From NCBI RefSeq assembly GCF_002197845.1, contig NZ_NIDE01000020.1, positions 233,460-297,459 on the forward strand: a DNA stretch of 64,000 nucleotides. The letters run 5' to 3'. Positions 1 to 64,000 of this stretch are shown here, one piece after another. How positions within the stretch are numbered: position 1 is the first letter of the stretch; each line of letters begins with the position of its first letter. The notes beneath the pieces were generated by a model. The model was not told the DNA's origin. It saw nothing but the letters and a program-made list of their open reading frames with translations, and did not search any database. The stretch is from Fimbriiglobus ruber. GTDB lineage: Bacteria > Planctomycetota > Planctomycetia > Gemmatales > Gemmataceae. The position numbers were made by a program, and so were the translations under genes.

Positions 1-172
1 GTGTTTCGTGTAGAACCGCCCGAGATTCGCCGCATTCCCGAATTCCCGCCTCAATCGCGTCCTGCCGCCCTTCCAACCACGCCCCCTCCATCTCCTCGGC
101 CGCGTCCACCTGGCCGGCGTCGATGAGGGCACGGAGGCTCAAGAGGATGAGGCGGGCGGCGGGAGGGGTCAT
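1..172 (-). CDS. Hypothetical protein, runs off the left edge
   Basis: The reading frame starts at ATG 172 and continues past base 1, so only the first 57 residues are seen. It opens with hydrophobic MTPPAARLILLSLRALIDAG and continues as an acidic helix (residues AAEEMEGAWLEGRQ). The start overlaps the stop of the upstream gene as ATGA, typical of the translationally coupled run of genes in this block. I do not recognise a family. Confidence 0.5.
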   Translation of the reverse strand, partial: MTPPAARLILLSLRALIDAGQVDAAEEMEGAWLEGRQDAIEAGIRECGESRAVLHET

Positions 173-384
173 TCAGCGATCTCCAAGCTGGCCTCGGGTA
201 TCCCGTCGTACCCCCGCTCCACACCAAATCGCACCGAGTACACCCGGCGACCGTCCCGCCACTCACCCACCCAGATCGTCCCCATTCGCCCGGGTTCGAA
301 CCCGCCGGCCCACTGAGTCAGTCGGACCTGTTGCCCGGGGCGGAACTGGTGGGGGCCGGGGAAGACGGCTGGTGACTTAGCCAA
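169..384 (-). CDS. Small hypothetical protein
   Basis: About 71 residues if it starts at TTG 384, which overlaps the stop of the gene upstream; no ATG lies in a sensible place and the longer frame upstream reads as arginine-rich shadow. The visible segment (FRPGQQVRLTQWAGG, then a MGTIWVGEW stretch) looks like a small beta-barrel fold. The next gene starts inside its stop codon. Function unknown; the start choice is inference from gene overlap. Confidence 0.45.
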   Translation of the reverse strand: MAKSPAVFPGPHQFRPGQQVRLTQWAGGFEPGRMGTIWVGEWRDGRRVYSVRFGVERGYDGIPEASLEIAE

Positions 385-691
385 GAATCTCGCCCTCGAC
401 CGGCACGTCCTCCGCCGGGGCGAACGTCCACGTCCCCCGCGCCCACCGCGTGCCCGGCAACTCACCCTCCCGGCTCGCATCCTTCGCGAAGCCCAACCGG
501 GCCAGTTTGTTCAGGGTCGCCAGCACCAGACGACTTGAGAGCCGCATGTGCCGCGAGATTAAATCGAGGGTCACGGCTCGCATGCCGGGCTTCATGGCCC
601 CGTTCTGCGTGTAGAGCGTGATCGTGTCGAGGACGCGGATATCGTCCGGGGTGAGCACGATCGAGCTGCGCGGGAGGTTGTTCAGGATCAT
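377..691 (-). CDS. Small winged-helix-like protein
   Basis: This 104-residue protein has a helix-rich body (residues about 14-75) reading like a winged helix-turn-helix: DDIRVLDTITLYTQ, then LDLISRHMRLSSRLVLATLNKLARLGF, followed by a charged wing. That is the pattern of small DNA-binding regulators in phages and plasmids. It is first in a run of overlapping minus-strand genes (downstream genes start within or next to its stop). DNA binding is inferred from the pattern only; no specific family was recognised. Confidence 0.5.
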   Translation of the reverse strand: MILNNLPRSSIVLTPDDIRVLDTITLYTQNGAMKPGMRAVTLDLISRHMRLSSRLVLATLNKLARLGFAKDASREGELPGTRWARGTWTFAPAEDVPVEGEILG

Positions 692-725
692 CAGTTAGGC
701 TCCGTTGGATCGAATGAAAGTCAGG

Positions 726-825
726 GCACCTGCGAGGAGTCGAACCTCGTGGACTGGTCTCGGAGGTTTCGGGTCGCTGCCGGCGAGGAGCCCTTGCGGG
801 TGCTCTACCGACTACCGGGCACGCT
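726..825 (-). tRNA. tRNA-like fragment, possibly degenerate
   Basis: On the minus strand a perfect T-arm (5-bp stem, 7-base loop with TTCGA, plus-strand 733-749) is followed by an acceptor-like GCAGGTGC. A canonical D-loop block (AGTCGGTAGAGC on the minus strand, about 801-814) lies upstream. The distance between the two is about 25 bases too long for an ordinary tRNA, and I could not fold an anticodon arm. It may be a long-variable-arm phage tRNA, a tRNA with an insertion, or a pseudogene. Confidence 0.25.
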
Positions 826-915
826 CCTGTGTATCCAGCCGCCTCGTGCCAATCGCGGGTCGCCACGCTTGCCCCAGGTGTCACCAGTGCCTCGGTCGTC
901 CCGGCACCCAAACCG

Positions 916-1113
916 TCAGTACGGCTCAACCCAAGCGTGCTCGCAAGCGTGACACTTCCAGTCCTCGCCGTCCCACTCGCCCATCAGTTCCGTCTGCCAC
1001 TTCGACCCGCACTCAGGACATCTGACCGCACCGAGGCGGCATGTGAGCCAGAATGCTGACCATAGCCAAACCGGCCCAACGACTAGCCCAACAGCGATGT
1101 AGATGGCGATCAT
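916..1113 (-). CDS. Small membrane protein with a zinc ribbon
   Basis: A 65-residue protein. Residues 1-25 form one hydrophobic membrane segment, and the rest carries two CxxC pairs (CPEC at about 33-36 and CHAC at about 54-57) spaced as in a zinc ribbon, so the ribbon would sit on one side of the membrane. Its ATG overlaps the stop of the upstream gene (ATGA), so the two are probably translated together. No named family recognised. Confidence 0.55.
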   Translation of the reverse strand: MIAIYIAVGLVVGPVWLWSAFWLTCRLGAVRCPECGSKWQTELMGEWDGEDWKCHACEHAWVEPY

Positions 1114-1412
1114 GACACTTCCAAAACGAGCGGTTCGGTTGACACTTCGCGGGCCTTCTGCATCAGCAGTTTGACCAGTCCCATGACGTCGGCCGGCTTC
1201 AGGCCGATAGATCGCACCGGCTTACCGAAGTCGACAACGACGGTGCCCGTCCGCGGGTCGGCGGCAACCGCAAAGGCCAACTGCCCTTCGTCGTGGGCAC
1301 CTAGCCGTCCGGCCGGGTACTCACGCGGCATCTTGCCTTCGGATTGCTTGAAGAACTTGTCGAACAACTTCCGCTGGTCGTCGCCAGCCGGCGTGTGATG
1401 ACTCGTTGACAT
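1110..1412 (-). CDS. Hypothetical protein
   Basis: A 100-residue soluble protein. I chose ATG 1412 because a GAAAGG ribosome-binding site lies about 8 bases upstream; an in-frame GTG 9 bases earlier would remove that spacing. The middle reads as beta strands (LAFAVAADPRTGTVVVDFG) followed by a helix (DVMGLVKLLMQKAREV), a small alpha/beta domain. It overlaps the next gene by ATGA. Function unknown. Confidence 0.5.
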   Translation of the reverse strand: MSTSHHTPAGDDQRKLFDKFFKQSEGKMPREYPAGRLGAHDEGQLAFAVAADPRTGTVVVDFGKPVRSIGLKPADVMGLVKLLMQKAREVSTEPLVLEVS

Positions 1413-1559
1413 ACATCGCACCTTTCAAATTGTGTTTGACGGCCGGGAGCAACCCCGCTTATTCCCGACTCCGCACCGGTAGTCGCGGACTCCACACCAG
1501 GCCCGCGGTAACGGTCAGGGTGCGGAGGTGAGCAGTCGCCCCCGGGCCGTCGTGTAAGG

Positions 1560-2483
1560 TCAGTGGCCGTCAAATAGTAACCCGGCATACATCGCTCGCC
1601 GGTCACACCCATTACACAGCATTCCCGTCTTGGCCAACACGACGCCATTCGGCTCGGATGGCGGCCGTGTGCCCCAGACCGCGTGCGTGCCACACTCTTT
1701 CGCGATCACCGTCAGCCGGTCTATTTCTTCGGCCACGTCTGGAGCGTATCGGCGAATCCTGTCTATCTCCCCAGGAACGGCGAACGCACCACAGAAGCAT
1801 TCCCCCGACATGCCCATCGTTGCCTTCAGTTGGTTCCGGGGCAGGTCGTGCTCATCCATGTAGATCCGCTGTTCTTCGTCAGTCCAGTCGAAACACGGAG
1901 CCGTCCAAACTCGGTGTTTATTGGTCGTCTTGCCTGACTTCTTGCTCATCTCACCGATCTTGATTGGCTCCGTTGATCCCATGCGGCGTGCGCTCTCCTC
2001 GCGCCTGCATCCAGTGACCAATGCGACGCGGGCGTTGGATGTCGTTTGGAAGGTCTTGCCCTTGCGCTTTTTTGCCCTCACGGTCCTATGCTCGGCGCAC
2101 ATCATCCGCACGCACCGCTCTTTGATCCGGTTGTAAATCCACTGATGCCGACCCGGGCCGGGGAACCCTCGCTCGCGAACAAATTTCTCGTAAGTTTCCG
2201 GGGATTTATACACCTCCAATTCCCAACCTAATGACTCGCAAACGGACTCTGCGAATGCTCGCGTATATTTGCTCCCGATGCCCGTATTTATGTGCCCAAC
2301 ACGCCCCGGAAAACGCGCGTGCATCGAGGCTACATGGGAGGCACAAATCGAATCGTGACCGCCCGAAAAAAGCGGGATCATCGCCGTGGCACCGGCCGCA
2401 AACGCCCTGTCGATCACCTCAAGCCCACTGGCCAGGAGTTCCTCCGGGGCGCGGGCAACATCATTTGGGAAAAGCGATACCAC
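1560..2483 (-). CDS. PAPS-reductase-family PP-loop ATP pyrophosphatase
   Basis: This 307-residue protein belongs by motif to the phosphoadenosine phosphosulfate reductase / DndC-like superfamily, which activates a substrate by adenylation with release of pyrophosphate. The PP-loop is SGGHDS at residues 40-45, preceded by a hydrophobic strand; the second half carries GCRREESARR, typical of the family. Cysteine clusters near the C-terminus (GECFCG, then CNGC) could bind a metal or Fe-S cluster. Start is a GTG with no ATG alternative. Standalone copies are common in phages and plasmids, where the substrate is unknown. No dnd or other DNA-sulfur-modification partner is present, so DNA phosphorothioation is not supported. 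Confidence 0.75.
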   Translation of the reverse strand: MVSLFPNDVARAPEELLASGLEVIDRAFAAGATAMIPLFSGGHDSICASHVASMHARFPGRVGHINTGIGSKYTRAFAESVCESLGWELEVYKSPETYEKFVRERGFPGPGRHQWIYNRIKERCVRMMCAEHRTVRAKKRKGKTFQTTSNARVALVTGCRREESARRMGSTEPIKIGEMSKKSGKTTNKHRVWTAPCFDWTDEEQRIYMDEHDLPRNQLKATMGMSGECFCGAFAVPGEIDRIRRYAPDVAEEIDRLTVIAKECGTHAVWGTRPPSEPNGVVLAKTGMLCNGCDRRAMYAGLLFDGH

Positions 2484-2496
2484 CTTCAGCCCCTCG

Positions 2497-2610
2497 TTAG
2501 TTCCGCCTCGCCAAATCCCCCACCGCCATCACCACCCAAGTAGCCCACCCCGTTAGCACCGCCACCAGCCACGCCGACATCAGCAGGTCGAGCCACGTGC
2601 GGCGGGTCAT
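2497..2610 (-). CDS. 37-residue single-pass membrane peptide
   Basis: A short frame with ATG at 2610 sitting inside the stop codon of the upstream gene (ATGA overlap). It encodes one membrane-spanning segment (LLMSAWLVAVLTGWATWVV) with a positively charged N-terminus (MTRRTW) and C-terminus (LARRN), so N-in topology is likely. The tight overlap and clean hydrophobic profile argue for a real gene. Small phage membrane proteins of this kind may be holin-like or accessory; nothing in the sequence decides. Confidence 0.45.
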   Translation of the reverse strand: MTRRTWLDLLMSAWLVAVLTGWATWVVMAVGDLARRN

Positions 2611-3032
2611 CGGCGGCTCCCGGGGGCGTTCAGGACGGACTTGGCGTCACGTATGAACGCCGCGAGCGAGGCCATGTCATCGGCTTTGCCAATCCACACC
2701 GGGCAACGGTTGGACAAATACCAATGGAAATCATGCAGCCAGCACAAATTCCACGCGATAAACGTGTGCGCCCGACTCACCGGCTCGACCACCACCCGGC
2801 CCCGCGCCGAGGCCTGGAACGCATCCCATACCCGCTGAGCAAACTCGTTGTCTGAGAGGTTGTTGTCGCTGCCGTTCTCGGCGATATCGACCACCTCGAC
2901 CGGCCGCCCGTCCGCCGACACGTACTCATGCCCGAGTGGGTAGGTCTGCACGGTGTAAGCGACATGGGCAGGAGGGTCGTACACGTCGGTCAGGCGGGTG
3001 GCCTGGGGGTCGGCGGTCTGGGCGTGGGGCAT
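2607..3032 (-). CDS. Hypothetical protein of the phage-like module
   Basis: A 141-residue soluble protein from ATG 3032; an ATG 75 bases earlier would overlap the preceding gene. It is rich in Trp and His in its second half (WNLCWLHDFHWYLSNRCPVW) and ends with a helix (ADDMASLAAFIRDAKSVL). It lies six bases downstream of a zinc-ribbon gene and overlaps the membrane peptide after it. I do not recognise the family. Confidence 0.5.
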   Translation of the reverse strand: MPHAQTADPQATRLTDVYDPPAHVAYTVQTYPLGHEYVSADGRPVEVVDIAENGSDNNLSDNEFAQRVWDAFQASARGRVVVEPVSRAHTFIAWNLCWLHDFHWYLSNRCPVWIGKADDMASLAAFIRDAKSVLNAPGSRR

Positions 3033-3037
3033 GGGCG

Positions 3038-3250
3038 TTAGGCTCCTCGAAGGTCCAAACGGTTCAGGTTTATATCGTGCCCGCAAGCCACCGTCGGGCA
3101 CGGGCAAACGAACGACGGCGACTTCGATGTGGCGGTCAGGGCCTTAACGTCATCCTGATCGCACTCGATTCGGCACCGACAGTTTTTACACTCCCCGACC
3201 CACCTGTCTGGTTTCGGGGCGGGTAGGACGCCGGTCTTGATTATCTTCAT
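3038..3250 (-). CDS. Small cysteine-rich (zinc-ribbon-like) protein
   Basis: A 70-residue protein with Cys pairs CKNCRC (about residues 21-26) and CPCPTVAC (about 49-56), consistent with a small zinc-binding fold. It follows csrA by only three bases and is therefore probably cotranscribed with it. No catalytic residues are apparent. Function unknown. Confidence 0.5.
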   Translation of the reverse strand: MKIIKTGVLPAPKPDRWVGECKNCRCRIECDQDDVKALTATSKSPSFVCPCPTVACGHDINLNRLDLRGA

Positions 3251-3253
3251 GTC

Positions 3254-3514
3254 TCACGCCCTCCCGTTCGGCGTCGGCACCCGCAGCAGCCCGCCCACGG
3301 GGTCGACCGAGTCGCCAACGTATCGCAACCCTTTGGACGCTTCCTCGATCCGTGCCGCCACGGCCGGCGGTGCGTTATCATCGCGATAAATCGGCACGTT
3401 CCGCGGGCATTGGATACCGATGCGGACCTGACCGCGGTCGATCCTCACAAGAGTGATCACCACGTCATCGCCGACGTAAATTTTTTCTTGGACACTTCGG
3501 CTCAACACGAGCAT
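3254..3514 (-). CDS. csrA: CsrA-family post-transcriptional regulator
   Basis: CsrA dimers bind GGA-containing loops in mRNA leaders and block or stabilise the transcript. The diagnostic MLVLSR start is followed by a xExIxIGDxVxIxVxxI-type strand pattern and GQVRIGIxCPxxVPIYRDD, covering the whole five-strand fold in residues 1-50. ATG 3514 is fixed by a GGAGG site about 9 bases upstream; the frame continues upstream only because it crosses the tRNA-like sequence. At 86 residues it is slightly longer than the usual 60-75, with a C-terminal tail (LLRVPTPNGRA). A csrA inside a phage-like module suggests it acts on host or phage transcripts during infection or lysogeny. Confidence 0.9.
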   Translation of the reverse strand: MLVLSRSVQEKIYVGDDVVITLVRIDRGQVRIGIQCPRNVPIYRDDNAPPAVAARIEEASKGLRYVGDSVDPVGGLLRVPTPNGRA

Positions 3515-3543
3515 GGGCGTTCCTCCGTAAAAGTTCCGATCAA

Positions 3544-3612
3544 GAGTATCGCTGGGCATCGAACCCCAGATTTCCCCGTTGAAGGGGCGGCCTACCATTA
3601 GCCGACGATACT
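3544..3612 (-). tRNA. tRNA-like gene, degenerate or atypical
   Basis: On the minus strand a perfect 7-bp acceptor stem (AGTATCG with CGATACT) encloses a D-arm (GGCTAATGGTAGGCC), a CCCC/GGGG anticodon stem and a T-loop with TTCGAT. The T-stem needs a one-base bulge, and the anticodon stem closes a loop of TTCAAC, so the anticodon reads as UCA or CAA depending on alignment. UCA would be an opal-reading tRNA. It lies 30 bases upstream of csrA. Either a phage-encoded tRNA or a decayed one; tRNAscan scoring would decide. Confidence 0.4.
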
Positions 3613-3747
3613 TCCAACTCCGGGGTTGGCCTGACGGGAATTACCCGCCGCCGGGTGTCCAGCCCGGACCCGGTGTTTCACACTTCGACCCGTCCCTCGC
3701 CACCAGCCGCCCACGGGCGGTCCGCGAGGATCGGGGGAGTGGGTGTA

Positions 3748-4002
3748 TCACCACTGCTGCTTGTTTTCGCCGTAGCCGTAGCCGTAGCCGTCGCCGTAGC
3801 CGTCGCCGTAGCCTCTGCCTCCTAAAAATCTCCAAATGTCCAGCCATCGCCACGGCGTAGCCACGCCTACCTCAGCAGATGCGTGAAACTCGCCGTGGTC
3901 CTGGAGCCAGTCCGATACGACGCCGTTCGGCGCGGACCGCCGAAGCGCTGCGTAATCGCGAGACTGAAGAAGTCGACTGATCTGGGAGGCGATGGTGGGC
4001 AT
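3748..4002 (-). CDS. Hypothetical protein with a Gly-Tyr-Asp repeat tail
   Basis: An 84-residue protein: a helical N-terminal half (SQISRLLQSRDYAALRRS) followed by a tail of GYGDGYGDGYGYGYGE before the stop. The tail is encoded by about seven tandem copies of a hexamer (plus-strand GCCGTA/GCCGTC, about 3774-3820), a slippage-prone array whose copy number may vary. It lies four bases after the gene upstream. Function unknown; low-complexity GY-rich tails can mediate assembly, but that is speculation here. Confidence 0.45.
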   Translation of the reverse strand: MPTIASQISRLLQSRDYAALRRSAPNGVVSDWLQDHGEFHASAEVGVATPWRWLDIWRFLGGRGYGDGYGDGYGYGYGENKQQW

Positions 4003-4006
4003 GGGG

Positions 4007-4324
4007 TCAGACTCCGGACGCGGTTACGGCGAACGCCTTCGCACAATGCGGGCACACTAGGCACCCGCCGATCGGCTTCTCCTCGGCCTTCGGCTCCGCG
4101 ACGAGCGGTTCGCCGGCCGCGAACTTCCGCTTGTAGGCTTCGATCGATGCGAACGGGATCAGGTAGTAGCGGCTCGGCTTGGTCGCCCCTGGGACCAGAC
4201 CCGCGTGGAGTTGGGCCATCAGGGTTGTTCGCCCCACCCCGACCGCTGCCGCGAATGCGTCGGGGCGGAGCAGGTCAGGAGACGGCGATGGTCGCGAACG
4301 CTTAACAGGTGGCTCGGCTATCAC
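4007..4324 (-). CDS. Helix-turn-helix / zinc-ribbon small protein
   Basis: A 105-residue protein. Residues about 17-68 resemble an excisionase- or MerR-like winged helix (PDAFAAAVGVGRTTLMAQLHAG, then a basic wing with YYLIPFASIEAYKRKF). The C-terminus carries CLVCPHC, half of a zinc ribbon. Excisionase-like proteins bind DNA and steer integrase direction, which would fit an integrated element, but the match is by pattern only. Its start overlaps the stop of the gene before it (ATGA). Confidence 0.5.
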   Translation of the reverse strand: MIAEPPVKRSRPSPSPDLLRPDAFAAAVGVGRTTLMAQLHAGLVPGATKPSRYYLIPFASIEAYKRKFAAGEPLVAEPKAEEKPIGGCLVCPHCAKAFAVTASGV

Positions 4325-4590
4325 GATTTGGCCTCCTGTCGGCGGCAGAACAACTTGCCAACGCCGTCTTTGACGGCCGAAGTGAAGTCGTAACCGTCCG
4401 GGAACGCATTCTTGAGGCGAGCGCGGTAGTGGTAAGCGCGGCTTTGATTCTCGGTAAAGTTGGCAATCTCAAACCATTCGCCGGCAGATTCGATCTGCCG
4501 AACAATCCCGCACATGTCAGCAAAAAATGCGGCACCACTATCCACATCGTCTGGGTTAGCTGGTTCAAGTTTCAGAATAGTTTTGGCCAT
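4321..4590 (-). CDS. Hypothetical protein, first gene after the repressor promoter
   Basis: An 89-residue soluble protein, acidic at the start and basic at the end, with FEIANFTENQSRAYHYRARLKNAF in the middle, resembling the small DNA-contacting proteins of phage early operons. It begins the leftward run of overlapping genes (4590 down to base 1) and starts 175 bases from the divergent repressor gene, so its promoter probably lies among the TGTNTAGAC boxes. No family recognised. Confidence 0.5.
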   Translation of the reverse strand: MAKTILKLEPANPDDVDSGAAFFADMCGIVRQIESAGEWFEIANFTENQSRAYHYRARLKNAFPDGYDFTSAVKDGVGKLFCRRQEAKS

Positions 4591-4765
4591 CAGAAGCCCA
4601 CGAGTGGCGAAGGAGTTGTTTATACCTTACTTAACAAGAAGCGACGAGTCAAGACAGTGTCTAGACAAATCTAAACTCAAATAGTGGGTGCCCGCAGGCG
4701 AAATGTGTCATGTGTAGACCTGTGCTGACTTTGTGTAGACGTGGCGAGTTTGTAAAATGTTAGCC
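4591..4765. promoter_or_regulatory. Divergent promoter region with repeated operator-like boxes
   Basis: Between the leftward gene run and the rightward repressor lie three related boxes: the palindrome TGTCTAGACA at 4658-4667, and TGTGTAGAC at 4711-4719 and 4732-4740. The last two are in the same orientation with starts 21 bases apart (two helical turns); the first is 53 bases further, about five turns. That geometry suits cooperative binding by the adjacent LexA/CI-type repressor to control both directions. Binding is inferred, not shown. Confidence 0.6.
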
Positions 4766-5509
4766 ATGACAGAGCCAAGCGAATCGAACCGAAACGACAT
4801 TGGTTTCGGCACGCGGTTAGACCCGCCTGTGCTTGATGCCCTAAAGAAGTACATCGCCAGCCGTGTGCTCAAAACTAGCAACAAGAGTGTTGTTCAAGCC
4901 GGAATTCTGATGTACCTTCAATCAGAAGGATTCCGGCACGTGGCTGTCGATGAATTTCGATCCAAGGTTTCCGGGGAAACTTCCTCGCTGCCTCCCCATG
5001 CCGGTCGCCCAGTGACTTCGGGAATGAGCGATCCTGTTGATCTCCGCTCAGGGGTCAACAATCCATTCTTCCCGGATCGTCACGTTGCTTTGCCGATATC
5101 GCCGCTCAAAGACGTAACTGTGCCCTTCGCCGGGACCATCTCTGCCGGGAACCCCGTCGAGGTGTTCGACCCCGGCCAGAACGAGATCTTCAATTTCGGC
5201 GACCACTTCGGCAAGGAAGGTCAATTCGCCTACCGGGTCAAAGGCGACTCGATGATCGACGCGCGGATCAGGGCGGGGGACATCATCATTGTCCGCGAGA
5301 ACCCGGAAGCGAAGAGCGGCGAAGACGTGGTGGCGGTGGTCGACGGCGAGCTGACAATTAAAAAGCTGCTGGCTCGCAGCAGAGAGAAGATACTCTTGCC
5401 CCAGAACAAAGAGAGGGAAGGGGAGTACAAGCAATTGCGGCTCGACGAGTCCCGCGGGGACCGAATTTTGGGAACGCACCTGGCGACCATCATTCTGAAG
5501 AAGAAGTGA
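4766..5509 (+). CDS. LexA/CI-type S24 self-cleaving repressor
   Basis: A 247-residue protein (from ATG 4766; an in-frame ATG lies 9 bases upstream). The N-terminal 55 residues are a basic helical DNA-binding region, not an obvious LexA winged helix. The C-terminal half is a peptidase S24 domain: an Ala-Gly cleavage site in ISAGNP (about residue 127), the nucleophile Ser in VKGDSM (about 162) and the general-base Lys in ELTIKK (about 199). Such proteins cleave themselves after DNA damage and release operators, inducing a prophage or SOS-like response. It is divergent from the small-gene run and faces the antirepressor gene, the layout of a lysogeny switch. Confidence 0.8.
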   Translation: MTEPSESNRNDIGFGTRLDPPVLDALKKYIASRVLKTSNKSVVQAGILMYLQSEGFRHVAVDEFRSKVSGETSSLPPHAGRPVTSGMSDPVDLRSGVNNPFFPDRHVALPISPLKDVTVPFAGTISAGNPVEVFDPGQNEIFNFGDHFGKEGQFAYRVKGDSMIDARIRAGDIIIVRENPEAKSGEDVVAVVDGELTIKKLLARSREKILLPQNKEREGEYKQLRLDESRGDRILGTHLATIILKKK

Positions 5510-5510
5510 G

Positions 5511-5560
5511 GCACCCCGGCGCCCGGGGTGCGGGTCGGTCACCGGGAATTTCCGGTGACC
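5511..5560. terminator. Paired hairpins between convergent genes
   Basis: Two perfect 9-bp hairpins lie immediately after the repressor stop: GCACCCCGG/CCGGGGTGC (5511-5531, 3-base loop) and GGTCACCGG/CCGGTGACC (5537-5560, loop GAATTT). They sit between the convergent repressor and antirepressor genes. There is no clear T-run, so they may terminate weakly in both directions or act as transcript-end structures. Confidence 0.5.
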
Positions 5561-5571
5561 TGAAAGTGAAT

Positions 5572-6378
5572 TCACGCTGGCGGCAAAGCGAACTGGATGC
5601 CCATGCTGGCAAATTCTGGCAGGGCTTTAGTCAACTTGTCGGTGCCCCATTTGTTCACGATGTACTCGGGCATGTGGGTGGGCAGGTAGATCTGGTGAAG
5701 CCACCGACGGAAGTTGAGCAGCTCGGCATCGGGATAAGCCCACGGTCTCACAGTCCCTCGCGGGTCGCCATCGGGGAATGTGTACTGGTATCGGACGGCG
5801 TCTCCGGCCCAGACCTTACCTTCGCGGAACCAACCCCACCTCTTGCCAATCGAGCCGTCGAGCAAGTCGTACTGCTTGGCCTCGCAACCGGCATGTCCGA
5901 ACAGCCGCTCCGCCGCGATCAAGATTTCGGCACCCTCGATGAAAATGCACCAATGACCGGCCGGGATGTGCTTGCGGACCTGCATCGTCCAATGGACACG
6001 GTCGGCGTAGGGCTTGAGGGTCAGTACCGGAGGCGTGGACGGGGGCGGGTAGACGCCGTGCTTACGGATGCTGGGGACGACTTCGCCGAAAACCCATCGC
6101 CTGAACCGCTGGGCCTCTTCCTTCCGAGAATTGGCAACGAGTGAATAGAGACCAGATTCGTAAACCGTTGCAAGTCTTTGCTTTCCGCCAAGGGTATATG
6201 TTGAACATACACCCTTTTCGTCGGGCTGTAGCACCGCCAGGGCTTGGCTGACGTTCTTGATGCCGAGTACCCGACATACGTCGGCCGCCACCCACTCCGG
6301 CTTGTCGGCGGTGCCGACGAAGCGGACTTGCTGGCCCTCGAATTCGAGAGGCAGCATCTTCGCGATCTGGGCGCTCAT
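5572..6378 (-). CDS. Bro-N domain phage antirepressor-like protein
   Basis: About 268 residues from ATG 6378 (an ATG at 6465 adds a poorly structured 29 residues). The N-terminal 110 residues match the Bro-N fold: LEFEGQQVRFVG, WVAADVCRVLGI, then LATVYESGLYSLVANSRKEEAQRFRRWVFGEVVPSIRKHG, the usual end of the domain. Bro-N proteins bind DNA or repressors and in phages act as antirepressors. The C-terminal 150 residues are Trp-rich and unrecognised. It converges on the repressor, consistent with a pair controlling lysogeny. Confidence 0.75.
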   Translation of the reverse strand: MSAQIAKMLPLEFEGQQVRFVGTADKPEWVAADVCRVLGIKNVSQALAVLQPDEKGVCSTYTLGGKQRLATVYESGLYSLVANSRKEEAQRFRRWVFGEVVPSIRKHGVYPPPSTPPVLTLKPYADRVHWTMQVRKHIPAGHWCIFIEGAEILIAAERLFGHAGCEAKQYDLLDGSIGKRWGWFREGKVWAGDAVRYQYTFPDGDPRGTVRPWAYPDAELLNFRRWLHQIYLPTHMPEYIVNKWGTDKLTKALPEFASMGIQFALPPA

Positions 6379-6512
6379 TCTGTACCCCGAAAGGATCTGG
6401 TCGACGCTAAACCGAGACCGCACACGATCGGTCCCGAGCGGCGGAGAATATGGGGGCACCGACATTGAACCGCAGGCGGTAACCTGCTATGATGTGCTTT
6501 ACTGGTTAGCAC

Positions 6513-6550
6513 ATAGCCGGGCCGCATCCCCCACGGAGCGGCCCGGCTAT
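6513..6550. repeat. 13-bp perfect inverted repeat (hairpin)
   Basis: ATAGCCGGGCCGC at 6513-6525 pairs with GCGGCCCGGCTAT at 6538-6550 across a 12-base loop and is followed by TCTCTTAT. It lies upstream of the antirepressor start, so on the plus strand it could be a terminator for transcripts entering from the left, or on the minus strand a leader structure. A GTCTAGAC core like the repressor boxes occurs nearby at 6626-6633. Confidence 0.4.
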
Positions 6551-6764
6551 TCTCTTATAGCCGACACCCATCGCGCGGTACAAGGTTCGTAACAATTTTC
6601 GATGTCAGTAGCGGGGGAATCACTCGTCTAGACGTTTGCTATTCTTCGCGGCCCGTGGCAAACCCGTGGCAAACCTTCGGCGACTATTGGCGATTACCAA
6701 CGATTGACGTTCTTGAAAATGCCTTGAATTTGAGATGTTTCGGACGCTGGCGAGTGTACAAGTG

Positions 6765-6818
6765 TCGATTCTAATCGGTTTTCAAGACCGGTGCATTAAA
6801 CCACTCTGCCACCTCTCC
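6765..6818 (-). tRNA. 5' half of tRNA-Ser(TGA), probable attachment site
   Basis: On the minus strand GGAGAGGTGGCAGAGTGG begins a textbook tRNA-Ser: acceptor 5' strand, D-arm and anticodon arm with loop CTTGAAA (anticodon TGA). The match ends right after the anticodon stem; no long variable arm or T-arm follows. The missing half lies on the side of the phage-like genes. Crossover in an anticodon arm is a known habit of tyrosine integrases, so this is probably the attachment scar (core about 6776-6790) at the right end of the integrated module. Confidence 0.65.
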
Positions 6819-7044
6819 TTGTTGCCCCGCAACGACTTGCGTCGACCGTTCCTTTCGCCGTGAGAAGAACTTGGGAACATCCTCAAGACTTTCCCCCCGG
6901 TATTGTACAGGGTGGCAAACGCCTGGGTGAGTTGAAATCTGGGTGGTGGAGCCTCTTGCGCGTTTCATTTAGGGCTGTGAATTCTTGGAGAAACGGGTTC
7001 TCCTCAAATCGTCATCCCCCACGGAGACCAGCGATTTTGCTCGT

Positions 7045-8685
7045 CGCCAGTCATTTTTTCGCCGTTTTCGCGATTTCTACCCCACTTCCCCTGTTAGGCG
7101 GGGAAGCCTTGCGCGTCGTTCTGGAAAGGCTTCTTTTCCAGGAGATACGCCATGATCGTCCATGCCAACAAACCCCTCTTCGCGTGGGATGAACTCCAAC
7201 ACTCGCCCACCCTCGCCACCATTCGCGCGGCCCTCGAAGCCATCCCGGACGCACCACTCCTCCACGCCCTCCAACAGCGGCGTCACCGCGGATGCGACAC
7301 GTACCCCGTCCGCGTCCTGTGGGGCGTACTCCTCCTCGCCATCCTCCTCCGACACACCACGACCGAGGCGTGCCTCGAGGAACTCCGACGCAACGCCCCC
7401 CTGCGTCTGCTCATCGGCATCGCATCCGAGGACGCCGTGCCGCACGGCTGGAACCTGACCCGCTTCCTCGCCGTCCTCGGACAGCCCGAACATCTCACCC
7501 TCATGCGGGACCTCTTCGACCACATGGTTCAGCGACTCGGCCTCGCCGTTCCCGACCTCGGCACCCACACGGCCGGCGATTCCACCGGCCTGCGGGGGCG
7601 GCTCGAACCCCATGCACAACGCCGGGCCGGTGAGGTCGCCGACGGACTCCCCCAGGCCAGCGGCGGACGCAAGGAGTACAAGGACGACGACGGCCACGTC
7701 ACCAAAGTCGTCGAATGGTTCGGGTACAAACTGCACCTGCTCGTCGACGTGAGACACGAAGTCGTCTTGGCGTTCGACATCAGCGACACCAAGGCCGGCG
7801 ACAACGAGCGGATTGACGCTCTGGTCGACCAAGCCGAGGCGAACCTACCCGCCGACCGCATGAAAACGCTGGCCTACGACAAGGCGGCGGACGACATTAA
7901 GGTCCACGAGGTGCTCCACGATCACGACATCAAACCGGTGATCCAGAACCGGTCGTGTGGGCCGAAGGACGGCGAGCGGGAGAAGGTGATCGGCGGTCGG
8001 GTGCCGCTGCACGTGGTCCACGACGAAGCCGGTACGGTCTACTGCTACGACACGACCGGCCCGGCCCCGGTCCGCCGGGCGATGAGTTACGCGGGCCACG
8101 AGAAGGATCGCGGGACATGGAAATATCGGTGCCCGGCCCGGGTGGAAGGGTTCGCGTGTGGCAGCGAGGCCAAATGCAACGAGGGGAAGGCGTACGGGAT
8201 GACGGTGCGGGTGGACCAAGAGATCGACTTGCGACGGTTCCCGTCGATCCCGCGAGCCACGCCGCAGTTCGAGCGGCTGTACAAGGGACGGACCGCCGTG
8301 GAACGGGTAAATGATCGGCTGAAGGTGTTCTGGGGGTTGGACGACGGCAACGTGGTCGGCGCGCGTCGGTTCTGTGCGCACGTCTCGGCGGTGCTGTTGG
8401 TGCACTTGGCGTGTGCGACGTTGCTCGCGAAGGCGCAGCGAAACGAGGGATCCTTCGGAACGCTACGCCTGTCGCCGATTGCCAAGAAATTGGAAGAACT
8501 GGTGGCCTCGGAGAAGGCGACGGCCAAAACCTGACGTCCGACAGCCCAAGCGGATCCGCACCCGTCGCCCCCCCGTCGGGAAGGTGGTGTTGCGCGCCGA
8601 GAGACACCGGAACAGCCGTCTGGTCTCCGCGCGCACCTGCCCCCGACCCACGGCGACCGAGAACCGCCGAAAAAATCCACATCGC
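7045..8685 (+). mobile_element. DDE insertion sequence inserted in a PAS sensor gene
   Basis: The ends were placed from imperfect inverted repeats (ATTTTTTCGCCGTT near 7053 and its counterpart ATTTTTTCGGCGGTT on the minus strand near 8670) and from the abrupt end of the PAS gene at about 8690. No target duplication was found, and the rest of the sensor gene is not on the other side, so a deletion accompanied or followed insertion. Positions 6819-7044 hold no gene I can support. Confidence 0.55.
7152..8534 (+). CDS. DDE transposase (DUF772-type N-terminal domain)
   Basis: A 460-residue transposase with a GGAG ribosome-binding site before ATG 7152. The N-terminal domain (residues 30-110: VRVLWGVLLLAILLRHTT, LRLLIGI, WNLTRFLAVLG) is the DUF772 pattern of IS5/IS1182/IS4-like enzymes. 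The catalytic domain shows Asp in AGDSTGLRG, a second Asp in LAYDKAADD and a Glu in TAVERVNDRLKVF. The subfamily was not resolved. The frame is intact, so it may be active. Confidence 0.75.
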   Translation: MIVHANKPLFAWDELQHSPTLATIRAALEAIPDAPLLHALQQRRHRGCDTYPVRVLWGVLLLAILLRHTTTEACLEELRRNAPLRLLIGIASEDAVPHGWNLTRFLAVLGQPEHLTLMRDLFDHMVQRLGLAVPDLGTHTAGDSTGLRGRLEPHAQRRAGEVADGLPQASGGRKEYKDDDGHVTKVVEWFGYKLHLLVDVRHEVVLAFDISDTKAGDNERIDALVDQAEANLPADRMKTLAYDKAADDIKVHEVLHDHDIKPVIQNRSCGPKDGEREKVIGGRVPLHVVHDEAGTVYCYDTTGPAPVRRAMSYAGHEKDRGTWKYRCPARVEGFACGSEAKCNEGKAYGMTVRVDQEIDLRRFPSIPRATPQFERLYKGRTAVERVNDRLKVFWGLDDGNVVGARRFCAHVSAVLLVHLACATLLAKAQRNEGSFGTLRLSPIAKKLEELVASEKATAKT

Positions 8686-8689
8686 AAGT

Positions 8690-9893
8690 GGCTCCGGTCA
8701 CGTCCCGGATGTTGCACTGGATGACCCGGGCGCCGCCGACGCTGTAAACGTTGCTGACGAACTCGACCTCGATGCCCCGACCGTCGTGCGTCCGGAGCGG
8801 CAGGTCGTCGTACCGGATGTACTCCTTCTCCTGGAGCGTCCGGAACGCCCCCTTGTTGGACTCAATGTCACCGAACAGGCCGATCTCCCAGAGTTCCTTC
8901 CCGACCAGATCATGCCGGGAGGCTCCGAGGAGGTCGGTGAGAAACGGGTTCGCGTCGAAGATGCGGCGGGTGTCCGGGGCGACGAGCAGGATGCCGTCCT
9001 GGGCCGTCTCGAAGAGGCGGCGGTAACGGGTCTCGGAGAGTGCCAAGGCCTCGGCCGCCCGCCGCCGCTCGGTCGCGTCCTCGATCGTCAGCAGAATGAG
9101 GGCGGGTCGCCGGCCGGCCGCGGAGAGGCACCGGGCGTTCAAGACCATCGACCGGAAGCCGAGACTCTCGAATTCGTACTCCACTGCGAAGTCGTCGAAA
9201 TGGCTGTCGCGCGGGAGGATTTCTTCGAGCAACTCCCGCAGCCGCGGGATGTCCCATTGGTGGTTCCCGAGTTCAAAGAAGAGCTCGCCCTCGGTCTCCG
9301 ACGGAGTTACGCGAAACGTCTGGTAAAACGACCGGTTGGCGGTCTTCACCCGCAGCCCCGCGTCGAGGACCACGAGGGGCTCGCGGACCGTCTGGACGAT
9401 CGCTTCGGCGAACGCCAGCGCGTCCTCCACCCCTTGCACGGCCCGCTGGCGTTCGCTGATGTCGCAGAAGATCACGATCGCCCCGACGACGGCGCCCGCG
9501 GCATCCCGGATCGGGGCGGCCCCGTGGTCGATGCGCAACTCGGTCCCATCCCGGGCGAACAGGACGGTGTGATCGGACAGGGCGATGGCCGTTCCGGACG
9601 GCAAGCACGTCTGCCACCGAATCGGTGACCAAACGGCGGGTGGCTTCGTTTTCGATCCGGAAGACGACCGCGAGAGGTTGACCCCTGGTTTCGCCCTGTG
9701 ACCACCCGGTCATGAACTCGGCCATCGAATTCATGAAACGGACCCGCCCGAGGGCGTCGGTGACGATGATCGCGGCGCCGATGCCGACCAGCGCGGCCTG
9801 GATCCATTCTCCAGGCGGGTGCAGCAATTCTTGGCCTAAAGACATGGGGTCGTGTTTCCCGCCGTCACGCATCAAGATCGAACCGGCGGCCAT
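8690..9893 (-). pseudogene. PAS-domain sensor protein, frameshifted and truncated by an IS
   Basis: Three PAS domains read in order on the minus strand: PAS1 (WIQAALVGIGAAIIVTDALG, from 9893), PAS2 (VEDALAFAEAIVQTVREPLVVLD) and PAS3 (ALSETRYRRLFETAQDGILL). PAS1 switches frame near 9602, where removing one base would restore a continuous GTELRIDHGAAPIRD segment. The protein ends at a PAC motif (CNIRDVTG) at the IS boundary, so any histidine kinase or output domain is lost. Such proteins sense redox, light or ligands; here the gene is dead unless the frameshift is a sequencing error and the PAS part acts alone. Confidence 0.75.
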
Positions 9894-10050
9894 GAGTAGT
9901 TCCCCGTGCCGACGAAACGAATGAGGACGCGCGAGCAGCCCGACAAGATTATTGTATCAATGTGTCGTCCCACTCCGATTCGAGCGGGTGTAGCTTCGTC
10001 TCTTGCGCTCGTGGCAAATAACGATGGTTGCGTGAAAAGAAGCATTCTGA

Positions 10051-11048
10051 GAGCCTGTTTGGGAATCCTGGCTATCTACATCCGTCTGCACTCGTAGTTT
10101 AGGTATTCTGGGCCGTCATTCGCCGTCTGTCGTTAGGCACACTTATTCAGGCGACGAAGCATGAGTCGGATGCTGCTGACCTGGACCATGGCCTCGCTCG
10201 ACGATTCGGTCCGCTCGTAATCCTTGCTATTCCGCCGACACCGTCCGATCCACGCGAACGTCCGCTCGACCACCCATCGGACCCGCAACGGCTGGAAGGT
10301 GGTCGCCCCCGGGGGGCGGGACGAGATCTCCAACCGCACCCCCGGGCGGTGACCGGACAACCACGCCTCGAACGCATGGTTGTGATACTTCTGGTCGGCG
10401 AACACCGCCCGGACCCGCGAATACACCCCGGGATCGAGTCGCCCGAGGACGGTCGCGGCGGCCGCTCCGTCGTCCACGTTGGCCGCCGTCACGACGACCA
10501 CCAACAGCAACCCGAGCGTGTCCGTCAGGATGTGCCGCTTCCGCCCCTGGATCTTCTTTCCCCCATCATATCCGGGGTTTTCCGTGCATTCCGTCCCCTT
10601 GACGGATTGGCTATCGATGCACGTCGCACTCGGGGTCGGGTCCGGCCGGCCTTCGGCTACCCGGACCTGGGCGGCCAACGCGGCATTCAGCCGGGTCCAT
10701 GTCCCGTTCCGCTTCCACGTGGCGAAATACGCGTACACCGTCTGCCATGGGGTGCCCAAATCGTTCGGCAACATCCGCCACTGGCAACCGGTCCGATTGA
10801 GATACAGGATGCTGTTCAGGACGGATCGGAAGTTCACCGTTCGGGGAGCCCCGGCTCCCGTCGGGGGCGGGACGAACGGTTGTACGAGAGCCCATTCGGA
10901 CTCGGTCAGGTCGGTCGGGTAACCCGTTCGCATGATCCCTCCGGGGAAAGCGGCCATTGGGCTGACCGGCCTATACCCCCGAGTCGAGATCTTCTCCAGA
11001 CCGACACCACCACCACCACCCAAATCCCATAGATTCCCAAACAGGCTC
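10051..11048 (-). mobile_element. IS5-type element, copy 1 (998 bp)
   Basis: Bounded by the inverted repeat GAGCCTGTTTGGGAATC at 10051-10067 and its complement at 11032-11048. It has the same length as the inverted copy at 32435-33432, and the transposase proteins are the same. Flanking trinucleotides here are TGA and TTA, not a matching duplication, unlike copy 2 which has TGA on both sides. This suggests this copy's flanks were rearranged. Confidence 0.85.
10133..10933 (-). CDS. IS5-family transposase, copy 1
   Basis: A 266-residue DDE transposase. ATG 10933 is preceded by GGAGGG; the longer upstream frame runs through the IS end. The N-terminal DUF4096-like domain (LTESEWALVQPFVPP, YLNRTGCQWRMLPNDLGTPW) is followed by Asp in CIDSQSVKG, GRKRHILTDTLGLLL, a second Asp in VFADQKYHN and Glu in VVERTFAWIGRCRR, which is the IS5 (IS427/ISL2-like) pattern. 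The frame is intact, so the element is probably mobile. Confidence 0.85.
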   Translation of the reverse strand: MRTGYPTDLTESEWALVQPFVPPPTGAGAPRTVNFRSVLNSILYLNRTGCQWRMLPNDLGTPWQTVYAYFATWKRNGTWTRLNAALAAQVRVAEGRPDPTPSATCIDSQSVKGTECTENPGYDGGKKIQGRKRHILTDTLGLLLVVVVTAANVDDGAAAATVLGRLDPGVYSRVRAVFADQKYHNHAFEAWLSGHRPGVRLEISSRPPGATTFQPLRVRWVVERTFAWIGRCRRNSKDYERTESSSEAMVQVSSIRLMLRRLNKCA

Positions 11049-12431
11049 TTAATTGGGCAGCGCCACTTTTTGGGTAGTAATCGAGGCAAGCTGTTGCGGA
11101 ATATGTAGTTCGGCTTGCAAAGAATCGAAAAGGTGACGATCCTCCGTGTGCTAAAAAGTTCCTTACGGAACCACGAAGGATCGTCATGATGACATTCCCC
11201 CAAATCCGACGGATCGGCAAGGAAGTCCACGCCTTTCTCGGACTCTTCCGCGACTGCTTTCGTTCCCAGCCAGGGTTCGCTCTGGGTTGCGTCTATGTCC
11301 AGGGATTACTCTCGGATCTGGGGCGAAAGACCGCGGAAACCATGGCCCTGAAATTCGATACGAAACCGCGAACGCTTCAGCGTTTGCTCGAATCGATCCG
11401 GTGGGACGGCCCCGCTCTTCGCGACCGCTGCCAACAACTTATCGCCCACGAACATGCGCATCCCGAAGCGATTGGCTGCATTGATGAATCGGGAACCGCC
11501 AAGAGCGGTCATCACACCGTCGGCGTGACGCGACAGTGGTTGGGAAGTCGTGGCAAGGTCGAGAACGGAGTGGTCGGGGTTCATCTGAGCTACACCGCCC
11601 CCGGGTTTCGCGGCCTGCTCGATAGCGAACTCTATCTCCCCCAGGACTGGGCGGGGGATCCCACGCGCCGAAAAAACACTACGTCCCGGACACGGTGGTC
11701 TTTCGCACCAAACCGGAAATCGCCCTCGCTCTGGTCGACCGCGCGCGGGCCAACGGCGTCCGCGTCCGCGCCTGGACGTGTGATGAGTTGTACGGACGTT
11801 CGTCGGCGTTTCTGGACGGCCTGGACCAACGCGGTCAGGTGTTCGTGGCCGAAGTGCCGACGAATTTCCACGGTTGGATGACGAAACCGCGGGTGCTTCG
11901 GAAGGGACCGACCCGCCCACGTCGGGGCCGCCCGAAAACGTACCCGCGGTTGGCGGCGAAGGCCTCGTCGTGCGAGGTGGGAAATCTGCTGCGGTATTCG
12001 CCGGTGTTTCGCCGACAGGCCTGGCGGCGTTATCGGGTCAAGGATACCACCCGTGGCCCGGAAGTCTGGGAGGTGAAATGGGCGGCGTTCGGGCGGAAAG
12101 CCGACGACGGCTTACCGAGTCGTCGGCAGTGCCTGATGGTGATCCGGAACGTCGTGACCGGGGACGTGAAATACTTCGTATCGAACCGCGTGCCGGGAGA
12201 CCCGGGGATTTCTTTGCGGTTCCTGCTGCGCGTGGCGGTGAGTCGGTGGTCGGTGGAGAAGAACCAAGCAGACTACCCCTCAAGCGGGAGGTGGGTCGGC
12301 ACCCGGCGGATCGGTTACCATCGACGTGACGGCGTTGCTCGAGCTGACCGTGTGGTGCCGGCAGCGCCAAGAGGAACTCACCGGAGGAACCGCATGTCCG
12401 ACCCCGCCCGCCGCTCCGTCCCCCCCCGCGC

Positions 12432-12581
12432 TTGACGCCGGTCTCTTCCCCGACGAACAGCCCGCCGCCGGTATGGGCCCATCTCCCCGCCGATCGCCAG
12501 AAGCAACTCCACGAACTCCTCGGCCAGTTGCTCGCCCGGTGCCACGTCGCGCGAAGTCGCAAGGAGAGCGGTCATGAGTGA
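12432..12581 (+). CDS. Small conserved ORF overlapping the recombinase
   Basis: About 49 residues if a TTG at 12432 is the start; no ATG is in frame. The core PPPVWAHLPADRQKQLHELL and LGQLLARC matches the small ORF in the same place in copies 2 and 3 (AAIWAQLPPERRRQLQRLL), although flanking sequence has diverged, so the frame is under selection. Its stop overlaps the recombinase ATG (ATGAGTGA), implying translational coupling. It may be a helical accessory factor for recombination or directionality; that role is inference. Confidence 0.55.
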   Translation: MTPVSSPTNSPPPVWAHLPADRQKQLHELLGQLLARCHVARSRKESGHE

Positions 12582-14700
12582 CCCCCTCCGGTCCCCCAAA
12601 CTGCGCGCCTGGCACCTCGACCGCGTGGCCGTCGTGTACGTCCGCCAGTCGACCCCGCAGCAGGTTCTCGACCACAAGGAGTCGACCGCCCGCCAGTATG
12701 CCCTGGCCGACCGCGCGGTTGCCCTCGGGTGGACCCGTGATCGGGTCACCACCATCGACGACGACCTGGGCAAGAGCGGCCAGTCAATCGAAGGCCGGCC
12801 CGGATTCCAGCGGTTGCTGGCCGAGGTCGCGCTCGACCACATCGGCCTTATCCTCGGGCTGGAGATGAGCCGCCTGGCCCGCTGTTGCAAGGATTGGCAC
12901 CAACTGCTCGAGTTGTGCGGTCGCTACCGGGTGCTGCTGGCCGATGGCGACGGGGTGTACGACCCGACCGACCACTCGGATCGTCTCCTACTCAGTCTCC
13001 ACGGGGTCATGAACGAGGCGGAACTTCACGTCCTGAAGCAACGGATGTACCAGGGCAAGTTGAACAAGGCCCGGCGGGGCGAGTTGTTCGGCACTCCGCC
13101 GATCGGGTACGTCCGCTCGCCGAACGGGAGTTGGGTTCTCGACCCGGACGAGCAGGTGCAGGCCGCCGTCCGGCTGGTGTTCGACCAGTTCGACCGCGAA
13201 GCCACGATGCACGGGTTGCTCCGATACCTCGTGCATCACCACGTCCGCCTCCCGGTTCGTCTCGCCGGCGGGCCGAGCAAGGGTCAATTGGAGTGGCACC
13301 GGCCGAGCCGGGCGACCCTCCAGAACCTGTTCCGGAATCCGACGTATGCCGGGGCGTACCGGTACGGACACCGCCCGGCGGACGCGCGGGCGAAGCAACC
13401 GGGGCGACCGGGAACCGGGAAGCGGATCCGCCGCCCGGAGGAGTGCCTGGTCCTGCTCCGCGACCACCTGCCGGCGTACATCACGTGGGACCGGTTCGAG
13501 GCGAATCAGGCCCGCCTGGCCGCGAACCGGAGTACAGTCGCGACACCGGGCGCACCGCGGAACGGGCCGTCCCTACTGGCCGGGTTGGTCCGGTGTGGGC
13601 GGTGTGGGCAGCGGATGGCGGTTCGGTACGACGGTCCCCGCGGCCGGGCGCACGCGTACTCGTGTTCGCGGGCGGCCGCCGACTACGGCGAGCCGTTGTG
13701 CCAGGGATTGTCGAGCGGGGGCGCGGTGGACGCCCTGGTCGCCGGCCAGGTTCTGGCGGCGGTTGAACCGGCCGCCCTGGAGGCCCGTCTGGCCGCGGTG
13801 GCCGGGGTCGAACGGCAGCGGGCCGAACGGGAGCGACCGTGGCAGTTGCGGCGGGAGCGGGCGGCCCACGAGGTCGACCGGGCGTGCCGGCAATTCCAGG
13901 CGTGCGAGCCGGAGAACCGGCTGGTCGCCCGCGAGTGGGAACGCCGCTGGGAGGACGCGCTGAAAGCCCAGCGGCAACTCGGGGACGAGTACGAGCGGTG
14001 GCGGCGAACGATCCCGGCCGAGTTGAGTCCCACCGCCGCGACCGCCATCCGTGCGGTGGCGGCCGACCTCCCGGCGGTCGGGTCGGCCCCGACCACCACC
14101 CCGGCCGATCGTCAGCGCGTGACCCGGTTGTTGGTCGCGCGGGTCGTCGTGACGGTCGACAAGGCGAGCGAGCGGGTGGACGTGACCGTCTACTGGGTCG
14201 GCGGTGCGGTGCGGTCGCACGCGCTCGCCCGCCCGGTCACGCGGTACAGTCAACAGGCCGATTACCCGCGGTTGGTGGCCCGGTTGCGGGAATTGTGCGC
14301 CGACCGGTGGAACGCGGCGGGCATCGCGGAGCGGCTCAACGCCGAGGGATTCCGGCCGCCGAAACGGACGACCCGGTTCACCGGCGAGATGGTCCTTCGA
14401 TTGACGACCCACGTGGGGTTGGCTCGCCGCCCGCGGCATGGAAGTTCGACCGGATGGAAGTCGGACGAATACCGGCCGATGGGTCTGGCCCGGCGGCTCG
14501 AACTCAGCCGGGACACGGTCCGGAGGTGGCTGCGGGCCGGGTGGCGGAACGTGCGGCGGGACGAGGACGGGCATCACGTGATCTGGGCCGACGCCGGCGA
14601 ACGGGATCGTCTCCGCGAATTGCACCGACTTCCCCGGACGTGGGCCAACAAAGGCCGTCTGGCGGAACTGCAGAAGCCAACCCCGCGGCCGGCGCGGTAA
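12574..14700 (+). CDS. Large serine recombinase, copy 1
   Basis: A 708-residue site-specific recombinase. The resolvase catalytic domain (residues 18-165) has the nucleophile Ser26 in VYVRQSTPQQ, the LGLEMSRLAR helix and the DHSDRLLLSLHGVMNEAE segment. A recombinase domain (about 185-280) and a zinc ribbon follow (RCGRCGQRM, then YSCS...LCQ, about 345-385). After a long coiled region (400-480) come domains ending in a helix-turn-helix (LARRLELSRDTVRRW). It cuts and rejoins both strands at a 2-bp core. The frame is intact and the gene is the only large gene of its element, so it probably mobilises the element. Confidence 0.9.
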   Translation: MSDPLRSPKLRAWHLDRVAVVYVRQSTPQQVLDHKESTARQYALADRAVALGWTRDRVTTIDDDLGKSGQSIEGRPGFQRLLAEVALDHIGLILGLEMSRLARCCKDWHQLLELCGRYRVLLADGDGVYDPTDHSDRLLLSLHGVMNEAELHVLKQRMYQGKLNKARRGELFGTPPIGYVRSPNGSWVLDPDEQVQAAVRLVFDQFDREATMHGLLRYLVHHHVRLPVRLAGGPSKGQLEWHRPSRATLQNLFRNPTYAGAYRYGHRPADARAKQPGRPGTGKRIRRPEECLVLLRDHLPAYITWDRFEANQARLAANRSTVATPGAPRNGPSLLAGLVRCGRCGQRMAVRYDGPRGRAHAYSCSRAAADYGEPLCQGLSSGGAVDALVAGQVLAAVEPAALEARLAAVAGVERQRAERERPWQLRRERAAHEVDRACRQFQACEPENRLVAREWERRWEDALKAQRQLGDEYERWRRTIPAELSPTAATAIRAVAADLPAVGSAPTTTPADRQRVTRLLVARVVVTVDKASERVDVTVYWVGGAVRSHALARPVTRYSQQADYPRLVARLRELCADRWNAAGIAERLNAEGFRPPKRTTRFTGEMVLRLTTHVGLARRPRHGSSTGWKSDEYRPMGLARRLELSRDTVRRWLRAGWRNVRRDEDGHHVIWADAGERDRLRELHRLPRTWANKGRLAELQKPTPRPAR

Positions 14701-14707
14701 ACTCGCC

Positions 14708-14736
14708 GTGGCCCGACCGCCGGTCGCTCGGGCCAC
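14708..14736. terminator. Hairpin after recombinase copy 1
   Basis: GTGGCCCGA at 14708-14716 pairs with TCGGGCCAC at 14728-14736, eight bases after the recombinase stop. The other copies have a longer but unrelated hairpin in the same place, so structure rather than sequence is kept. No T-run follows. Confidence 0.45.
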
Positions 14737-15165
14737 CCCCACTCCACCTTCGGAGGCATTGTGACTGTGCCATCGAGGATTGCTTTCGCCAGGCCAAGGA
14801 GGAATTGGGCTTGGATCATTACGAGGTACGCGGTTGGCGGTGCGTGCATCGTCATTTTTACCTGACGCAACTGAGTCAGTTGTTCTGTGCCCGGTTACGG
14901 CAGACGTTCGCGGCTCAGAACGCCCGCGACGATTCGTTGGAACCACTCTCGGTGGAGGCCGTGCGGCGAGCGGTCAACGCGTGGTTGCAAGCCACAACGA
15001 CGCCGACGAGCAAAACCGAGCGTCTGCAGAAGGAACTGAACGAGCAGCGGTACTACGAAAAGCGCCGGAAACAGGCGTGTCTGTCGCACACGAAAACGCG
15101 AAAGAAGCGGTTGAAAGAGCTTGGCATCGACCCCGATAGGATCCGAAGTTGCCTGCCTCCGTCGG

Positions 15166-16653
15166 ATGGCTAATTTGTACTCAATGCCTTGTCTTTACTG
15201 GCATAATGACGTTGCCACCGAAAAAGTGGCGCTGTCCAACTATGAGGTCTCCGACAAAGCCCAGGCCATCAACTGCGGTGGCATCGGCCTCATCCATGCG
15301 CTGGGTCAACGATTCGGGCTCGCCAAGACCATCGACCAAAAACTTCATCTGCTCAAATTCCACGTCCCGTATCACGAATCCGATCACGTCCTCACCCTCG
15401 CCTACAACCCGCTCTGCGGCGGCACCTGCCTTCAAGACCTCGAACTCCTCCGCAACGACGAGACCTTCCTCAACGCCCTGGACGCGCGACGCATCCCCGA
15501 CCCCACCACCGCCGGCGACTTCTGCCGCCGCTTCTTGGCGTCCGACGTCGAAGCGCTGATCGACGCGATCAACGAGGTTCGCCGGCGCGTCTGGGCCGAG
15601 CAACCCGAGTCGTTCTTCGACTGCGCGACGATCGATCTGGATGGCACCCTCGTCGGGACCACCGGTCCGTGCAAGGAGGGAATGGACATCGCCTACGACG
15701 GCACCTGGGGTTATCACCCGTTGGTCGTTTCGCTGGCCGAGACCGGGGAGGTCCTCAGCATCGTGAATCGTCCGGGGAATCGCCCGTCGCACGAGGGCGC
15801 GGCCCGGGAAGTCAACCGCTCGCTGGTGTTGTGCCTCGAGGCCGGTTTTCGCACGGTGCTCTTGCGGGGCGACACCGATTTCTCGCAGACCCAGTATCTG
15901 GATGGCTGGAACGCCATCCACAAGACGCGGTTCCTTTTCGGCTACGATGCCGTGCCCACTCTGGTGCGGAAAGCCGAGGAACTCCCGGACCACGCGTGGC
16001 GGCGGCTGACCCGCCCCGCCCGTTACCACGTGAACACGCAACCGCGGCGGACGCCGGAAAACGTCAAGGCCAGGATCGTGACGGAGCGGGAGTACGAGAC
16101 GCTCCGTTTGGACTCGGAGGACATCGCCGAGTTCGAGTATCGGCCCACCGCCTGCCGCCAGAAGTACCGGATGGTGGTGATCCGCAAGAACATCACCAAG
16201 GCGAAAGGCGAGGCGGCACTGTTCGATGACGTGCGTTACTTCTTTTACATCACGAACGAGCGGGAGTGGTCGGCGGACGCGATTGTGTTCTCGGCCAATG
16301 ACCGGTGCCACCAGGAGAACCTGCACGCCCAGTTGAAGAGCGGCGTGCGGGCGTTGCGGGCGCCGGTGGACACGCTGGAAAGCAACTGGGCGTACATGGT
16401 GATGACGGCACTGGGCTGGAACGTGAAGGCGTGGTGGGCGTTGTCGTTGCCGGAACCGCCGGGCCGCTGGCGAGACAAGTATCGTCAGGAGAAGCGGTGG
16501 GTGTTGGGTTTGGAGTTCCGGAGTTTCGTCCACGCATTCGTCGGGCTGCCGTGCCAGGTTCTCCGGACGGGCCGCAAGCTAGTTTATCGTCTGTTGAGTT
16601 GGAACCCTCATTTACGGGTCTTCTTCCGACTGGTCGAGACGTTGAACTGCTGA
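15166..16653 (+). CDS. IS1380-family transposase
   Basis: About 495 residues. The family signature is clear: INCGGIGLIHALGQR, PYHESDHVLTLAYN, DPTTAGDFCRRF near the N-terminus, the first Asp in CATIDLDGTLVGT, the second Asp in LLRGDTDFSQTQY and the Glu in CHQENLHAQLKSGVRAL near the C-terminus. The start is uncertain: ATGs at 15166 and 15184 or a later codon are possible because the upstream sequence belongs to the neighbouring element. The catalytic region is complete. Confidence 0.8.
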   Translation: MANLYSMPCLYWHNDVATEKVALSNYEVSDKAQAINCGGIGLIHALGQRFGLAKTIDQKLHLLKFHVPYHESDHVLTLAYNPLCGGTCLQDLELLRNDETFLNALDARRIPDPTTAGDFCRRFLASDVEALIDAINEVRRRVWAEQPESFFDCATIDLDGTLVGTTGPCKEGMDIAYDGTWGYHPLVVSLAETGEVLSIVNRPGNRPSHEGAAREVNRSLVLCLEAGFRTVLLRGDTDFSQTQYLDGWNAIHKTRFLFGYDAVPTLVRKAEELPDHAWRRLTRPARYHVNTQPRRTPENVKARIVTEREYETLRLDSEDIAEFEYRPTACRQKYRMVVIRKNITKAKGEAALFDDVRYFFYITNEREWSADAIVFSANDRCHQENLHAQLKSGVRALRAPVDTLESNWAYMVMTALGWNVKAWWALSLPEPPGRWRDKYRQEKRWVLGLEFRSFVHAFVGLPCQVLRTGRKLVYRLLSWNPHLRVFFRLVETLNC

Positions 16654-16862
16654 GGCCTGGCAACCAGAAGTCGGGATCTGGATGTCCCGATCCGCAACGG
16701 CGCCGAAAGCGATCGCGCGAAACGGAGGCTGAATACTCGGGTTGTTGAAGGAGATATAACAATGAAGAAGCCCACTCTCATGAGTGGGGCCAGAGATGAT
16801 ATGCAATTTACCAGAGCGACATTGCCTACATCGTGATCGCAATCGCCCTCGCTTGTTTAAGG
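15166..16862 (+). mobile_element. IS1380-family element, left end unclear
   Basis: The right end is set at TTTAAGG (16862), where it stops matching the second partial copy at 24050-24555. No matching inverted repeat was found on the left, where the coding start runs out of the IS701-like element's terminal sequence, so the left end was probably lost. It is inserted in or next to a tyrosine integrase gene. Confidence 0.6.
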
Positions 16863-17586
16863 ACTAGTTGCACTTCCTATCTCCGGTCGCTCTGGCAGAA
16901 ACATTTTAAAGCCGCCGGCTTTGTAAAAGAAAACCCGTGGCTCGACGTTCCATACCCGAATTCTCCGAAGGGAAAGCGGGTCAAGTTGCCCGAAGAGTCC
17001 GCTGTCCAAACGCTTTTGAGCTGGCTCACCACGTTACACCGGGTGGGAATTACCCAGGATATTCATCGAAACGAAGTTGGTGGCCGGTTGTCGGACCCTC
17101 GATCTGTGCAAAGCGAAGTCAGCGGGTTTGGACGGCACGAATTTGACTTTGGATGCCGAGGTGACAAAAACTCGCACCCCAAGAACCATTCCCCTGCCGG
17201 ACGAACTGGCAGCGCGTCTTCATTCCGTCAAAGGGCCAATCTGGCTTTGGGAGCAATCCTTGGAATCGTCCAAGCTGTTTCGTCCTTCGACTCGCACCCA
17301 TCACCAAGCAGAATACGACCCGTCGACATGGAGATGGACAGTCCAAAACTTGTTCCGAGAATTCAATAAAGGCAGGTCAAAGAAAGATCAGGTGAGACCA
17401 CACGATCTGAGAGCCCGAGCGATCACCCTTATCGCGGCCGCAACCCAAAGCGTGGACGCAACGGCGGAAGCCCTTGGTGTTGATCCCCAGACGGCGCGCC
17501 ATTACTTGGATGCGAGTAAAGCGTTTAAGGGAACAGAACTGATGAAAAAAATGGCCGGCATTTTACTGCCGCCTTCCGAGTTGTGA
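16863..17586 (+). pseudogene. Tyrosine recombinase (phage-type integrase) remnant
   Basis: The C-terminal two thirds of an integrase survive in two frames. The first (to about 17035) contains the core-binding helix region YLRSLWQKHFKAAGFVKENPW. After a frameshift near 17035-17060 comes the catalytic domain: Arg in AGCRTLDLCKAK, a beta-hairpin lysine region (KTRTPRTIPLPDELA), HDLRARAITL (the H-x-x-R motif) and the nucleophile Tyr in ARHYLDASKAF near the end. The N-terminus is cut off by IS1380. It may be the relic of an integrated element, possibly linked to the tRNA-Ser scar at 6776, but that link is inference. Confidence 0.8.
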
Positions 17587-17612
17587 TCTCTCGGAGTTGT
17601 CAATCAAAGCGT

Positions 17613-17654
17613 CACCGCCTCAGAATTCAAAAAGAATTCTGGGGCGGTTTCTTA
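17613..17654 (+). terminator. Strong rho-independent terminator after the integrase
   Basis: A stem of about 15 bp (ACCGCCTCAGAATTC paired with GAATTCTGGGGCGGT, one G-T pair) closes an AAAAA loop and is followed by TTTCTT. It sits 25 bases after the integrase stop, so it is the original terminator of that gene. Confidence 0.85.
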
Positions 17655-17743
17655 GTTTTCTAGGGCGATTCTAGGGCAGTTTCTATCAGGCGTTTTTCGT
17701 CGATTTCCCTAAACCCTTGCATTTTCTGGACTTACTTAGGATC

Positions 17744-19071
17744 CTGAATTTATTAACTGTCCCATTCGGTGTTTCTGGCATGGCAGAAGACGGGTAATCT
17801 GCAACCCGGGGAATGGATCTCCTCCTGGTTCTGGCAGGAAGTCGTCATGCCGATCCCTTATCCGCCCGCTGTCGAGCAGGCCATGCTTGTCACCTACGCC
17901 TCGCTTAACGAACGTCAACGACGACTGTTTGCCGCCGCCGAAGTCGTTAAGCTGGGCCACGGCGGCATCGCCTACCTCGCGCGGCTCTTCGACTGCCATC
18001 GCAAAACCATCCAGCGCGGCTTGGCGGACCTGCGACGCCCCCAGCCCCCCTACCGCCCCACCGGGCGCGAAAAAAGGGGGCGGGCGTAAGCGCTGTCTGT
18101 CCCTCTGGCCCGGCCTTGATGACGCGTTCCTGAACGTGATCGATCCCTGCACCGCGGGGGATCCCGATCAACCCGGCTGCCTCTGGACCAATCTCTCACG
18201 CGCCCAAATCGCCCACGGGCTTCAGGCTCTGGGCTTCCGGGTGAGCGTGGTCGTCGTGGCCCAACTTCTCACGCGTCATCGCCTCGGCCGTCGCAAAGCG
18301 CTCAAAACCCTTCCTCTGGGGAAACATCGCTGCCAGGATCGGCAATTCCAGATCATTGCCCGCTACCGCGACGAGTTCCTGACCTCGCCGGATCCCATCG
18401 TCAGCATCGACACCAAGCACAAGGAATTCCTGGGGCTTCTGTTCCGCGTCGGCCGGTTGTATACCCGCCTCGCCCGAAAAGCCCTGGACCACGATTTCCC
18501 CAGCGCCGCCTGGGGCGTCATCTATCCACACGGCCTGTACGACCTGAAGCGCAACTGCGGGCACCTGAACTTGGGCCTCAGCCACGACACCAGTCGATTC
18601 GCGTGCGACCGCATCGCGTACTGGTGGCAGGAGCAGGGCCGGTTCGCGTACCCCGAGGCCCGCCGCGTGCTGCTCTTATGCGACGGCGGCGGCCGTAATG
18701 CCAGCCATCGGTATGTCTTCAAGTATCACCTGGAACGCTTGGCCGATCGCCTGGGGTTGGAACTTCGCATCGCCCATTACCCGCCCCATTGTTCCAAGTA
18801 CAACGCCATCGAGCATCGCCTCTTTCCACACGTGACCCGTGCCTGCCAGGGTTTGCTATTAACCTCTCTGCAAGTCGCGGTGAAGGCGATGGAGAGGACG
18901 AGCACGCGAAAAGGCTTGACGACGACGGTTCACGTTTTGGATGGCGACGATCCCCTCAAGGAGGGCTACCCCGAAGAATACCGCGAAACGATGAAAATTC
19001 GGTTCGACGAAGAACTCCCGGCCTGGAACTACCGTGCCGTTCCCTCGAAATGGGACAGTTAATAAATTCCA
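17744..19071 (+). mobile_element. ISAzo13-like element next to tRNA-Lys
   Basis: A perfect 21-bp inverted repeat (starting GAATTTATTAACTG) lies at 17746-17766 and 19049-19069, one or two further bases possibly belonging to the ends. Flanks read TTAGGATCC on the left and ATCCTTAG on the right, so the target was probably a palindromic GGATCC-like site. It ends about 10 bases from tRNA-Lys. Confidence 0.75.
17847..19062 (+). pseudogene. ISAzo13-family transposase in two frames
   Basis: The first frame from ATG 17847 encodes the N-terminal DNA-binding part (YASLNERQRRLFAAAEVVKL, GIAYLARLFDCHRKTI) and stops at 18089. The catalytic part continues in the +1 frame from about 18070 (GGGRKRCLSLWPGLDDAF) to 19062, with Asp in VSIDTKHKEFLG, Asp in LLLCDGGGRN and Glu in HCSKYNAIEHRLF. 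The switch lies at a run of six A and five G; removing one base gives a single ORF. Either the element uses transcriptional slippage at this run, or it is a decay or assembly error. Confidence 0.75.
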
Positions 19072-19080
19072 GATCCTTAG

Positions 19081-19153
<73 letters not shown>

Positions 19154-19316
19154 CAATCAGAGAACGCTATTTAAGAGGGCAGGGCGGGAGAGTTCAAGAG
19201 GGATTCGTTGCTCCTTCTCACTTTCCTGCCCGCCCGCCGTATTTCGGACACTTCAGCCGGCTCGAGGTTCGCGCCGATGCCAAAAACACGGGCCTCGTTT
19301 AACAGGATAGCCGGTG

Positions 19317-20219
19317 TCATTTCTTCGTCGTAATGCCCTGCGTGGCAAGCCATTCGGCACAGCGGTCGGGCCACGTCGCGCACGGCTTGCCCTCTTTCCG
19401 CAGGCCGAAACCGTGGCCGCCGGTGCTGTAAACGTGCAGCTCCGCCGGCACCTTGAGCTTCTTCAACTCCAGGAACATCCGGACGCTGTTCTCGGGCGAC
19501 ACGCCATCGTCGTAAGCATGGGCGAAGAAACAGGGTGGCGTGTCCTTCGAGACCCGGATTTCTTCCGCCAGTTGGTCGGGCTTCTTCTTGTCGGTCAAGT
19601 ACGCGGGGTAGACCAGGACGACGAAATCGGGCCGACAGCTTTGTTTGTCCGCTTCGTCCACCGGATCGTAAGCCCGCTTGTCCGGGTTGGTCGCGGTCCA
19701 CGCCGTCAGGTGACCACCGGCCGAGAAGCCGAGCATGCCGACCCGCTTCGGGTCGATGCCCAGCGAGTCCGCTTTGGAGCGGACAAGGCTCAAAGCCCGT
19801 TGCGCGTCTTGCAGGGCACCGATCGGCGGGGCATCTTTCGGCTGGCTCGCCCGGCGCGGCACACGGTACTTGAGGACGATCCCGGTTACGCCGATGCTGT
19901 TGAGCCAGGCGGCGACCTCTTCTCCCTCCAGATCCCACGCGAGAATCGAGTACCCGCCGCCGGGGGCGATCACGATCGCCGCCCCCGTGTCCTTGTCCTT
20001 CGCCGGTTTGAATACGCTCAGCAAGGGCTTGGAGATCTTCCCGATCCGGCGGACGGGCCGCTGGCCGGGCTTCGCCGGCACGTCCTCTTCCGGACCGACG
20101 TCCCCCTTCTCACCGGGCGCGACGCCCGGCCACAGGTCCAGGACCATCGTCGGTTCGGCCGCGAACGAAAGGGGTATCGCGAGTAAGCACGCGACCATTG
20201 CCAGAGTGAAGCGATGCAT
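19317..20219 (-). CDS. Secreted alpha/beta hydrolase (esterase/lipase-like)
   Basis: A 300-residue protein with a signal peptide (MHRFTLAMVACLLAIPLSFA). The hydrolase fold shows the oxyanion strand IVIAPGGGYSILAWD (about 83-97), the nucleophile elbow GFSAGG (about 164-169), an acid in the FFAHAYDDGVSPENS region (about 230-245) and the catalytic His in STGGHGFGL (about 268-276). This is the BD-FAE / acetyl-xylan esterase-like pattern common in planctomycetes, where the enzymes deacetylate polysaccharides. The substrate cannot be told from sequence. It lies 44 bases downstream of the sugar nucleotidyltransferase gene, on the same strand, so cotranscription is likely. Confidence 0.85.
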   Translation of the reverse strand: MHRFTLAMVACLLAIPLSFAAEPTMVLDLWPGVAPGEKGDVGPEEDVPAKPGQRPVRRIGKISKPLLSVFKPAKDKDTGAAIVIAPGGGYSILAWDLEGEEVAAWLNSIGVTGIVLKYRVPRRASQPKDAPPIGALQDAQRALSLVRSKADSLGIDPKRVGMLGFSAGGHLTAWTATNPDKRAYDPVDEADKQSCRPDFVVLVYPAYLTDKKKPDQLAEEIRVSKDTPPCFFAHAYDDGVSPENSVRMFLELKKLKVPAELHVYSTGGHGFGLRKEGKPCATWPDRCAEWLATQGITTKK

Positions 20220-20263
20220 GGGAAAGGTCCGCGAGGAGAAAAGGTGTCGTTACACGGCAGGAA

Positions 20264-20950
20264 TTACACCACGGCGGAGAGGTCGGCCAGCTGCGACCAG
20301 CACCACGCTTCGACCGTACCGATGGGTAGCCAGTAATCCGCGCGGACGACCTGGAACGGGTTCCGCGCGGCGAGTTGACTGACTGCGTCGGTGATTTCGT
20401 ACTCACCCCGCGGTGACAGAGGGAGTGTCAGGTCGAACGCCGACCGCGGGAACAGGTAGCCGCCGATGTTCGCCAGTTGCGGGGCGGCAAGTCCCTTGGG
20501 TTTTTCCACGAGACGATCGAGTGTACCATCGGGTTTCGGGAAGACGATCCCGTAACTCTCGGGTTCGTCGACGGTGTGCGTCAGGATTCCCATCGGCACG
20601 CTGGCGAGTCGCGCCAGGTCGGCCCGGCCGATCAGGTCGTCGCCGTTCAGCACCATCACCCGGTCGGACGTGATGGCTCCCTTGCAGGCCATGAAGGCGT
20701 CGCCCGTGCCGCGCGGCTCGTTCTGCCGCACGGTCGCCCACTTCTCGACGTGCGTCTGCGCGGCCAGGTATTGCTCGATCTGCTCGCCCAGGTAGTTCAC
20801 AACGACGACCACGCGATCAACCACTGGCAGAGCCCCGAGAATCCAGTCGAGAATCGGCCGGCCGTGAACTGGCAGGAGTGGTTTGGGGACGCCGTTCGTG
20901 TACGGGCGGAGCCGCGTGCCTTTGCCGGCGGCCAAAATGATCGCGTCCAT
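20264..20950 (-). CDS. Sugar-1-phosphate nucleotidyltransferase
   Basis: A 228-residue protein from ATG 20950 (an upstream ATG adds 14 unlikely residues). It opens with the diagnostic MDAIILAAGKGTRLRPYT, then PKPLLPVHGRPILDWIL, and VLNGDDLIG with the metal-binding Asp, EKP in LDRLVEKPKG and IGGYLFPRSAF. These are the motifs of RfbA/GlmU/mannose-1-phosphate guanylyltransferase-type enzymes, which make NDP-sugars for cell-surface glycans. No acyltransferase repeat follows, so it is not GlmU. The exact sugar and nucleotide are undetermined. Confidence 0.85.
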   Translation of the reverse strand: MDAIILAAGKGTRLRPYTNGVPKPLLPVHGRPILDWILGALPVVDRVVVVVNYLGEQIEQYLAAQTHVEKWATVRQNEPRGTGDAFMACKGAITSDRVMVLNGDDLIGRADLARLASVPMGILTHTVDEPESYGIVFPKPDGTLDRLVEKPKGLAAPQLANIGGYLFPRSAFDLTLPLSPRGEYEITDAVSQLAARNPFQVVRADYWLPIGTVEAWCWSQLADLSAVV

Positions 20951-21332
20951 CGGGCGTACTCGGCGAGTGAACTCGGGAGAGGGCGACGACACCCGTGCGG
21001 CGGACCGCCGGCCGCGGGTTTTGATTCAAGATACGGCAACAGTACCCCGCCGACCGGGGGTTCGGGCAAAACGGGCGGACCCGGGGAAAATCGGCCCGCC
21101 CGGGAAAACGGGTGAAGGTGGCAAACCCCGGGTGACGATCATAACCGCGTCGACCGAGGCGAACGGCAGGAGCCGACGCCCCGGTCTGCCGGAGTCGGCG
21201 GTTCGCGCACGGAAGCGGGCCGTTCGACACGCCACCCACCCGCGGCCCCGCCGGTGCCGACCGCCACCCACCCTGGCGCCGGTCCGGCCGGCGGTCCGGG
21301 CGGTTCTTCACCTTCCACGGATGGTACCTCCG

Positions 21333-21560
21333 ATGCGCCGCGCTCTCGTTCTAACCGCCGTATTCGGTTCGTTCCTGGCCGGCCTGGGCTGCCGCAACGT
21401 CACGACCGGGCGGTGCGACTGCACAAACGACCCCGTTGGGACGGCGCTCCCGCCGGCCGTCAACCCGTACCCGGTGGTGGGGGCTCCTACCTCCACGGGA
21501 CCCGCGTCGCCGATCACGATGCCGACGGCTCCGGACAAGCTCCCGGCCACGGGCAAGTAA
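21333..21560 (+). CDS. Small lipoprotein-like protein
   Basis: A 75-residue protein from ATG 21333 (ATG 21321 is possible). A basic start and hydrophobic segment (RRALVLTAVFGSFLAGLGC) end in a cysteine that fits a loose lipobox, so it is probably a lipid-anchored exported protein. The mature part has further cysteines (GRCDCTND) and is Pro/Thr/Ser-rich. Short planctomycete lipoproteins of this type have no known function. Confidence 0.55.
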   Translation: MRRALVLTAVFGSFLAGLGCRNVTTGRCDCTNDPVGTALPPAVNPYPVVGAPTSTGPASPITMPTAPDKLPATGK

Positions 21561-21604
21561 CGCCCCGCGCCCGCCCCCGGTTTGCGAACCGGGGGCTGTG
21601 GCGT

Positions 21605-23812
21605 TTAGCGCTGCAGGTCCGCCCCGCCCGGCTTCCGCGGCCGCCGCTTGGCGACCTTCGGCGCGGGCCGCGGGGCCGAGCCGGTCGGCGGCGGTCCCTG
21701 GATGAGCGCGGTCGCCTGCCGCCGCTCGGACTCGGTCGCCAGATCCAGGAAGCGTTGCTGGCTCCGCATGGGCGCCTGCCCCTCGGGCGGACGAAGGCGC
21801 CGGTAGCTCCCGTCCGCCTGGAGTTCGCGGGTCTTGGCCGTGTCCGCCAGGCTGGTCGCGATGATCTCGTCGATCAGCCGGGCCTTCAGGTCCGCCTGCT
21901 CGACCGGGAACACGACCTCGACCCGCCGGCTCAGGTTCCGGTCCATCCAGTCCGCCGACCCGATGAACACCTCGGGGTCGCCGGCGTTCTCGAAGTAAAA
22001 AATCCGGCTGTGTTCCAGGAACCGGTCGACGATCGACACGACCCGGATGTTGTCGCTCACCCCGGGGACGCCGGGCCGCAGTGCGCAGACCCCGCGGCAG
22101 ACGATTTCGATCCGCACCCCGGCCTGGCTCGCGCGGTAGAGCGCCTGGATGACGGCGGGTTCGAGCAACCCGTTGAGCTTGGCGAACAGCCGGGCTTTCT
22201 TGCCGGCCCGTTGGTTCGCCGCTTCGCGCTCGATCCGCTCGATCATGAACGGCTGCATCCGCGACGGGGCGACGATCAGTTTCCGCCACTGCGGCAACTC
22301 GGCGTACCCAGTCAGGTAGTTGAACAGCAGTGTCACGTCGTCCGCGAAGCTCGGGTTCGCGGTGAAGAAGCCGAGGTCGGTGTAAACGCGGGCGGTTTGC
22401 GGGTTGTAGTTCCCGGTCGCGAGGTGGACGTACCGGCGAATGCCGTCCTCGTCCCGGCGGACGACCAGAGCCACCTTGCAGTGCGTCTTCAGCCCGATGA
22501 ACCCGAAGACGACGTGGACACCGGACTTCTCCAGTTCCTTGGCCCAGAGGATGTTCCGCTCCTCGTCCAACCGGGCCTTGAGTTCAATGACGGCCGTGAC
22601 CTGCTTGCCGCGGTCGGCCGCCCGCTGGAGCGCCTTCACCACCGGGCTGTCGCTCGACGTCCGGTAAAGCGTCTGTTTAATCGCCAAAACCCGGTCGTCG
22701 TCGGCCGCGGCGTCGATGAAATCGACCACGTGCTTGAACGGCTCGTAGGGGTGGTGGACGAGGATGTCTTTCGCGCGGACCGCCGCCCACGGCGTCACCG
22801 CCGTAGCGAACTCCTTGACCGGGACCGGGGCGAACGCAACGTCCCGCAACTCGGCGAATCCCGGCAGCGCGTGAACCTGGAAGAGCCCGGTCAGGTCAAG
22901 CAACCCCGGAACGCGGGTCACGTCCTGCGGACTCAGGTCGAGGGCCGCCGTGAGCAATTGCTCGACTTCGGGCGGCCCGTCGGCTTCGATCTCCAACCGA
23001 ACCGCCTGCCCGCGGCGGCGCTGCTTGACGTTCTCCTCGATCGCCCGGAGCAGGTCGTCAACTTCTTCGTCCAGTTCGAACTCGCTGTCCCGCGTCACCC
23101 GGAAGCAGACCGTTTCGAACAACTCCATGCCCGGGAACAGATCGGTCAGGTGCAGTCGTATGACGGTTTCCAGTGGCGTAAACGCAACGCCGGTTCCGCC
23201 CGTGCCGCCGTCCGGAAGTTGAACGAGTCGCGGCAGCACGCCCGGCACCTGAACGACCGCGAAGAGTGGGTCCGGGTCGCCCGGCCGACGGAGTAGAACG
23301 GCCACGTTCAGCGACTTGTTGACCAGGTGCGGGAACGGGTGGCCGGGGTCGATGGCAAGTGGGGTCAACACCGGGAAGAACTGGCGGCTGAACAATTCGC
23401 GGAGGTGTTTCCGCTCGTCCGGGGTGAGATCCTTGAGCCCGCGGATGACGATCCCTTTTTCGGTGAGGGCGGGCAGGATCTCGGCCCGCATGCACCGATA
23501 CTGTTCGGCCACGAGTTCGGCGACGGTCACACTGATCCGATCAAGTTGCTCCTGTGGCGCCATCCGGTCCGCCCCGGACGATCGCGTAATCCCCGCCTGG
23601 ACTTTCTGCTGCAACCCCCCGACCCGGACCATGAAGAACTCGTCCAGGTTTGAGCTAAAAATGGCCAGGAATTTCAGCCGCTCGAGCAGTGGAACCCGCG
23701 AATCCTGGGCTTCTTCGAGTACCCGGCGGTTGAACTCCAGCCAACTCAATTCCCGGTTGATGTAAAGCCCCGGGTCGTCGAGGTTCTGCGGGGGAGAAAG
23801 CGTCGGGGTCAT
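21605..23812 (-). CDS. ppk1: Polyphosphate kinase 1
   Basis: About 735 residues from ATG 23812, a normal PPK1 length. PPK1 reversibly polymerises the gamma-phosphate of ATP into polyphosphate. The N domain begins YINRELSWLEFNRRVLEEA and includes FSSNLDEFFMVRVGG; the catalytic C domains contain HHPYEPFKHVVDF, AIKQTLYRTSSDSPVV, the autophosphorylated His in FIGLKTHCKVALV and the second conserved His in DRFLEHSRIFYFEN, then FIGSADWMDRNL. All key residues are present. A Lys/Arg/Pro-rich tail of about 30 residues follows the core. The gene stands alone; no ppx or pho gene is next to it. Confidence 0.95.
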   Translation of the reverse strand: MTPTLSPPQNLDDPGLYINRELSWLEFNRRVLEEAQDSRVPLLERLKFLAIFSSNLDEFFMVRVGGLQQKVQAGITRSSGADRMAPQEQLDRISVTVAELVAEQYRCMRAEILPALTEKGIVIRGLKDLTPDERKHLRELFSRQFFPVLTPLAIDPGHPFPHLVNKSLNVAVLLRRPGDPDPLFAVVQVPGVLPRLVQLPDGGTGGTGVAFTPLETVIRLHLTDLFPGMELFETVCFRVTRDSEFELDEEVDDLLRAIEENVKQRRRGQAVRLEIEADGPPEVEQLLTAALDLSPQDVTRVPGLLDLTGLFQVHALPGFAELRDVAFAPVPVKEFATAVTPWAAVRAKDILVHHPYEPFKHVVDFIDAAADDDRVLAIKQTLYRTSSDSPVVKALQRAADRGKQVTAVIELKARLDEERNILWAKELEKSGVHVVFGFIGLKTHCKVALVVRRDEDGIRRYVHLATGNYNPQTARVYTDLGFFTANPSFADDVTLLFNYLTGYAELPQWRKLIVAPSRMQPFMIERIEREAANQRAGKKARLFAKLNGLLEPAVIQALYRASQAGVRIEIVCRGVCALRPGVPGVSDNIRVVSIVDRFLEHSRIFYFENAGDPEVFIGSADWMDRNLSRRVEVVFPVEQADLKARLIDEIIATSLADTAKTRELQADGSYRRLRPPEGQAPMRSQQRFLDLATESERRQATALIQGPPPTGSAPRPAPKVAKRRPRKPGGADLQR

Positions 23813-24049
23813 TATCAAGCTCCGGGAAACCGGCACGAGGCCGTCCAGTATCTTTTACCGACCCGCCCGGTTACGGACAGCCGTAACCTCGATACTGGGC
23901 AAACGGTAGTACCCGTCTGGCGTCATCAGCACCTCCCGGTAGCGGTCATTCTCTCGCCCAAATTTAATTGCATAGCGACGAGTTAAGGTGATTGATCGCA
24001 GTCAGTTTTATCCGTGCCCCTCAGTATAAACTGACGCGCCTTAATTAGA

Positions 24050-24555
24050 CCTTAAACAAGCGAGGGCGATTGCGATCACGATGTAGGCAGTGTCGCTCTG
24101 GTAAATTGCATATCATCTCTGGCCCCACTCATGAGAGTGGGCTTCTTCATTGTTATATCTCCTTCAACAACCCGAGTATTCAGCCTCCGTTTCGCGCGAT
24201 CGCTTTCGGCGCCGTTGCGGATCGGGACATCCAGATCCCGACTTCTGGTTGCCAGGCCTCAATAGTTCAACGTCTCGACCAGTCGGAAGAAGACCCGTAA
24301 ATGAGGGTTCCAACTCAACAGACGATAAACTAGCTTGCGGCCCGTCCGGAGAACCTGGCACGGCAGCCCGACGAATGCGTGGACGAAACTCCGGAACTCC
24401 AAACCCAACACCCACCGCTTCTCCTGACGATACTTGTCTCGCCAGCGGCCCGGCGGTTCCGGCAACGACAACGCCCACCACGCCTTCACGTTCCAGCCCA
24501 GTGCCGTCATCACCATGTACGCCCAGTTGCTTTCCAGCGTGTCCACCGGCGCCCG
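24050..24555 (-). mobile_element. IS1380 right-end fragment, inverted copy
   Basis: This carries the last about 95 codons of an IS1380 transposase (from DTLESNWAYMVM to the stop) and the right end (TTTAAGG complement at 24050). It is near-identical to 16357-16862 but in the opposite orientation. It is cut at 24555 by the inverted repeat of the ISAs1 element, and the rest is absent on the far side of that element, so a deletion or rearrangement has occurred. Positions 23813-24049 hold no gene. Confidence 0.8.
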
Positions 24556-25722
24556 CAGGGCTCACGCACTACGAAGTAGTGACGATGTAAGGGGTTATGG
24601 ATAGCATGATGGAACTCATGGAGGAGTTCGCAATGACGACGCCCCTGGCCCCGAAGACGACGCCCCTGGCGACCGTGTTCACCGATGTTCCGGATCCCCG
24701 CCAACAAACGAAGAACACGAAGCACCAATTGACCGACATCCTGGTGATTGCCACGTGTGCCGTCTTGGCTGGTGCCCAGACGTGGGAAGCCATCGCCTTG
24801 TACGGACGGACCAAGGAGACGTTCTTCCGCACATTCCTCGCCCTCCCGAACGGAATCCCGAGTCACGACACGTTTTATAACGTGTTCCGGGCTCTCGATC
24901 CGGATGCCTTCGCGACCCGGTTCGGGGCCTGGATGGCGGCCGCGTGTCGGGCCACGGGGTTGATCCCGATCGCGATCGACGGGAAGTCCGTCCGCGGGAC
25001 GAAAAAGGCGACGGCGACCGGGTGTCTGCACACGGTGAGCGCGTGGGCGACGGCCAACCGGGTGACCCTCGGCCAGGTGTCCGTGCCCGACGGGTCGAAC
25101 GAGATCGCCGTCATGCCCGAACTGCTCCGGGTGCTGGAATTGAAGGGTGCCCTGGTGACGATCGACGCGGCCGGGTGCCAGGTCGAGAATGCCCGCATCA
25201 TTCGTGACCGCGAGGGTGACTATCTGCTGACGGTGAAGGGCAACCAACCGACTCTCCTGGCGGCCGTCGAGGACGTGTTCGCGTCGGCCTGCGCGACCGA
25301 CTTCGCGGGCGTCAAGTACGACCAGCACGCCACGAGTGAGAAGGGGCACGGGCGGCACGACGAGCGGTATGTGACGGTGATTTATGACCCGAAAGGAATC
25401 CCCGACGTGTGGCAGGGTGTGAAGGCCGTAGTCCAGGTGAATCGGGAGCGGACGGTCGACGGGAAAACGACTCACACGACCCATTACTACTTAAGCAGTT
25501 ACGCCGGTGCGGCGGCGATGATGGCCGGTGTGATCCGCGGGCATTGGGGGATCGAGAACCCCCAGCCAGACGACTGGCGAAGCAACAACTTGTGCGAGGT
25601 CGGGGGGACCGGTTACGATCGCACTCGAGGCCCTTCTGGCGCTGGCCGCGTGGTGCGACCAGCGCCCCGGCCACGGAGGCACCCCATGTCCGACAACGAC
25701 CCCGTCCTCGGTCCCCCCGTCG

Positions 25723-25869
25723 CTAGCCCCTCCGGCGGCGATCTGGGCGCAACTCCCGCCCGAGCGCCGGCGGCAACTCCAGCGACTCCTCGCCGACCTA
25801 CTCGCCCGGCCAATTCTGACCGATGTGCCCCCACTACGGGAGGCGCGTCATGACCGCCACCCCGCGTGA
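25723..25869 (+). CDS. Small conserved ORF overlapping recombinase copy 2
   Basis: The in-frame segment LAPPAAIWAQLPPERRRQLQ and RLLADLLARPILTD precedes and overlaps the recombinase start (ATG 25850) by 20 bases. No clear start codon was found; the frame is open further upstream. The W-x-x-L-P-x-x-x-x-x-x-L pattern is shared with copy 1 despite sequence divergence. Probably a short amphipathic helical protein made in coupling with the recombinase; its role is unknown. Confidence 0.45.
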   Translation, partial: LAPPAAIWAQLPPERRRQLQRLLADLLARPILTDVPPLREARHDRHPA

Positions 25870-27988
25870 TCTCTCGCCTTCCCCCAAGGTCCGACCGTGG
25901 CACCTCGACCGCGGGGCGATCGTCTACGTCCGGCAATCCACCCCGCAACAGGTCGCCGACCACCAGGAATCGACGGCCCGACAGTATGCCCTCACCGATC
26001 GTGCGAGCGCGCTCGGTTGGACCCGTGAGCGGGTGACCGTCATCGACGACGACCTGGGCAAGAGCGGCCAGTCGATCGAGGGGCGGCCGGGGTTCCAGCG
26101 CTTGTTGGCCGAGGTCGCCCTCGATCGCATCGGCCTGATCCTCGGGCTCGAGATGAGTCGACGGGCCCGGTCGTGCAAGGACGGGCACCAACTGCTGGAG
26201 TTGTGCGCCCGGTTCCGCGTTCTGCTGGCCGACGCCGACGGCGTGTTCGATCCGACCGACCATTCGGATCGCCTCCTGCTCGGGTTGCACGGGATGATGA
26301 ATGAGGCCGAACTGCACGTCCTCAAACAGCGGATGCACCAGGGGAAGTTGAATAAAGCCCGCCGGGGTGAGTTGATCGTGTCCGTCCCGGTCGGTTACCT
26401 CAAGCACCCGTCCGGGCAGGTCACCCTCGATCCCGACGAGCAGGCCCAGGGCGTCGTCCGGTTGATCTTTGACGAGTTCGACCGGCAGGGCACCGTCCAC
26501 GGAATCCTTCGCCACCTGATCGCCCACGGGATCCGACTCCCGGTGCGCTCGACCGCCGGCGGGAGCGGCGGACCGTTGCAATGGCGGCCACCGGGCCGGG
26601 AGACGATCCGCCAGATCCTCCGCCACCCGATCTACGCGGGGGCGTACCGGTACGGGCACCGGCCGACCGACCCGCGGAGGCAGACGGCGGGACATCCCAA
26701 GAGTGGTCGGAACTCCGGCCTGGCGGCGGATGAGTGCCTCGTGTTCCTCAGGGATCGATTCCCGGCGTACATCAGTTGGGAGCGGTTCGAGGCGAACCAA
26801 CTGCGGCTCGCGGCGAACCGATCGCGGGCGGGGTCGCCCGGGGCGATTCGGAACGGGACCGCCCTCCTGGCCGGGGTGGTACGGTGCGGGCGGTGCGGCA
26901 AGCGAATGTACGTCCGGTATACCCGGACGGGGCGACCGTCGTACGTGTGCAGCACCCTGCGGTCCGACTACGGGCTGCCCCTGTGCCAATCGACTCCGGC
27001 CGCGGACATCGAGACGTGGGTGGCCGAGCAGGTGCTGTCGGCGTTGCAACCGGCCGCCCTGGATGCGAGTCTGACGGCCGCGGCCGCCGTCGAGGAGCAA
27101 CGCCGGCAACTGGTCCGGCACTGGGAGCAACGGATCGAGCGGGCGCGGTACGAGGCGGATCGGGCGGGACGCCAGTACCACGCCTGTGAGCCGGAGAACC
27201 GGCTGGTGGCCCGCACCCTGGAGCAGCGGTGGGACGAGTTACTCCGGGAGGTCGCGCGGCTGGAAGCGGAGTTCGATCGCGTCCGCCGAACCCAACCGCG
27301 CGTCCTGGGGGAGGCCGACCGGGACCGCGTCCGGCAGTTGGCCGAACATGTGCCGGCGGTGTGGCGGGCGTCGACCACGACACCGGCGGACCGGCGGCAG
27401 ATCGTTCGACTCCTGATCGACACGGTCGTGGTGACGGTCGACCCGACCGGCGACCGGGCCGCGATTCGCGTCGAGTGGTCCGGTGGGGCCGTCCAGCAGC
27501 AGACGGTCCACCGCCCGGTGCAAGGATACCGGCAACAGCGGGATTGGCCGCAGTTGTCCGCCCGGTTGATCGCGCTCCACGAACAGAATCGGACGCCGGC
27601 CGAGATCGCCACCATTCTCCAGGAGGCCGGGTTCCGACCCCCGAAACGGGCGACCGGGTTTACGGCCGGAATGGTGCGGCGGTTAGTGGACGATCTGGGG
27701 GTGCGGCCGCGGGTGTCGCGAGTCCCCGACGAGGCAGGTCCGCTGACAGAAGGCGAGTGGTGGTTGCACGAGTTGGCTCGCCACCTGGGCGTGTCGCCGT
27801 ACACCTTGCACGGGTGGCGGACGAAGGGATGGTTGCATGCCCGCCAAGTCGGCGGGCGGGGCGGCCCGTGGGCCGTGTGGGCGGGTGGCACGGAGGTCGA
27901 CCGGTTGCGTGCGCTCAAGGAATGCCCGCGGGTCTGGGCCAATCGGGATCGGCTGGCGGCGTTGCGCGTGCCGACGGTACGTGCGTAA
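25850..27988 (+). CDS. Large serine recombinase, copy 2
   Basis: A 712-residue recombinase from ATG 25850. The catalytic domain has Ser in VYVRQSTPQQVADH and the GLEMSRRARSCKDG and DHSDRLLLGLHGMMNEAE helices. A recombinase domain, a zinc ribbon (RCGRCGKRMYVRY, then VCS...LCQ), a coiled segment and a C-terminal helix-turn-helix (LARHLGVSPYTLHGWRTKGW) follow. It shares architecture and much of the catalytic domain with copy 1 but has diverged in the DNA-binding C-terminal half. Intact; probably the enzyme that placed this element in the ISAs1 Glu codon. Confidence 0.92.
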   Translation: MTATPRDLSPSPKVRPWHLDRGAIVYVRQSTPQQVADHQESTARQYALTDRASALGWTRERVTVIDDDLGKSGQSIEGRPGFQRLLAEVALDRIGLILGLEMSRRARSCKDGHQLLELCARFRVLLADADGVFDPTDHSDRLLLGLHGMMNEAELHVLKQRMHQGKLNKARRGELIVSVPVGYLKHPSGQVTLDPDEQAQGVVRLIFDEFDRQGTVHGILRHLIAHGIRLPVRSTAGGSGGPLQWRPPGRETIRQILRHPIYAGAYRYGHRPTDPRRQTAGHPKSGRNSGLAADECLVFLRDRFPAYISWERFEANQLRLAANRSRAGSPGAIRNGTALLAGVVRCGRCGKRMYVRYTRTGRPSYVCSTLRSDYGLPLCQSTPAADIETWVAEQVLSALQPAALDASLTAAAAVEEQRRQLVRHWEQRIERARYEADRAGRQYHACEPENRLVARTLEQRWDELLREVARLEAEFDRVRRTQPRVLGEADRDRVRQLAEHVPAVWRASTTTPADRRQIVRLLIDTVVVTVDPTGDRAAIRVEWSGGAVQQQTVHRPVQGYRQQRDWPQLSARLIALHEQNRTPAEIATILQEAGFRPPKRATGFTAGMVRRLVDDLGVRPRVSRVPDEAGPLTEGEWWLHELARHLGVSPYTLHGWRTKGWLHARQVGGRGGPWAVWAGGTEVDRLRALKECPRVWANRDRLAALRVPTVRA

Positions 27989-27995
27989 TGGCTTG

Positions 27996-28038
27996 GCGGG
28001 GTCCGGTCATCGTCACGGTGTCGATGACCGGACCCCGC
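27996..28038. terminator. 17-bp perfect hairpin after recombinase copy 2
   Basis: GCGGGGTCCGGTCATCG at 27996-28012 pairs with CGATGACCGGACCCCGC at 28022-28038 across a 9-base loop. It lies eight bases after the stop codon and 40 bases from the element end, and is repeated in copy 3 (about 38621-38663). No T-run follows, so it may protect the transcript, block readthrough or be a recombinase-recognised structure. Confidence 0.55.
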
Positions 28039-28418
28039 ACAACTTGTAACTTGGAGGTCAGTGTGACAGGCCAATCGAAAATCAACTCCATTGGGTTCTC
28101 GATGTGGTGTTTCGGGAAGATGCGAGTCGGACGCAATCGGGACACGCGGGGGCGAATCTGGCCCTGATCCGTCGGGTGTTGGTGTCGTTGCTCCGTCGCG
28201 TTCCCGGGAAAGAAACCTTACCGAGTAAGATCCTAAAAGCCGCTTGGGACGAAGATTATTTGCTGAAAGTACTCCAGGCTATCCCAGAATCATAGTGCGT
28301 GAGCCCTGGGCTGAAGCCTGGAGAAGGAAGAACTTTTGTTGCGTATCCCGGCCAGAAAGCTCAGAAGACAAACTCCTAGCGCCCTCTACAAGCAGGGAAA
28401 TATTTAGAAGAGGTAAAT

Positions 28419-28877
28419 ATGTCCGTCCCGGAAATCATATACGCAGACCCGATCGGAAGCCCTTTCCGACCGGTTGACTTGGACGAGATTGTCAATCTTT
28501 TGAGGACGCATCGGGATGATTACTGGCTTCCTCAAAATGTTCAGGCATTGGCATCTTTGACTTTTTGTCCACAAGGTTGGGCTGATGGTTTGCCACAGCC
28601 GAGTGAGGTGCAGTTTTTTCGTCGAGAGGGCTTGGGTTTTCACTTTTATCACGTTCATGATCTGGGCTTCGGAAAAACTGCTAAGTTCATGGCGGCAAGG
28701 AACTTAGATTACTCTAAATCAATATCAATTACGCTTGCCAACGATGAGCAAAATGTGTTTGCGAACCTATTTGTTGATATTCACCACGCCGTAAATATAG
28801 TCAGTCAATTTTTTATTGATGGAGGCCGCACCGGACAGGTTGCCTGGGTCGACATTCGTAGCCTTCCACCTAATTAA
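28419..28877 (+). CDS. Imm1-like polymorphic-toxin immunity protein
   Basis: A 152-residue soluble protein with an AGAGG ribosome-binding site before ATG 28419. It is much more AT-rich than its surroundings, a sign of transfer. The ending (FVDIHHAVNIVSQFFIDGG then TGQVAWVDI) fits the Imm1 pattern of a helix followed by G-x-x-x-x-V-x-W, and the start (DLDEIVNLLRTHRDDYWLPQ) fits the family's first helix. Imm1 proteins neutralise nucleic-acid deaminase toxins such as the DddA type. A deaminase-toxin fragment lies 2.6 kb downstream, separated by two IS elements. Family assignment is by pattern, so moderate confidence. Confidence 0.55.
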   Translation: MSVPEIIYADPIGSPFRPVDLDEIVNLLRTHRDDYWLPQNVQALASLTFCPQGWADGLPQPSEVQFFRREGLGFHFYHVHDLGFGKTAKFMAARNLDYSKSISITLANDEQNVFANLFVDIHHAVNIVSQFFIDGGRTGQVAWVDIRSLPPN

Positions 28878-28904
28878 GGGCGATTTCAATCACCCTCACA
28901 GCGT

Positions 28905-28955
28905 GAGCAATCGAGCAAAATCCACCTCTTGGCAATGACCTTTGCTCGATTGCTC
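28905..28955. repeat. 15-bp perfect inverted repeat after the immunity gene
   Basis: GAGCAATCGAGCAAA at 28905-28919 pairs with TTTGCTCGATTGCTC at 28941-28955 across 21 bases. It lies 28 bases after the immunity-gene stop. It could be a terminator stem, although no T-run follows, or a remnant of a recombination site. Confidence 0.6.
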
Positions 28956-28998
28956 GCCACGTGTTACCTTTCTGCCACGTCCATTTTTGCTCATGCAT

Positions 28999-30374
28999 TA
29001 ACAGTACAGCGCAGTAATTTAATAGGATGGGAGGGAAGGATTTAGGAGGAATCACATGACCGAGCAGGAAATCGTGGGCGTCGGCCCGGCGTTCGCCCGG
29101 TATCTGGGCCGGTATCGGGACGTGTTCCGGCAGGACCGCACGGCCGCCCACTTCGACACGTATTGTCGGGGCCTGTTATCCGACCTGCCGCGGAAATCGA
29201 TCGAACCGATCGCGTTGGCGAGCGGGACGACGGTCCGTACCCTCCAGTTGTTCGTGACGACCTCGGTGTGGTCGTACGACGAGGCCCGGACGCGGTTGCA
29301 CCGATTCGTGGCCGATACGCTGGCCGATCTCCCGACCGATCCCGTCGGAACGGTCGGGGTGATCGACGAGACGAGCAGCCGGAAGTGGGGGGATCACACT
29401 CCGGGCGTCCAACGGCAGTACCTGGGGTGTGTGGGCAAGGTCGACAATGGGATCGTGACCGTCCACGTGGGGGTCACCCACGGCACCTTTCGCACCCTGT
29501 TGGACGCCGACCTGTTCCTACCCGAGTCGTGGGACGTGGACCGCGCGCGGTGTCAGGCGGCCGGCATCCCGGACACCGTCCGGCACCACCCGAAGTGGCG
29601 GCTGGCCCTCGACCAACTCCTCCGGGCGAACACGAACGGGATCACGTTCGACGGGCTGACGTTCGACGAAGGGTACGGGGCAGCCGTCCCGCTCCTGACC
29701 GTGTTGGGCGTGATGGGACAGCGGTTCGTGGGTGAAATCCCGACGCATTTCGCCGTCCGGGACGCGGCCGGGGGCCCCTCCCGGCGGGCCGACGAGCGGT
29801 TGACCGGGGGTCACGCCGAGCGGGGGCGAGTGTACCGGTTGACCCGCCAGACGACCCGCCCGTCGGTCTGGCGGGTGGCCACCGCCATCGTCTGGGTGGC
29901 CGACCGCAAGCACACCCTGATGGTCGCCCGCAACGACGCGACCGGGGAGATCAAGTACTTCCTGACGAACGCCACGGCCGAGCCGGTGGCTCGGATTCTC
30001 GCCGTCGCCTTCCGCCGGTGGACGGTCGAGCATCTATTCCGGGTCGCCAAACAGGAAGTCGGACTAATGCACTACGAGGGGCGGGATTACACGGGGCTGA
30101 TGCGGCACCGGACCCTGGCCGTGGTCGTCCTCGGATTCGTCGCCGCCCACACGGAGCGGCTCCGGGGGGAAAAACCCAGACGTGACGATGGAGCAGGTGT
30201 GCCGGGCGCTCAACGTCCGGTGCGCGATCCTGTTCCGGCGGCGACGGGGAACCGGGGCCACCCAACATACCAGCGACGTAATTCAATACCACCAGCGGCG
30301 AAACAAGCAAGCCACCCGATCTCATAAGAAGCAGCGGCACAAACGTGTTACGTAAAATACGCGCTGTACTGTTA
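28999..30374 (+). mobile_element. IS701-family element B
   Basis: The inverted repeat TAACAGTACAGCGC lies at 28999-29012 and its complement at 30361-30374. It is about 1.38 kb. The IS5-type element C is inserted exactly at its right end, so a target duplication could not be judged with confidence. Confidence 0.8.
29056..30355 (+). pseudogene. IS701-family transposase B, frame change near the C-terminus
   Basis: A consensus AGGAGG site precedes ATG 29056. Catalytic Asp residues appear in GVIDETSSRKWGD and GLTFDEGYG, and the Glu in FRRWTVEHLFRVAKQEVGLM, so the catalytic core (to about 30165) is complete. After EKP at a G6A5 run the frame given by the 423-residue ORF becomes low-complexity. The +1 frame instead reads NPDVTMEQVCRALNVRCAIL and ends RSHKKQRHKRVT at 30353-30355. 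Removing one base gives a continuous protein. The element may still work if the basic tail is dispensable or made by slippage. Confidence 0.75.
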
Positions 30375-30375
30375 A

Positions 30376-31306
30376 GAAACCATCTCAGAAAGTATAATGT
30401 ACCAGGGCAGGAGGTTACGGGAAATCGCGGAGCGAGTGTATGACGGCGGACAGAGAATCGATCCTTCCGACGATCTGGGAGGTATCCGATGATTTATGGG
30501 CGAGGATCGAACCGATCCTTGCGGCGGCCTGGCCTCGGCGAGACCCCCGTGGTCGGCATCACGCGGATTGGCGTAGGTGCCTGAACGGGATCATCTACCA
30601 GATGCGGACCGGGTGCCAATGGAATGCGTTGCCCAAGGTGCTGGGTGACGACAGCACGGTTCACCGTTGGTATCAACGCTGGTGTCGCTTGGGTGTGATG
30701 GAAAAGATCTGGGCGGATCTGGTCCAGACATGTGATGATCTGGGGCAAGTCCATTGGGACTGGCAGAGCGCTGACGGGTGCATGGGGAAGGCCCGTCACG
30801 GCGGCGACCACATCGGCAAAAACCCAACGGATCGAGGGAAAAACGGGACGAAGCGGAGCATCGTGGTGGACGAACAGGGTGGACCACTGGGGGTGGTCAT
30901 TGACGGGGCGAATCGACACGATGCGAAGTTATTGAAGGCGACGATCGAGGCGATCGTCATCGAGCGGCCGGATCCCAAAGAACACGAGCAACATCTGTGT
31001 TTGGATAAAGCGTACGATAATCCGTCCGGCCAGTCTGCGGCGAGTGAGGCCCAATACACCCCTCACATCCGCCGAATCGGCGAGGAGAAGACAACGGTCA
31101 CGGCCAAGCACCCGGATGGCAAGCCGCGTCGTTGGGTGGTTGAGCGTACCCTGAGTTGGCTGAATCGTTGCCGAGCCATCTTGGTCCGTTATGCAAAAAA
31201 CGGAAAGAATTATTTGGGCTTAGTCCAGTTAGCGTGTTCCTTGATCTGGTATCGTAGACTCTTCCGCCTCAATGGGTTAGGTTGACGCCTATTTTGAGAT
31301 GGTTTC
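30376..31306 (+). mobile_element. IS5-type element C (931 bp)
   Basis: Ends GAAACCATCTCA at 30376-30387 and the complement at 31295-31306, flanked by a TAA duplication (30373-30375 and 31307-31309). It is inserted in the last bases of IS701-family element B. Confidence 0.85.
30440..31285 (+). CDS. IS5-family transposase C
   Basis: A 281-residue DDE transposase. The N-terminal DUF4096-like domain (VSDDLWARIEPILAAAWP, YQMRTGCQWNALPKVLGDDS) is followed by the catalytic Asp in WQSADGCMGKARHGG, a second Asp in LCLDKAYDNPSG and the Glu in VVERTLSWLNRCR. The first Asp motif (SADG instead of the usual D-S/G-T/S) identifies a different IS5 subgroup from copies 1 and 2. Intact frame. Confidence 0.85.
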   Translation: MTADRESILPTIWEVSDDLWARIEPILAAAWPRRDPRGRHHADWRRCLNGIIYQMRTGCQWNALPKVLGDDSTVHRWYQRWCRLGVMEKIWADLVQTCDDLGQVHWDWQSADGCMGKARHGGDHIGKNPTDRGKNGTKRSIVVDEQGGPLGVVIDGANRHDAKLLKATIEAIVIERPDPKEHEQHLCLDKAYDNPSGQSAASEAQYTPHIRRIGEEKTTVTAKHPDGKPRRWVVERTLSWLNRCRAILVRYAKNGKNYLGLVQLACSLIWYRRLFRLNGLG

Positions 31307-31499
31307 TAAGAACGGTGGGGTGTCAGTGGTCCCCCCCCCGAGGTCAATGGAACCAACTCGGGAGGAATTGCTCTTCAATTTCTCATGCTGAAATTTTGTA
31401 CCGTCGACCGTCCCAACTCCGTCACAGGTCCACCTTTTTCATGGCCTCCTGGTAACGATGCTCAAGTTCTCCTGGTGAGCAAGATCGGGGCCGGTAACG

Positions 31500-32069
31500 T
31501 GGCCCGGGCCGGTCACCGGGTTGACGCTCATCAATGAGACCGATCCGAGCGGGCCGGCGACGGCGGTGCAATTGATCGTCGGACCGGGCGGACTGACCGG
31601 CCCCCTGGTGTACGGCCATCAGTCGGCGACTACCATACATACTTCGTGGGGGCCGATGAGTGGGGCTTCGCCGCATGGGCGCATAATACGGCTTGCGATC
31701 AACAGGTGGCACCTAACCAACTTGCCAGTCTGCCCCCAGATGTTAGGAACGCAGTCATTGCCGCTGCCGCAGCGAGAGCGGCCCGAGAAAAACAGGTAGA
31801 TGCAGAACACGCTCCCGGCAGTTACATACCTACAAAATTTGCAGGGAACTTTTTTGTCGTCGTTGCTGTCACAAAGACGGGAATACAAACTCACGTTGAG
31901 TTCGGTACAAGTCCGTCATCTAACCACTCTGAAGTGAAGATGTTGGCGTGGTTCAAAAAGGTCGGGGTCACAAAGGTACTGGCCGCATTTTCAGAACACG
32001 TACCATGCGCTAACTGTTCGCTCGTTCCTATGCCAGCAATGCGGGCAATTGCGGGCAATTTCACCGTCT
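31500..32069 (+). pseudogene. Deaminase-type polymorphic toxin, C-terminal remnant
   Basis: In the frame from about 31606 the sequence reads DYHTYFVGADEWGFAAWAHN, the RHS/intein-like pre-toxin motif, then a toxin domain with HVEFG, NHSEVKMLAWF and HVPCANCS. The HxE and PCxxC pairs are the zinc and catalytic residues of the cytidine-deaminase fold used by contact-dependent nucleic-acid-editing toxins. Upstream repeats (VTLINETDPSGP, GPGGLTGPLVYG) lie in another frame, so the large carrier protein is broken. The 3' end runs into an antisense ORF at 32068. AT-richer than the neighbourhood. Confidence 0.6.
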
Positions 32070-32430
32070 ATTGGGGAGTCACGTCCGCCGTCGGCTTGAT
32101 GCACCCACTCGCGTCGAGCAAGTGTGCGTACAGTTGCTTCTGGAAGAGGGAAACCACTTTCTGCACGTCGCTGAACGGCTTGGTGGAGTCTCCGACGAAG
32201 CTCGACTCCATGCAGTACGTGCGGCCGTCGTCCGCGTCGTACACCAGGCCGACCCCCGCACCGAACTGCACAACCGCCCGCACGGCATCGTCGTAGTTGG
32301 CCTGAAGCACCAACTTGCGAGCCTGGCGGATCGGGGAAGGAGAAGTGCTGCCGCTGGCAGACCGCGCGTCGCCCATCGGAAGCACGAGAACCGGACAGAG
32401 CAAGCGCGTGTGATTGCGCAGTTCTGCCAT
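32068..32430 (-). CDS. Unknown protein, probably truncated by IS5 copy 2
   Basis: The reading frame ends at 32068 and its first ATG (32430) lies five bases from the IS5 left end, so the true N-terminus may be lost. The 120 residues contain a well-formed segment (ARKLVLQANYDDAVRAVVQF, YDADDGRTYCMESSFVGD, VVSLFQKQLYAHLLDASG) that looks like a real folded domain. No family recognised. Confidence 0.45.
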   Translation of the reverse strand: MAELRNHTRLLCPVLVLPMGDARSASGSTSPSPIRQARKLVLQANYDDAVRAVVQFGAGVGLVYDADDGRTYCMESSFVGDSTKPFSDVQKVVSLFQKQLYAHLLDASGCIKPTADVTPQ

Positions 32431-32434
32431 CTGA

Positions 32435-33432
32435 GAGCCTGTTTGGGAATCTATGGGATTTGGGTGGTGGTGGTGGTGTCGGTCTGGAGAAGATCTCGAC
32501 TCGGGGGTATAGGCCGGTCAGCCCAATGGCCGCTTTCCCCGGAGGGATCATGCGAACGGGTTACCCGACCGACCTGACCGAGTCCGAATGGGCTCTCGTA
32601 CAACCGTTCGTCCCGCCCCCGACGGGAGCCGGGGCTCCCCGAACGGTGAACTTCCGATCCGTCCTGAACAGCATCCTGTATCTCAATCGGACCGGTTGCC
32701 AGTGGCGGATGTTGCCGAACGATTTGGGCACCCCATGGCAGACGGTGTACGCGTATTTCGCCACGTGGAAGCGGAACGGGACATGGACCCGGCTGAATGC
32801 CGCGTTGGCCGCCCAGGTCCGGGTAGCCGAAGGCCGGCCGGACCCGACCCCGAGTGCGACGTGCATCGATAGCCAATCCGTCAAGGGGACGGAATGCACG
32901 GAAAACCCCGGATATGATGGGGGAAAGAAGATCCAGGGGCGGAAGCGGCACATCCTGACGGACACGCTCGGGTTGCTGTTGGTGGTCGTCGTGACGGCGG
33001 CCAACGTGGACGACGGAGCGGCCGCCGCGACCGTCCTCGGGCGACTCGATCCCGGGGTGTATTCGCGGGTCCGGGCGGTGTTCGCCGACCAGAAGTATCA
33101 CAACCATGCGTTCGAGGCGTGGTTGTCCGGTCACCGCCCGGGGGTGCGGTTGGAGATCTCGTCCCGCCCCCCGGGGGCGACCACCTTCCAGCCGTTGCGG
33201 GTCCGATGGGTGGTCGAGCGGACGTTCGCGTGGATCGGACGGTGTCGGCGGAATAGCAAGGATTACGAGCGGACCGAATCGTCGAGCGAGGCCATGGTCC
33301 AGGTCAGCAGCATCCGACTCATGCTTCGTCGCCTGAATAAGTGTGCCTAACGACAGACGGCGAATGACGGCCCAGAATACCTAAACTACGAGTGCAGACG
33401 GATGTAGATAGCCAGGATTCCCAAACAGGCTC
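32435..33432 (+). mobile_element. IS5-type element, copy 2 (998 bp)
   Basis: The same element as 10051-11048 in inverted orientation, with GAGCCTGTTTGGGAATC at 32435-32451 and the complement at 33416-33432, flanked by TGA on both sides (target duplication). This copy therefore records a clean insertion. Confidence 0.9.
32550..33350 (+). CDS. IS5-family transposase, copy 2
   Basis: 266 residues, the same protein as the copy at 10133-10933, with GGAGGG before ATG 32550. Catalytic residues as in copy 1: CIDSQSVKG, VFADQKYHN, VVERTFAWIG. Two identical intact copies in one window imply recent transposition. Inverted orientation also makes them substrates for inversion of the 21 kb between them. 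Confidence 0.88.
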   Translation: MRTGYPTDLTESEWALVQPFVPPPTGAGAPRTVNFRSVLNSILYLNRTGCQWRMLPNDLGTPWQTVYAYFATWKRNGTWTRLNAALAAQVRVAEGRPDPTPSATCIDSQSVKGTECTENPGYDGGKKIQGRKRHILTDTLGLLLVVVVTAANVDDGAAAATVLGRLDPGVYSRVRAVFADQKYHNHAFEAWLSGHRPGVRLEISSRPPGATTFQPLRVRWVVERTFAWIGRCRRNSKDYERTESSSEAMVQVSSIRLMLRRLNKCA

Positions 33433-33754
33433 TGAGTGCCGTTACGACGGTGAAGGGGCAGCCCGGCACGATCGGCCGCCCTCGCTAAAACAGTGGCCAT
33501 ATAGGCCTCCACGGTTGAGGAGGCCCGCGACCGTCCACACCCGCATCAACGAGCAAACTGCCGTTGCGGGAAGTGATCGTTTCGAAGATGATTGTGGAGG
33601 ACGGTCGCGGGGAACTCCCGAGCCACACCAAGAAACGCCTACCGTTATTCGCGGGCTACGCTTCCGACCCTGATTGCCGCCAAGGTCAGAACCCGCGCGA
33701 TAGGCGCGCCAAACATAACTCAATAGCGTAATTGCCCACGATTCCTGTCGTCAA
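33433..33754. other. Non-coding or decayed segment between elements
   Basis: No gene can be supported. It contains a 13-bp inverted repeat (CCCGCGACCGTCC at about 33524 and its complement at about 33599) and short fragments with planctomycete-like codon use. Confidence 0.4.
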
Positions 33755-33771
33755 GCGGATTCCGAAGGAAA

Positions 33772-35317
33772 TGTCACGCCCCATTAGAAATGTCCGGGGT
33801 TTGGCCCCAATAGAAATGTCCTCCCCCCGGGACATATTTCCACTCATCATAGACGTTTTCGCCAAGGATGATTTGGAGCTGGACGGTACGATCGCTTCGG
33901 GTTATCTACCTCCTCGCCGCCGGAAGGATAGGGCTCCGCAGGAGTGCGACCCGAGCGTCCGGCAGTCGGCTGCATGCCCGCGGGACGGGAGTCCTTGACC
34001 GGCTCCCGTCCCGTCGTCTCCGCACTGGCATCGGCCGCTGATGCGCTAAACTCCGGGGGTTTGGGGGCAGAGCCCCCAAGGCTGCCCCCCACGGTGATCT
34101 CCTGGTACGGCAAATGACGCTTCCCGAACCGAATGTGCAGCGTCCCATCCAGTCTCTGCTCAATCACCACCCGGCCGCCACGCTCTCCCGGGTACGCTGG
34201 CGGCAACAATTGGTAGAACGTATTCGCGAAACGCACCACGTAGTCGTTGCTCACCACCCGCTCGCTCTGAATCGACAGGATCGACGCCAGCTTGTGATCT
34301 CGACCCAACGGTCGATGGGCATCGTTTGGCTGACGCGCCGGCTTGGCGAACCGCTTGTTGTGGTCGGGAAGGAGTTTCGCCAACAACGCGTTGGCGTCCT
34401 CGCAGGTCGTGACCTTGGCCAACCGCAGTTCCTTGACCCACCGATCCTGAGCCGTGCCAAACGAACGCTCGACACGTCCCTTCGCCTGGGGACTGTGCGC
34501 CCGAATCAACTCTATGGCCAGTTCGCCGAGCGCTCGGCCAAACTGCGTTTGCGCGTCGGGATCGGCGAGCGGACGTCCCTTCTCGTGCGGCTCGAAGATG
34601 CTGTGTCGATCCGTGTAAACCGCCAGCGGTCGGCCGTATTTCCGCAGCCAGACCCCCAACAAATCCAGGTGCGATTCCACGCTCCCATGCCGGTAAAACT
34701 TCGCTTCGACGCGGCTGGTGGCGTCATCGATCATGGTGATCAGAACGATCGTCTCGCCGCGACCCTCCAGCCACTCATGCACCGAGGCGTCCATCTGCAC
34801 CAACTCGCCCAAACAAGCCCGTCGCGGCCGACGACTGCGATGCGGGTCACGGCGACGTTGGCGTTCCCACAAGCCCTCGGCCAGCAACCAGCGACGCAGC
34901 GTTTCGACGCCCACCTTCAACCCTTCTTCCGCCAACTTCTCGCACGCGAAGGTGGGGCCGAAGTCGCGGTAACGCTGGCGGTACGCCGCCAGCACCTGCG
35001 TTCGCAGCTTGGCTTCCAGGCAGCGATTCGACGGCTGACCTCGAAGGCCATGCACCAGGGCGCTGTCACCCTGGGTCTTCAGTTTGCCCTTCAGTCGCCG
35101 GACCTGACGCGCGCTCAACTTCAACAAACCAGCGGCTTCCGTAACCGTCCGATCTCCCGATACCACCGCCTTCAGAATCGCCAAAACGTCACGCTCGCGC
35201 TGACTCATGGCTAGAATGCCCCAATCTTGTAGCTCGGTAGACATACGTCCTCCTTGGCATGAACAAGGAGGACATTTCTAACGAGTTAAGGCCGGACATT
35301 TCTAATGTGTTTCAACA
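33772..35317 (-). mobile_element. IS1202-type (ISNCY) element with a 17-bp target duplication
   Basis: Ends begin TGT and contain ATTAGAAATGTCC (33772 onwards and the complement to 35317), with a second internal copy of the AGAAATGTCC motif on each side. The direct repeat GCGGATTCCGAAGGAAA flanks it at 33755-33771 and 35318-35334. Long duplications are known for the IS1202 group. Confidence 0.8.
33847..35244 (-). CDS. IS1202/ISNCY-type transposase
   Basis: A 465-residue transposase with an N-terminal helix-turn-helix (TVTEAAGLLKLSARQVRRLKG), then a second DNA-binding part (FGPTFACEKLAEEGLKVGVE), and an integrase-like DDE core: Asp in ELVQMDASVHEWLEG, Asp in AVYTDRHSIFE, Glu in SPQAKGRVERSFGTAQDRW. 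The C-terminal 100 residues are low-complexity and basic. The start could also be the ATG 12 codons in (MSQRERDV). Intact. Confidence 0.85.
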   Translation of the reverse strand: MSTELQDWGILAMSQRERDVLAILKAVVSGDRTVTEAAGLLKLSARQVRRLKGKLKTQGDSALVHGLRGQPSNRCLEAKLRTQVLAAYRQRYRDFGPTFACEKLAEEGLKVGVETLRRWLLAEGLWERQRRRDPHRSRRPRRACLGELVQMDASVHEWLEGRGETIVLITMIDDATSRVEAKFYRHGSVESHLDLLGVWLRKYGRPLAVYTDRHSIFEPHEKGRPLADPDAQTQFGRALGELAIELIRAHSPQAKGRVERSFGTAQDRWVKELRLAKVTTCEDANALLAKLLPDHNKRFAKPARQPNDAHRPLGRDHKLASILSIQSERVVSNDYVVRFANTFYQLLPPAYPGERGGRVVIEQRLDGTLHIRFGKRHLPYQEITVGGSLGGSAPKPPEFSASAADASAETTGREPVKDSRPAGMQPTAGRSGRTPAEPYPSGGEEVDNPKRSYRPAPNHPWRKRL

Positions 35318-35550
35318 GCGGATTCCGAAGGAAATGCGCGGTTTGCGGGGAAAAAGGCGGGTGCTCACGAACCCGGGCAGAATCCGGTGATCGAGGAAAA
35401 AGTTTCTGTCACACTCGATGACTAAATTACGTCTTAACTAGTAGAGGGGAGCGGACAGCCCGGAAGGGAAGTCCGGTCCTCTCTTCCTTTTGGTTTGTCT
35501 GCGGTCGAAGAGCCACACCAAGCCAGACCCAGAATTGCCGAAGGACATCG

Positions 35551-35592
35551 AGCCCCGACAGCGTTGCCGCGCTGTCGGAGCTTTATTTTTTT
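35551..35592 (+). terminator. Probable rho-independent terminator
   Basis: CCGACAGCG pairs with CGCTGTCGG (plus flanking AGC/GCT pairs) across about 6 bases and is followed by TTTATTTTTTT. No gene I can support ends just before it; positions 35335-35752 otherwise hold nothing clear. It may belong to the transcript interrupted by the IS1202-type insertion. Confidence 0.65.
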
Positions 35593-35812
35593 ACAAGCAT
35601 GTTTCGATTGTCTTATCTGGCCTTTTGACTACCGTCATGCACTTCACCACATGCCGCACGGTCAGCGCATGAGCCTTCGTAATTCGGTGCTGGCCAGCGA
35701 TCTTCCGGTCCAGCATGCGGATGGTCCAACCAAACGCGTCGACAAGCTATAGTGGACCCCGAAAACTAGACCGCCAGTTAAGATACACTGGCGGCTTTTC
35801 GAGGGTATCTGG

Positions 35813-36100
35813 ATGGCGACGAAACGAAAAACACACACGGCGGCGTTCAAGGCCCAGGTCGCACTGGCAGCGATCAAGGGGGATCGGACCATCAACCAGG
35901 TGGCTTCCCAGTACGATGTCCACCCGACCCTGATCCACGCCTGGAAGAAGCAGTTACTGGCCGGAGCGGAGACGGTGTTCGCGTCCGGGGTCAAGCCGAC
36001 CGGACCGCCGGACGACAAGACCGACGAGTTGTACGCGCAGATCGGGCGACTCAAGGTCGAACTCGACTGGGTGAAAAAAAAATCTGCCGCCCTCGGTTGA
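35813..36100 (+). CDS. IS3-family OrfA (helix-turn-helix)
   Basis: 95 residues: KRKTHTAAFKAQVALAAIKG, then NQVASQYDVHPTLIHAWKKQ, the helix-turn-helix that binds the IS ends, then a leucine-zipper-like segment (DELYAQIGRLKVELDWVKKK). It ends shortly after a run of nine A (about 36074-36082). A shorter run would carry translation straight into orfB, as the IS3 family fuses OrfA and OrfB into the active transposase. Confidence 0.85.
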   Translation: MATKRKTHTAAFKAQVALAAIKGDRTINQVASQYDVHPTLIHAWKKQLLAGAETVFASGVKPTGPPDDKTDELYAQIGRLKVELDWVKKKSAALG

Positions 36101-36926
36101 CGCCCGGCGGGCTCTGATCGACGACGATCACCCCGCGCTGAGCATCCGTCGGCAGTGCGCACTGGTCGGCCTGAACCGGTCGACCCGGTACTACGACCCG
36201 GTCCCGGAGACGGCCGAGAATCTCCGGCGGATGCGGTGGATCGATGAGCAATACACCCGGTGCCCGTTCTATGGCAGCCGGCGGATCACCGCGTGGCTGG
36301 CGGGTCAGGGCCATGAGGTGAACCGCAAGCGGGTCCAGCGGCTCCTGCGGATCATGGGGTTGGAAGCCATCTACCCGCGGCCGAAATTGTCCGCCGGGCC
36401 GGCCCATAAGGTGTACCCATACCTACTCCGGGGCGTCGCGATCGATCGGGTCAACCAGGTCTGGTCGGCCGATATTACATATGTCCCGCTGCCGTCCGGG
36501 TTCATGTACCTGGCCGCGACGATTGACTGGTTCAGCCGGTCTGTCATCGCCTGGCGGTTGTCGAACACGCTCGACGGGTCGTTCTGCCAGGACATGCTGG
36601 ACGACGCGTTGGGCCGGGGCACGCCGGAGGTGTTCAACACCGATCAGGGCGTCCAGTTTACGGCCCGGAGTTGGATCGACCGGGTGGAGACGGCCGGGGC
36701 GTCGGTCAGCATGGATGGTCGCGGGCGGTGTCTAGATAATGTATTCGTCGAACGGCTGTGGCGAAGTGTCAAATACGAAGATGTGTATCTACGGGGGTAC
36801 GAGTCGGTGTCGGCGCTGACGAGCGGGTTACGGTCGTACTTCGCGTTCTACAACGGGCAGCGGTTGCATCAGTCGTTGGACTACCGGACGCCCGCGGCTG
36901 TGTACGAGGGGACGTCGGGGGGATGA
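36083..36926 (+). CDS. IS3-family OrfB (DDE integrase core), no own start
   Basis: The frame reads NLPPSVDARRALIDDDHPAL directly after the A9 run, then SIRRQCALVGLNRSTRYY, FYGSRRITAWL and the catalytic core: Asp in VWSADITYVPLPSGFMYL, Asp in FNTDQGVQFTARSW, Glu in NVFVERLWRSVKYEDVY. No ATG precedes the domain before 36231, so it is made as a fusion. Relative to OrfA it is in the +1 frame; the usual IS3 signal is -1, so a one-A-shorter transcript or a two-base slip would be needed. Confidence 0.8.
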
Positions 36927-36932
36927 GGAAAG

Positions 36933-36985
36933 GGTTTTCCGCCCCGAAGCCCTCCGCGGGGTGAAGGGCTTCGGGGCGGAAAACC
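36933..36985. terminator. 21-bp perfect hairpin after IS3 orfB
   Basis: GGTTTTCCGCCCCGAAGCCC at 36933-36952 (plus one more base) pairs perfectly with 36965-36985 across an 11-base loop, seven bases after the orfB stop. No T-run, but a stem of this strength would block readthrough in either direction. Confidence 0.6.
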
Positions 36986-37125
36986 ATCCGGCAGAACGGA
37001 TCGACGAATGAGACCGCCCCCAAAAAGTGTAGCTAAGGACGGCGGTTTTTTGGTCTAGACAATGGGGTCCACCATAAGCCGCTTTTTGCCGAACCCGTCG
37101 GCGATGTGCCGGAACTCGGTCGGGG

Positions 37126-38103
37126 TTAAGCTGCCACCTGCTTTCCGTACCAAACCGCCACCAACTCTTCGGCAGCGGCGAAATTGGGCTTCTCGGGCAG
37201 AGTCGAAACCCGCTGGCACTCTTCCAACCGCACCATCCCGTCCTCGATCAACTCCGCGACCTGCTTGTACGGCAACTCGCCTTTGCGGATCTGGAGCAGC
37301 ATCTCGGCTTCGGGCCGCGGGTAGCTCACCGTGTGGTGAGTTAGCAGTTCCTCGGCCTCGCGGCAGACCCGCACCGCGTGCATCAACGCCTTCCAATCCA
37401 CGCCTTCGTTCGTCTCGGCCATCAGCGCTCGCTGACCGTACTCATCGAGCAGGTGTTGGTAGATCTTCAAAGCCGCTTTCAGCGTGACGTGCTCCTGCGC
37501 CTTGCGGTTGCATACCGAGACCATGCGCACGACGCACTCCGGACGGCCGCGCAGCGTGTCCGTGAGGAACTCGACATGCTCGTGGCCGCTCAGGGTCGCG
37601 ACCAGCGCGTCCCAGTGCTCGGACAGTTTGCAAGCCGGGTAGCTCGCGTCGATGCACCCTTGAAGAAAAGTCACCATCGACCGCGTCGCGGCGACTCTCG
37701 ATCCCTTAATCCCGTACTTGTTCGCCTGCTGACGACAGTAGCCGGCGAAGGCCGCTACGCCGCGGTGCAGCCAGAGATGCTTGTTGGCCTGAATCTCGCG
37801 CCAGAGCGAGGTCGACTCGATGAGCCACCGATCCGGGACGAACAGCATGGTGATGGCAACCGTCTGTCCTTCGAGCAGCAAAGCCATGTACTTCTGGAGC
37901 GAGAACGACTCGAAATCCACGTCGTCCGGCCCGTTCTTCTGAGTGCCATCGGCCTTCGACTTCACGTTCACCGCGTTCTGCACCCGCTGGAGCAGGATGT
38001 CGCGCGCCGGAGGGAGGTGGACGGCCTTGAAGTCGTGGTCACTGGTGGTGACGTTCGTGCCGTAGACGTGGGAGCCGAACTGCATGCGGACGAGCGTTTC
38101 CAT
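37126..38103 (-). CDS. Predicted nucleotidyltransferase (COG3541-like)
   Basis: A 325-residue protein from ATG 38103, whose start overlaps the stop of the phosphoesterase gene (TGATG). The polymerase-beta-like nucleotidyltransferase motif is clear: FGSHVYGTNVTTSDHDFKAV, with Gly-Ser and the metal-binding Asp-x-Asp. Later residues DDVDFESFSLQKYMALLLEGQ match the family. COG3541 proteins are uncharacterised nucleotidyltransferases often found in phages and mobile regions. The tight coupling to a phosphoesterase suggests they act together on a nucleic acid or nucleotide end. Intact; the IS3 element ends 55 bases after its stop. Confidence 0.75.
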   Translation of the reverse strand: METLVRMQFGSHVYGTNVTTSDHDFKAVHLPPARDILLQRVQNAVNVKSKADGTQKNGPDDVDFESFSLQKYMALLLEGQTVAITMLFVPDRWLIESTSLWREIQANKHLWLHRGVAAFAGYCRQQANKYGIKGSRVAATRSMVTFLQGCIDASYPACKLSEHWDALVATLSGHEHVEFLTDTLRGRPECVVRMVSVCNRKAQEHVTLKAALKIYQHLLDEYGQRALMAETNEGVDWKALMHAVRVCREAEELLTHHTVSYPRPEAEMLLQIRKGELPYKQVAELIEDGMVRLEECQRVSTLPEKPNFAAAEELVAVWYGKQVAA

Positions 38104-38339
38104 CAGTGGTGCTCTGCCCACTTGTTCAGAATCCAGTCGAACGGGACAGGGGTCAGGTCGGTTTGTTCAGCCGACACGCACACGTAACGAGGGTCTGGCT
38201 CCGAATGAGCCAGCGTGTCGGAGTGTTGATCGGCCACCGCCAGACGCATCACCCGCTTCGTGTGCAGATGCCCATGGACGTTCATGTACCACCGGGCGAG
38301 TTGGTTTTCGTGGACGGGGACGTGGGTTAGGACCAGCCC
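38103..38339 (-). pseudogene. Calcineurin-like metallophosphoesterase, C-terminal fragment
   Basis: The frame reads LTHVPVHENQLARWYMNVHG then HLHTKRVM and RYVCVSAEQTDLTPVPF, with the terminal T/S-H-x-P and G-H-x-H metal-binding motifs of calcineurin-like phosphoesterases. Everything upstream is replaced by the end of an ISAs1 element at 38340, so the first metal-binding half is missing and the enzyme is dead. Its stop overlaps the start of the nucleotidyltransferase, so the two formed an operon. Confidence 0.75.
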
Positions 38340-38670
38340 CAGGGCAATCGCACCTCAAAACCCCTTGATTTTCAACAAAATTTCTTCCATGTATGCCTCG
38401 TCCCATCCAGCCTTTAATCGCATCCCATTGAGGCTCGACTTCGTTTTGATCTGCTTGAGGACCGAGAGCACCATCCGCCGCAACCAGCCGACGTTCTCGG
38501 CCTGGGCGTCCTCATCTCCATTCCGTACACGACTGGCATCCTCCCGGAACACCACATCTAACACCCAATGTAACCCATTCTCGATTGGCCTGTCACACTG
38601 ACCTCCAAGTTACAAGTTGTGCGGGGTCCGGTCATCGACACCGTGACGATGACCGGACCCCGCCAAGCCA

Positions 38671-41071
38671 TTACGCACGTACCGTCGGCACGCGCAACGC
38701 CGCCAGCCGATCCCGATTGGCCCAGACCCGCGGGCATTCCTTGAGCGCACGCAACCGGTCGACCTCCGTGCCACCCGCCCACACGGCCCACGGGCCGCCC
38801 CGCCCGCCGACTTGGCGGGCATGCAACCATCCCTTCGTCCGCCACCCGTGCAAGGTGTACGGCGACAGCAACCGTTCACGGGGCTAAAGCATTTGTTCAC
38901 CTGAACAACGGGTTATAAAGTTCCCCGAAAACAAGCTGTTTTTCACTCTGATAGTGTACATTATATACATGACCCCGGATCAATAATGTGGTCTAAAGGC
39001 GGGTAAAATCGCCCTCGGACTCAAGTAAACATGTGGGCGCCGCCCGCAATAGTCCCGAAAAACAAGGCAAATTTGCGATTACGATTGTCTGTCAGTGCCA
39101 GCGACTCCCGTGAACGGTTACCGGCGACACGCCCAGGTGGCGAGCCAACTCGTGCAACCACCACTCGCCTTCTGTCAGCGGACCTGCCTCGTCGGGGACT
39201 CGCGACACCCGCGGCCGCACCCCCAGATCGTCCACTAACCGCCGCACCATTCCGGCCGTAAACCCGGTCGCCCGTTTCGGGGGTCGGAACCCGGCCTCCT
39301 GGAGAATGGTGGCGATCTCGGCCGGCGTCCGATTCTGTTCGTGGAGCGCGATCAACCGGGCGGACAACTGCGGCCAATCCCGCTGTTGCCGGTATCCTTG
39401 CACCGGGCGGTGGACCGTCTGCTGCTGGACGGCCCCACCGGACCACTCGACGCGAATCGCGGCCCGGTCGCCGGTCGGGTCGACCGTCACCACGACCGTG
39501 TCGATCAGGAGTCGAACGATCTGCCGCCGGTCCGCCGGTGTCGTGGTCGACGCCCGCCACACCGCCGGCACATGTTCGGCCAACTGCCGGACGCGGTCCC
39601 GGTCGGCCTCCCCCAGGACGCGCGGTTGGGTTCGGCGGACGCGATCGAACTCCGCTTCCAGCCGCGCGACCTCCCGGAGTAACTCGTCCCACCGCTGCTC
39701 CAGGGTGCGGGCCACCAGCCGGTTCTCCGGCTCACAGGCGTGGTACTGGCGTCCCGCCCGATCCGCCTCGTACCGCGCCCGCTCGATCCGTTGCTCCCAG
39801 TGCCGGACCAGTTGCCGGCGTTGCTCCTCGACGGCGGCCGCGGCCGTCAGACTCGCATCCAGGGCGGCCGGTTGCAACGCCGACAGCACCTGCTCGGCCA
39901 CCCACGTCTCGATGTCCGCGGCCGGAGTCGATTGGCACAGGGGCAGCCCGTAGTCGGACCGCAGGGTGCTGCACACGTACGACGGTCGCCCCGTCCGGGT
40001 ATACCGGACGTACATTCGCTTGCCGCACCGCCCGCACCGTACCACCCCGGCCAGGAGGGCGGTCCCGTTCCGAATCGCCCCGGGCGACCCCGCCCGCGAT
40101 CGGTTCGCCGCGAGCCGCAGTTGGTTCGCCTCGAACCGCTCCCAACTGATGTACGCCGGGAATCGATCCCTGAGGAACACGAGGCACTCATCCGCCGCCA
40201 GGCCGGAGTTCCGACCACTCTTGGGATGTCCCGCCGTCTGCCTCCGCGGGTCGGTCGGCCGGTGCCCGTACCGGTACGCCCCCGCGTAGATCGGGTGGCG
40301 GAGGATCTGGCGGATCGTCTCCCGGCCCGGTGGCCGCCATTGCAACGGTCCGCCGCTCCCGCCGGCGGTCGAGCGCACCGGGAGTCGGATCCCGTGGGCG
40401 ATCAGGTGGCGAAGGATTCCGTGGACGGTGCCCTGCCGGTCGAACTCGTCAAAGATCAACCGGACGACGCCCTGGGCCTGCTCGTCGGGATCGAGGGTGA
40501 CCTGCCCGGACGGGTGCTTGAGGTAACCGACCGGGACGGACACGATCAACTCACCCCGGCGGGCTTTATTCAACTTCCCCTGGTGCATCCGCTGTTTGAG
40601 GACGTGCAGTTCGGCCTCATTCATCATCCCGTGCAACCCGAGCAGGAGGCGATCCGAATGGTCGGTCGGATCGAACACGCCGTCGGCGTCGGCCAGCAGA
40701 ACGCGGAACCGGGCGCACAACTCCAGCAGTTGGTGCCCGTCCTTGCACGACCGGGCCCGTCGACTCATCTCGAGCCCGAGGATCAGGCCGATGCGATCGA
40801 GGGCGACCTCGGCCAACAAGCGCTGGAACCCCGGCCGCCCCTCGATCGACTGGCCGCTCTTGCCCAGGTCGTCGTCGATGACGGTCACCCGCTCACGGGT
40901 CCAACCGAGCGCGCTCGCACGATCGGTGAGGGCATACTGTCGGGCCGTCGATTCCTGGTGGTCGGCGACCTGTTGCGGGGTGGATTGCCGGACGTAGACG
41001 ATCGCCCCGCGGTCGAGGTGCCACGGTCGGACCTTGGGGGAAGGCGAGAGATCACGCGGGGTGGCGGTCAT
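38671..41071 (-). pseudogene. Large serine recombinase, copy 3, interrupted by a MITE
   Basis: From ATG 41071 the protein is identical to copy 2 (catalytic RQSTPQQV, GLEMSRRARS, zinc ribbon) through LARHLGVSP. The MITE (38868-39122) then adds VTVHGSRWH and a stop. The remaining helix-turn-helix and tail continue beyond the MITE to 38671. The truncated enzyme keeps all catalytic domains but lacks the last about 65 residues, so it may be inactive or altered in DNA binding; copy 2 could act on its ends in trans. Confidence 0.88.
38868..39122. mobile_element. MITE 1 (255 bp) inside recombinase copy 3
   Basis: Terminal inverted repeats GCAACCGTTCACGGG (38868 onwards) and the complement of GGTAACCGTTCACGGG (to 39122) enclose an AT-rich, non-coding interior. 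A 7-bp target duplication GGCGACA lies at 38861-38867 and 39123-39129. The uninterrupted site exists in copy 2, proving the insertion. The parent transposase is not in this window. Confidence 0.9.
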
Positions 41072-42415
41072 GACGCGCCTCCCGTAGTGGGGGCACATCG
41101 GTCAGAATTGGCCGGGCGAGTAGGTCGGCGAGGAGTCGCTGGAGTTGCCGCCGGCGCTCGGGCGGGAGTTGCGCCCAGATCGCCGCCGGAGGGGCTAGCG
41201 ACGGGGGGGACCGAGGACGGGGTCGTTGTCGGACATGGGGTGCCTCCGTGGCCGGGGCGCTGGTCGCACCACGCGGCCAGCGCCAGAAGGGCCTCGAGTG
41301 CGATCGTAACCGGTCCCCCCGACCTCGCACAAGTTGTTGCTTCGCCAGTCGTCTGGCTGGGGGTTCTCGATCCCCAATGATTCCGCGCCCACCCGGCGAA
41401 CTGCCGAGCCGAGGCGACCCGACTACTGATGTAAAAGCGCGTCTCGGTCTGGCTCTTCCCCTTCTCCCCACGCTCCGAGACCACCACGATCACACTCGTG
41501 AGGTCCTTCCACAATGCGTAATCCCGGACCCCCTTCCGGATCTCGTCCACGTCCGTCAGCACCCAACATTGCCGCAGTTCCTCCCGACCCCGAGTCGTCT
41601 TCTCCTGGGCAAACCCGTCCCACGTACCCGACGCGAACTCCTGCTCCAAGGCGTGATCAAACAGAGCCCCGAGATCCGCGCGCAGATGGGGTTGATTGTC
41701 CTTTACCGCGAGCAGGTAATCGCCCCCCTCGGCACGGATCGTGGTGGCGATCTCCTTCTGGCAGCCCATGGCGTCGATACTCACCAACGCCCCCGAGATC
41801 TCAATCAATTCCAACAACTTCGGGATCGCGGTGATCTCGTTCGACTTGTCGTCGACGGCCACTTGGCCGAGACTCAGGCGGGCATCGGTGGCCCACGCGC
41901 TGACCAAGTGGAGTGCCGTGACCCCGGCCCCGGCGTCCTCCGATCCGGCCAACCGCTTGCCATCGATCGCGATGTGCGCGCGTCCGAGTTTCCCGCACAC
42001 GTCGGCGATCCATTGACCGAAGCACGCCTGAAACGCGGCCGGTTTGAGATGGGCAAACACCCGCCCGAAAGTGTCGTGGGACGGGATCCCGTGGACCAGT
42101 GGGAGGAACCGCCGGAACCACCCGATCTTGGCCCGGCCGAACGTTTCGACGGCGACCCAATCGTTGGCCCCGCCGATGGCCGCGCACAGGGCGATGGTCA
42201 GAATCTCGTGCAAGTTGTGAGCCAACGTCCGCCCCGGGCGGCGCGGGTCCTCCAAGGTGCGGAAGGCCTCAACGAAGGGCGCGGGAGGAGTCGTGTCCAT
42301 AGGATGCGGTAACCATCCGTGGTTATGAGAGAACCCGATCGTCATTTCTCAATATATTAAAGGTGACAACCCGAGCCAGATCGCCCAGACTGCCTGTTGT
42401 GATGCGATTGCCCTG

Positions 42416-43203
42416 AGACTGGCGAGAACAGTCTGTTCCGCACGCTGCACGAGACGTTGCAGAAGGATGAGGTCGCATTATCTGACCGCTACCTCAGCGG
42501 TTGGTTCGATCTGGCTTTGCTACACCAACGTGGCGTCCATGTGGTGATGCGTAAGCACCAGGCCCGGGCCACCGACTTCCGCCGGGGCCGTCGGTTGGGT
42601 CGCGACGATCATCTGGTGGTGTGGAAGAAACCTCAGCGGCCGGACTGGATGTCGCGTGAGGACTATGCCGCGTTGCCCGATTCGCTGACGGTGCGAGAGG
42701 TGCGCGTCCGGGTGGAGAATTGCGGATTCCGCACGAAAGAGATCGTGGTGGTGACGACCCTGTGTGACGCGAAAGACTATCCGGCGTCGGAATTGGCGGT
42801 GTTGTATCGCCGCCGCTGGCAGGCGGAGTTGAATCTGAGGAGCTTGAAGACGGTGATGCAGATGGATCATTTGCGTTGCGAGGAACCGGATCGTGTTCGC
42901 AACGAGTTTTTCATGCATTTGCTAGCATACAATCTGATTCGGCAGGTGATGGCTGTGGCGGCCGCGAAGGCCGGTCGTGAACCGTGGGCGGTGAGTTTCA
43001 CGGGTACGTTGCAGACACGGAACCGGTTTCTGCCGCTGCTGCACGGCGGCATTTCCACGGATGTTTGGTGCGAGGCGCTGCTGGATGCGATTGCGGCTCA
43101 CGAGGTCGGCAATCGTCCCGATCGGAATGAACCACGTGTGCGAAAGCGTCGACCGAAGCAGTATCCGTTAATGACCCGACCAAGGAACGATTACAAAAAA
43201 TAG
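42416..43203 (+). pseudogene. IS4-family transposase, 5' half missing
   Basis: The frame opens at ENSLFRTLHETLQKDEV directly at the ISAs1 end and includes the second catalytic region (SDRYLSGWFDLALLHQRGVH) and the YREK-like Glu region (LYRRRWQAELNLRSLKTVMQ, then MDHLRCEEPDRVRNEFFMHL). The N-terminal DNA-binding part and the first Asp are gone, cut off by ISAs1 element B at 42415. The C-terminus (RKRRPKQYPLMTRPRNDYKK) is intact. Confidence 0.8.
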
Positions 43204-43316
43204 CTCACAGCATGAGGTTGTGGCGGATTAAGTGCCATTCGGGCGTAAGCCCTGTTTCACCTGGCGGGTGCACGACACGGTTTGCAGCTGGTCGAGGGCG
43301 GTGATACCGTGAAGGG

Positions 43317-45285
43317 TTGAAAACCCTCGTCGCTCATCTGCGCAACCCATTCCGGGAGTTTCGGATGAGTACGCTCAGATCGCCACCCCCGCAACTGGAA
43401 CCGTTGATGAACGTGGTCCGTGGGACGGCGAAATCGGTCGTCGATAAGACGTATGGGCTCGACGGGCCGGCGTGGGGGACGACGTTCGCGGAACTGGAAG
43501 AACTGGGCCGTCCAGGTCGCCCGCGTGTTGGCCCAACAGATCGTCGCCGAAACCCTCGCCCGGCAGGCCGCCCAATCAGTCCCGACCGCCGACCAGACGT
43601 GTCCGACCTGCGGGCAGGTGGGCGCGCCCGCGGACCCCGAACCCCGGACCGTCACGACCCCGGCCGGGGACGCCCAGTGGGACGAACCGGAGCGGTATTG
43701 CCGTCGCGGCCGGCGGTCTTTTTTTCCCCCAGTCCAAGTGCCTGGGACTTGACCGCGGGCGGTATCCGCCGGCCGTCCTCCCATCTCATTGTGTACGCCG
43801 GCGGGACGCCCCGTCGTTCCGACAAGCCCACGAGGCGCGCGCCCGCCTGGCGCATCTGCCGGTGTCGATCAAACAGGTGGAACGTCCACGCGATCGGGGG
43901 AAACGGTGCGCCGAGCGGGAAGCGCCCGTTCGGGCGTACCAGGAGTTACCGTTAGCTAGCGCCCCGAAACAACTTGGCCGTTGCTCGGCAATAGCCTTCG
44001 CCGGACGCGTTCGGCGACGGGGTTTCATTGTCAAGCCCGACTGGGTACGACCGCGTATCCCACACGCGTCCCCATAACGGAGGAGCAGAAAACGCAAGTG
44101 GGCCTGAAGCGACGCCCACTCCTGCGCCAATGGAACCACACCATTTGGCCACACAAAACCTGAGTGGCCAAATGGCCAAGTTGTTTCGGGGCGCTAGCTT
44201 AGCGACCCGCAAAGCCGCTCCGGTGGGGGTCCCCGCGCCCGAGGCGGTAGTCGTCCAGACGGACGGTGGCCGGCTCCCGATCCGCGCGCCTCGGGCCGGC
44301 GCGATGGCCCCGGAGGCGGCTCGGCCGGAGGCCGCCGGATCGGGCGACGAGACCCCGGAGGTTCCCGGCGGGGACGACGGTCCGCCGCTGACGAACCATT
44401 GGCGGGAAGACACGGTCGGATACCTGGGGGTGATCCCGACGCCGCAGCCGACGGCCGATCTGTGCCCCCTCATTCCCCGGTATTTCGTGGCTCCCGCACG
44501 GGTGTCGAAGTGAGCGGCGGAGATCAAGGGGATGTCGGGAGCCACGAGCGGGGAACCCCCTCCCGCGTCGCCCGCGGATGTCGTGGCCGACCCGACCGAT
44601 CCGCGGTACGAGGCTCCAGAACAGGTCCGCCGGAGCGTGGTCGCGACGCGAGCGCCGGCCCGGGCATTCGGCGCCCCGTTGTCCCAGGCGGCGTGGGCCC
44701 GGGGGTTCGACGCGGCCACCCGCCGGGCGTTCGTGGCGGACGGGTCGAGTACCAACTGGGGCCTCTGGCGTCGGCACTTCGCGTCGTTCATCCCGATCCC
44801 CGATGTCCTCCACCCGCTAACGGATGTCTATCAGGCGGCGATGGCCGGTCGCTCGGTCGCCGACGGGTGGGCGGATTATGAGACGTGGATCGGCAGGTGC
44901 GGGCCGGCCAGATCGACGCCGTGACCGCGGCCGTAACGGCCCGCCAGACGGCGCTGGGGCCGAAGGCTGCGGACGAACCCGACACGCGCCCGCGGTCGAG
45001 GGTGGCCGAGACGGTGGGCGATCTCGAGGACCAGAGGGGGCGGATGAACGATCCGGCGTATCGCGCGGCCGGGCGACCGATCACCTCGTGCCACGTCGAA
45101 TCTACAATCCAGCAAATCAACCAGCAGGTCAAAGGCACGGAGAAGTTCGGGACGGGAGCCGGTGCGGAGGCGATCCGCCCGATTCGGGCCGACCGGCTGA
45201 GCGAAACCGAACCGCGGGCCGCATTCTGGGACCGCCGTCGGGAGAACCAGACCGGCGGACGCATACAGAAGTCGCTCGCCGCTTA
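43317..45285 (+). pseudogene. ISKra4-family transposase, multiply frameshifted
   Basis: Pieces in order across frames: FAELEELAVQVARVLAQQI, the zinc motif CPTCGQVG, SKCLGLDRGRYPPAVL, SIKQVERPRDRGKR, then after a MITE EAVVVQTDGGRLPIRA (first Asp) and HWREDTVGYLGV, then RAFVADGSSTNWGLWRRHF (second Asp) and FIPIPDVLHPLTDVY, AMAGRSVADGWADYETW, and finally CHVESTIQQINQQVKGTEKF with the Glu region, ending at 45285. At least three frameshifts plus the MITE make it non-functional. Confidence 0.75.
43955..44198. mobile_element. MITE 2 (244 bp) inside the ISKra4 pseudogene
   Basis: Perfect 25-bp terminal inverted repeats (43955-43979, beginning GCTAGCGCCCCGAAAC, and 44174-44198) flanked by TTA on both sides (43952-43954 and 44199-44201). 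The interior has no ORF with family features. The flanking transposase fragments join logically when it is removed. Its ends are unlike those of MITE 1 or any IS in the window. Confidence 0.9.
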
Positions 45286-45307
45286 GCCCATACCGCGTCG
45301 TGCGCCC

Positions 45308-46147
45308 TCACCCGGCCAAGCATTCCCGCAAGAAGTGAACCCCGTATTCGATGTCGTGAAACCGCTCGGATTGGGTGCCCGCTTCCCGCTCGATGCACAG
45401 CGGACCGCGGTAGCCGGCCTTCTTCAGCGTCTGAATGAACCGTCTCGTGTCCGTTTGCCCGCGGCCGAGCGGCACCTCTTCTCCCCAGACACCCTTGGTC
45501 GACGGGCGGTTCGCGTCTTTCACGTGAACGCTCCGAATATCCGGGGCCAACAATTCGATCGCCTGGATCGGGTCGTCGTTGTCGTACAAGAGCATGTTCG
45601 CCGGGTCGAAATTGATTTTCAAATTCGGGCACTTGAGGTCGTCGAGGGTGCGGCGGAGCAGCGTACTCGATTCCTGGCCGGTTTCGAACGCCACCGTGAC
45701 CCCGGCCCTCAGAGCCAGGTCCGAAACTTGGGCCAATGTGTCCAGGAACGCCTTCCGCTCCGGCGCCCCGACGGCCGGGATAAAGCCCGCGTGCAACATC
45801 AGATCGGCCAGACCGAGTTCCTTCGTCCGAGAGAGCGCCCACTTGAACCGCTCGGTCCGCTCGGCCCGCGTGGCCGGGTCGCCGAAGCCGCCGGTCCGCT
45901 CGATCGTCTGGGGCGTCGTGTAGTCTTCGCCGGGGAAGCCGAGCATCGCCCCGCTCATCCGAAACCCGGCCGCCCGGGCCGCCGCCGGCATCGCGTCGCC
46001 CTCGTCCCACGCCGCGTGGTGCGGATCGCCGCACGCGATTTGCACGACGTCGATTCCGAGCCGGTCCAGGAACACCTTCAATTCGGCGACGTTTTTCACC
46101 TGGAGCGACCAGCTACACACGCCGATCGCCAGTGGTTCGATGGCCAT
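45308..46147 (-). CDS. Sugar-phosphate isomerase/epimerase-like TIM barrel
   Basis: A 279-residue protein from ATG 46147 (an upstream ATG adds 25 unlikely residues). It is an AP-endonuclease-2/xylose-isomerase-like barrel: IGVCSWSLQVKN start, metal-ligand region LMLHAGFIPA, VAFETGQE with Glu, INFDPANMLLY with Asp, SVHVKDANRP with His and Asp, and CIEREAG with the last Glu. All metal ligands seem present. Planctomycetes carry many such proteins, probably acting on sugars or cyclitols; the substrate is undetermined. No signal peptide, so cytoplasmic. Confidence 0.85.
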   Translation of the reverse strand: MAIEPLAIGVCSWSLQVKNVAELKVFLDRLGIDVVQIACGDPHHAAWDEGDAMPAAARAAGFRMSGAMLGFPGEDYTTPQTIERTGGFGDPATRAERTERFKWALSRTKELGLADLMLHAGFIPAVGAPERKAFLDTLAQVSDLALRAGVTVAFETGQESSTLLRRTLDDLKCPNLKINFDPANMLLYDNDDPIQAIELLAPDIRSVHVKDANRPSTKGVWGEEVPLGRGQTDTRRFIQTLKKAGYRGPLCIEREAGTQSERFHDIEYGVHFLRECLAG

Positions 46148-46346
46148 CTCGGTAACACCCTCAAGTTCGACGAAATCAGGATGCGGTCCTTCGCGGAACG
46201 GCAAATTCGGTCGCAAACCCAAATCACAAGAGTGATACGGAAGCGCCGGGGTCGGTCCACTCGCGACGATTCGTTAACTTAATAGTGCGGCCCGCGGGGG
46301 GAGAGACCGCGGGCCGCACCGAACGATTTCATGGCACTGAGCAGGA

Positions 46347-49300
46347 TTAACCGCCCAGGCGCTCCAGCTCGAAGTACAGCCCTTCTTCCTTCATTCCGGG
46401 AGCAGGCGGGCTGACGTTCTGGGGGCGCGACTGCGTGGGAGGCGGAATCTTGAGCCTCAACTTATTTTCGGCCGTGAATTCGTACACGGCCGACTCGACG
46501 GAACCCGCCGCCATTGGATTGGTCTCGTCGCGGAAATCGATCGTCTTCGGGCCGGTCGTCGGGTCGATCTTGACGATACGGAAGTTCTGACCCGCCCGGT
46601 CGAACTTGTCGCCGGTGATGGTCAGTGGCTTCCATTTCGCGAGTTCCGCGGCGGCCGTCATGATTCCGGATGATCCCATCGCCGTCACCCGCCATTTGCC
46701 CTGGAACTTTTTCAACTCGCCGAGATCGACCCCCGGACCCGCCGTGAGCTTGGCCGCGTCGACCGGGGCCGGTGCGGGTTTGTCCTTGGGTTTGGGGTCC
46801 ACCGCGGCTGGGGCAACGGCGATCGGTTCGCCGCCTTTCAATTCCGTCTCGGCCGACTTGGGCGGCGCCAGTTTCGGCGCGACTTTATCGAAGTCTTCGA
46901 GGCTTTCCCCGCCCGCGCGGGTGATCATCGCCTTGAACACGGCCGGGGCCGTTCCTTCCTTCAGCCACCGGACGGACCCGTCCCCCATGAGGACGTACGT
47001 CCCGCGCCGGCCGTCGGGAGCGCGGTGAACGAATTCCCGCATCGGGTCAGTCCCCTGGTCGTCCACACCGATCACCGTGGCACCACCGCCCGCGATCCAC
47101 GGCCGGCCAGACGCCTCGGGCGGGAGCTGGATCATGTAAACGGTATTCGAAAGACCGTCTTTCACGTCCTCCGGGCGGGAACCCCAGTCGTAGCCGGTCA
47201 TACCGATTTTCTTGGCCGCCTCGGGGTCTTTCGGGTCGAACCGGGCGGCGTCGAGACCGAGACCGGCGGTCGCCGCGTAGTTCGTCGCCCCGAGCGAGTG
47301 CCCTTCGGCGAGCGGGTGGGTCGCCCGCCAAGTCTCCTGGGGGTAGTACGGGACCAGGAATTCGGGAATCCACGTTTCGCCCGCGGACAGGTTCCCGCCC
47401 GCGTACCACGGGGACTTCTTCTCTTCGATCATGCCGCGCACGCCGGCCCGCCCGAGGAACGGGAGTAAGTCGGCCATAAAGCTGACGCGCTGTTCGGGCG
47501 GGTGCGGCAACTGGTATCGGTCCGACCGCGTCTCCCGGTCGAGCGTTCCACGGGGGAAGGGTCGCGACGGACTCGGCAGTTTGGCGATGACCTCGCCCAT
47601 CTTGTACCAGGTCATGTCGCCGGTTAGCACTTGCATCCGCCCCTTGATCTGGCTCGCGAGGCGGGAGAGCCGGCTCTGAACTTCGTCGTTAAACTTGGAC
47701 TCTGTCCACCCGAGTTGAAACTCGGTCGTGACGACCTTGTCGGTCATCGAAATATCGATGTGTGAGTCCACCTTTCCTCTCGGGCCGCCGCCCCCAGGTC
47801 CGCCTGGCCCCCCCGGGAACCCGCCAGGACCGCCAGGACCACCCGGCCCTCCCGGGAACCCCCCCGGACCGCCCGGCCCCCCCGGACCGCCCGGACCGCC
47901 CGGGCCCATCATCCCCGGTGCCATCGGCGGTCCACCTGGTTGCATGCCGGGAAATCCGCCCGGGCCACCAGGACCAGGGAACCCAGTTCCTCCCGCTCCG
48001 TTTTGTTGACTCACGTTATTGCGGATCGCCGTTTGAATTCCCAACGCGGCATCCAACGGCAATTTCAGGAACGCCGCGAGGACCGCGATGTGTTCGTTCG
48101 CCGATTTCCGCGCGTCGTCGTCGGTCAGGTACTCGGTGCTAAATTTGACGGTGGCCTGATCCTTGTTGAACTTGTTCAGCACGAATCCTACCAGCTTGAT
48201 GTGCGACATCGCAGCCAGGATGACGTTGCCGTTCTGATTGATCTGGTTCAGCATTCTCGGGTTGAAAATTCGCTGATCCAGGATCATGGCGAACAGCGCC
48301 GCCGGGGGGTTCGCTTCGTCCTCTTCCAATTCGTTCAACAGTTTCTTGAGTTCGGGCTCGACGGTCCGGTAAGTCGGAATCGAAGTAGAAACCCTCCTGG
48401 GCGGCGGTTGGCCGCCGCCCGGACCGGGCATACCCGGACCGCCCGGCCCGGGGGGGATTCCAGGACCACCTGGACCACCGGGTCCACCCGGACTAGGCAT
48501 TCCGGGACCACCCGGCCCCTTACCGCCGGGGCCGCCGGGTATCGGCATGGGCGCGATAGGTTGTTGCGGATCGGGTGTGGGGGAGCGTGCGTCTCCATTT
48601 TCGTCACGTCCTGCGGTGTGGCGCGGCGTGACCGTATTGGGACCACCTGGGCGCGGCGGCATGCCACCGGGACCCATCGGCGCCCCCCCGGGACCACCCG
48701 GTCCGCCGGGGCCACCCGGTCCGCCGGGGCCACCCGGTCCGCCGGGGCCACCCGGTCCTGCTGCCGGGGGAGGCGGGGGGTCGTTCTTGGTGAGTTCGGA
48801 TTTGAATGGGGGGAACCCGTCTGGCCCCAGATCGTTGAGGAATCGCTCCATGACCAGTTCCGAACCGATCAGAAACGTCGTTGCGTCGTAGATACAAATC
48901 GCGAGCTTTTTCTCGGGGGCCGTTGTCGTGGGCTTCGGTTCCGGGGGAAGTTTTGCCCCGGTCAGACTGATGAGCGACCGGGTCGAGAGTGCCCGGGAGA
49001 CGCCGTCGATGAAACCGTTCGATTGCACGAGGAACAGGTCTCGCCCCTTGATCGTCCGCGGCTTGTCCAGCTTCATCTTCCGATAGACCACATTCGGGTC
49101 GATCGGCGATTTGGTCCGGAACAAACCATAGGGCTCGCGGTCGGGACCGACGTTCGCGTGCATGTACACGGAAACCTGATCCGCGCTGAAAGGCATCGAG
49201 CCGTTGAACATGTCGCGGATGGACTTGTCCAGGATCGCGTTGTAGATCGGCGTCGCGTTGTGGGCGAGGGGTTCAAAATTGACCCGGTAAACCGCGACGG

Positions 49301-49829
49301 TTTCATTCGGGAGAAGGTTCGTGAGGTCTTTCGTCGGGCCACTCGCGATTTGCACCGGTTTGGGTGATGCCCCACCCGGTTGAACCGCCCCGGGCACGTT
49401 ACCATCGGGAGCGTTGCCAGGACCGGTCAGTGCCCCTCCGCCCATTTGCCCTGGGCCGGCGAGAGGGTTGGCCCCCGGTTGGCCGCCGGAGGACGCCATC
49501 GGTGGGGTCTGCCCCCCGGTTTGGCCACCAGGTTTAGTGGGGGCGGGCGAGTCGCCACTGAAGACGAAGACGTATGCCAGCCCGAGGGCCACGATCGCCG
49601 CGACGCCGACGCCGACGCCGGCGAGCATTTTCGTGTTACCGCCCTTCTTACCCTTCTTTCCGGTTTCTTTCTTACCGCCGTCACCGTCCCCATCGTCGTC
49701 CGGCGAGGGAACCACGAACCGATATTTGCACTTCGGGCACTCCGTCTTTTTCCCGATCGCGGCCGTGCTGCGAATCGGCACACTGGCCTCGCAACTCGGG
49801 CACGCGACGTTGTATCGAATGTTAGCCAT
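46347..49829 (-). CDS. Giant zinc-ribbon membrane protein with Gly/Pro repeats and DUF1559-like end
   Basis: About 1160 residues from ATG 49829. Domains in order: an N-terminal zinc ribbon (CPSCEASV, CPKCKYRF, residues 9-45); an acidic/Lys linker; one membrane segment (VGVGVAAIVALGLAYVFVF, about 72-90); Gly/Pro-rich linkers; a globular domain (150-350); collagen-like GPGGPGG blocks near residues 365-400, 430-475 and 620-685; a domain with DMTWYKMGEVIAKLPSPSRP; a DUF1559-like region ending LMGDGSVRWLKEG; and a final lipocalin-like segment (KFQGKWRVTAMGSSG) resembling the planctomycete TIGR03067 family. The ribbon would be cytoplasmic and the bulk outside. A structural or surface role is likely but inferred. 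Confidence 0.75.
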   Translation of the reverse strand: MANIRYNVACPSCEASVPIRSTAAIGKKTECPKCKYRFVVPSPDDDGDGDGGKKETGKKGKKGGNTKMLAGVGVGVAAIVALGLAYVFVFSGDSPAPTKPGGQTGGQTPPMASSGGQPGANPLAGPGQMGGGALTGPGNAPDGNVPGAVQPGGASPKPVQIASGPTKDLTNLLPNETVAVYRVNFEPLAHNATPIYNAILDKSIRDMFNGSMPFSADQVSVYMHANVGPDREPYGLFRTKSPIDPNVVYRKMKLDKPRTIKGRDLFLVQSNGFIDGVSRALSTRSLISLTGAKLPPEPKPTTTAPEKKLAICIYDATTFLIGSELVMERFLNDLGPDGFPPFKSELTKNDPPPPPAAGPGGPGGPGGPGGPGGPGGPGGPGGAPMGPGGMPPRPGGPNTVTPRHTAGRDENGDARSPTPDPQQPIAPMPIPGGPGGKGPGGPGMPSPGGPGGPGGPGIPPGPGGPGMPGPGGGQPPPRRVSTSIPTYRTVEPELKKLLNELEEDEANPPAALFAMILDQRIFNPRMLNQINQNGNVILAAMSHIKLVGFVLNKFNKDQATVKFSTEYLTDDDARKSANEHIAVLAAFLKLPLDAALGIQTAIRNNVSQQNGAGGTGFPGPGGPGGFPGMQPGGPPMAPGMMGPGGPGGPGGPGGPGGFPGGPGGPGGPGGFPGGPGGPGGGGPRGKVDSHIDISMTDKVVTTEFQLGWTESKFNDEVQSRLSRLASQIKGRMQVLTGDMTWYKMGEVIAKLPSPSRPFPRGTLDRETRSDRYQLPHPPEQRVSFMADLLPFLGRAGVRGMIEEKKSPWYAGGNLSAGETWIPEFLVPYYPQETWRATHPLAEGHSLGATNYAATAGLGLDAARFDPKDPEAAKKIGMTGYDWGSRPEDVKDGLSNTVYMIQLPPEASGRPWIAGGGATVIGVDDQGTDPMREFVHRAPDGRRGTYVLMGDGSVRWLKEGTAPAVFKAMITRAGGESLEDFDKVAPKLAPPKSAETELKGGEPIAVAPAAVDPKPKDKPAPAPVDAAKLTAGPGVDLGELKKFQGKWRVTAMGSSGIMTAAAELAKWKPLTITGDKFDRAGQNFRIVKIDPTTGPKTIDFRDETNPMAAGSVESAVYEFTAENKLRLKIPPPTQSRPQNVSPPAPGMKEEGLYFELERLGG

Positions 49830-50211
49830 GCACACTCCCCGCCGGAAGATTCCGGGGCCGGAAAGAAATGACGAAGGTCGGAACCCGGTGACTCGTATTG
49901 CTATTACGTGATCTTAACCGGTGTGGTTGGCGGGTGGCAAAGGCAAATTCGCGTGGAACTGGTCGTCCGGCGGGTTCTAGGGCAACTTGGGCGAGATTTG
50001 AAGCCTGCCTCGTCCGTTAACTTCTGCCCGAATGCCTGAAATGCTTGCCACCCGCGGGGGGCTGGATAATTTAAGCGACACGGGCGGCCGGGATTCGGAA
50101 AAAAATGACGCGATCGGCGTTTTTGGCTCCAGTCTCGCCGGGTCGATAGTAAGCTGTCAACTCAGCGCCGGGTCTTCCCCACCGACGCACCCGCCCCGCG
50201 GAGCGAACGCG
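49830..50211. other. Divergent intergenic region
   Basis: 382 bases between the divergent giant membrane-protein gene and the hydrolase operon. No convincing ORF (the hydrolase frame is open upstream but lacks family features). Promoters for both directions must lie here; none is obvious by eye. Confidence 0.4.
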
Positions 50212-51054
50212 ATGGCTCCTTGGAACGGCTTGATCGAACGCCTGCGGCCGAAATCCTATGGCCGCAAACACCCGCTCATCCTCATTAACGGGCTCGCCGA
50301 GCAGCACGAATCCTGGTTCCGAAACCGGCGGTTCTGGAGCCGGTATTTCGACGTTCACACACCGAACATCCTGGTTTACGACGGGGCGGCCCTCCACCGC
50401 CGGATCGAGAAGAAAGAACCGATCACGGTCGACTATCTGGTCGACCAGCTGTACTTGTACGTAGATCAGTTTGTACAAAACCCGCCCTACCATCTGGTCG
50501 CGAGCAGTCTGGGGGGTAAGGTCGCGGTCGAATTCGCGGTCCGCTACCCGGAACTCGTTGATCGGGTCGTTCTTCTCTGCCCGTCCGGGATGGGCGACGA
50601 AGAAAAACTCCCGATCATGGAAGGCGTCCGTAAGCAAGACATGTACACCGTGGTCAAAAGCGTGTTCCACCGGACGCGCACCGTGGACCGCGACATCGTG
50701 AAATACTACAAATTGGCCATTAACAGTCGCAAGTGGAAGACGGGGTTACTCCGGACGGTTCGCGGGACACTGGAATATACAGTTCGAGCCAAGATGAAAG
50801 ACGTTCGGGCGATGACCCTGTTGGTCACCGGGGATAAAGACCGGATCTGTGATCCGGCTACCGCCGAACAAGCGGCACACGAATTGCCAAACGGACATTT
50901 TCTTTCGATTCCGAACTGCGGGCACGCGCCCCAAATCGAACGACACTGGCTAATCAACCGGCTGGTCGTCCATTATTTGACGGCGCCCAACCCGACCGCG
51001 AAACCTCGCTGGACCAAACTCCTTCTCGCTAAACCCACCCGAGCCTCGAAATGA
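50212..51054 (+). CDS. Alpha/beta hydrolase, first gene of a three-gene operon
   Basis: A 280-residue cytoplasmic hydrolase from ATG 50212. The fold is shown by LILINGLAEQHESWFRN (oxyanion loop, residues 22-38), the nucleophile elbow VASSLGGKVAVEFA (about 97-110), the acid in TGDKDRICDPATAEQ and the catalytic His in PNCGHAPQIERHW. It resembles small-molecule ester hydrolases and acyltransferase-like enzymes. Its stop overlaps the methyltransferase start (ATGA), so translation is coupled. With a PmtA-like methyltransferase and a GH3-family ligase next to it, it may act in lipid or fatty-acyl metabolism; the substrate is unknown. Confidence 0.85.
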   Translation: MAPWNGLIERLRPKSYGRKHPLILINGLAEQHESWFRNRRFWSRYFDVHTPNILVYDGAALHRRIEKKEPITVDYLVDQLYLYVDQFVQNPPYHLVASSLGGKVAVEFAVRYPELVDRVVLLCPSGMGDEEKLPIMEGVRKQDMYTVVKSVFHRTRTVDRDIVKYYKLAINSRKWKTGLLRTVRGTLEYTVRAKMKDVRAMTLLVTGDKDRICDPATAEQAAHELPNGHFLSIPNCGHAPQIERHWLINRLVVHYLTAPNPTAKPRWTKLLLAKPTRASK

Positions 51055-51671
51055 GTGCATTGACCCCGCGTCCTCAAGCTTCAGTTCCCGTCTCGCCCGA
51101 CTGGTGGTTGATGCTGCGGAAGTTCGCGCAACACGGGACGTCCATCGCGTCCTTCGCGCCGAGTTCCCGGTTCCTCGCCCGAACGATCTGCAAGGGCATC
51201 GATTACGACGCGGCCAAGTGCATTGTCGAACTCGGTGCGGGGACCGGCCCGATCACCAACGAACTCGTTCGCCAAGTGCGAGCGGGGACACGGCTGGTGA
51301 TCGTCGAACTGGATCCGGACTTCTGCAAGCGGTTGCGCGCCAAGTTTCCTGGTGCGGACATCGTCGAAGGCGATGCGGCCCACATGGACAAGCTCCTGGC
51401 CGACCGCGGCATCACCCAGGTCGACCACGTCGTCTCCGGCCTGCCGCTCCCGTCATTCCCGGACCAGCTGCGCGGCGACATTCTCGCGAGTGTGGCCCGG
51501 AGTCTCGCCCCGAACGGGACGTTCCGGCAGCTGACCAACATGCCGTACATTTATTGGAAGTTGTACCGCGGCTATTTCTCGGACGTGCGATTCAATCTCG
51601 TCCCCCTGAATCTGCCCCCCGCGGGCGTGTACGTCTGCCGCGGGTATCACTCCGCCCCGGTTGCCCCGTAG
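51051..51671 (+). CDS. PmtA-like phospholipid N-methyltransferase / SAM-dependent methyltransferase
   Basis: A 206-residue class I methyltransferase. An N-terminal helix (WWLMLRKFAQHGTSIASFAPSS) typical of PmtA-like and rRNA-dimethylase-like enzymes precedes motif I VELGAGTGPIT (about 63-73), the acidic VIVELDPDFC (about 83-92) and the VSGLPLPSFPDQ motif IV. PmtA enzymes methylate phosphatidylethanolamine towards phosphatidylcholine using S-adenosylmethionine at the inner membrane face. Coupled to the hydrolase upstream (ATGA overlap). The substrate is inferred from family resemblance. Confidence 0.8.
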   Translation: MSALTPRPQASVPVSPDWWLMLRKFAQHGTSIASFAPSSRFLARTICKGIDYDAAKCIVELGAGTGPITNELVRQVRAGTRLVIVELDPDFCKRLRAKFPGADIVEGDAAHMDKLLADRGITQVDHVVSGLPLPSFPDQLRGDILASVARSLAPNGTFRQLTNMPYIYWKLYRGYFSDVRFNLVPLNLPPAGVYVCRGYHSAPVAP

Positions 51672-51774
51672 GTCGCCGCAGCCATCGACTATTCGCCGGC
51701 CCACGGGAAAGAAGCCCGTGGGCCGTCGCGTTTCGCCAGCCGGGCGGAACCGTGTTCTCGTGGAGACTGAAGAG

Positions 51775-53355
51775 ATGACAAGCACCGCGTGGCTGGCGCC
51801 CGTTGCCGGGTCGGCCCTCGTTCGCCGGGTCGCCGACGCCGGGTTCCTCCCCTTCGCCCGTTCGCGGGTCCGGCACCTCGACCGGATGAACGTCGCCGCG
51901 GTTCAGACGGCCACTCTCCAGCGCCTCGTCCGAATGGCCCGGGACACGCAGTTCGGCCGGGAACACGACTTCGCCAGCGTCCGGACGATCGCGGATTACC
52001 AGGCGCGAGTACCAGTGCGGGAGTACGAGGAGTTTTGGCAGAAATACTGGAAAGATGCCTACCCGCGGCTCGCGGGCGTCACCTGGCCATCGGCCATCCC
52101 GTACTACGCTCTCTCCTCCGGGACCACGAGCGGAGCGACTAAGTACATACCGGTCAGTAGCGAGATGGTGGCGTCGAACCGTAAGGCAGCTCTAACGACA
52201 CTTTCCCTTTTTCGGAACGTCTATTCCGAAGCTCGAACGCTGACCGGGAAGTTCTTTTTCCTGGGCGGCAGCACCGATCTCCGCCAGCAACCCGATGGGA
52301 GTCTCGCGGGCGACTTGAGCGGCATCGCGGCGAAGGAAGTCTCGGGCCTGATGCGGCCGTACACCTACCCCTCTCTCGAAGTGGGCCTCATCTCGAATTG
52401 GGAGACCAAACTCGCGCGACTCGCCGAGGAGTCCGTTCGCGAACCGATTACCGCGATCAGTGGCGTCCCGTCGTGGGTCTTGAAGATGTTCGACGCGGTG
52501 AAACAGCAAACTGGCAAGAAGACGATCGCCGATATCTGGCCGATGTTGCGTTTGATCGTCCACGGTGGGACCAAGTTCGACCCGTACCGAGACGTTTTCA
52601 AATCGGAGATCGGGAACGACGCGGTTAAGTATTGCGAAGTTTACCCCTGTTCGGAAGGGTTCGTCGCCACCGAAGATCCGCGGCACCCGGGTTTGCTACG
52701 AATGGTCCCGGACCACGACATTTTCTTCGAGTTCATCCCGCGGAACGAACTCGGCTCGCTTCGCCCGACCCGGCACACGCTCGCGAACGTGGAACTCGGG
52801 CTCGAATACGCGGTGGTCGTCACCAGCTGTGCCGGGTTGTGGGGCTACCTCATCGGGGACACGGTCCGTTTCGAAAGCCGAACGCCGCCGTTGATCCGGT
52901 TTACGGGGCGAACGAAATATTTCCTCTCGGCCTTCGGCGAACACTTGATTCAAGAGGAGATCGATGGGGCCGTCGCGAAAGCCGCTCACGACTGTGGCGT
53001 CACCGCCGTCGATCACCACGTCGGGCCGATCTTCCGGACCGCCCCGGGAATGCCGGGCCGCCACTTGTATTTGGTCGAATTCCGCGGGCCACCGCCCGCG
53101 GACCTGGATGCATTCGCGCGGGTACTCGACGGCGAACTGATTCGCATGAACGAGGACTATGCCGCTCACCGAGCCGGCGACCTCACGATGCTCAAACCGG
53201 AAATCCGCGTGGTCCCGCCGGAAGGGTTTAGCGAGTGGATGAAAGCTCACGGGCGGCGGGTCGGCGGCCAGATCAAAGTCCCGCGGATGGACAATAGCGG
53301 GGCACTCACAACCGAACTCGCAACCTGGTTCGCGGGGAGAGGGAGTGGAGTTTGA
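51775..53355 (+). CDS. GH3-family acyl-adenylate ligase-like protein
   Basis: A 526-residue protein from ATG 51775, 103 bases after the methyltransferase. Family features: QFGREHDFASVRTIADYQAR near the start, the ATP-binding YALSSGTTSGATKYIPVS (about 117-134), FRFTGRTKYFL-type RFTGRTKYFLSAFGEHL (about 380-395), IQEEIDGAV and the C-terminal KVPRM. GH3 proteins adenylate a carboxylate and conjugate it to an amine; plant members make amino-acid conjugates of hormones, and bacterial members are largely uncharacterised. Probably cotranscribed with the hydrolase and methyltransferase. Confidence 0.88.
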   Translation: MTSTAWLAPVAGSALVRRVADAGFLPFARSRVRHLDRMNVAAVQTATLQRLVRMARDTQFGREHDFASVRTIADYQARVPVREYEEFWQKYWKDAYPRLAGVTWPSAIPYYALSSGTTSGATKYIPVSSEMVASNRKAALTTLSLFRNVYSEARTLTGKFFFLGGSTDLRQQPDGSLAGDLSGIAAKEVSGLMRPYTYPSLEVGLISNWETKLARLAEESVREPITAISGVPSWVLKMFDAVKQQTGKKTIADIWPMLRLIVHGGTKFDPYRDVFKSEIGNDAVKYCEVYPCSEGFVATEDPRHPGLLRMVPDHDIFFEFIPRNELGSLRPTRHTLANVELGLEYAVVVTSCAGLWGYLIGDTVRFESRTPPLIRFTGRTKYFLSAFGEHLIQEEIDGAVAKAAHDCGVTAVDHHVGPIFRTAPGMPGRHLYLVEFRGPPPADLDAFARVLDGELIRMNEDYAAHRAGDLTMLKPEIRVVPPEGFSEWMKAHGRRVGGQIKVPRMDNSGALTTELATWFAGRGSGV

Positions 53356-53439
53356 TGTCGGCACATTCGTCCGCAGGGTCCGGATCAAAACTCTCGATTG
53401 CCTCGATAACCGTAACCGTGGCGACCCGCCGGTCTTAAA

Positions 53440-53831
53440 ACAGGGGTTTCAGCGCAATAAATGCAAAAAATGCTCCCAGGCACCACGGCTCGACAGTCGC
53501 GGAGACGCGCCGGCCCCAAAACAGGGGGTTTCAGCGCAATAAATGCAAAAAATGCGATACTTCTCGCTCGACGCGACAAGATTTGGAGTGCGGCGCTTTA
53601 CCGCCGCTTTTGTTTCGGGATTAGCCCAATTTAGCCCCTGCCAAGGTCGAGTCCCGTGCCAGCTATCCGGGGTCCGCTTGGCGCTCGGCGACGCTTCGGA
53701 TGCCAGAAACAAAAACAAAAGCGGCGGTAAAGCGCCGCACTCCAAATCAAGTACACCTCATAAGATCGCGCCGGGTGCAGTCGCGTCGAGCGAGAAGTCT
53801 CAAAAATGCTCCCAGGCACCACGGCTCGATG
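53440..53831. repeat. Complex intergenic repeat block
   Basis: Contains direct copies of GGTTTCAGCGCAATAAATGC (about 53444 and 53525) and of ATGCTCCCAGGCACCACGG (about 53470 and 53807). Within lies a large imperfect inverted repeat: GGAGTGCGGCGCTTTACCGC at about 53585 and its complement at about 53720, with outer arms CTTCTCGCTCGACGCGAC and their complement at about 53780. No ORF. It resembles a family of dispersed planctomycete intergenic repeats or a MITE-like element in the gap between convergent genes. Confidence 0.65.
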
Positions 53832-53903
53832 GCCTCGTGGTAAGGCCATACCACGAGGAGTTCCGCAGGTTGGTTGGAGTTCAACTATCAACCGCCGAAC
53901 GTT

Positions 53904-55118
53904 TTAATGCCCGCGGCGGATGTCGGACGGTGGGTAGCGCACTTCGATCCGGTACACCTTCTTCGTCCGGCAGGAGATTTCCCAGGTCGCCGGGTCGATC
54001 CGCTCCGGTACTTCGATTCGGTGGATGTCCACGGTGGCGTGGAAGCCCCGCTCCCAGAACACGTCGATCACCATCCGCAAGGCGAGCGGGTCTTCGAGGA
54101 TCGCTTCCTCGCTGTTGATCTGGGCGTGCCCGGACATCGCATGAGCCCGGACGATCGGGACGATCTTCGCCTCGATGAATTGCACCACCCGCCGTAACAG
54201 TTCCTCGTTTTCCTCCTCGTACTGCTCCAACCGGCTCACGAGTTCCTGGCGGGCGTGCAAGCCGAGTTGGGTGGCGATCGGGATGTTCTGGATGAGGTCG
54301 TACACCTCGGGGCTCAACTCCAGCGAACTCTGGTACGTGAATTCCCGCAGGATGTTCCGCTGGACCTCGGGCAGATCGCCTTCGGCGTCGATGAAGTGGA
54401 AGTGGAAGATCTTCCGCAACGACTGGAGGGCGTCGAAGGTCGAGTCCTTGAACGCCTTGTACCGCTTCCGGCAAAGATCCCGGTCGAGGTCCGTGACCCG
54501 CTCTTCGAGCAGCACGCCGGTCCCCGTTTCCCGGACCAGGCGGTTATGCTCCTTGATTTTCAGCCCGCGCTGCAACTGCCGCTGGACGCTGACGTCTTCC
54601 GGTACGAACAACAGCGCGATGCGGAACATCGGCTTGCGGGACGCCCGCCCCTGGGCGGTGGCCCGCTGCTCGGCCCGGAGTTCCAGCATCTTGTGGTAAA
54701 AGAGCTTCAGGCACTCGACCTGGACTTTGGTGCGGGGGAACCCGTCGACGATCACCCCGTCGCGATATTTAGGATCGAGCAGTTCCTGGAGCAACAGCCC
54801 GATCACTTCGCGGTCGCCGACCATCTGGCCGGCGTTCTTGATAGCCACCGCCTGGGGGGTGGTCAGCAGGTTGCTGATGACGATCGGCGGAGCCGTGATG
54901 TCGCGGGCTTTCGCGATGAACGTCGTGTTGGTCCCTTTGCCCGCCCCCGGGGCGCCACCCAGCCAGATGAACTCGCGCGGGAACCGGAGGGCGTCGCGGC
55001 CGTTCCGCTCCTGAAGGTCGTCCCAGACGGCCGAGAAGATGAGCTGGGCGTCCTTGATTTCTAAATCGACCGGCGCCGCCGCGGGTCGCGGGACGGGGTT
55101 GGGGACGGGCTCGCTCAC
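53904..55118 (-). CDS. Adenylate-kinase-like nucleoside monophosphate kinase with C-terminal extension
   Basis: A 404-residue protein. The kinase part (residues about 45-250) shows the P-loop WLGGAPGAGKGTN, the NMP-binding segment with ISNLLTTPQAVAIKN and LLLQELLD, VIVDGFPRTKVQVE and RVTDLDRDLCRKRY, all adenylate-kinase-type landmarks, though the lid is atypical. The last about 150 residues (EVYDLIQNIPIATQLGLHAR onwards) form a helical then beta-rich domain not found in Adk, which is normally 190-220 residues. It probably phosphorylates a nucleotide or related small molecule, with the extra domain giving specificity or oligomerisation. Monocistronic. Confidence 0.8.
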   Translation of the reverse strand: MSEPVPNPVPRPAAAPVDLEIKDAQLIFSAVWDDLQERNGRDALRFPREFIWLGGAPGAGKGTNTTFIAKARDITAPPIVISNLLTTPQAVAIKNAGQMVGDREVIGLLLQELLDPKYRDGVIVDGFPRTKVQVECLKLFYHKMLELRAEQRATAQGRASRKPMFRIALLFVPEDVSVQRQLQRGLKIKEHNRLVRETGTGVLLEERVTDLDRDLCRKRYKAFKDSTFDALQSLRKIFHFHFIDAEGDLPEVQRNILREFTYQSSLELSPEVYDLIQNIPIATQLGLHARQELVSRLEQYEEENEELLRRVVQFIEAKIVPIVRAHAMSGHAQINSEEAILEDPLALRMVIDVFWERGFHATVDIHRIEVPERIDPATWEISCRTKKVYRIEVRYPPSDIRRGH

Positions 55119-55481
55119 GGGACCTCCGGAATCACGCTAGGAGTCGATACGAGGACGGTCTGCCGGGAAGCCGGGTTCACGGTCCGTCGCAGAACGCGAA
55201 AAACGAACGGGACTGCGTCACGCGAGTGGCCGGTCCAGAACTGCACGATTTTAATCTACAACCCGGACGGACAAAAACCGACAGCAAGACCGGACACAAT
55301 CGGCCTTTGATGGGCTATTTTGACGAATGTGCCGGTCGAGCGGGTAGCCGCGTAATCAGCGGTGTCAAACAGGAAGTCGAGGCGTCGGCCCGTGGGCTCG
55401 ACTAGCCGCCGTTCGCGTAATTTGCAATTGGCACCATGACGGGAGCGACCTCGGGCCAAACAAGCGAAGGAGTGAGATTCG
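55119..55481. other. Intergenic region, no gene supported
   Basis: 363 bases between divergent genes. The short open frame at 55256-55459 on the minus strand lacks typical planctomycete codon pattern and family features. Probably promoter space for both neighbours. Confidence 0.4.
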
Positions 55482-56060
55482 ATGGGCTTACTCGATCAGT
55501 GGGAACACCAGTTCCCCAATTGCGAGCCGATGGCGCACTTGCTGAAAACGGTTTTCAAGGACCGATGGGTACGGTTTCATAGCCTGCCGGAATCGAAGCG
55601 TTATCCGGAAGATGAAACAGAGTATGCGGTCGTGTTGGACCGCCACAATCGCGTTTTGAGTGAGTTGGCCAACGCGGAACGGAGCCTGGTCTTGTTGACC
55701 ACCGAGTTTTCCGAGTCACCGACTCCTCTCCTTACCCGGCCGGAATTGCGAGCATTGGATCCGGAAGCGGTGCCGTGGCGAAGTATCCCGATGCACGAGT
55801 TGGACGGGGATTTTGACAACCCGAACTTTTGGCACGTATTGGCCAGCGTTCGAGAATGGCACCCGGGCGCGTTCGACCCGATCGTCCGGTTGGTCGCCAA
55901 CGATGTTGTTCCCAACGTCATGATCGTGAATCCGGACTGCCGGTGGCTCTTGCACCCCTACGACGGCGGAATGGACGTGATTGCCGAAACATCAGTCGAG
56001 CGAGAGCGCCTCAAGTTATCTCACGCCGATTGGCTGTCGTCGGAACACGACGGGCTTTGA
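55482..56060 (+). CDS. Hypothetical protein, DUF3885-like
   Basis: A 192-residue soluble protein with GAAGGAG before ATG 55482. The sequence begins LDQWEHQFPNCEPMAHLLKT and ends with a conserved-looking VIVNPDCRWLLHPYDGGMDV, where residues Trp-x-x-x-Pro-Tyr-Asp-Gly-Gly-Met-Asp resemble DUF3885 and related immunity-like families. No catalytic motif visible. It may be a stand-alone immunity or regulatory protein. The family assignment is tentative. Confidence 0.55.
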   Translation: MGLLDQWEHQFPNCEPMAHLLKTVFKDRWVRFHSLPESKRYPEDETEYAVVLDRHNRVLSELANAERSLVLLTTEFSESPTPLLTRPELRALDPEAVPWRSIPMHELDGDFDNPNFWHVLASVREWHPGAFDPIVRLVANDVVPNVMIVNPDCRWLLHPYDGGMDVIAETSVERERLKLSHADWLSSEHDGL

Positions 56061-56201
56061 TCCAGGTCTTCGTTACCCGTCGGCAGGCTCGACCCGGTGA
56101 AGTAAACGGTCCGCGAGTATTCAAACATCGTGCCCGATCGGCACTCCCGGCGAGTTATAATTCTTCTCCAGGTGCGTGGGTTCCTAGCTGAGGGCTTACC
56201 G

Positions 56202-56813
56202 ATGCGGGCGGTGATCGTGGATCTCCCGAAACACTGGCTGGCCGAGCGGAAGAACTCCGAGGCCGCCCAATGGGACGAGATGTGGAACGGGGTACTGCAC
56301 ATGCCGCCCATGCCCAACGGGATGCACCAGGACTTTAACGGCGACCTCCGGGATTATTTGAAACGCAGGTGGGCGAAACTGAACAGCGGATTCGTCCGGT
56401 GCGAGGTCAACCTGACCACTCCCGAAGACGAAGTTGAGTGGACACACAACTACCGCATTCCCGACCTCGTACTCGTCAGCCGCGACCGACTCCACATCGA
56501 CAAAAATGCTTACATGGCTGGAGCGCCTTTGGTCGTGGTGGAGATCCGGTCGCCGGGGGACGAGACGTACGACAAAATCCCGCTCTACGCCGCCCTCGGC
56601 GTGCCGGAAGTCTGGGTCTTTGACCGCGACACGCGGGAGCCCGAGATTCACGTCCTCGGCACCGGACCGGGGTATCAGCTTCTACCCGCGGACCAGGACG
56701 GCTGGGTGCGGAGTCCGGCGACGGGGATCGAATTTCGCTCGGCCGCGGCGGGAAGGGTCGCGGCTCGGGTCGCCGGCGATCCGGCGACCACCGAAGAACT
56801 GCCGGACGTTTGA
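56202..56813 (+). CDS. Uma2-family endonuclease-like protein, paralogue 1
   Basis: A 203-residue PD-(D/E)xK-fold protein of the Uma2/DUF820 type. Start ATG 56202 aligns with the paralogue start (MRAVI). Motifs: a substrate-side helix LPKHWLAERKNSEAAQWDEMW, then YRIPDLVLVSRDR (Asp), APLVVVEIRSPGDETYDKI (Glu and neighbouring Lys/Asp) and YAALGVPEVWVFDRDT. These proteins are hugely expanded in planctomycetes and cyanobacteria and no function is established. The next gene is a close paralogue. Confidence 0.85.
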   Translation: MRAVIVDLPKHWLAERKNSEAAQWDEMWNGVLHMPPMPNGMHQDFNGDLRDYLKRRWAKLNSGFVRCEVNLTTPEDEVEWTHNYRIPDLVLVSRDRLHIDKNAYMAGAPLVVVEIRSPGDETYDKIPLYAALGVPEVWVFDRDTREPEIHVLGTGPGYQLLPADQDGWVRSPATGIEFRSAAAGRVAARVAGDPATTEELPDV

Positions 56814-56903
56814 TGGCGGACTCGTTTGACCCGACCGTCGGACTACGTTCCGTACACGGATCGCCCTCACCTGGAACACTCTGCTCTTTACTGAGATTAA
56901 CCC

Positions 56904-57518
56904 ATGCGGGCCGTGATCGCGGATCTCCCGAAGCACTGGTTGGCCGAGCGGAAGAGTTCCGAGGCCGCCCAGTGGGACGAGATGTGGAACGGGGTACTGC
57001 ACATGCCGCCCATGCCCAACGGGATGCACCAGGATTTTGCGTTCACTCTCGGCGTTTATCTGTTGAATCGGTGGGCGAGACCGAACGGCGGTCTCATACG
57101 GCAGGAGGTCAACCTGACCGCGCCGGAAGACGAAGCCCAGTGGACGCATAACTACCGCATTCCCGACCTCGTACTCGTCAGCCGCGACCGGTTCCCCATC
57201 GACAAGAACGAGTACATGGCCGGTGCCCCGTTAGTGGTCGTGGAAGTCCGGTCGCCGGGGGATGAGACGTATGACAAGCTCCCGTTCTACGCCGCCCTCG
57301 GGGTTCCCGAGGTGTGGGTGTTCGACCGCGATACCCGGGTTCCCGAGATCTATGCCCTCGCTCCCGGAGCGGCGTACCAAATGTTGCCGGCCGGTGCGGA
57401 CGGTTGGATACTGAGCCCGGCGACCGGGATCGAGTTCCAGCACACCGGGGCGAACAAGGTCACTGTCCGGGTCGCAGGAGATCCGGCAACCGCCGACGAA
57501 TTACCGTACACGTGGTAG
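56904..57518 (+). CDS. Uma2-family endonuclease-like protein, paralogue 2
   Basis: A 204-residue close relative of the gene 90 bases upstream: both share PKHWLAERK, EMWNGVLHMPPMPNGMHQDF and the catalytic-region blocks YRIPDLVLVSRDR, VVVEVRSPGDETYDK and GVPEVWVFDRDT. Divergence is concentrated in the middle (residues about 48-75) and the C-terminal strand region, which suggests tandem duplication with divergence of the surface that contacts the partner or substrate. Confidence 0.85.
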   Translation: MRAVIADLPKHWLAERKSSEAAQWDEMWNGVLHMPPMPNGMHQDFAFTLGVYLLNRWARPNGGLIRQEVNLTAPEDEAQWTHNYRIPDLVLVSRDRFPIDKNEYMAGAPLVVVEVRSPGDETYDKLPFYAALGVPEVWVFDRDTRVPEIYALAPGAAYQMLPAGADGWILSPATGIEFQHTGANKVTVRVAGDPATADELPYTW

Positions 57519-57650
57519 GGTTCCGTTCAGTTTTCAGCCATTCACTCCGCGGACACCATCCTCCCCGCCCGGGTTCACCCGGCGAACCCGCACCGTTAGC
57601 TGCTCTCCTCCCTTCGACCCAATTCCGGGTGTCCGAAAGGAGTGTGTCCC

Positions 57651-58430
57651 ATGCAGTTCTCGGTCCGGGCCGCCGACCTCGCGCGGCTCAACACGTTGAC
57701 CAAGTACCCGCCCATCCCCACTTATCACCCCCTCGACCCGTCGACCGGCCGCGTCCTCGACGCCGCCCGGCGGCCGCCGCCCGGCGAAGTCATCGCCACC
57801 GAAAAAATCGACGGCGCCGGCTGCCGGATCGTGCTGCTCCCAGACGCTTCTTACCTGATCGGCGGGCGGGACAACTGGCTATACGCTCGCGGCGACCTGA
57901 TCGGCAGTCGCTCGCACGGCATCGTCGCCGCAACCCGTCCGGTCGCGGACCGACTCGGCGACGCGGGCGGGAACTTCATCCTCGTCGTGTTCGGCGAAGT
58001 GTACGGGGGAAAGGTGACAGCCGCGAGTTCGTCCTATACGAGCAAGCGCGAGGTGGGCTATCGGGTGGTCGACGTGGCCCGGATCGAGAACTATCAGGAG
58101 CGGCTGACGGAAACGGTCGACGAGATCGCCGCGTGGCGGGAAGCGGACGGGCCGGCGTTCCTGACGGAAGACGACCTTCAGGCGTTCGCGGCCGCGCACG
58201 CGCTGAAGCTCGCGCCCCGCATCGCCCGCTTCCCGGGCCGCGACTTGCCGACCCGTGTGGACCAGACGCTCACGTTCCTGGAGGAACTGCTCCCGACCTC
58301 GCGGTGCCGACTCGACGCCGGGGCCGGCGGTGAGCCGGAAGGTCTGGTCGTGCGGACCACCGATCGCGGGTGGGTGACAAAACTCCGTTTTGGGGACTAC
58401 GCGCGGGCGACCCGGCGGAAGCGGAAGTAG
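57651..58430 (+). CDS. RNA-ligase-like nucleotidyltransferase (Rnl2/DRAT-type)
   Basis: A 259-residue protein; ATG 57651 has AAAGGAG about nine bases upstream. The ligase motifs appear in order: motif I ATEKIDGAGCR with the adenylated Lys (about 47), motif Ia GGRDNWLYARGD, motif III-like ILVVFGEVYGGKV (about 113-125), motif IV EPEGLVVRTTD (about 228-238) and motif V TKLRFGDYARA (about 243-253). This is the adenylyltransferase core of ATP-dependent RNA ligases such as T4 Rnl2, which seal nicks or join RNA ends. No kinase or phosphatase partner is adjacent, so whether it repairs RNA or something else is unknown. Confidence 0.8.
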   Translation: MQFSVRAADLARLNTLTKYPPIPTYHPLDPSTGRVLDAARRPPPGEVIATEKIDGAGCRIVLLPDASYLIGGRDNWLYARGDLIGSRSHGIVAATRPVADRLGDAGGNFILVVFGEVYGGKVTAASSSYTSKREVGYRVVDVARIENYQERLTETVDEIAAWREADGPAFLTEDDLQAFAAAHALKLAPRIARFPGRDLPTRVDQTLTFLEELLPTSRCRLDAGAGGEPEGLVVRTTDRGWVTKLRFGDYARATRRKRK

Positions 58431-58635
58431 CGGTGGCGGGTTCGGGGCGGTCGCCCGGACCCGCTTTCCCGGCGCGAATCTGCCTCGGTCGGTGGAGTCG
58501 TGAGGGCCGTGCGGGGAGCAGCTGACCGAACGCGGCCGCCCGGGGTACATTTGTCCTTGCGAGACAGGTGAACATCTGTTATCTCTCTTTCGGGTCGAGG
58601 TGGTCAGTCTTTCACCCGAAGCGCCGGAGGTTCAC

Positions 58636-59085
58636 ATGTCGACGGCTCTCATTCCCCACCTGGTCGTTCACGACGGGGTCGCGGCGATCGAGTTCTACAA
58701 GGCCGCGCTCGGCGCGGTCGAGGTCTTCCGCATGCCAGCGCAGGACGGCAAGCGGCTCATGCACGCGTCCCTCACGATCGGCGGCTCACCGCTGTTCCTG
58801 AACGACGATTTCCCCGAATACTGCGAAGGCAAGGCCAAGGCTCCGAAGCACACTGGGTCGACGGCTGTGACGCTCCACATAAACGTCCCGGATTGCGACG
58901 CGGCGATCGTGAAAATGGCCGACGCCGGTGCGACTGTGACGATGCCCGCCGCAGACATGTTCTGGGGCGACCGGTACGGTCGGGTGCAAGACCCGTTCGG
59001 GCACGAGTGGTCGTTCTCGACGACCCTTTCGCCGGAACGCGCTCAGGCCGCGAAAGAAGCCTTCGCAAAACAGGGCATTTGCTGA
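58636..59085 (+). CDS. VOC-superfamily (PhnB/glyoxalase-like) protein
   Basis: A 149-residue protein from ATG 58636. Two beta-alpha-beta-beta-beta modules: IPHLVVHDGVAAIEFYKAAL and, after a KHTGSTAVTLHINVPDCD linker, VTMPAADMFWGDRYGRVQDP then FGHEWSFSTT. This is the PhnB-like vicinal-oxygen-chelate fold. The metal ligands common in enzymes are only partly present, so it may bind a small ligand or metal rather than catalyse. A second upstream ATG lacks family sequence. Confidence 0.8.
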   Translation: MSTALIPHLVVHDGVAAIEFYKAALGAVEVFRMPAQDGKRLMHASLTIGGSPLFLNDDFPEYCEGKAKAPKHTGSTAVTLHINVPDCDAAIVKMADAGATVTMPAADMFWGDRYGRVQDPFGHEWSFSTTLSPERAQAAKEAFAKQGIC

Positions 59086-59420
59086 GAATTGATGTAGTGG
59101 TTTTCAGCCTGAAAGGCTGGTAGTTCTCAGCCCAGGGCAACGCCCTGGGTCATACGACAACCAGAGTTTTCAGCCTGAAGAGACGAGGCGATCGAGGGAA
59201 TCGGGGCGGGGGCTTTGCCCGCGTGCCAGTCGTCCCCAGGGTGTTGCCGCTCGCTTCGCGACAACCAGACGGCGTACCGACTGTCGAGTTTCCCGTCATG
59301 TCGCCGGAATTTTCAGCAATCCCTTGCTTTCTCACCCGCCCCCGGGTTCTACTAGGACCAGTCCCCCGTCCGCGACGAGCGGGCCACGGGAATGTCGTCC
59401 CGCAACGAGGAGGCGGGTTC
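59086..59420. repeat. Intergenic region with palindromic repeats
   Basis: Contains CAGCCCAGGGCAACGCCCTG (59129 on), a palindrome of the type scattered in planctomycete intergenic DNA, and the related TTTCAGCCTGAAAGGCTG / TTTTCAGCCTGAAGAG pair near 59100 and 59168. No gene is supported; the following phosphatase frame is open through here but lacks family features until 59421. Confidence 0.55.
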
Positions 59421-60719
59421 ATGTCCGTTGCGACCGACTTCTTTGAAATCACCCCGCGGAACTGGCGGGCGCGGCTGGCGGTCAGCGTCGACTTGATGCG
59501 CGAACTGAGTCGGTATACCGACCCGGATGAGATGTATCACGTCTTCGCCCGGCGGATGAGCCAGCTTTACCCCACCGCTCGGCAAGTCTCCCTGTCCCGC
59601 CGCGACCTGGAAGCCCCCCGGTTCCGGGTGATGCGGTTCAACCAGTGGAAGGACCGGGTCAACCCGTACAAGGAGCCGCACCGGTTGCCGGTCTACTCGG
59701 GCGGCCTGCTCGCGGAATTGCTGTACGCGGACGCCCCGCGCGTCATCGACGACCTGCACCTGGAAGACGACGACCCGGCGATCGAGTTCCTCGACGGGCA
59801 GCGGTCGCTGCTCGCCATCCCGCTCTACGAGGGCGGGGCGGCCCTCAACATGCTTGTCGTCACGCGGGAAGAGTCGGCCGCGTTCCCCCGCGAGCAGATC
59901 CCCGAACTCGTCTGGATGACGAACCTGCTCGGTCGCGCCATGCAGACTCTGGTGTTGACCGACGAACTCCAGGCGGCCTACGAGACGGCGGAGTACGAAG
60001 TCCGCACCATCGCCGCCCTGCAGCGGAGCCTGCTTCCGCCGGCCGTGCCCCAAGTCCCCGGGCTCGACGTGGCGGTTCACTACCGGGCCGCCAACCGCGC
60101 GGGCGGTGACTACTACGACTTCTTCCCGCTAGCCGACGGCCGGCTCGGCGTGCTGGTCGCGGACGTGAGCGGGCACGGAACGCCGGCTGCCGTCCTGATG
60201 GCGATCACGCACACCCTCGCCCACGCCTTCCCCGACCCGCCGACCAGTCCGGGTCGGCTCCTCGCCTATCTGAACGCCCGTCTCGCCCGGCGGTACACCG
60301 GCGCGACCGGGAACTTCGTCACGGCCTTTGCCGCGGTGTTCGACCCGGTCCGGTCGGTCGTGACTTACGCGAACGCGGGGCACATGCCGCCCCGCGTGGC
60401 GGCCGCGAACACCCCAGGTTGGTCGCCCTTGCCCGGCGGACAGCGATTGCCGCTCGGCGTCAACTCCCGCGACTCGGCTTACCCGGAAGTCACCATTCCG
60501 CTGGGCGTAGGCGACCGTGTGGCGATCTTTACGGACGGCATCATCGAGGCCGTCAACCGCGCCGGTGAGCCGTTCGGGTTCGACCGACTCGACGCCAGTC
60601 TCGGCCATTCACCCGCGCCGGCGGAAAGTATCGTTGGGGCGGTCCTGGGCGAACTCGATGATTTCGCGGACACCCCCGTGGCCGACGACCGGACACTTCT
60701 TGTCGTCCGGCGGACGTGA
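59421..60719 (+). CDS. GAF-type sensor with SpoIIE/PP2C serine phosphatase domain
   Basis: A 432-residue protein from ATG 59421 with GAGGAGG upstream. Residues about 20-185 form a GAF-like sensory domain (VDLMRELSRYTDPDEMYHVF, SLLAIPLYEGGAALNMLVVT). A short coil leads into an RsbU/SpoIIE phosphatase domain: LQRSLLPPAVPQVPGLDVAV, the metal-binding GGDYYDFFPLADGRL and VADVSGHGTPAAVLM, TYANAGHMPP, and IFTDGIIEAVNRAGEPFG. All metal Asp residues are visible. Such proteins dephosphorylate anti-sigma-factor antagonists and control stress sigma factors. No partner gene is adjacent. Confidence 0.88.
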   Translation: MSVATDFFEITPRNWRARLAVSVDLMRELSRYTDPDEMYHVFARRMSQLYPTARQVSLSRRDLEAPRFRVMRFNQWKDRVNPYKEPHRLPVYSGGLLAELLYADAPRVIDDLHLEDDDPAIEFLDGQRSLLAIPLYEGGAALNMLVVTREESAAFPREQIPELVWMTNLLGRAMQTLVLTDELQAAYETAEYEVRTIAALQRSLLPPAVPQVPGLDVAVHYRAANRAGGDYYDFFPLADGRLGVLVADVSGHGTPAAVLMAITHTLAHAFPDPPTSPGRLLAYLNARLARRYTGATGNFVTAFAAVFDPVRSVVTYANAGHMPPRVAAANTPGWSPLPGGQRLPLGVNSRDSAYPEVTIPLGVGDRVAIFTDGIIEAVNRAGEPFGFDRLDASLGHSPAPAESIVGAVLGELDDFADTPVADDRTLLVVRRT

Positions 60720-60757
60720 GCGGGTGCGCTAAACGCGCTTTTGCAGGTAAAAAGTCG

Positions 60758-62005
60758 ATGCGTATGAACGTCTTGCGAACCGAAATCCTTTTCCTGGTTT
60801 CGATGTTCTGCGTCGTTATTGTTCAAGCCGGGGTCCCGGCCGCCGACAAGAAACAGCCACCGGCCGAACTCCTGGAGCGTGCCCAGAGCGGAAAGGCTGA
60901 GGCGCAACGGCTTCTGGGCTTGCTGTATCGGGACGGAAAAAGCGTCGAGCAGGATTACAAAGAAGCACTCCGCTGGAGCCGTTCGGCCGCCGACCAGGGC
61001 AACGGTCTGGCGCTGGACGACCTCGGCTACCTGTACTTCCTGGGCTGGGGCGTGCCCCAGGATTACGACATCGCGAAGGGCTATTTCAAGTCGGCGGGCC
61101 GGGCCGGCAACCCGCGCGGTTACTTCAACCTCGGGGAGTGTTATTTCAGCGGCCTGGGCGGCGAGCAGAATTACGAGCGAGCCGTGGAATATTGGAAGAA
61201 GGCGGCCGAGGCGGGGTCGGGAGAGGCCGCCCTGGCTCTGGCCATGCTGTACGCCTCGGGCGACGGCGCCCCCCGGGACGCGAATGAGGCCCTGCGCTGG
61301 TGCGAGATGGCGCTCAAGACCACGCCCACGGAGGCTCTCATTTTCCTGGGCGAGTTGCAATTCCAGATGGGAGAGGACGAGAAAGCCGTCGCGTCCTGGG
61401 AAAAGGCCGCCCAAAAGAATAGTCAGCAAGCGAAAGACCTGCTTCGCCTGAAGGAATGGCGGCGGCGCAAGCCGGAAGCTGGCCAGTTCGCCTACGTTGC
61501 CATTCCGCACATCCACCAGGGCTACAACAACTGCGGGGCGACGTCGGCCACGATGGTGCTGCAATTCCAGGGCACCAAGGCTGGACCGTATGACGTCAAG
61601 CGGCTCTGTTCAAGCCCGATCGGCACCGGCTCCGACTGGAGCGAGTTAATCGCGGCCGCCGGCAAGTTTCAGCAGCGTTGGGAACTGGTGACGTTCTCCG
61701 ACGACGATCCGGGCTTCCGTCAAGGCACCGAACTGCTCCGGCGGCAACTCGATTCGGGCCGGCCGGTCGTGATCGACTTCACGGTACCCAGTTCGAGCCG
61801 GCCCGGTGAGTTCGCCGGGCACACCGTCGTCGCGGTCGGCTACGTGGCAGCGAACGACTGGTTTATTCTGCGCGACCCGGCCCCGAAGTCTCCCGGCCTT
61901 CGCATCCTGTCGACCGCGGAGCTGAAAAAGCTCTGGCGATCCGGGGGCTATACGGCCACAGCCCGGCAGGTCGCCCGCCCGGCCATCGTCATTGCCAAGG
62001 ATTGA
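60758..62005 (+). CDS. Exported Sel1-repeat protein fused to a C39-like peptidase
   Basis: About 415 residues. A signal peptide (LRTEILFLVSMFCVVIVQAG) precedes about five Sel1-type repeats (e.g. LLGLLYRDGKSVEQDYKEAL and LGYLYFLGWGVPQDYDIAKG, residues 35-225). The C-terminal 170 residues are a C39-like cysteine-peptidase domain: Cys in NNCGATSATMVL, His in FAGHTVVAVGYV and Asp in FILRDPAPKSPG. The start follows the phosphatase stop by 38 bases. Sel1 repeats bind partner proteins, so this is probably a periplasmic protease, inactive homologue or binding protein recruited to a complex. The catalytic triad looks complete. Confidence 0.8.
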   Translation: MRMNVLRTEILFLVSMFCVVIVQAGVPAADKKQPPAELLERAQSGKAEAQRLLGLLYRDGKSVEQDYKEALRWSRSAADQGNGLALDDLGYLYFLGWGVPQDYDIAKGYFKSAGRAGNPRGYFNLGECYFSGLGGEQNYERAVEYWKKAAEAGSGEAALALAMLYASGDGAPRDANEALRWCEMALKTTPTEALIFLGELQFQMGEDEKAVASWEKAAQKNSQQAKDLLRLKEWRRRKPEAGQFAYVAIPHIHQGYNNCGATSATMVLQFQGTKAGPYDVKRLCSSPIGTGSDWSELIAAAGKFQQRWELVTFSDDDPGFRQGTELLRRQLDSGRPVVIDFTVPSSSRPGEFAGHTVVAVGYVAANDWFILRDPAPKSPGLRILSTAELKKLWRSGGYTATARQVARPAIVIAKD

Positions 62006-62134
62006 TTCGGCTTCCGCGGGGGGACGGTGAGTCGGAGTCATGGGGCAGTGATTTTGATCGTCCGCTCGATGACCGGGTTTGCTTCTCGCGATCTCGTAAC
62101 CACTTTCGCACGATACCCGACTTACAAAAACGGA

Positions 62135-62168
62135 GCCGGCGGCTCTCGAGAGCCGCCGGCTTCCTGTT
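62135..62168. terminator. Bidirectional terminator
   Basis: A perfect 13-bp palindrome (GCCGGCGGCTCTC and GAGAGCCGCCGGC, 62135-62160) has AAAAA on its left and TTCCTGTTTT on its right. It lies between the convergent Sel1-C39 gene and the small exported-protein gene, so it can stop transcription from both sides. Confidence 0.8.
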
Positions 62169-62264
62169 TTATGCGTAATACCTTATCGCAACGGTCGGGG
62201 CGTCCCCAGAATGCCGGGGCGCTGTATCGATCTTCAATCTCAAAGTATCGCCGGCGGGAAAAGG

Positions 62265-62729
62265 TTAGTGAACCGTCGAAGCCGTCGGATGGCCGAACGC
62301 GGCTTCGTATTCGTGCCGCAACCGGGTGAGGACGCGAACTTCCACGTCCCGCGGCAACTGCTTGGCGGGGATGTACTCGAACACCATGTTCGCCGCCCGC
62401 TCCACATCGGTGCTACCGGGGTACTGGGCCCGAATCAAGTCGATGTACGTCGGCGCGAGCATGTCGAGTTCCACGAATTCATCGGCGACCTGGACCAGTG
62501 AGCGGTAGCCGTGGATCAAGTCCTCAAGGAGGGCGTCTTTCCGGGCAATCCGCAGATTGACCGTTTCGCCGCGCCGCTCGAGGAGAATTCGGGTTTCTTT
62601 GCTTTCGGGATCTTCGGGAACGCCCTCCAGGCTATTGCCGCGCCAGCTCTTCGGATCGACGGCCGCCACCCCGAACAGGGCGGCGACGACGACCGAGGCG
62701 GTGAGCAAGTGAGTCGGAGTCCGGACCAT
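62265..62729 (-). CDS. Small exported hypothetical protein
   Basis: A 154-residue protein with a signal peptide (HLLTASVVVAALFGVAAVD) and a charged, helical mature part (IARKDALLEDLIHGYRSLVQ, FVELDMLAPTYIDLIRAQYP, VRVLTRLRHEYEAAFG). An AGAG site precedes ATG 62729. Many Arg/Glu pairs suggest a coiled or helical-bundle periplasmic protein. I do not recognise the family. Confidence 0.65.
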   Translation of the reverse strand: MVRTPTHLLTASVVVAALFGVAAVDPKSWRGNSLEGVPEDPESKETRILLERRGETVNLRIARKDALLEDLIHGYRSLVQVADEFVELDMLAPTYIDLIRAQYPGSTDVERAANMVFEYIPAKQLPRDVEVRVLTRLRHEYEAAFGHPTASTVH

Positions 62730-62836
62730 ATCAACTCTCCAGGGTGAACGCGCAGTCCCACACTTGCGGCACGCCAGCCCGGAACGCGGGGCGCCGTCAA
62801 ATAGACGACCCCACGCCGGTAAAGGCGCCGCAACAC

Positions 62837-63924
62837 GAATGCGGGCTTAAATCAGTGGCGAGAGTAGGGCTCGAAGAGCGGATCACATGACCCGTAGCCC
62901 TAGTACTCGCGTGACGGAACCGAGTCCGTCTTCCAAGAAACCGCGGCGCGACCATCGGCCGCAGTAGTCAGGAGGGCACATCGCTCATTATGACGTTGCA
63001 AACATGACACCAGTTCCCAAAAAACTTTGAGCCAAATGGCGCAAATCCTTGCAGGCCAAGCAAATCGATTTTCCAAAACCGTCCCATCCCTCTGCCCCTT
63101 TCGCGCGCTTTCTGAGCAATTCCGCCACGATCCCGATGCAGATACAACCACGATGGCTTCTGCAAACTCCATGCTTTGTTGTCGCAAGGAGCGACGAGAA
63201 TCGTTTTAGTTCGAGTGTGTGTCTTTCAGACTTGATCCGCGCGAAGAAGAGAAGTGGATTTACGACCCACTCCGGCCCTCAGACTCACGCGCGGTTTGAC
63301 CGCGAGGCGCGGCTCGCAAACCCAGTTCATTTGAAGTTGTTTTAACACGCAACGCGGGCCGACACATCTTCCGGACGGCAGACGACATCTGATCGATCAG
63401 GGCCGCAACGATCGCGACTGCCTAAAAATTCGGTCACAGAAAAAGCCTGATGCCGACGAGATCGAGCGTTCATGGGCCGAGCCCCATCGGTGTGCGGTGG
63501 ATGCGGACGGCAAACGGTAGCAGTCGTCGAAATCAAAGCCCGGCTCCCCATACGAGGCGGATCGCGAACCATGTTTACGTTCATGTTCCCCCACCATGGC
63601 AGAATAGGTCCGAACGTGCCAAAATCAATCATATTTATGCATTACAATGCGTTGAACACTTGAAATCTTCACAAACACCAGAGCCACCCGATTGCTTCTG
63701 TTTACTAAGATGATCGGAAATGTGCTGATTGTCAATTTCGATATCGGCCTTCCAAGCTCGTTTCTCAGTCCCGTGGAGCAACTCTGTCAACTCGTGCGGA
63801 TACCACGGCCCAGACAAATACCGTCACCGAGCCTCAAAAAACATGAGATGTGTGTCGGCAGAAGATCCGATTAGTGGCTATCGGCCGGCGATTTCGGATC
63901 CGGTCGGAGAATAGTCCGTGGTAC
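62837..63924. other. 1.1-kb stretch without a supportable gene
   Basis: GC content falls and stop codons are frequent in all frames; open frames of 60-98 residues overlap each other and show no family features. It may be decayed mobile DNA or an intergenic repeat region. No inverted repeats longer than about 10 bp caught my eye. Confidence 0.4.
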
Positions 63925-64000
63925 TCACGGCCCCACGCGCCACCACGTTCGTTCCATCAGTCCGGCGACCGCGAGGAACAGGACCGCGGCGACCGCACAC
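63925..64000 (-). CDS. Membrane protein C-terminus, runs off the right edge
   Basis: The last 24 codons of a minus-strand gene: a hydrophobic helix (AVAAVLFLAVAGL) followed by MERTWWRVGP and a TGA stop at 63925-63927. The window ends inside the gene, so the family cannot be named. Confidence 0.4.
   Translation of the reverse strand, partial: CAVAAVLFLAVAGLMERTWWRVGP

What the first reader, a model, noticed from the sequence alone, without database searches (positions are those of the whole stretch)
50212..53355. Hydrolase, PmtA-like methyltransferase and GH3 ligase in one operon
Two genes overlap by ATGA and the third follows at 103 bases. A phospholipid-type methyltransferase with an acyl-amine ligase (GH3) and a hydrolase suggests an uncharacterised pathway making or trimming an N-acylated or N-methylated lipid or signal molecule.
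Basis: inference. Interest (0 to 1): 0.5.

Follow-up and report, generated by a model that had tools for sequence, protein, structure and literature searches.

The report
Planctomycete ornithine-lipid operon (olsI-olsG-olsH)
Three neighbouring genes match a published recipe for a phosphorus-free membrane lipid, methylated ornithine lipid, so this finding is real but already explained.

Summary
In detail: three same-strand genes at 50212-51054, 51051-51671 (ATGA overlap) and 51775-53355 (103-bp gap). They are olsI, an olsG-type gene and olsH, the ornithine-lipid pathway published in 2025 for Singulisphaera acidiphila (PMC12493201), in the same order. The outer two pass NCBIfam's equivalog cut-offs (OlsI 450 vs 385 bits; OlsH 683 vs 620). 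The methyltransferase is closest to OlsG (240 bits) but misses that model's cut-off of 350; no match in 61 genomes of its family reaches it, though 27 score 172-257 bits. Predicted reactions: OlsH joins a fatty acid to ornithine with ATP, OlsI adds a second acyl chain, the OlsG type methylates the delta-nitrogen. The trio stands in order in 29 of 43 assessable loci of planctomycete-like OlsH and at the 30 best OlsG loci of the class. One side lead may be new: alphaproteobacterial-type OlsH homologues follow a penicillin-amidase-family gene, with gaps of at most about 0.5 kb, in 26 of 26 assessable loci, with no olsI or olsG seen nearby.

The parts
50212..51054 (+). olsI: alpha/beta-hydrolase-fold O-acyltransferase of ornithine lipid synthesis (280 aa); putative triad S99, D210, H238
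   Evidence: NCBIfam NF052614 450 bits, cut-off 385; S99, D210 and H238 at least 95% conserved in 64 relatives; their role as triad is inferred from the fold
51051..51671 (+). olsG-type gene: SAM-dependent ornithine-lipid N-methyltransferase (206 aa); overlaps olsI by ATGA
   Evidence: NF041658 240 bits, below its cut-off of 350; PmtA model 81 bits, below its cut-off of 250; SAM motif ELGAGTG (from E60) at least 95% conserved in 60 relatives; position between olsI and olsH recurs
51697..51725 (+). perfect 11-bp-stem hairpin in the olsG-olsH gap, no T-run after it; role unknown, perhaps tuning olsH expression
   Evidence: longest stem in 2000 letter shuffles of the gap was 10, but 6 of 621 window tiles of the same length reach 12 or 13
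51775..53355 (+). olsH: GH3-family ATP-dependent N-acyl-ornithine (lyso-ornithine lipid) synthetase (526 aa)
   Evidence: NF052613 683 bits, cut-off 620; S115 and the SSGTTSGATK, EVYPCSE and GLWGYLIGD stretches correspond to published motifs I-III

Best explanation
The three genes are the planctomycete ornithine-lipid operon olsI-olsG-olsH. OlsH adenylates a free fatty acid with ATP and Mg2+ and joins it to the alpha-amino group of ornithine, giving lyso-ornithine lipid. OlsI transfers a second fatty acyl chain onto the hydroxyl of the first, giving ornithine lipid. The OlsG-type enzyme then methylates the delta-nitrogen, probably three times, giving trimethylornithine membrane lipid. The first two steps are shown by experiment for Singulisphaera acidiphila (OlsH and OlsI in cell extracts, an olsH deletion in vivo); the methylation by OlsG was shown in an earlier paper that I could not open and know through papers citing it. 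For this genome all steps are inferred from orthology and gene order.
For: Both outer genes pass NCBIfam equivalog cut-offs. Same gene order as Sinac_1601-1600-1599. Motif residues conserved, including S115, whose change to alanine abolishes S. acidiphila OlsH. Trio in order in 29 of 43 assessable loci and at 30 of the 30 best OlsG loci of the class (3 of them cut by a contig end inside olsI or olsH, L128, L129, L143). No PF13444 domain in this genome, the domain that I recall for OlsB and OlsF, as expected if this pathway replaces them. Two genomes marked 'same genus' as the window's (G050, G033) match records titled Fimbriiglobus in contig length and, for G050, olsH position. Trimethylornithines are major lipids of Fimbriiglobus ruber and of two other Gemmataceae (PMC7828035, passages), and F. 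ruber OlsH is one of 10 planctomycete sequences in the published tree, whose authors say olsH and olsI share an operon in all planctomycete cases.
Against: No experiment on this genome. The methyltransferase misses NCBIfam's OlsG cut-off (240 of 350 bits), so its naming rests on best hit and position; but no match in the 61 genomes of its family reaches that cut-off, while Gemmataceae members are reported to make trimethylornithines. The trio is not universal: of 43 assessable loci 7 have olsI next to olsH without olsG, and 7 have neither near olsH; for 4 of these last 7 the olsI-olsG pair lies on another contig, which goes beyond the paper's 'in all cases'. PF13444 is wider than OlsB/OlsF: it also rings in E. 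coli. The organism is uncertain: other records titled Fimbriiglobus (L051 = G038, L077 = G053) fall in another genus group than the window's.
Confidence: 0.93

Rival explanations
1. Same enzymes, other head group: the GH3 ligase of this branch prefers another amino acid (for example lysine) and the operon makes a different N-methylated aminolipid.
For: S. acidiphila OlsH shows minor activity with lysine and arginine, and the authors expect other specificities outside planctomycetes (PMC12493201).
Against: OlsH cut-off passed; trimethylornithines are reported as major lipids of F. ruber and other Gemmataceae; no PF13444 domain to make ornithine lipid otherwise.
Confidence: 0.04
2. The methyltransferase is a phosphatidylethanolamine N-methyltransferase (PmtA, making phosphatidylcholine) that happens to sit in the operon.
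Against: OlsG scores 159 bits higher; the gene recurs between olsI and olsH; a second methyltransferase (79 bits to OlsG, 72 to PmtA) lies beside phosphatidylserine decarboxylase and CDP-alcohol phosphatidyltransferase genes elsewhere in the genome and suits that role better.
Confidence: 0.02
3. One reading: a pathway that makes or trims an N-acylated signal, with the hydrolase as the trimming enzyme.
For: Hydrolase fold and an apparently intact Ser-Asp-His set; nearest solved sequence is a monoacylglycerol lipase, 1.8e-14.
Against: The OlsI family has a shown O-acyltransferase function and passes its cut-off here; the product in S. acidiphila is a membrane lipid whose loss slows growth and changes antibiotic sensitivity.
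Confidence: 0.01

Closest known systems
OlsH/OlsI/OlsG pathway of Singulisphaera acidiphila (Sinac_1599/1601/1600), PMC12493201
   Same: Same three families, same order, OlsH of the same length (526 aa), residue S115 conserved; no PF13444 domain in this genome, and no OlsB or OlsF reported for S. acidiphila.
   Different: Another planctomycete family; ATGA overlap of olsI and olsG; 103-bp hairpin-bearing gap before olsH; methyltransferase 46-52% identical over the aligned part to those of the 30 best OlsG loci, all in the family coded f3.
OlsBA and OlsF ornithine-lipid pathways
   Same: Same end product class (ornithine lipid).
   Different: Unrelated acyltransferases; PF13444, recalled as their N-acyltransferase domain, is absent from this genome.
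Plant GH3 acyl acid amido synthetases (GH3.8, JAR1)
   Same: Same fold family; PDB sequence hits 7dk8 6.4e-17 and 5ech 3.4e-11.
   Different: Plant enzymes conjugate hormones to amino acids; OlsH joins fatty acids to ornithine.

Membership tests
OlsH (NCBIfam NF052613) | score above the curated equivalog cut-off (620) | tested here: met
   683 bits
OlsH (NCBIfam NF052613) | GH3 nucleotide-binding motifs I-III with the essential serine S115 | tested here: met
   SSGTTSGATK with S115, EVYPCSE with S293, GLWGYLIGD (published motifs)
OlsH (NCBIfam NF052613) | ATP-dependent N-acylation of ornithine | not testable with these tools
   needs an enzyme assay
OlsI (NCBIfam NF052614) | score above the curated equivalog cut-off (385) | tested here: met
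   450 bits
OlsI (NCBIfam NF052614) | alpha/beta-hydrolase nucleophile, acid and histidine intact | tested here: met
   S99, D210, H238 at least 95% conserved in 64 rows; their role is inferred from the fold
OlsI (NCBIfam NF052614) | O-acylation of lyso-ornithine lipid | not testable with these tools
   needs an enzyme assay
OlsG (NCBIfam NF041658) | score above the curated equivalog cut-off (350) | tested here: not met
   240 bits. No match over it in 61 genomes of the window's family, 27 of which score 172-257 bits; 18 of 148 genomes of the class pass, all 18 in the family coded f3. So it is called OlsG-type, not an NCBIfam OlsG
OlsG (NCBIfam NF041658) | gene lies between olsI and olsH | tested here: met
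   window; also the 30 best of 59 OlsG matches of the class and 29 of 43 assessable OlsH loci
OlsG (NCBIfam NF041658) | SAM-binding motif of a class I methyltransferase | tested here: met
   VELGAGTGPIT; Pfam Methyltransf_25
OlsG (NCBIfam NF041658) | delta-N-methylation of ornithine lipid | not testable with these tools
   needs an enzyme assay or lipidomics
PmtA phospholipid N-methyltransferase (NF045881) | score above the curated equivalog cut-off (250) | tested here: not met
   81 bits
OlsB/OlsF N-acyltransferase pathway | PF13444 domain in the genome (link of domain to OlsB/OlsF recalled) | tested here: not met
   no match in G000 at E 0.001; the same search rings in 2 of 14 control genomes

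The most novel reading that the evidence does not exclude
The planctomycete operon is one form of a wider set of GH3-centred modules with exchangeable partners: OlsI with an OlsG-type enzyme here, OlsI without it in some planctomycetes, and in Alphaproteobacteria a neighbouring penicillin-amidase-family enzyme in place of both. (Lowered from 0.4 on re-check: PF13444 is not specific to OlsB, and a recalled catalytic motif was not found in the four amidases looked at.)
Probability: 0.35. Interest if true: 0.5.

Novelty: already known. Interest (0 to 1): 0.2.

Why it matters
It removes a supposed 'uncharacterised pathway' from the list: a planctomycete builds a phosphorus-free membrane lipid with a plant-hormone-type ligase, as already published. 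Small additions: NCBIfam's OlsG cut-off misses the window's whole family in the sample searched; gene order there is looser than the paper's sample suggests (split and olsG-less forms); and OlsH homologues in Alphaproteobacteria have a different linked partner that might be worth an experiment.

Tried and rejected
Considered that the methyltransferase's below-cut-off score marks a new activity: set aside, since the 27 genomes of its family with a strong match share it and Gemmataceae are reported to make trimethylornithines. Considered PmtA: rejected, see rivals. Considered the hairpin as a genome-wide repeat: rejected for the exact pattern with a 7-base loop, which occurs once in the genome; as a strong signal: weak, since 6 of 621 window tiles of the same length hold stems of 12 or 13 bp and the stems of relatives vary in length and sequence. 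No structure prediction was run.

Limits. One search used two peptide patterns and kept the best 80 of 333 confirmed relatives, so its counts describe those 80 only; no record titled Singulisphaera acidiphila is among them. I group the 80 as 50 planctomycete-like (L034-L082 and L084; L036 and L080 are titled Bacteroidales, L056 and L073 only bacterium; L036 matches a contig of G020, same family) and 30 others (L083, L085-L113). Dropped from the 50 before the 43: seven with under 0.83 kb held upstream of olsH (L040, L046, L054, L060, L061, L079, L080); two of these, L046 and L054, do show olsG. Neighbours were sought with the window's own proteins (tblastn), so very divergent ones could be missed. 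Papers PMC4463453 (OlsG), PMC5861812 (F. ruber genome) and 10.1128/AEM.02169-13 (methylated ornithine lipids) are not held; what is said of them comes from other papers or recall.

Full report
What is there. Three + strand genes, 50212-51054, 51051-51671 and 51775-53355, with an ATGA overlap between the first two and a 103-bp gap before the third. Pfam sees an alpha/beta hydrolase, a class I methyltransferase and three GH3 domains.

What they are. NCBIfam names all three families: OlsI, ornithine-lipid O-acyltransferase (450 bits, cut-off 385); OlsG, ornithine-lipid N-methyltransferase (240 bits, cut-off 350, so below it); OlsH, lyso-ornithine lipid synthetase (683 bits, cut-off 620). The pathway was published in August 2025 for Singulisphaera acidiphila, where the three genes lie in the same order (PMC12493201; abstract, results, discussion and the first part of the methods read; passages). 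There OlsH made N-acyl-ornithine in extracts with ATP and Mg2+, OlsI extract converted it to ornithine lipid, and an olsH deletion lost trimethylornithine lipid, grew more slowly and became sensitive to several antibiotics. Changing serine 115 of OlsH to alanine abolished activity; the same serine sits at position 115 here and is at least 95% conserved in 78 relatives.

Conservation. A scan of named genomes with an OlsH alignment kept 80 loci. Of 50 planctomycete-like ones, 43 hold enough upstream DNA to judge: 29 have olsI-olsG-olsH in order, 7 have olsI before olsH without room for olsG, and 7 have neither nearby. One MAG, DS2.012, holds two olsH genes, one in a trio (L048) and one alone (L057). 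In a second sample, the 30 best of 59 OlsG matches in 148 genomes of the class all have olsI before and olsH after on the same strand; in L128, L129 and L143 a contig end cuts olsH or olsI. In 61 genomes of the window's own family, OlsH passes its cut-off in 27, OlsI in 28 and OlsG in 0, though 27 genomes have an OlsG match of 172-257 bits. The OlsG miss is thus a matter of where the model's cut-off was set; 18 of 148 genomes of the class pass it, all in one other family, f3, where the published S. acidiphila motif I is found in 22 of 30 loci, so f3 is probably Isosphaeraceae.

The organism. G050 and G033 are marked 'same genus' as the window's genome; their contigs of 27,724 and 9,109 bases match records titled Fimbriiglobus in length and, for G050, in olsH position. 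That points to Fimbriiglobus, but not firmly: other records so titled (L051 = G038, L077 = G053) belong to a different genus group of the same family. The 12.36-Mb size fits F. ruber SP5 as I recall it. Trimethylornithines are reported as major lipids of Fimbriiglobus ruber, Limnoglobus roseus and Frigoriglobus tundricola, and mono-, di- and trimethylornithines for 'Gemmata-like strain SP5' (PMC7828035, passages; SP5 is named as the F. ruber type strain in PMC11279305, passages). Limnoglobus roseus itself carries the trio (L063). F. ruber OlsH is in the published tree. PF13444, the domain I recall for OlsB and OlsF, was not found in the window's genome.

Mechanism. Shown elsewhere: ligation of fatty acid to ornithine (OlsH), O-acylation (OlsI). 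Reported elsewhere and known to me only through citing papers: threefold delta-N-methylation (OlsG). Inferred here: that this genome's three proteins do the same. A second methyltransferase of the genome, about equally near OlsG (79 bits) and PmtA (72 bits), sits beside phosphatidylserine decarboxylase and CDP-alcohol phosphatidyltransferase genes and is the better candidate for phosphatidylcholine synthesis.

Regulation. The olsG-olsH gap holds a perfect 11-bp-stem hairpin (51697-51725) without a T-run; its exact pattern occurs once in the genome. Among the relatives' gaps several hold stems of 8-14 bp of differing sequence and many hold short ones or no gap at all, so a role is possible but unproven.

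A side lead. The 28 alphaproteobacterial-type OlsH homologues (L083, L086-L093, L095-L113; 43-48% identical to the window's; two records are titled only Proteobacteria and one Mycobacterium) have no olsI or olsG in the DNA held. In all 26 with upstream DNA to judge, a gene related to the L083 and L103 amidases lies upstream on the same strand: aligned ends within 135 bp in 22, and 421-528 bp away in 4 (L090, L093, L095, L096). L086 and L087 hold too little sequence. Three of these proteins were scored by Pfam and all three are PF01804, penicillin amidase; the rest are linked by similarity. A recalled catalytic motif was not found in the four sequences looked at, and two of the four have a lipoprotein-like N-terminus by eye. 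The deltaproteobacterial L085 and the omnitrophotal L094 lack such a gene. Of three such OlsH homologues scored, the OlsH model gives 553-600 bits, under its cut-off. Eight such genomes all hold a PF13444 domain and none a match over the OlsI cut-off (best 67 bits), so the GH3 enzyme may serve another product there; but PF13444 also rings in E. coli, which the paper says normally forms no ornithine lipid. A search of held papers for two of 'GH3', 'penicillin acylase' and 'N-acyl amino acid' listed 8 papers; the OlsH paper has no 'penicillin acylase', and by their listings none of the others is on this pairing (listing only); a second search (listing only) added none.

Verdict. Real, correctly located, conserved, and already explained by a published pathway. 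Interest 0.2.

Noticed in passing
L083, L088-L093, L095-L113 (OlsH homologue at about 6001-7480 in most): In 26 of 26 assessable alphaproteobacterial-type loci the OlsH homologue follows a penicillin-amidase-related gene of about 760 aa (gap at most about 0.5 kb, sometimes overlapping; three of them scored as PF01804). Eight such genomes have a PF13444 domain and no match over the OlsI cut-off. An amide-forming ligase paired with an amidase, function unknown.
   Followed up: partly
L068, L069, L072, L073, L075, L076, L078: Loci with olsI before olsH and no room for olsG between: predicted to make unmethylated ornithine lipid unless a methyltransferase lies elsewhere.
   Followed up: no
L146:8942-10693 (+), G000:C14: A second GH3 protein of about 583 aa in the same genome, distant from OlsH (131 bits to the OlsH model); the capped list shows weak, similar-length GH3 frames in many genomes of the family (not counted). 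An alpha/beta hydrolase gene lies upstream. Function unknown.
   Followed up: partly
L094:5908-8439: Omnitrophota locus with an OlsH homologue (516 bits) tail to tail with a divergent OlsI homologue (259 bits).
   Followed up: no
L048 and L057: Two olsH genes in one MAG (DS2.012), one in a full trio and one without olsI or olsG nearby.
   Followed up: no
window 53417-53829: Stretch after olsH with three pairs of direct repeats of 28-33 nt and a perfect 36-nt inverted repeat (53580-53615 / 53713-53748, 97 nt apart), perhaps a small mobile or repeat element.
   Followed up: no
window 56130-56813 and 56904-57518 (+): Two neighbouring frames of very similar sequence, apparently a tandem duplication; by recall they look like Uma2-type (DUF820) proteins (not searched).
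   Followed up: no
NCBIfam NF041658 (OlsG): The curated cut-off of 350 bits is reached by no match in 61 genomes of the window's family, including genes sitting between olsI and olsH, so annotation by that cut-off will miss them.
   Followed up: yes
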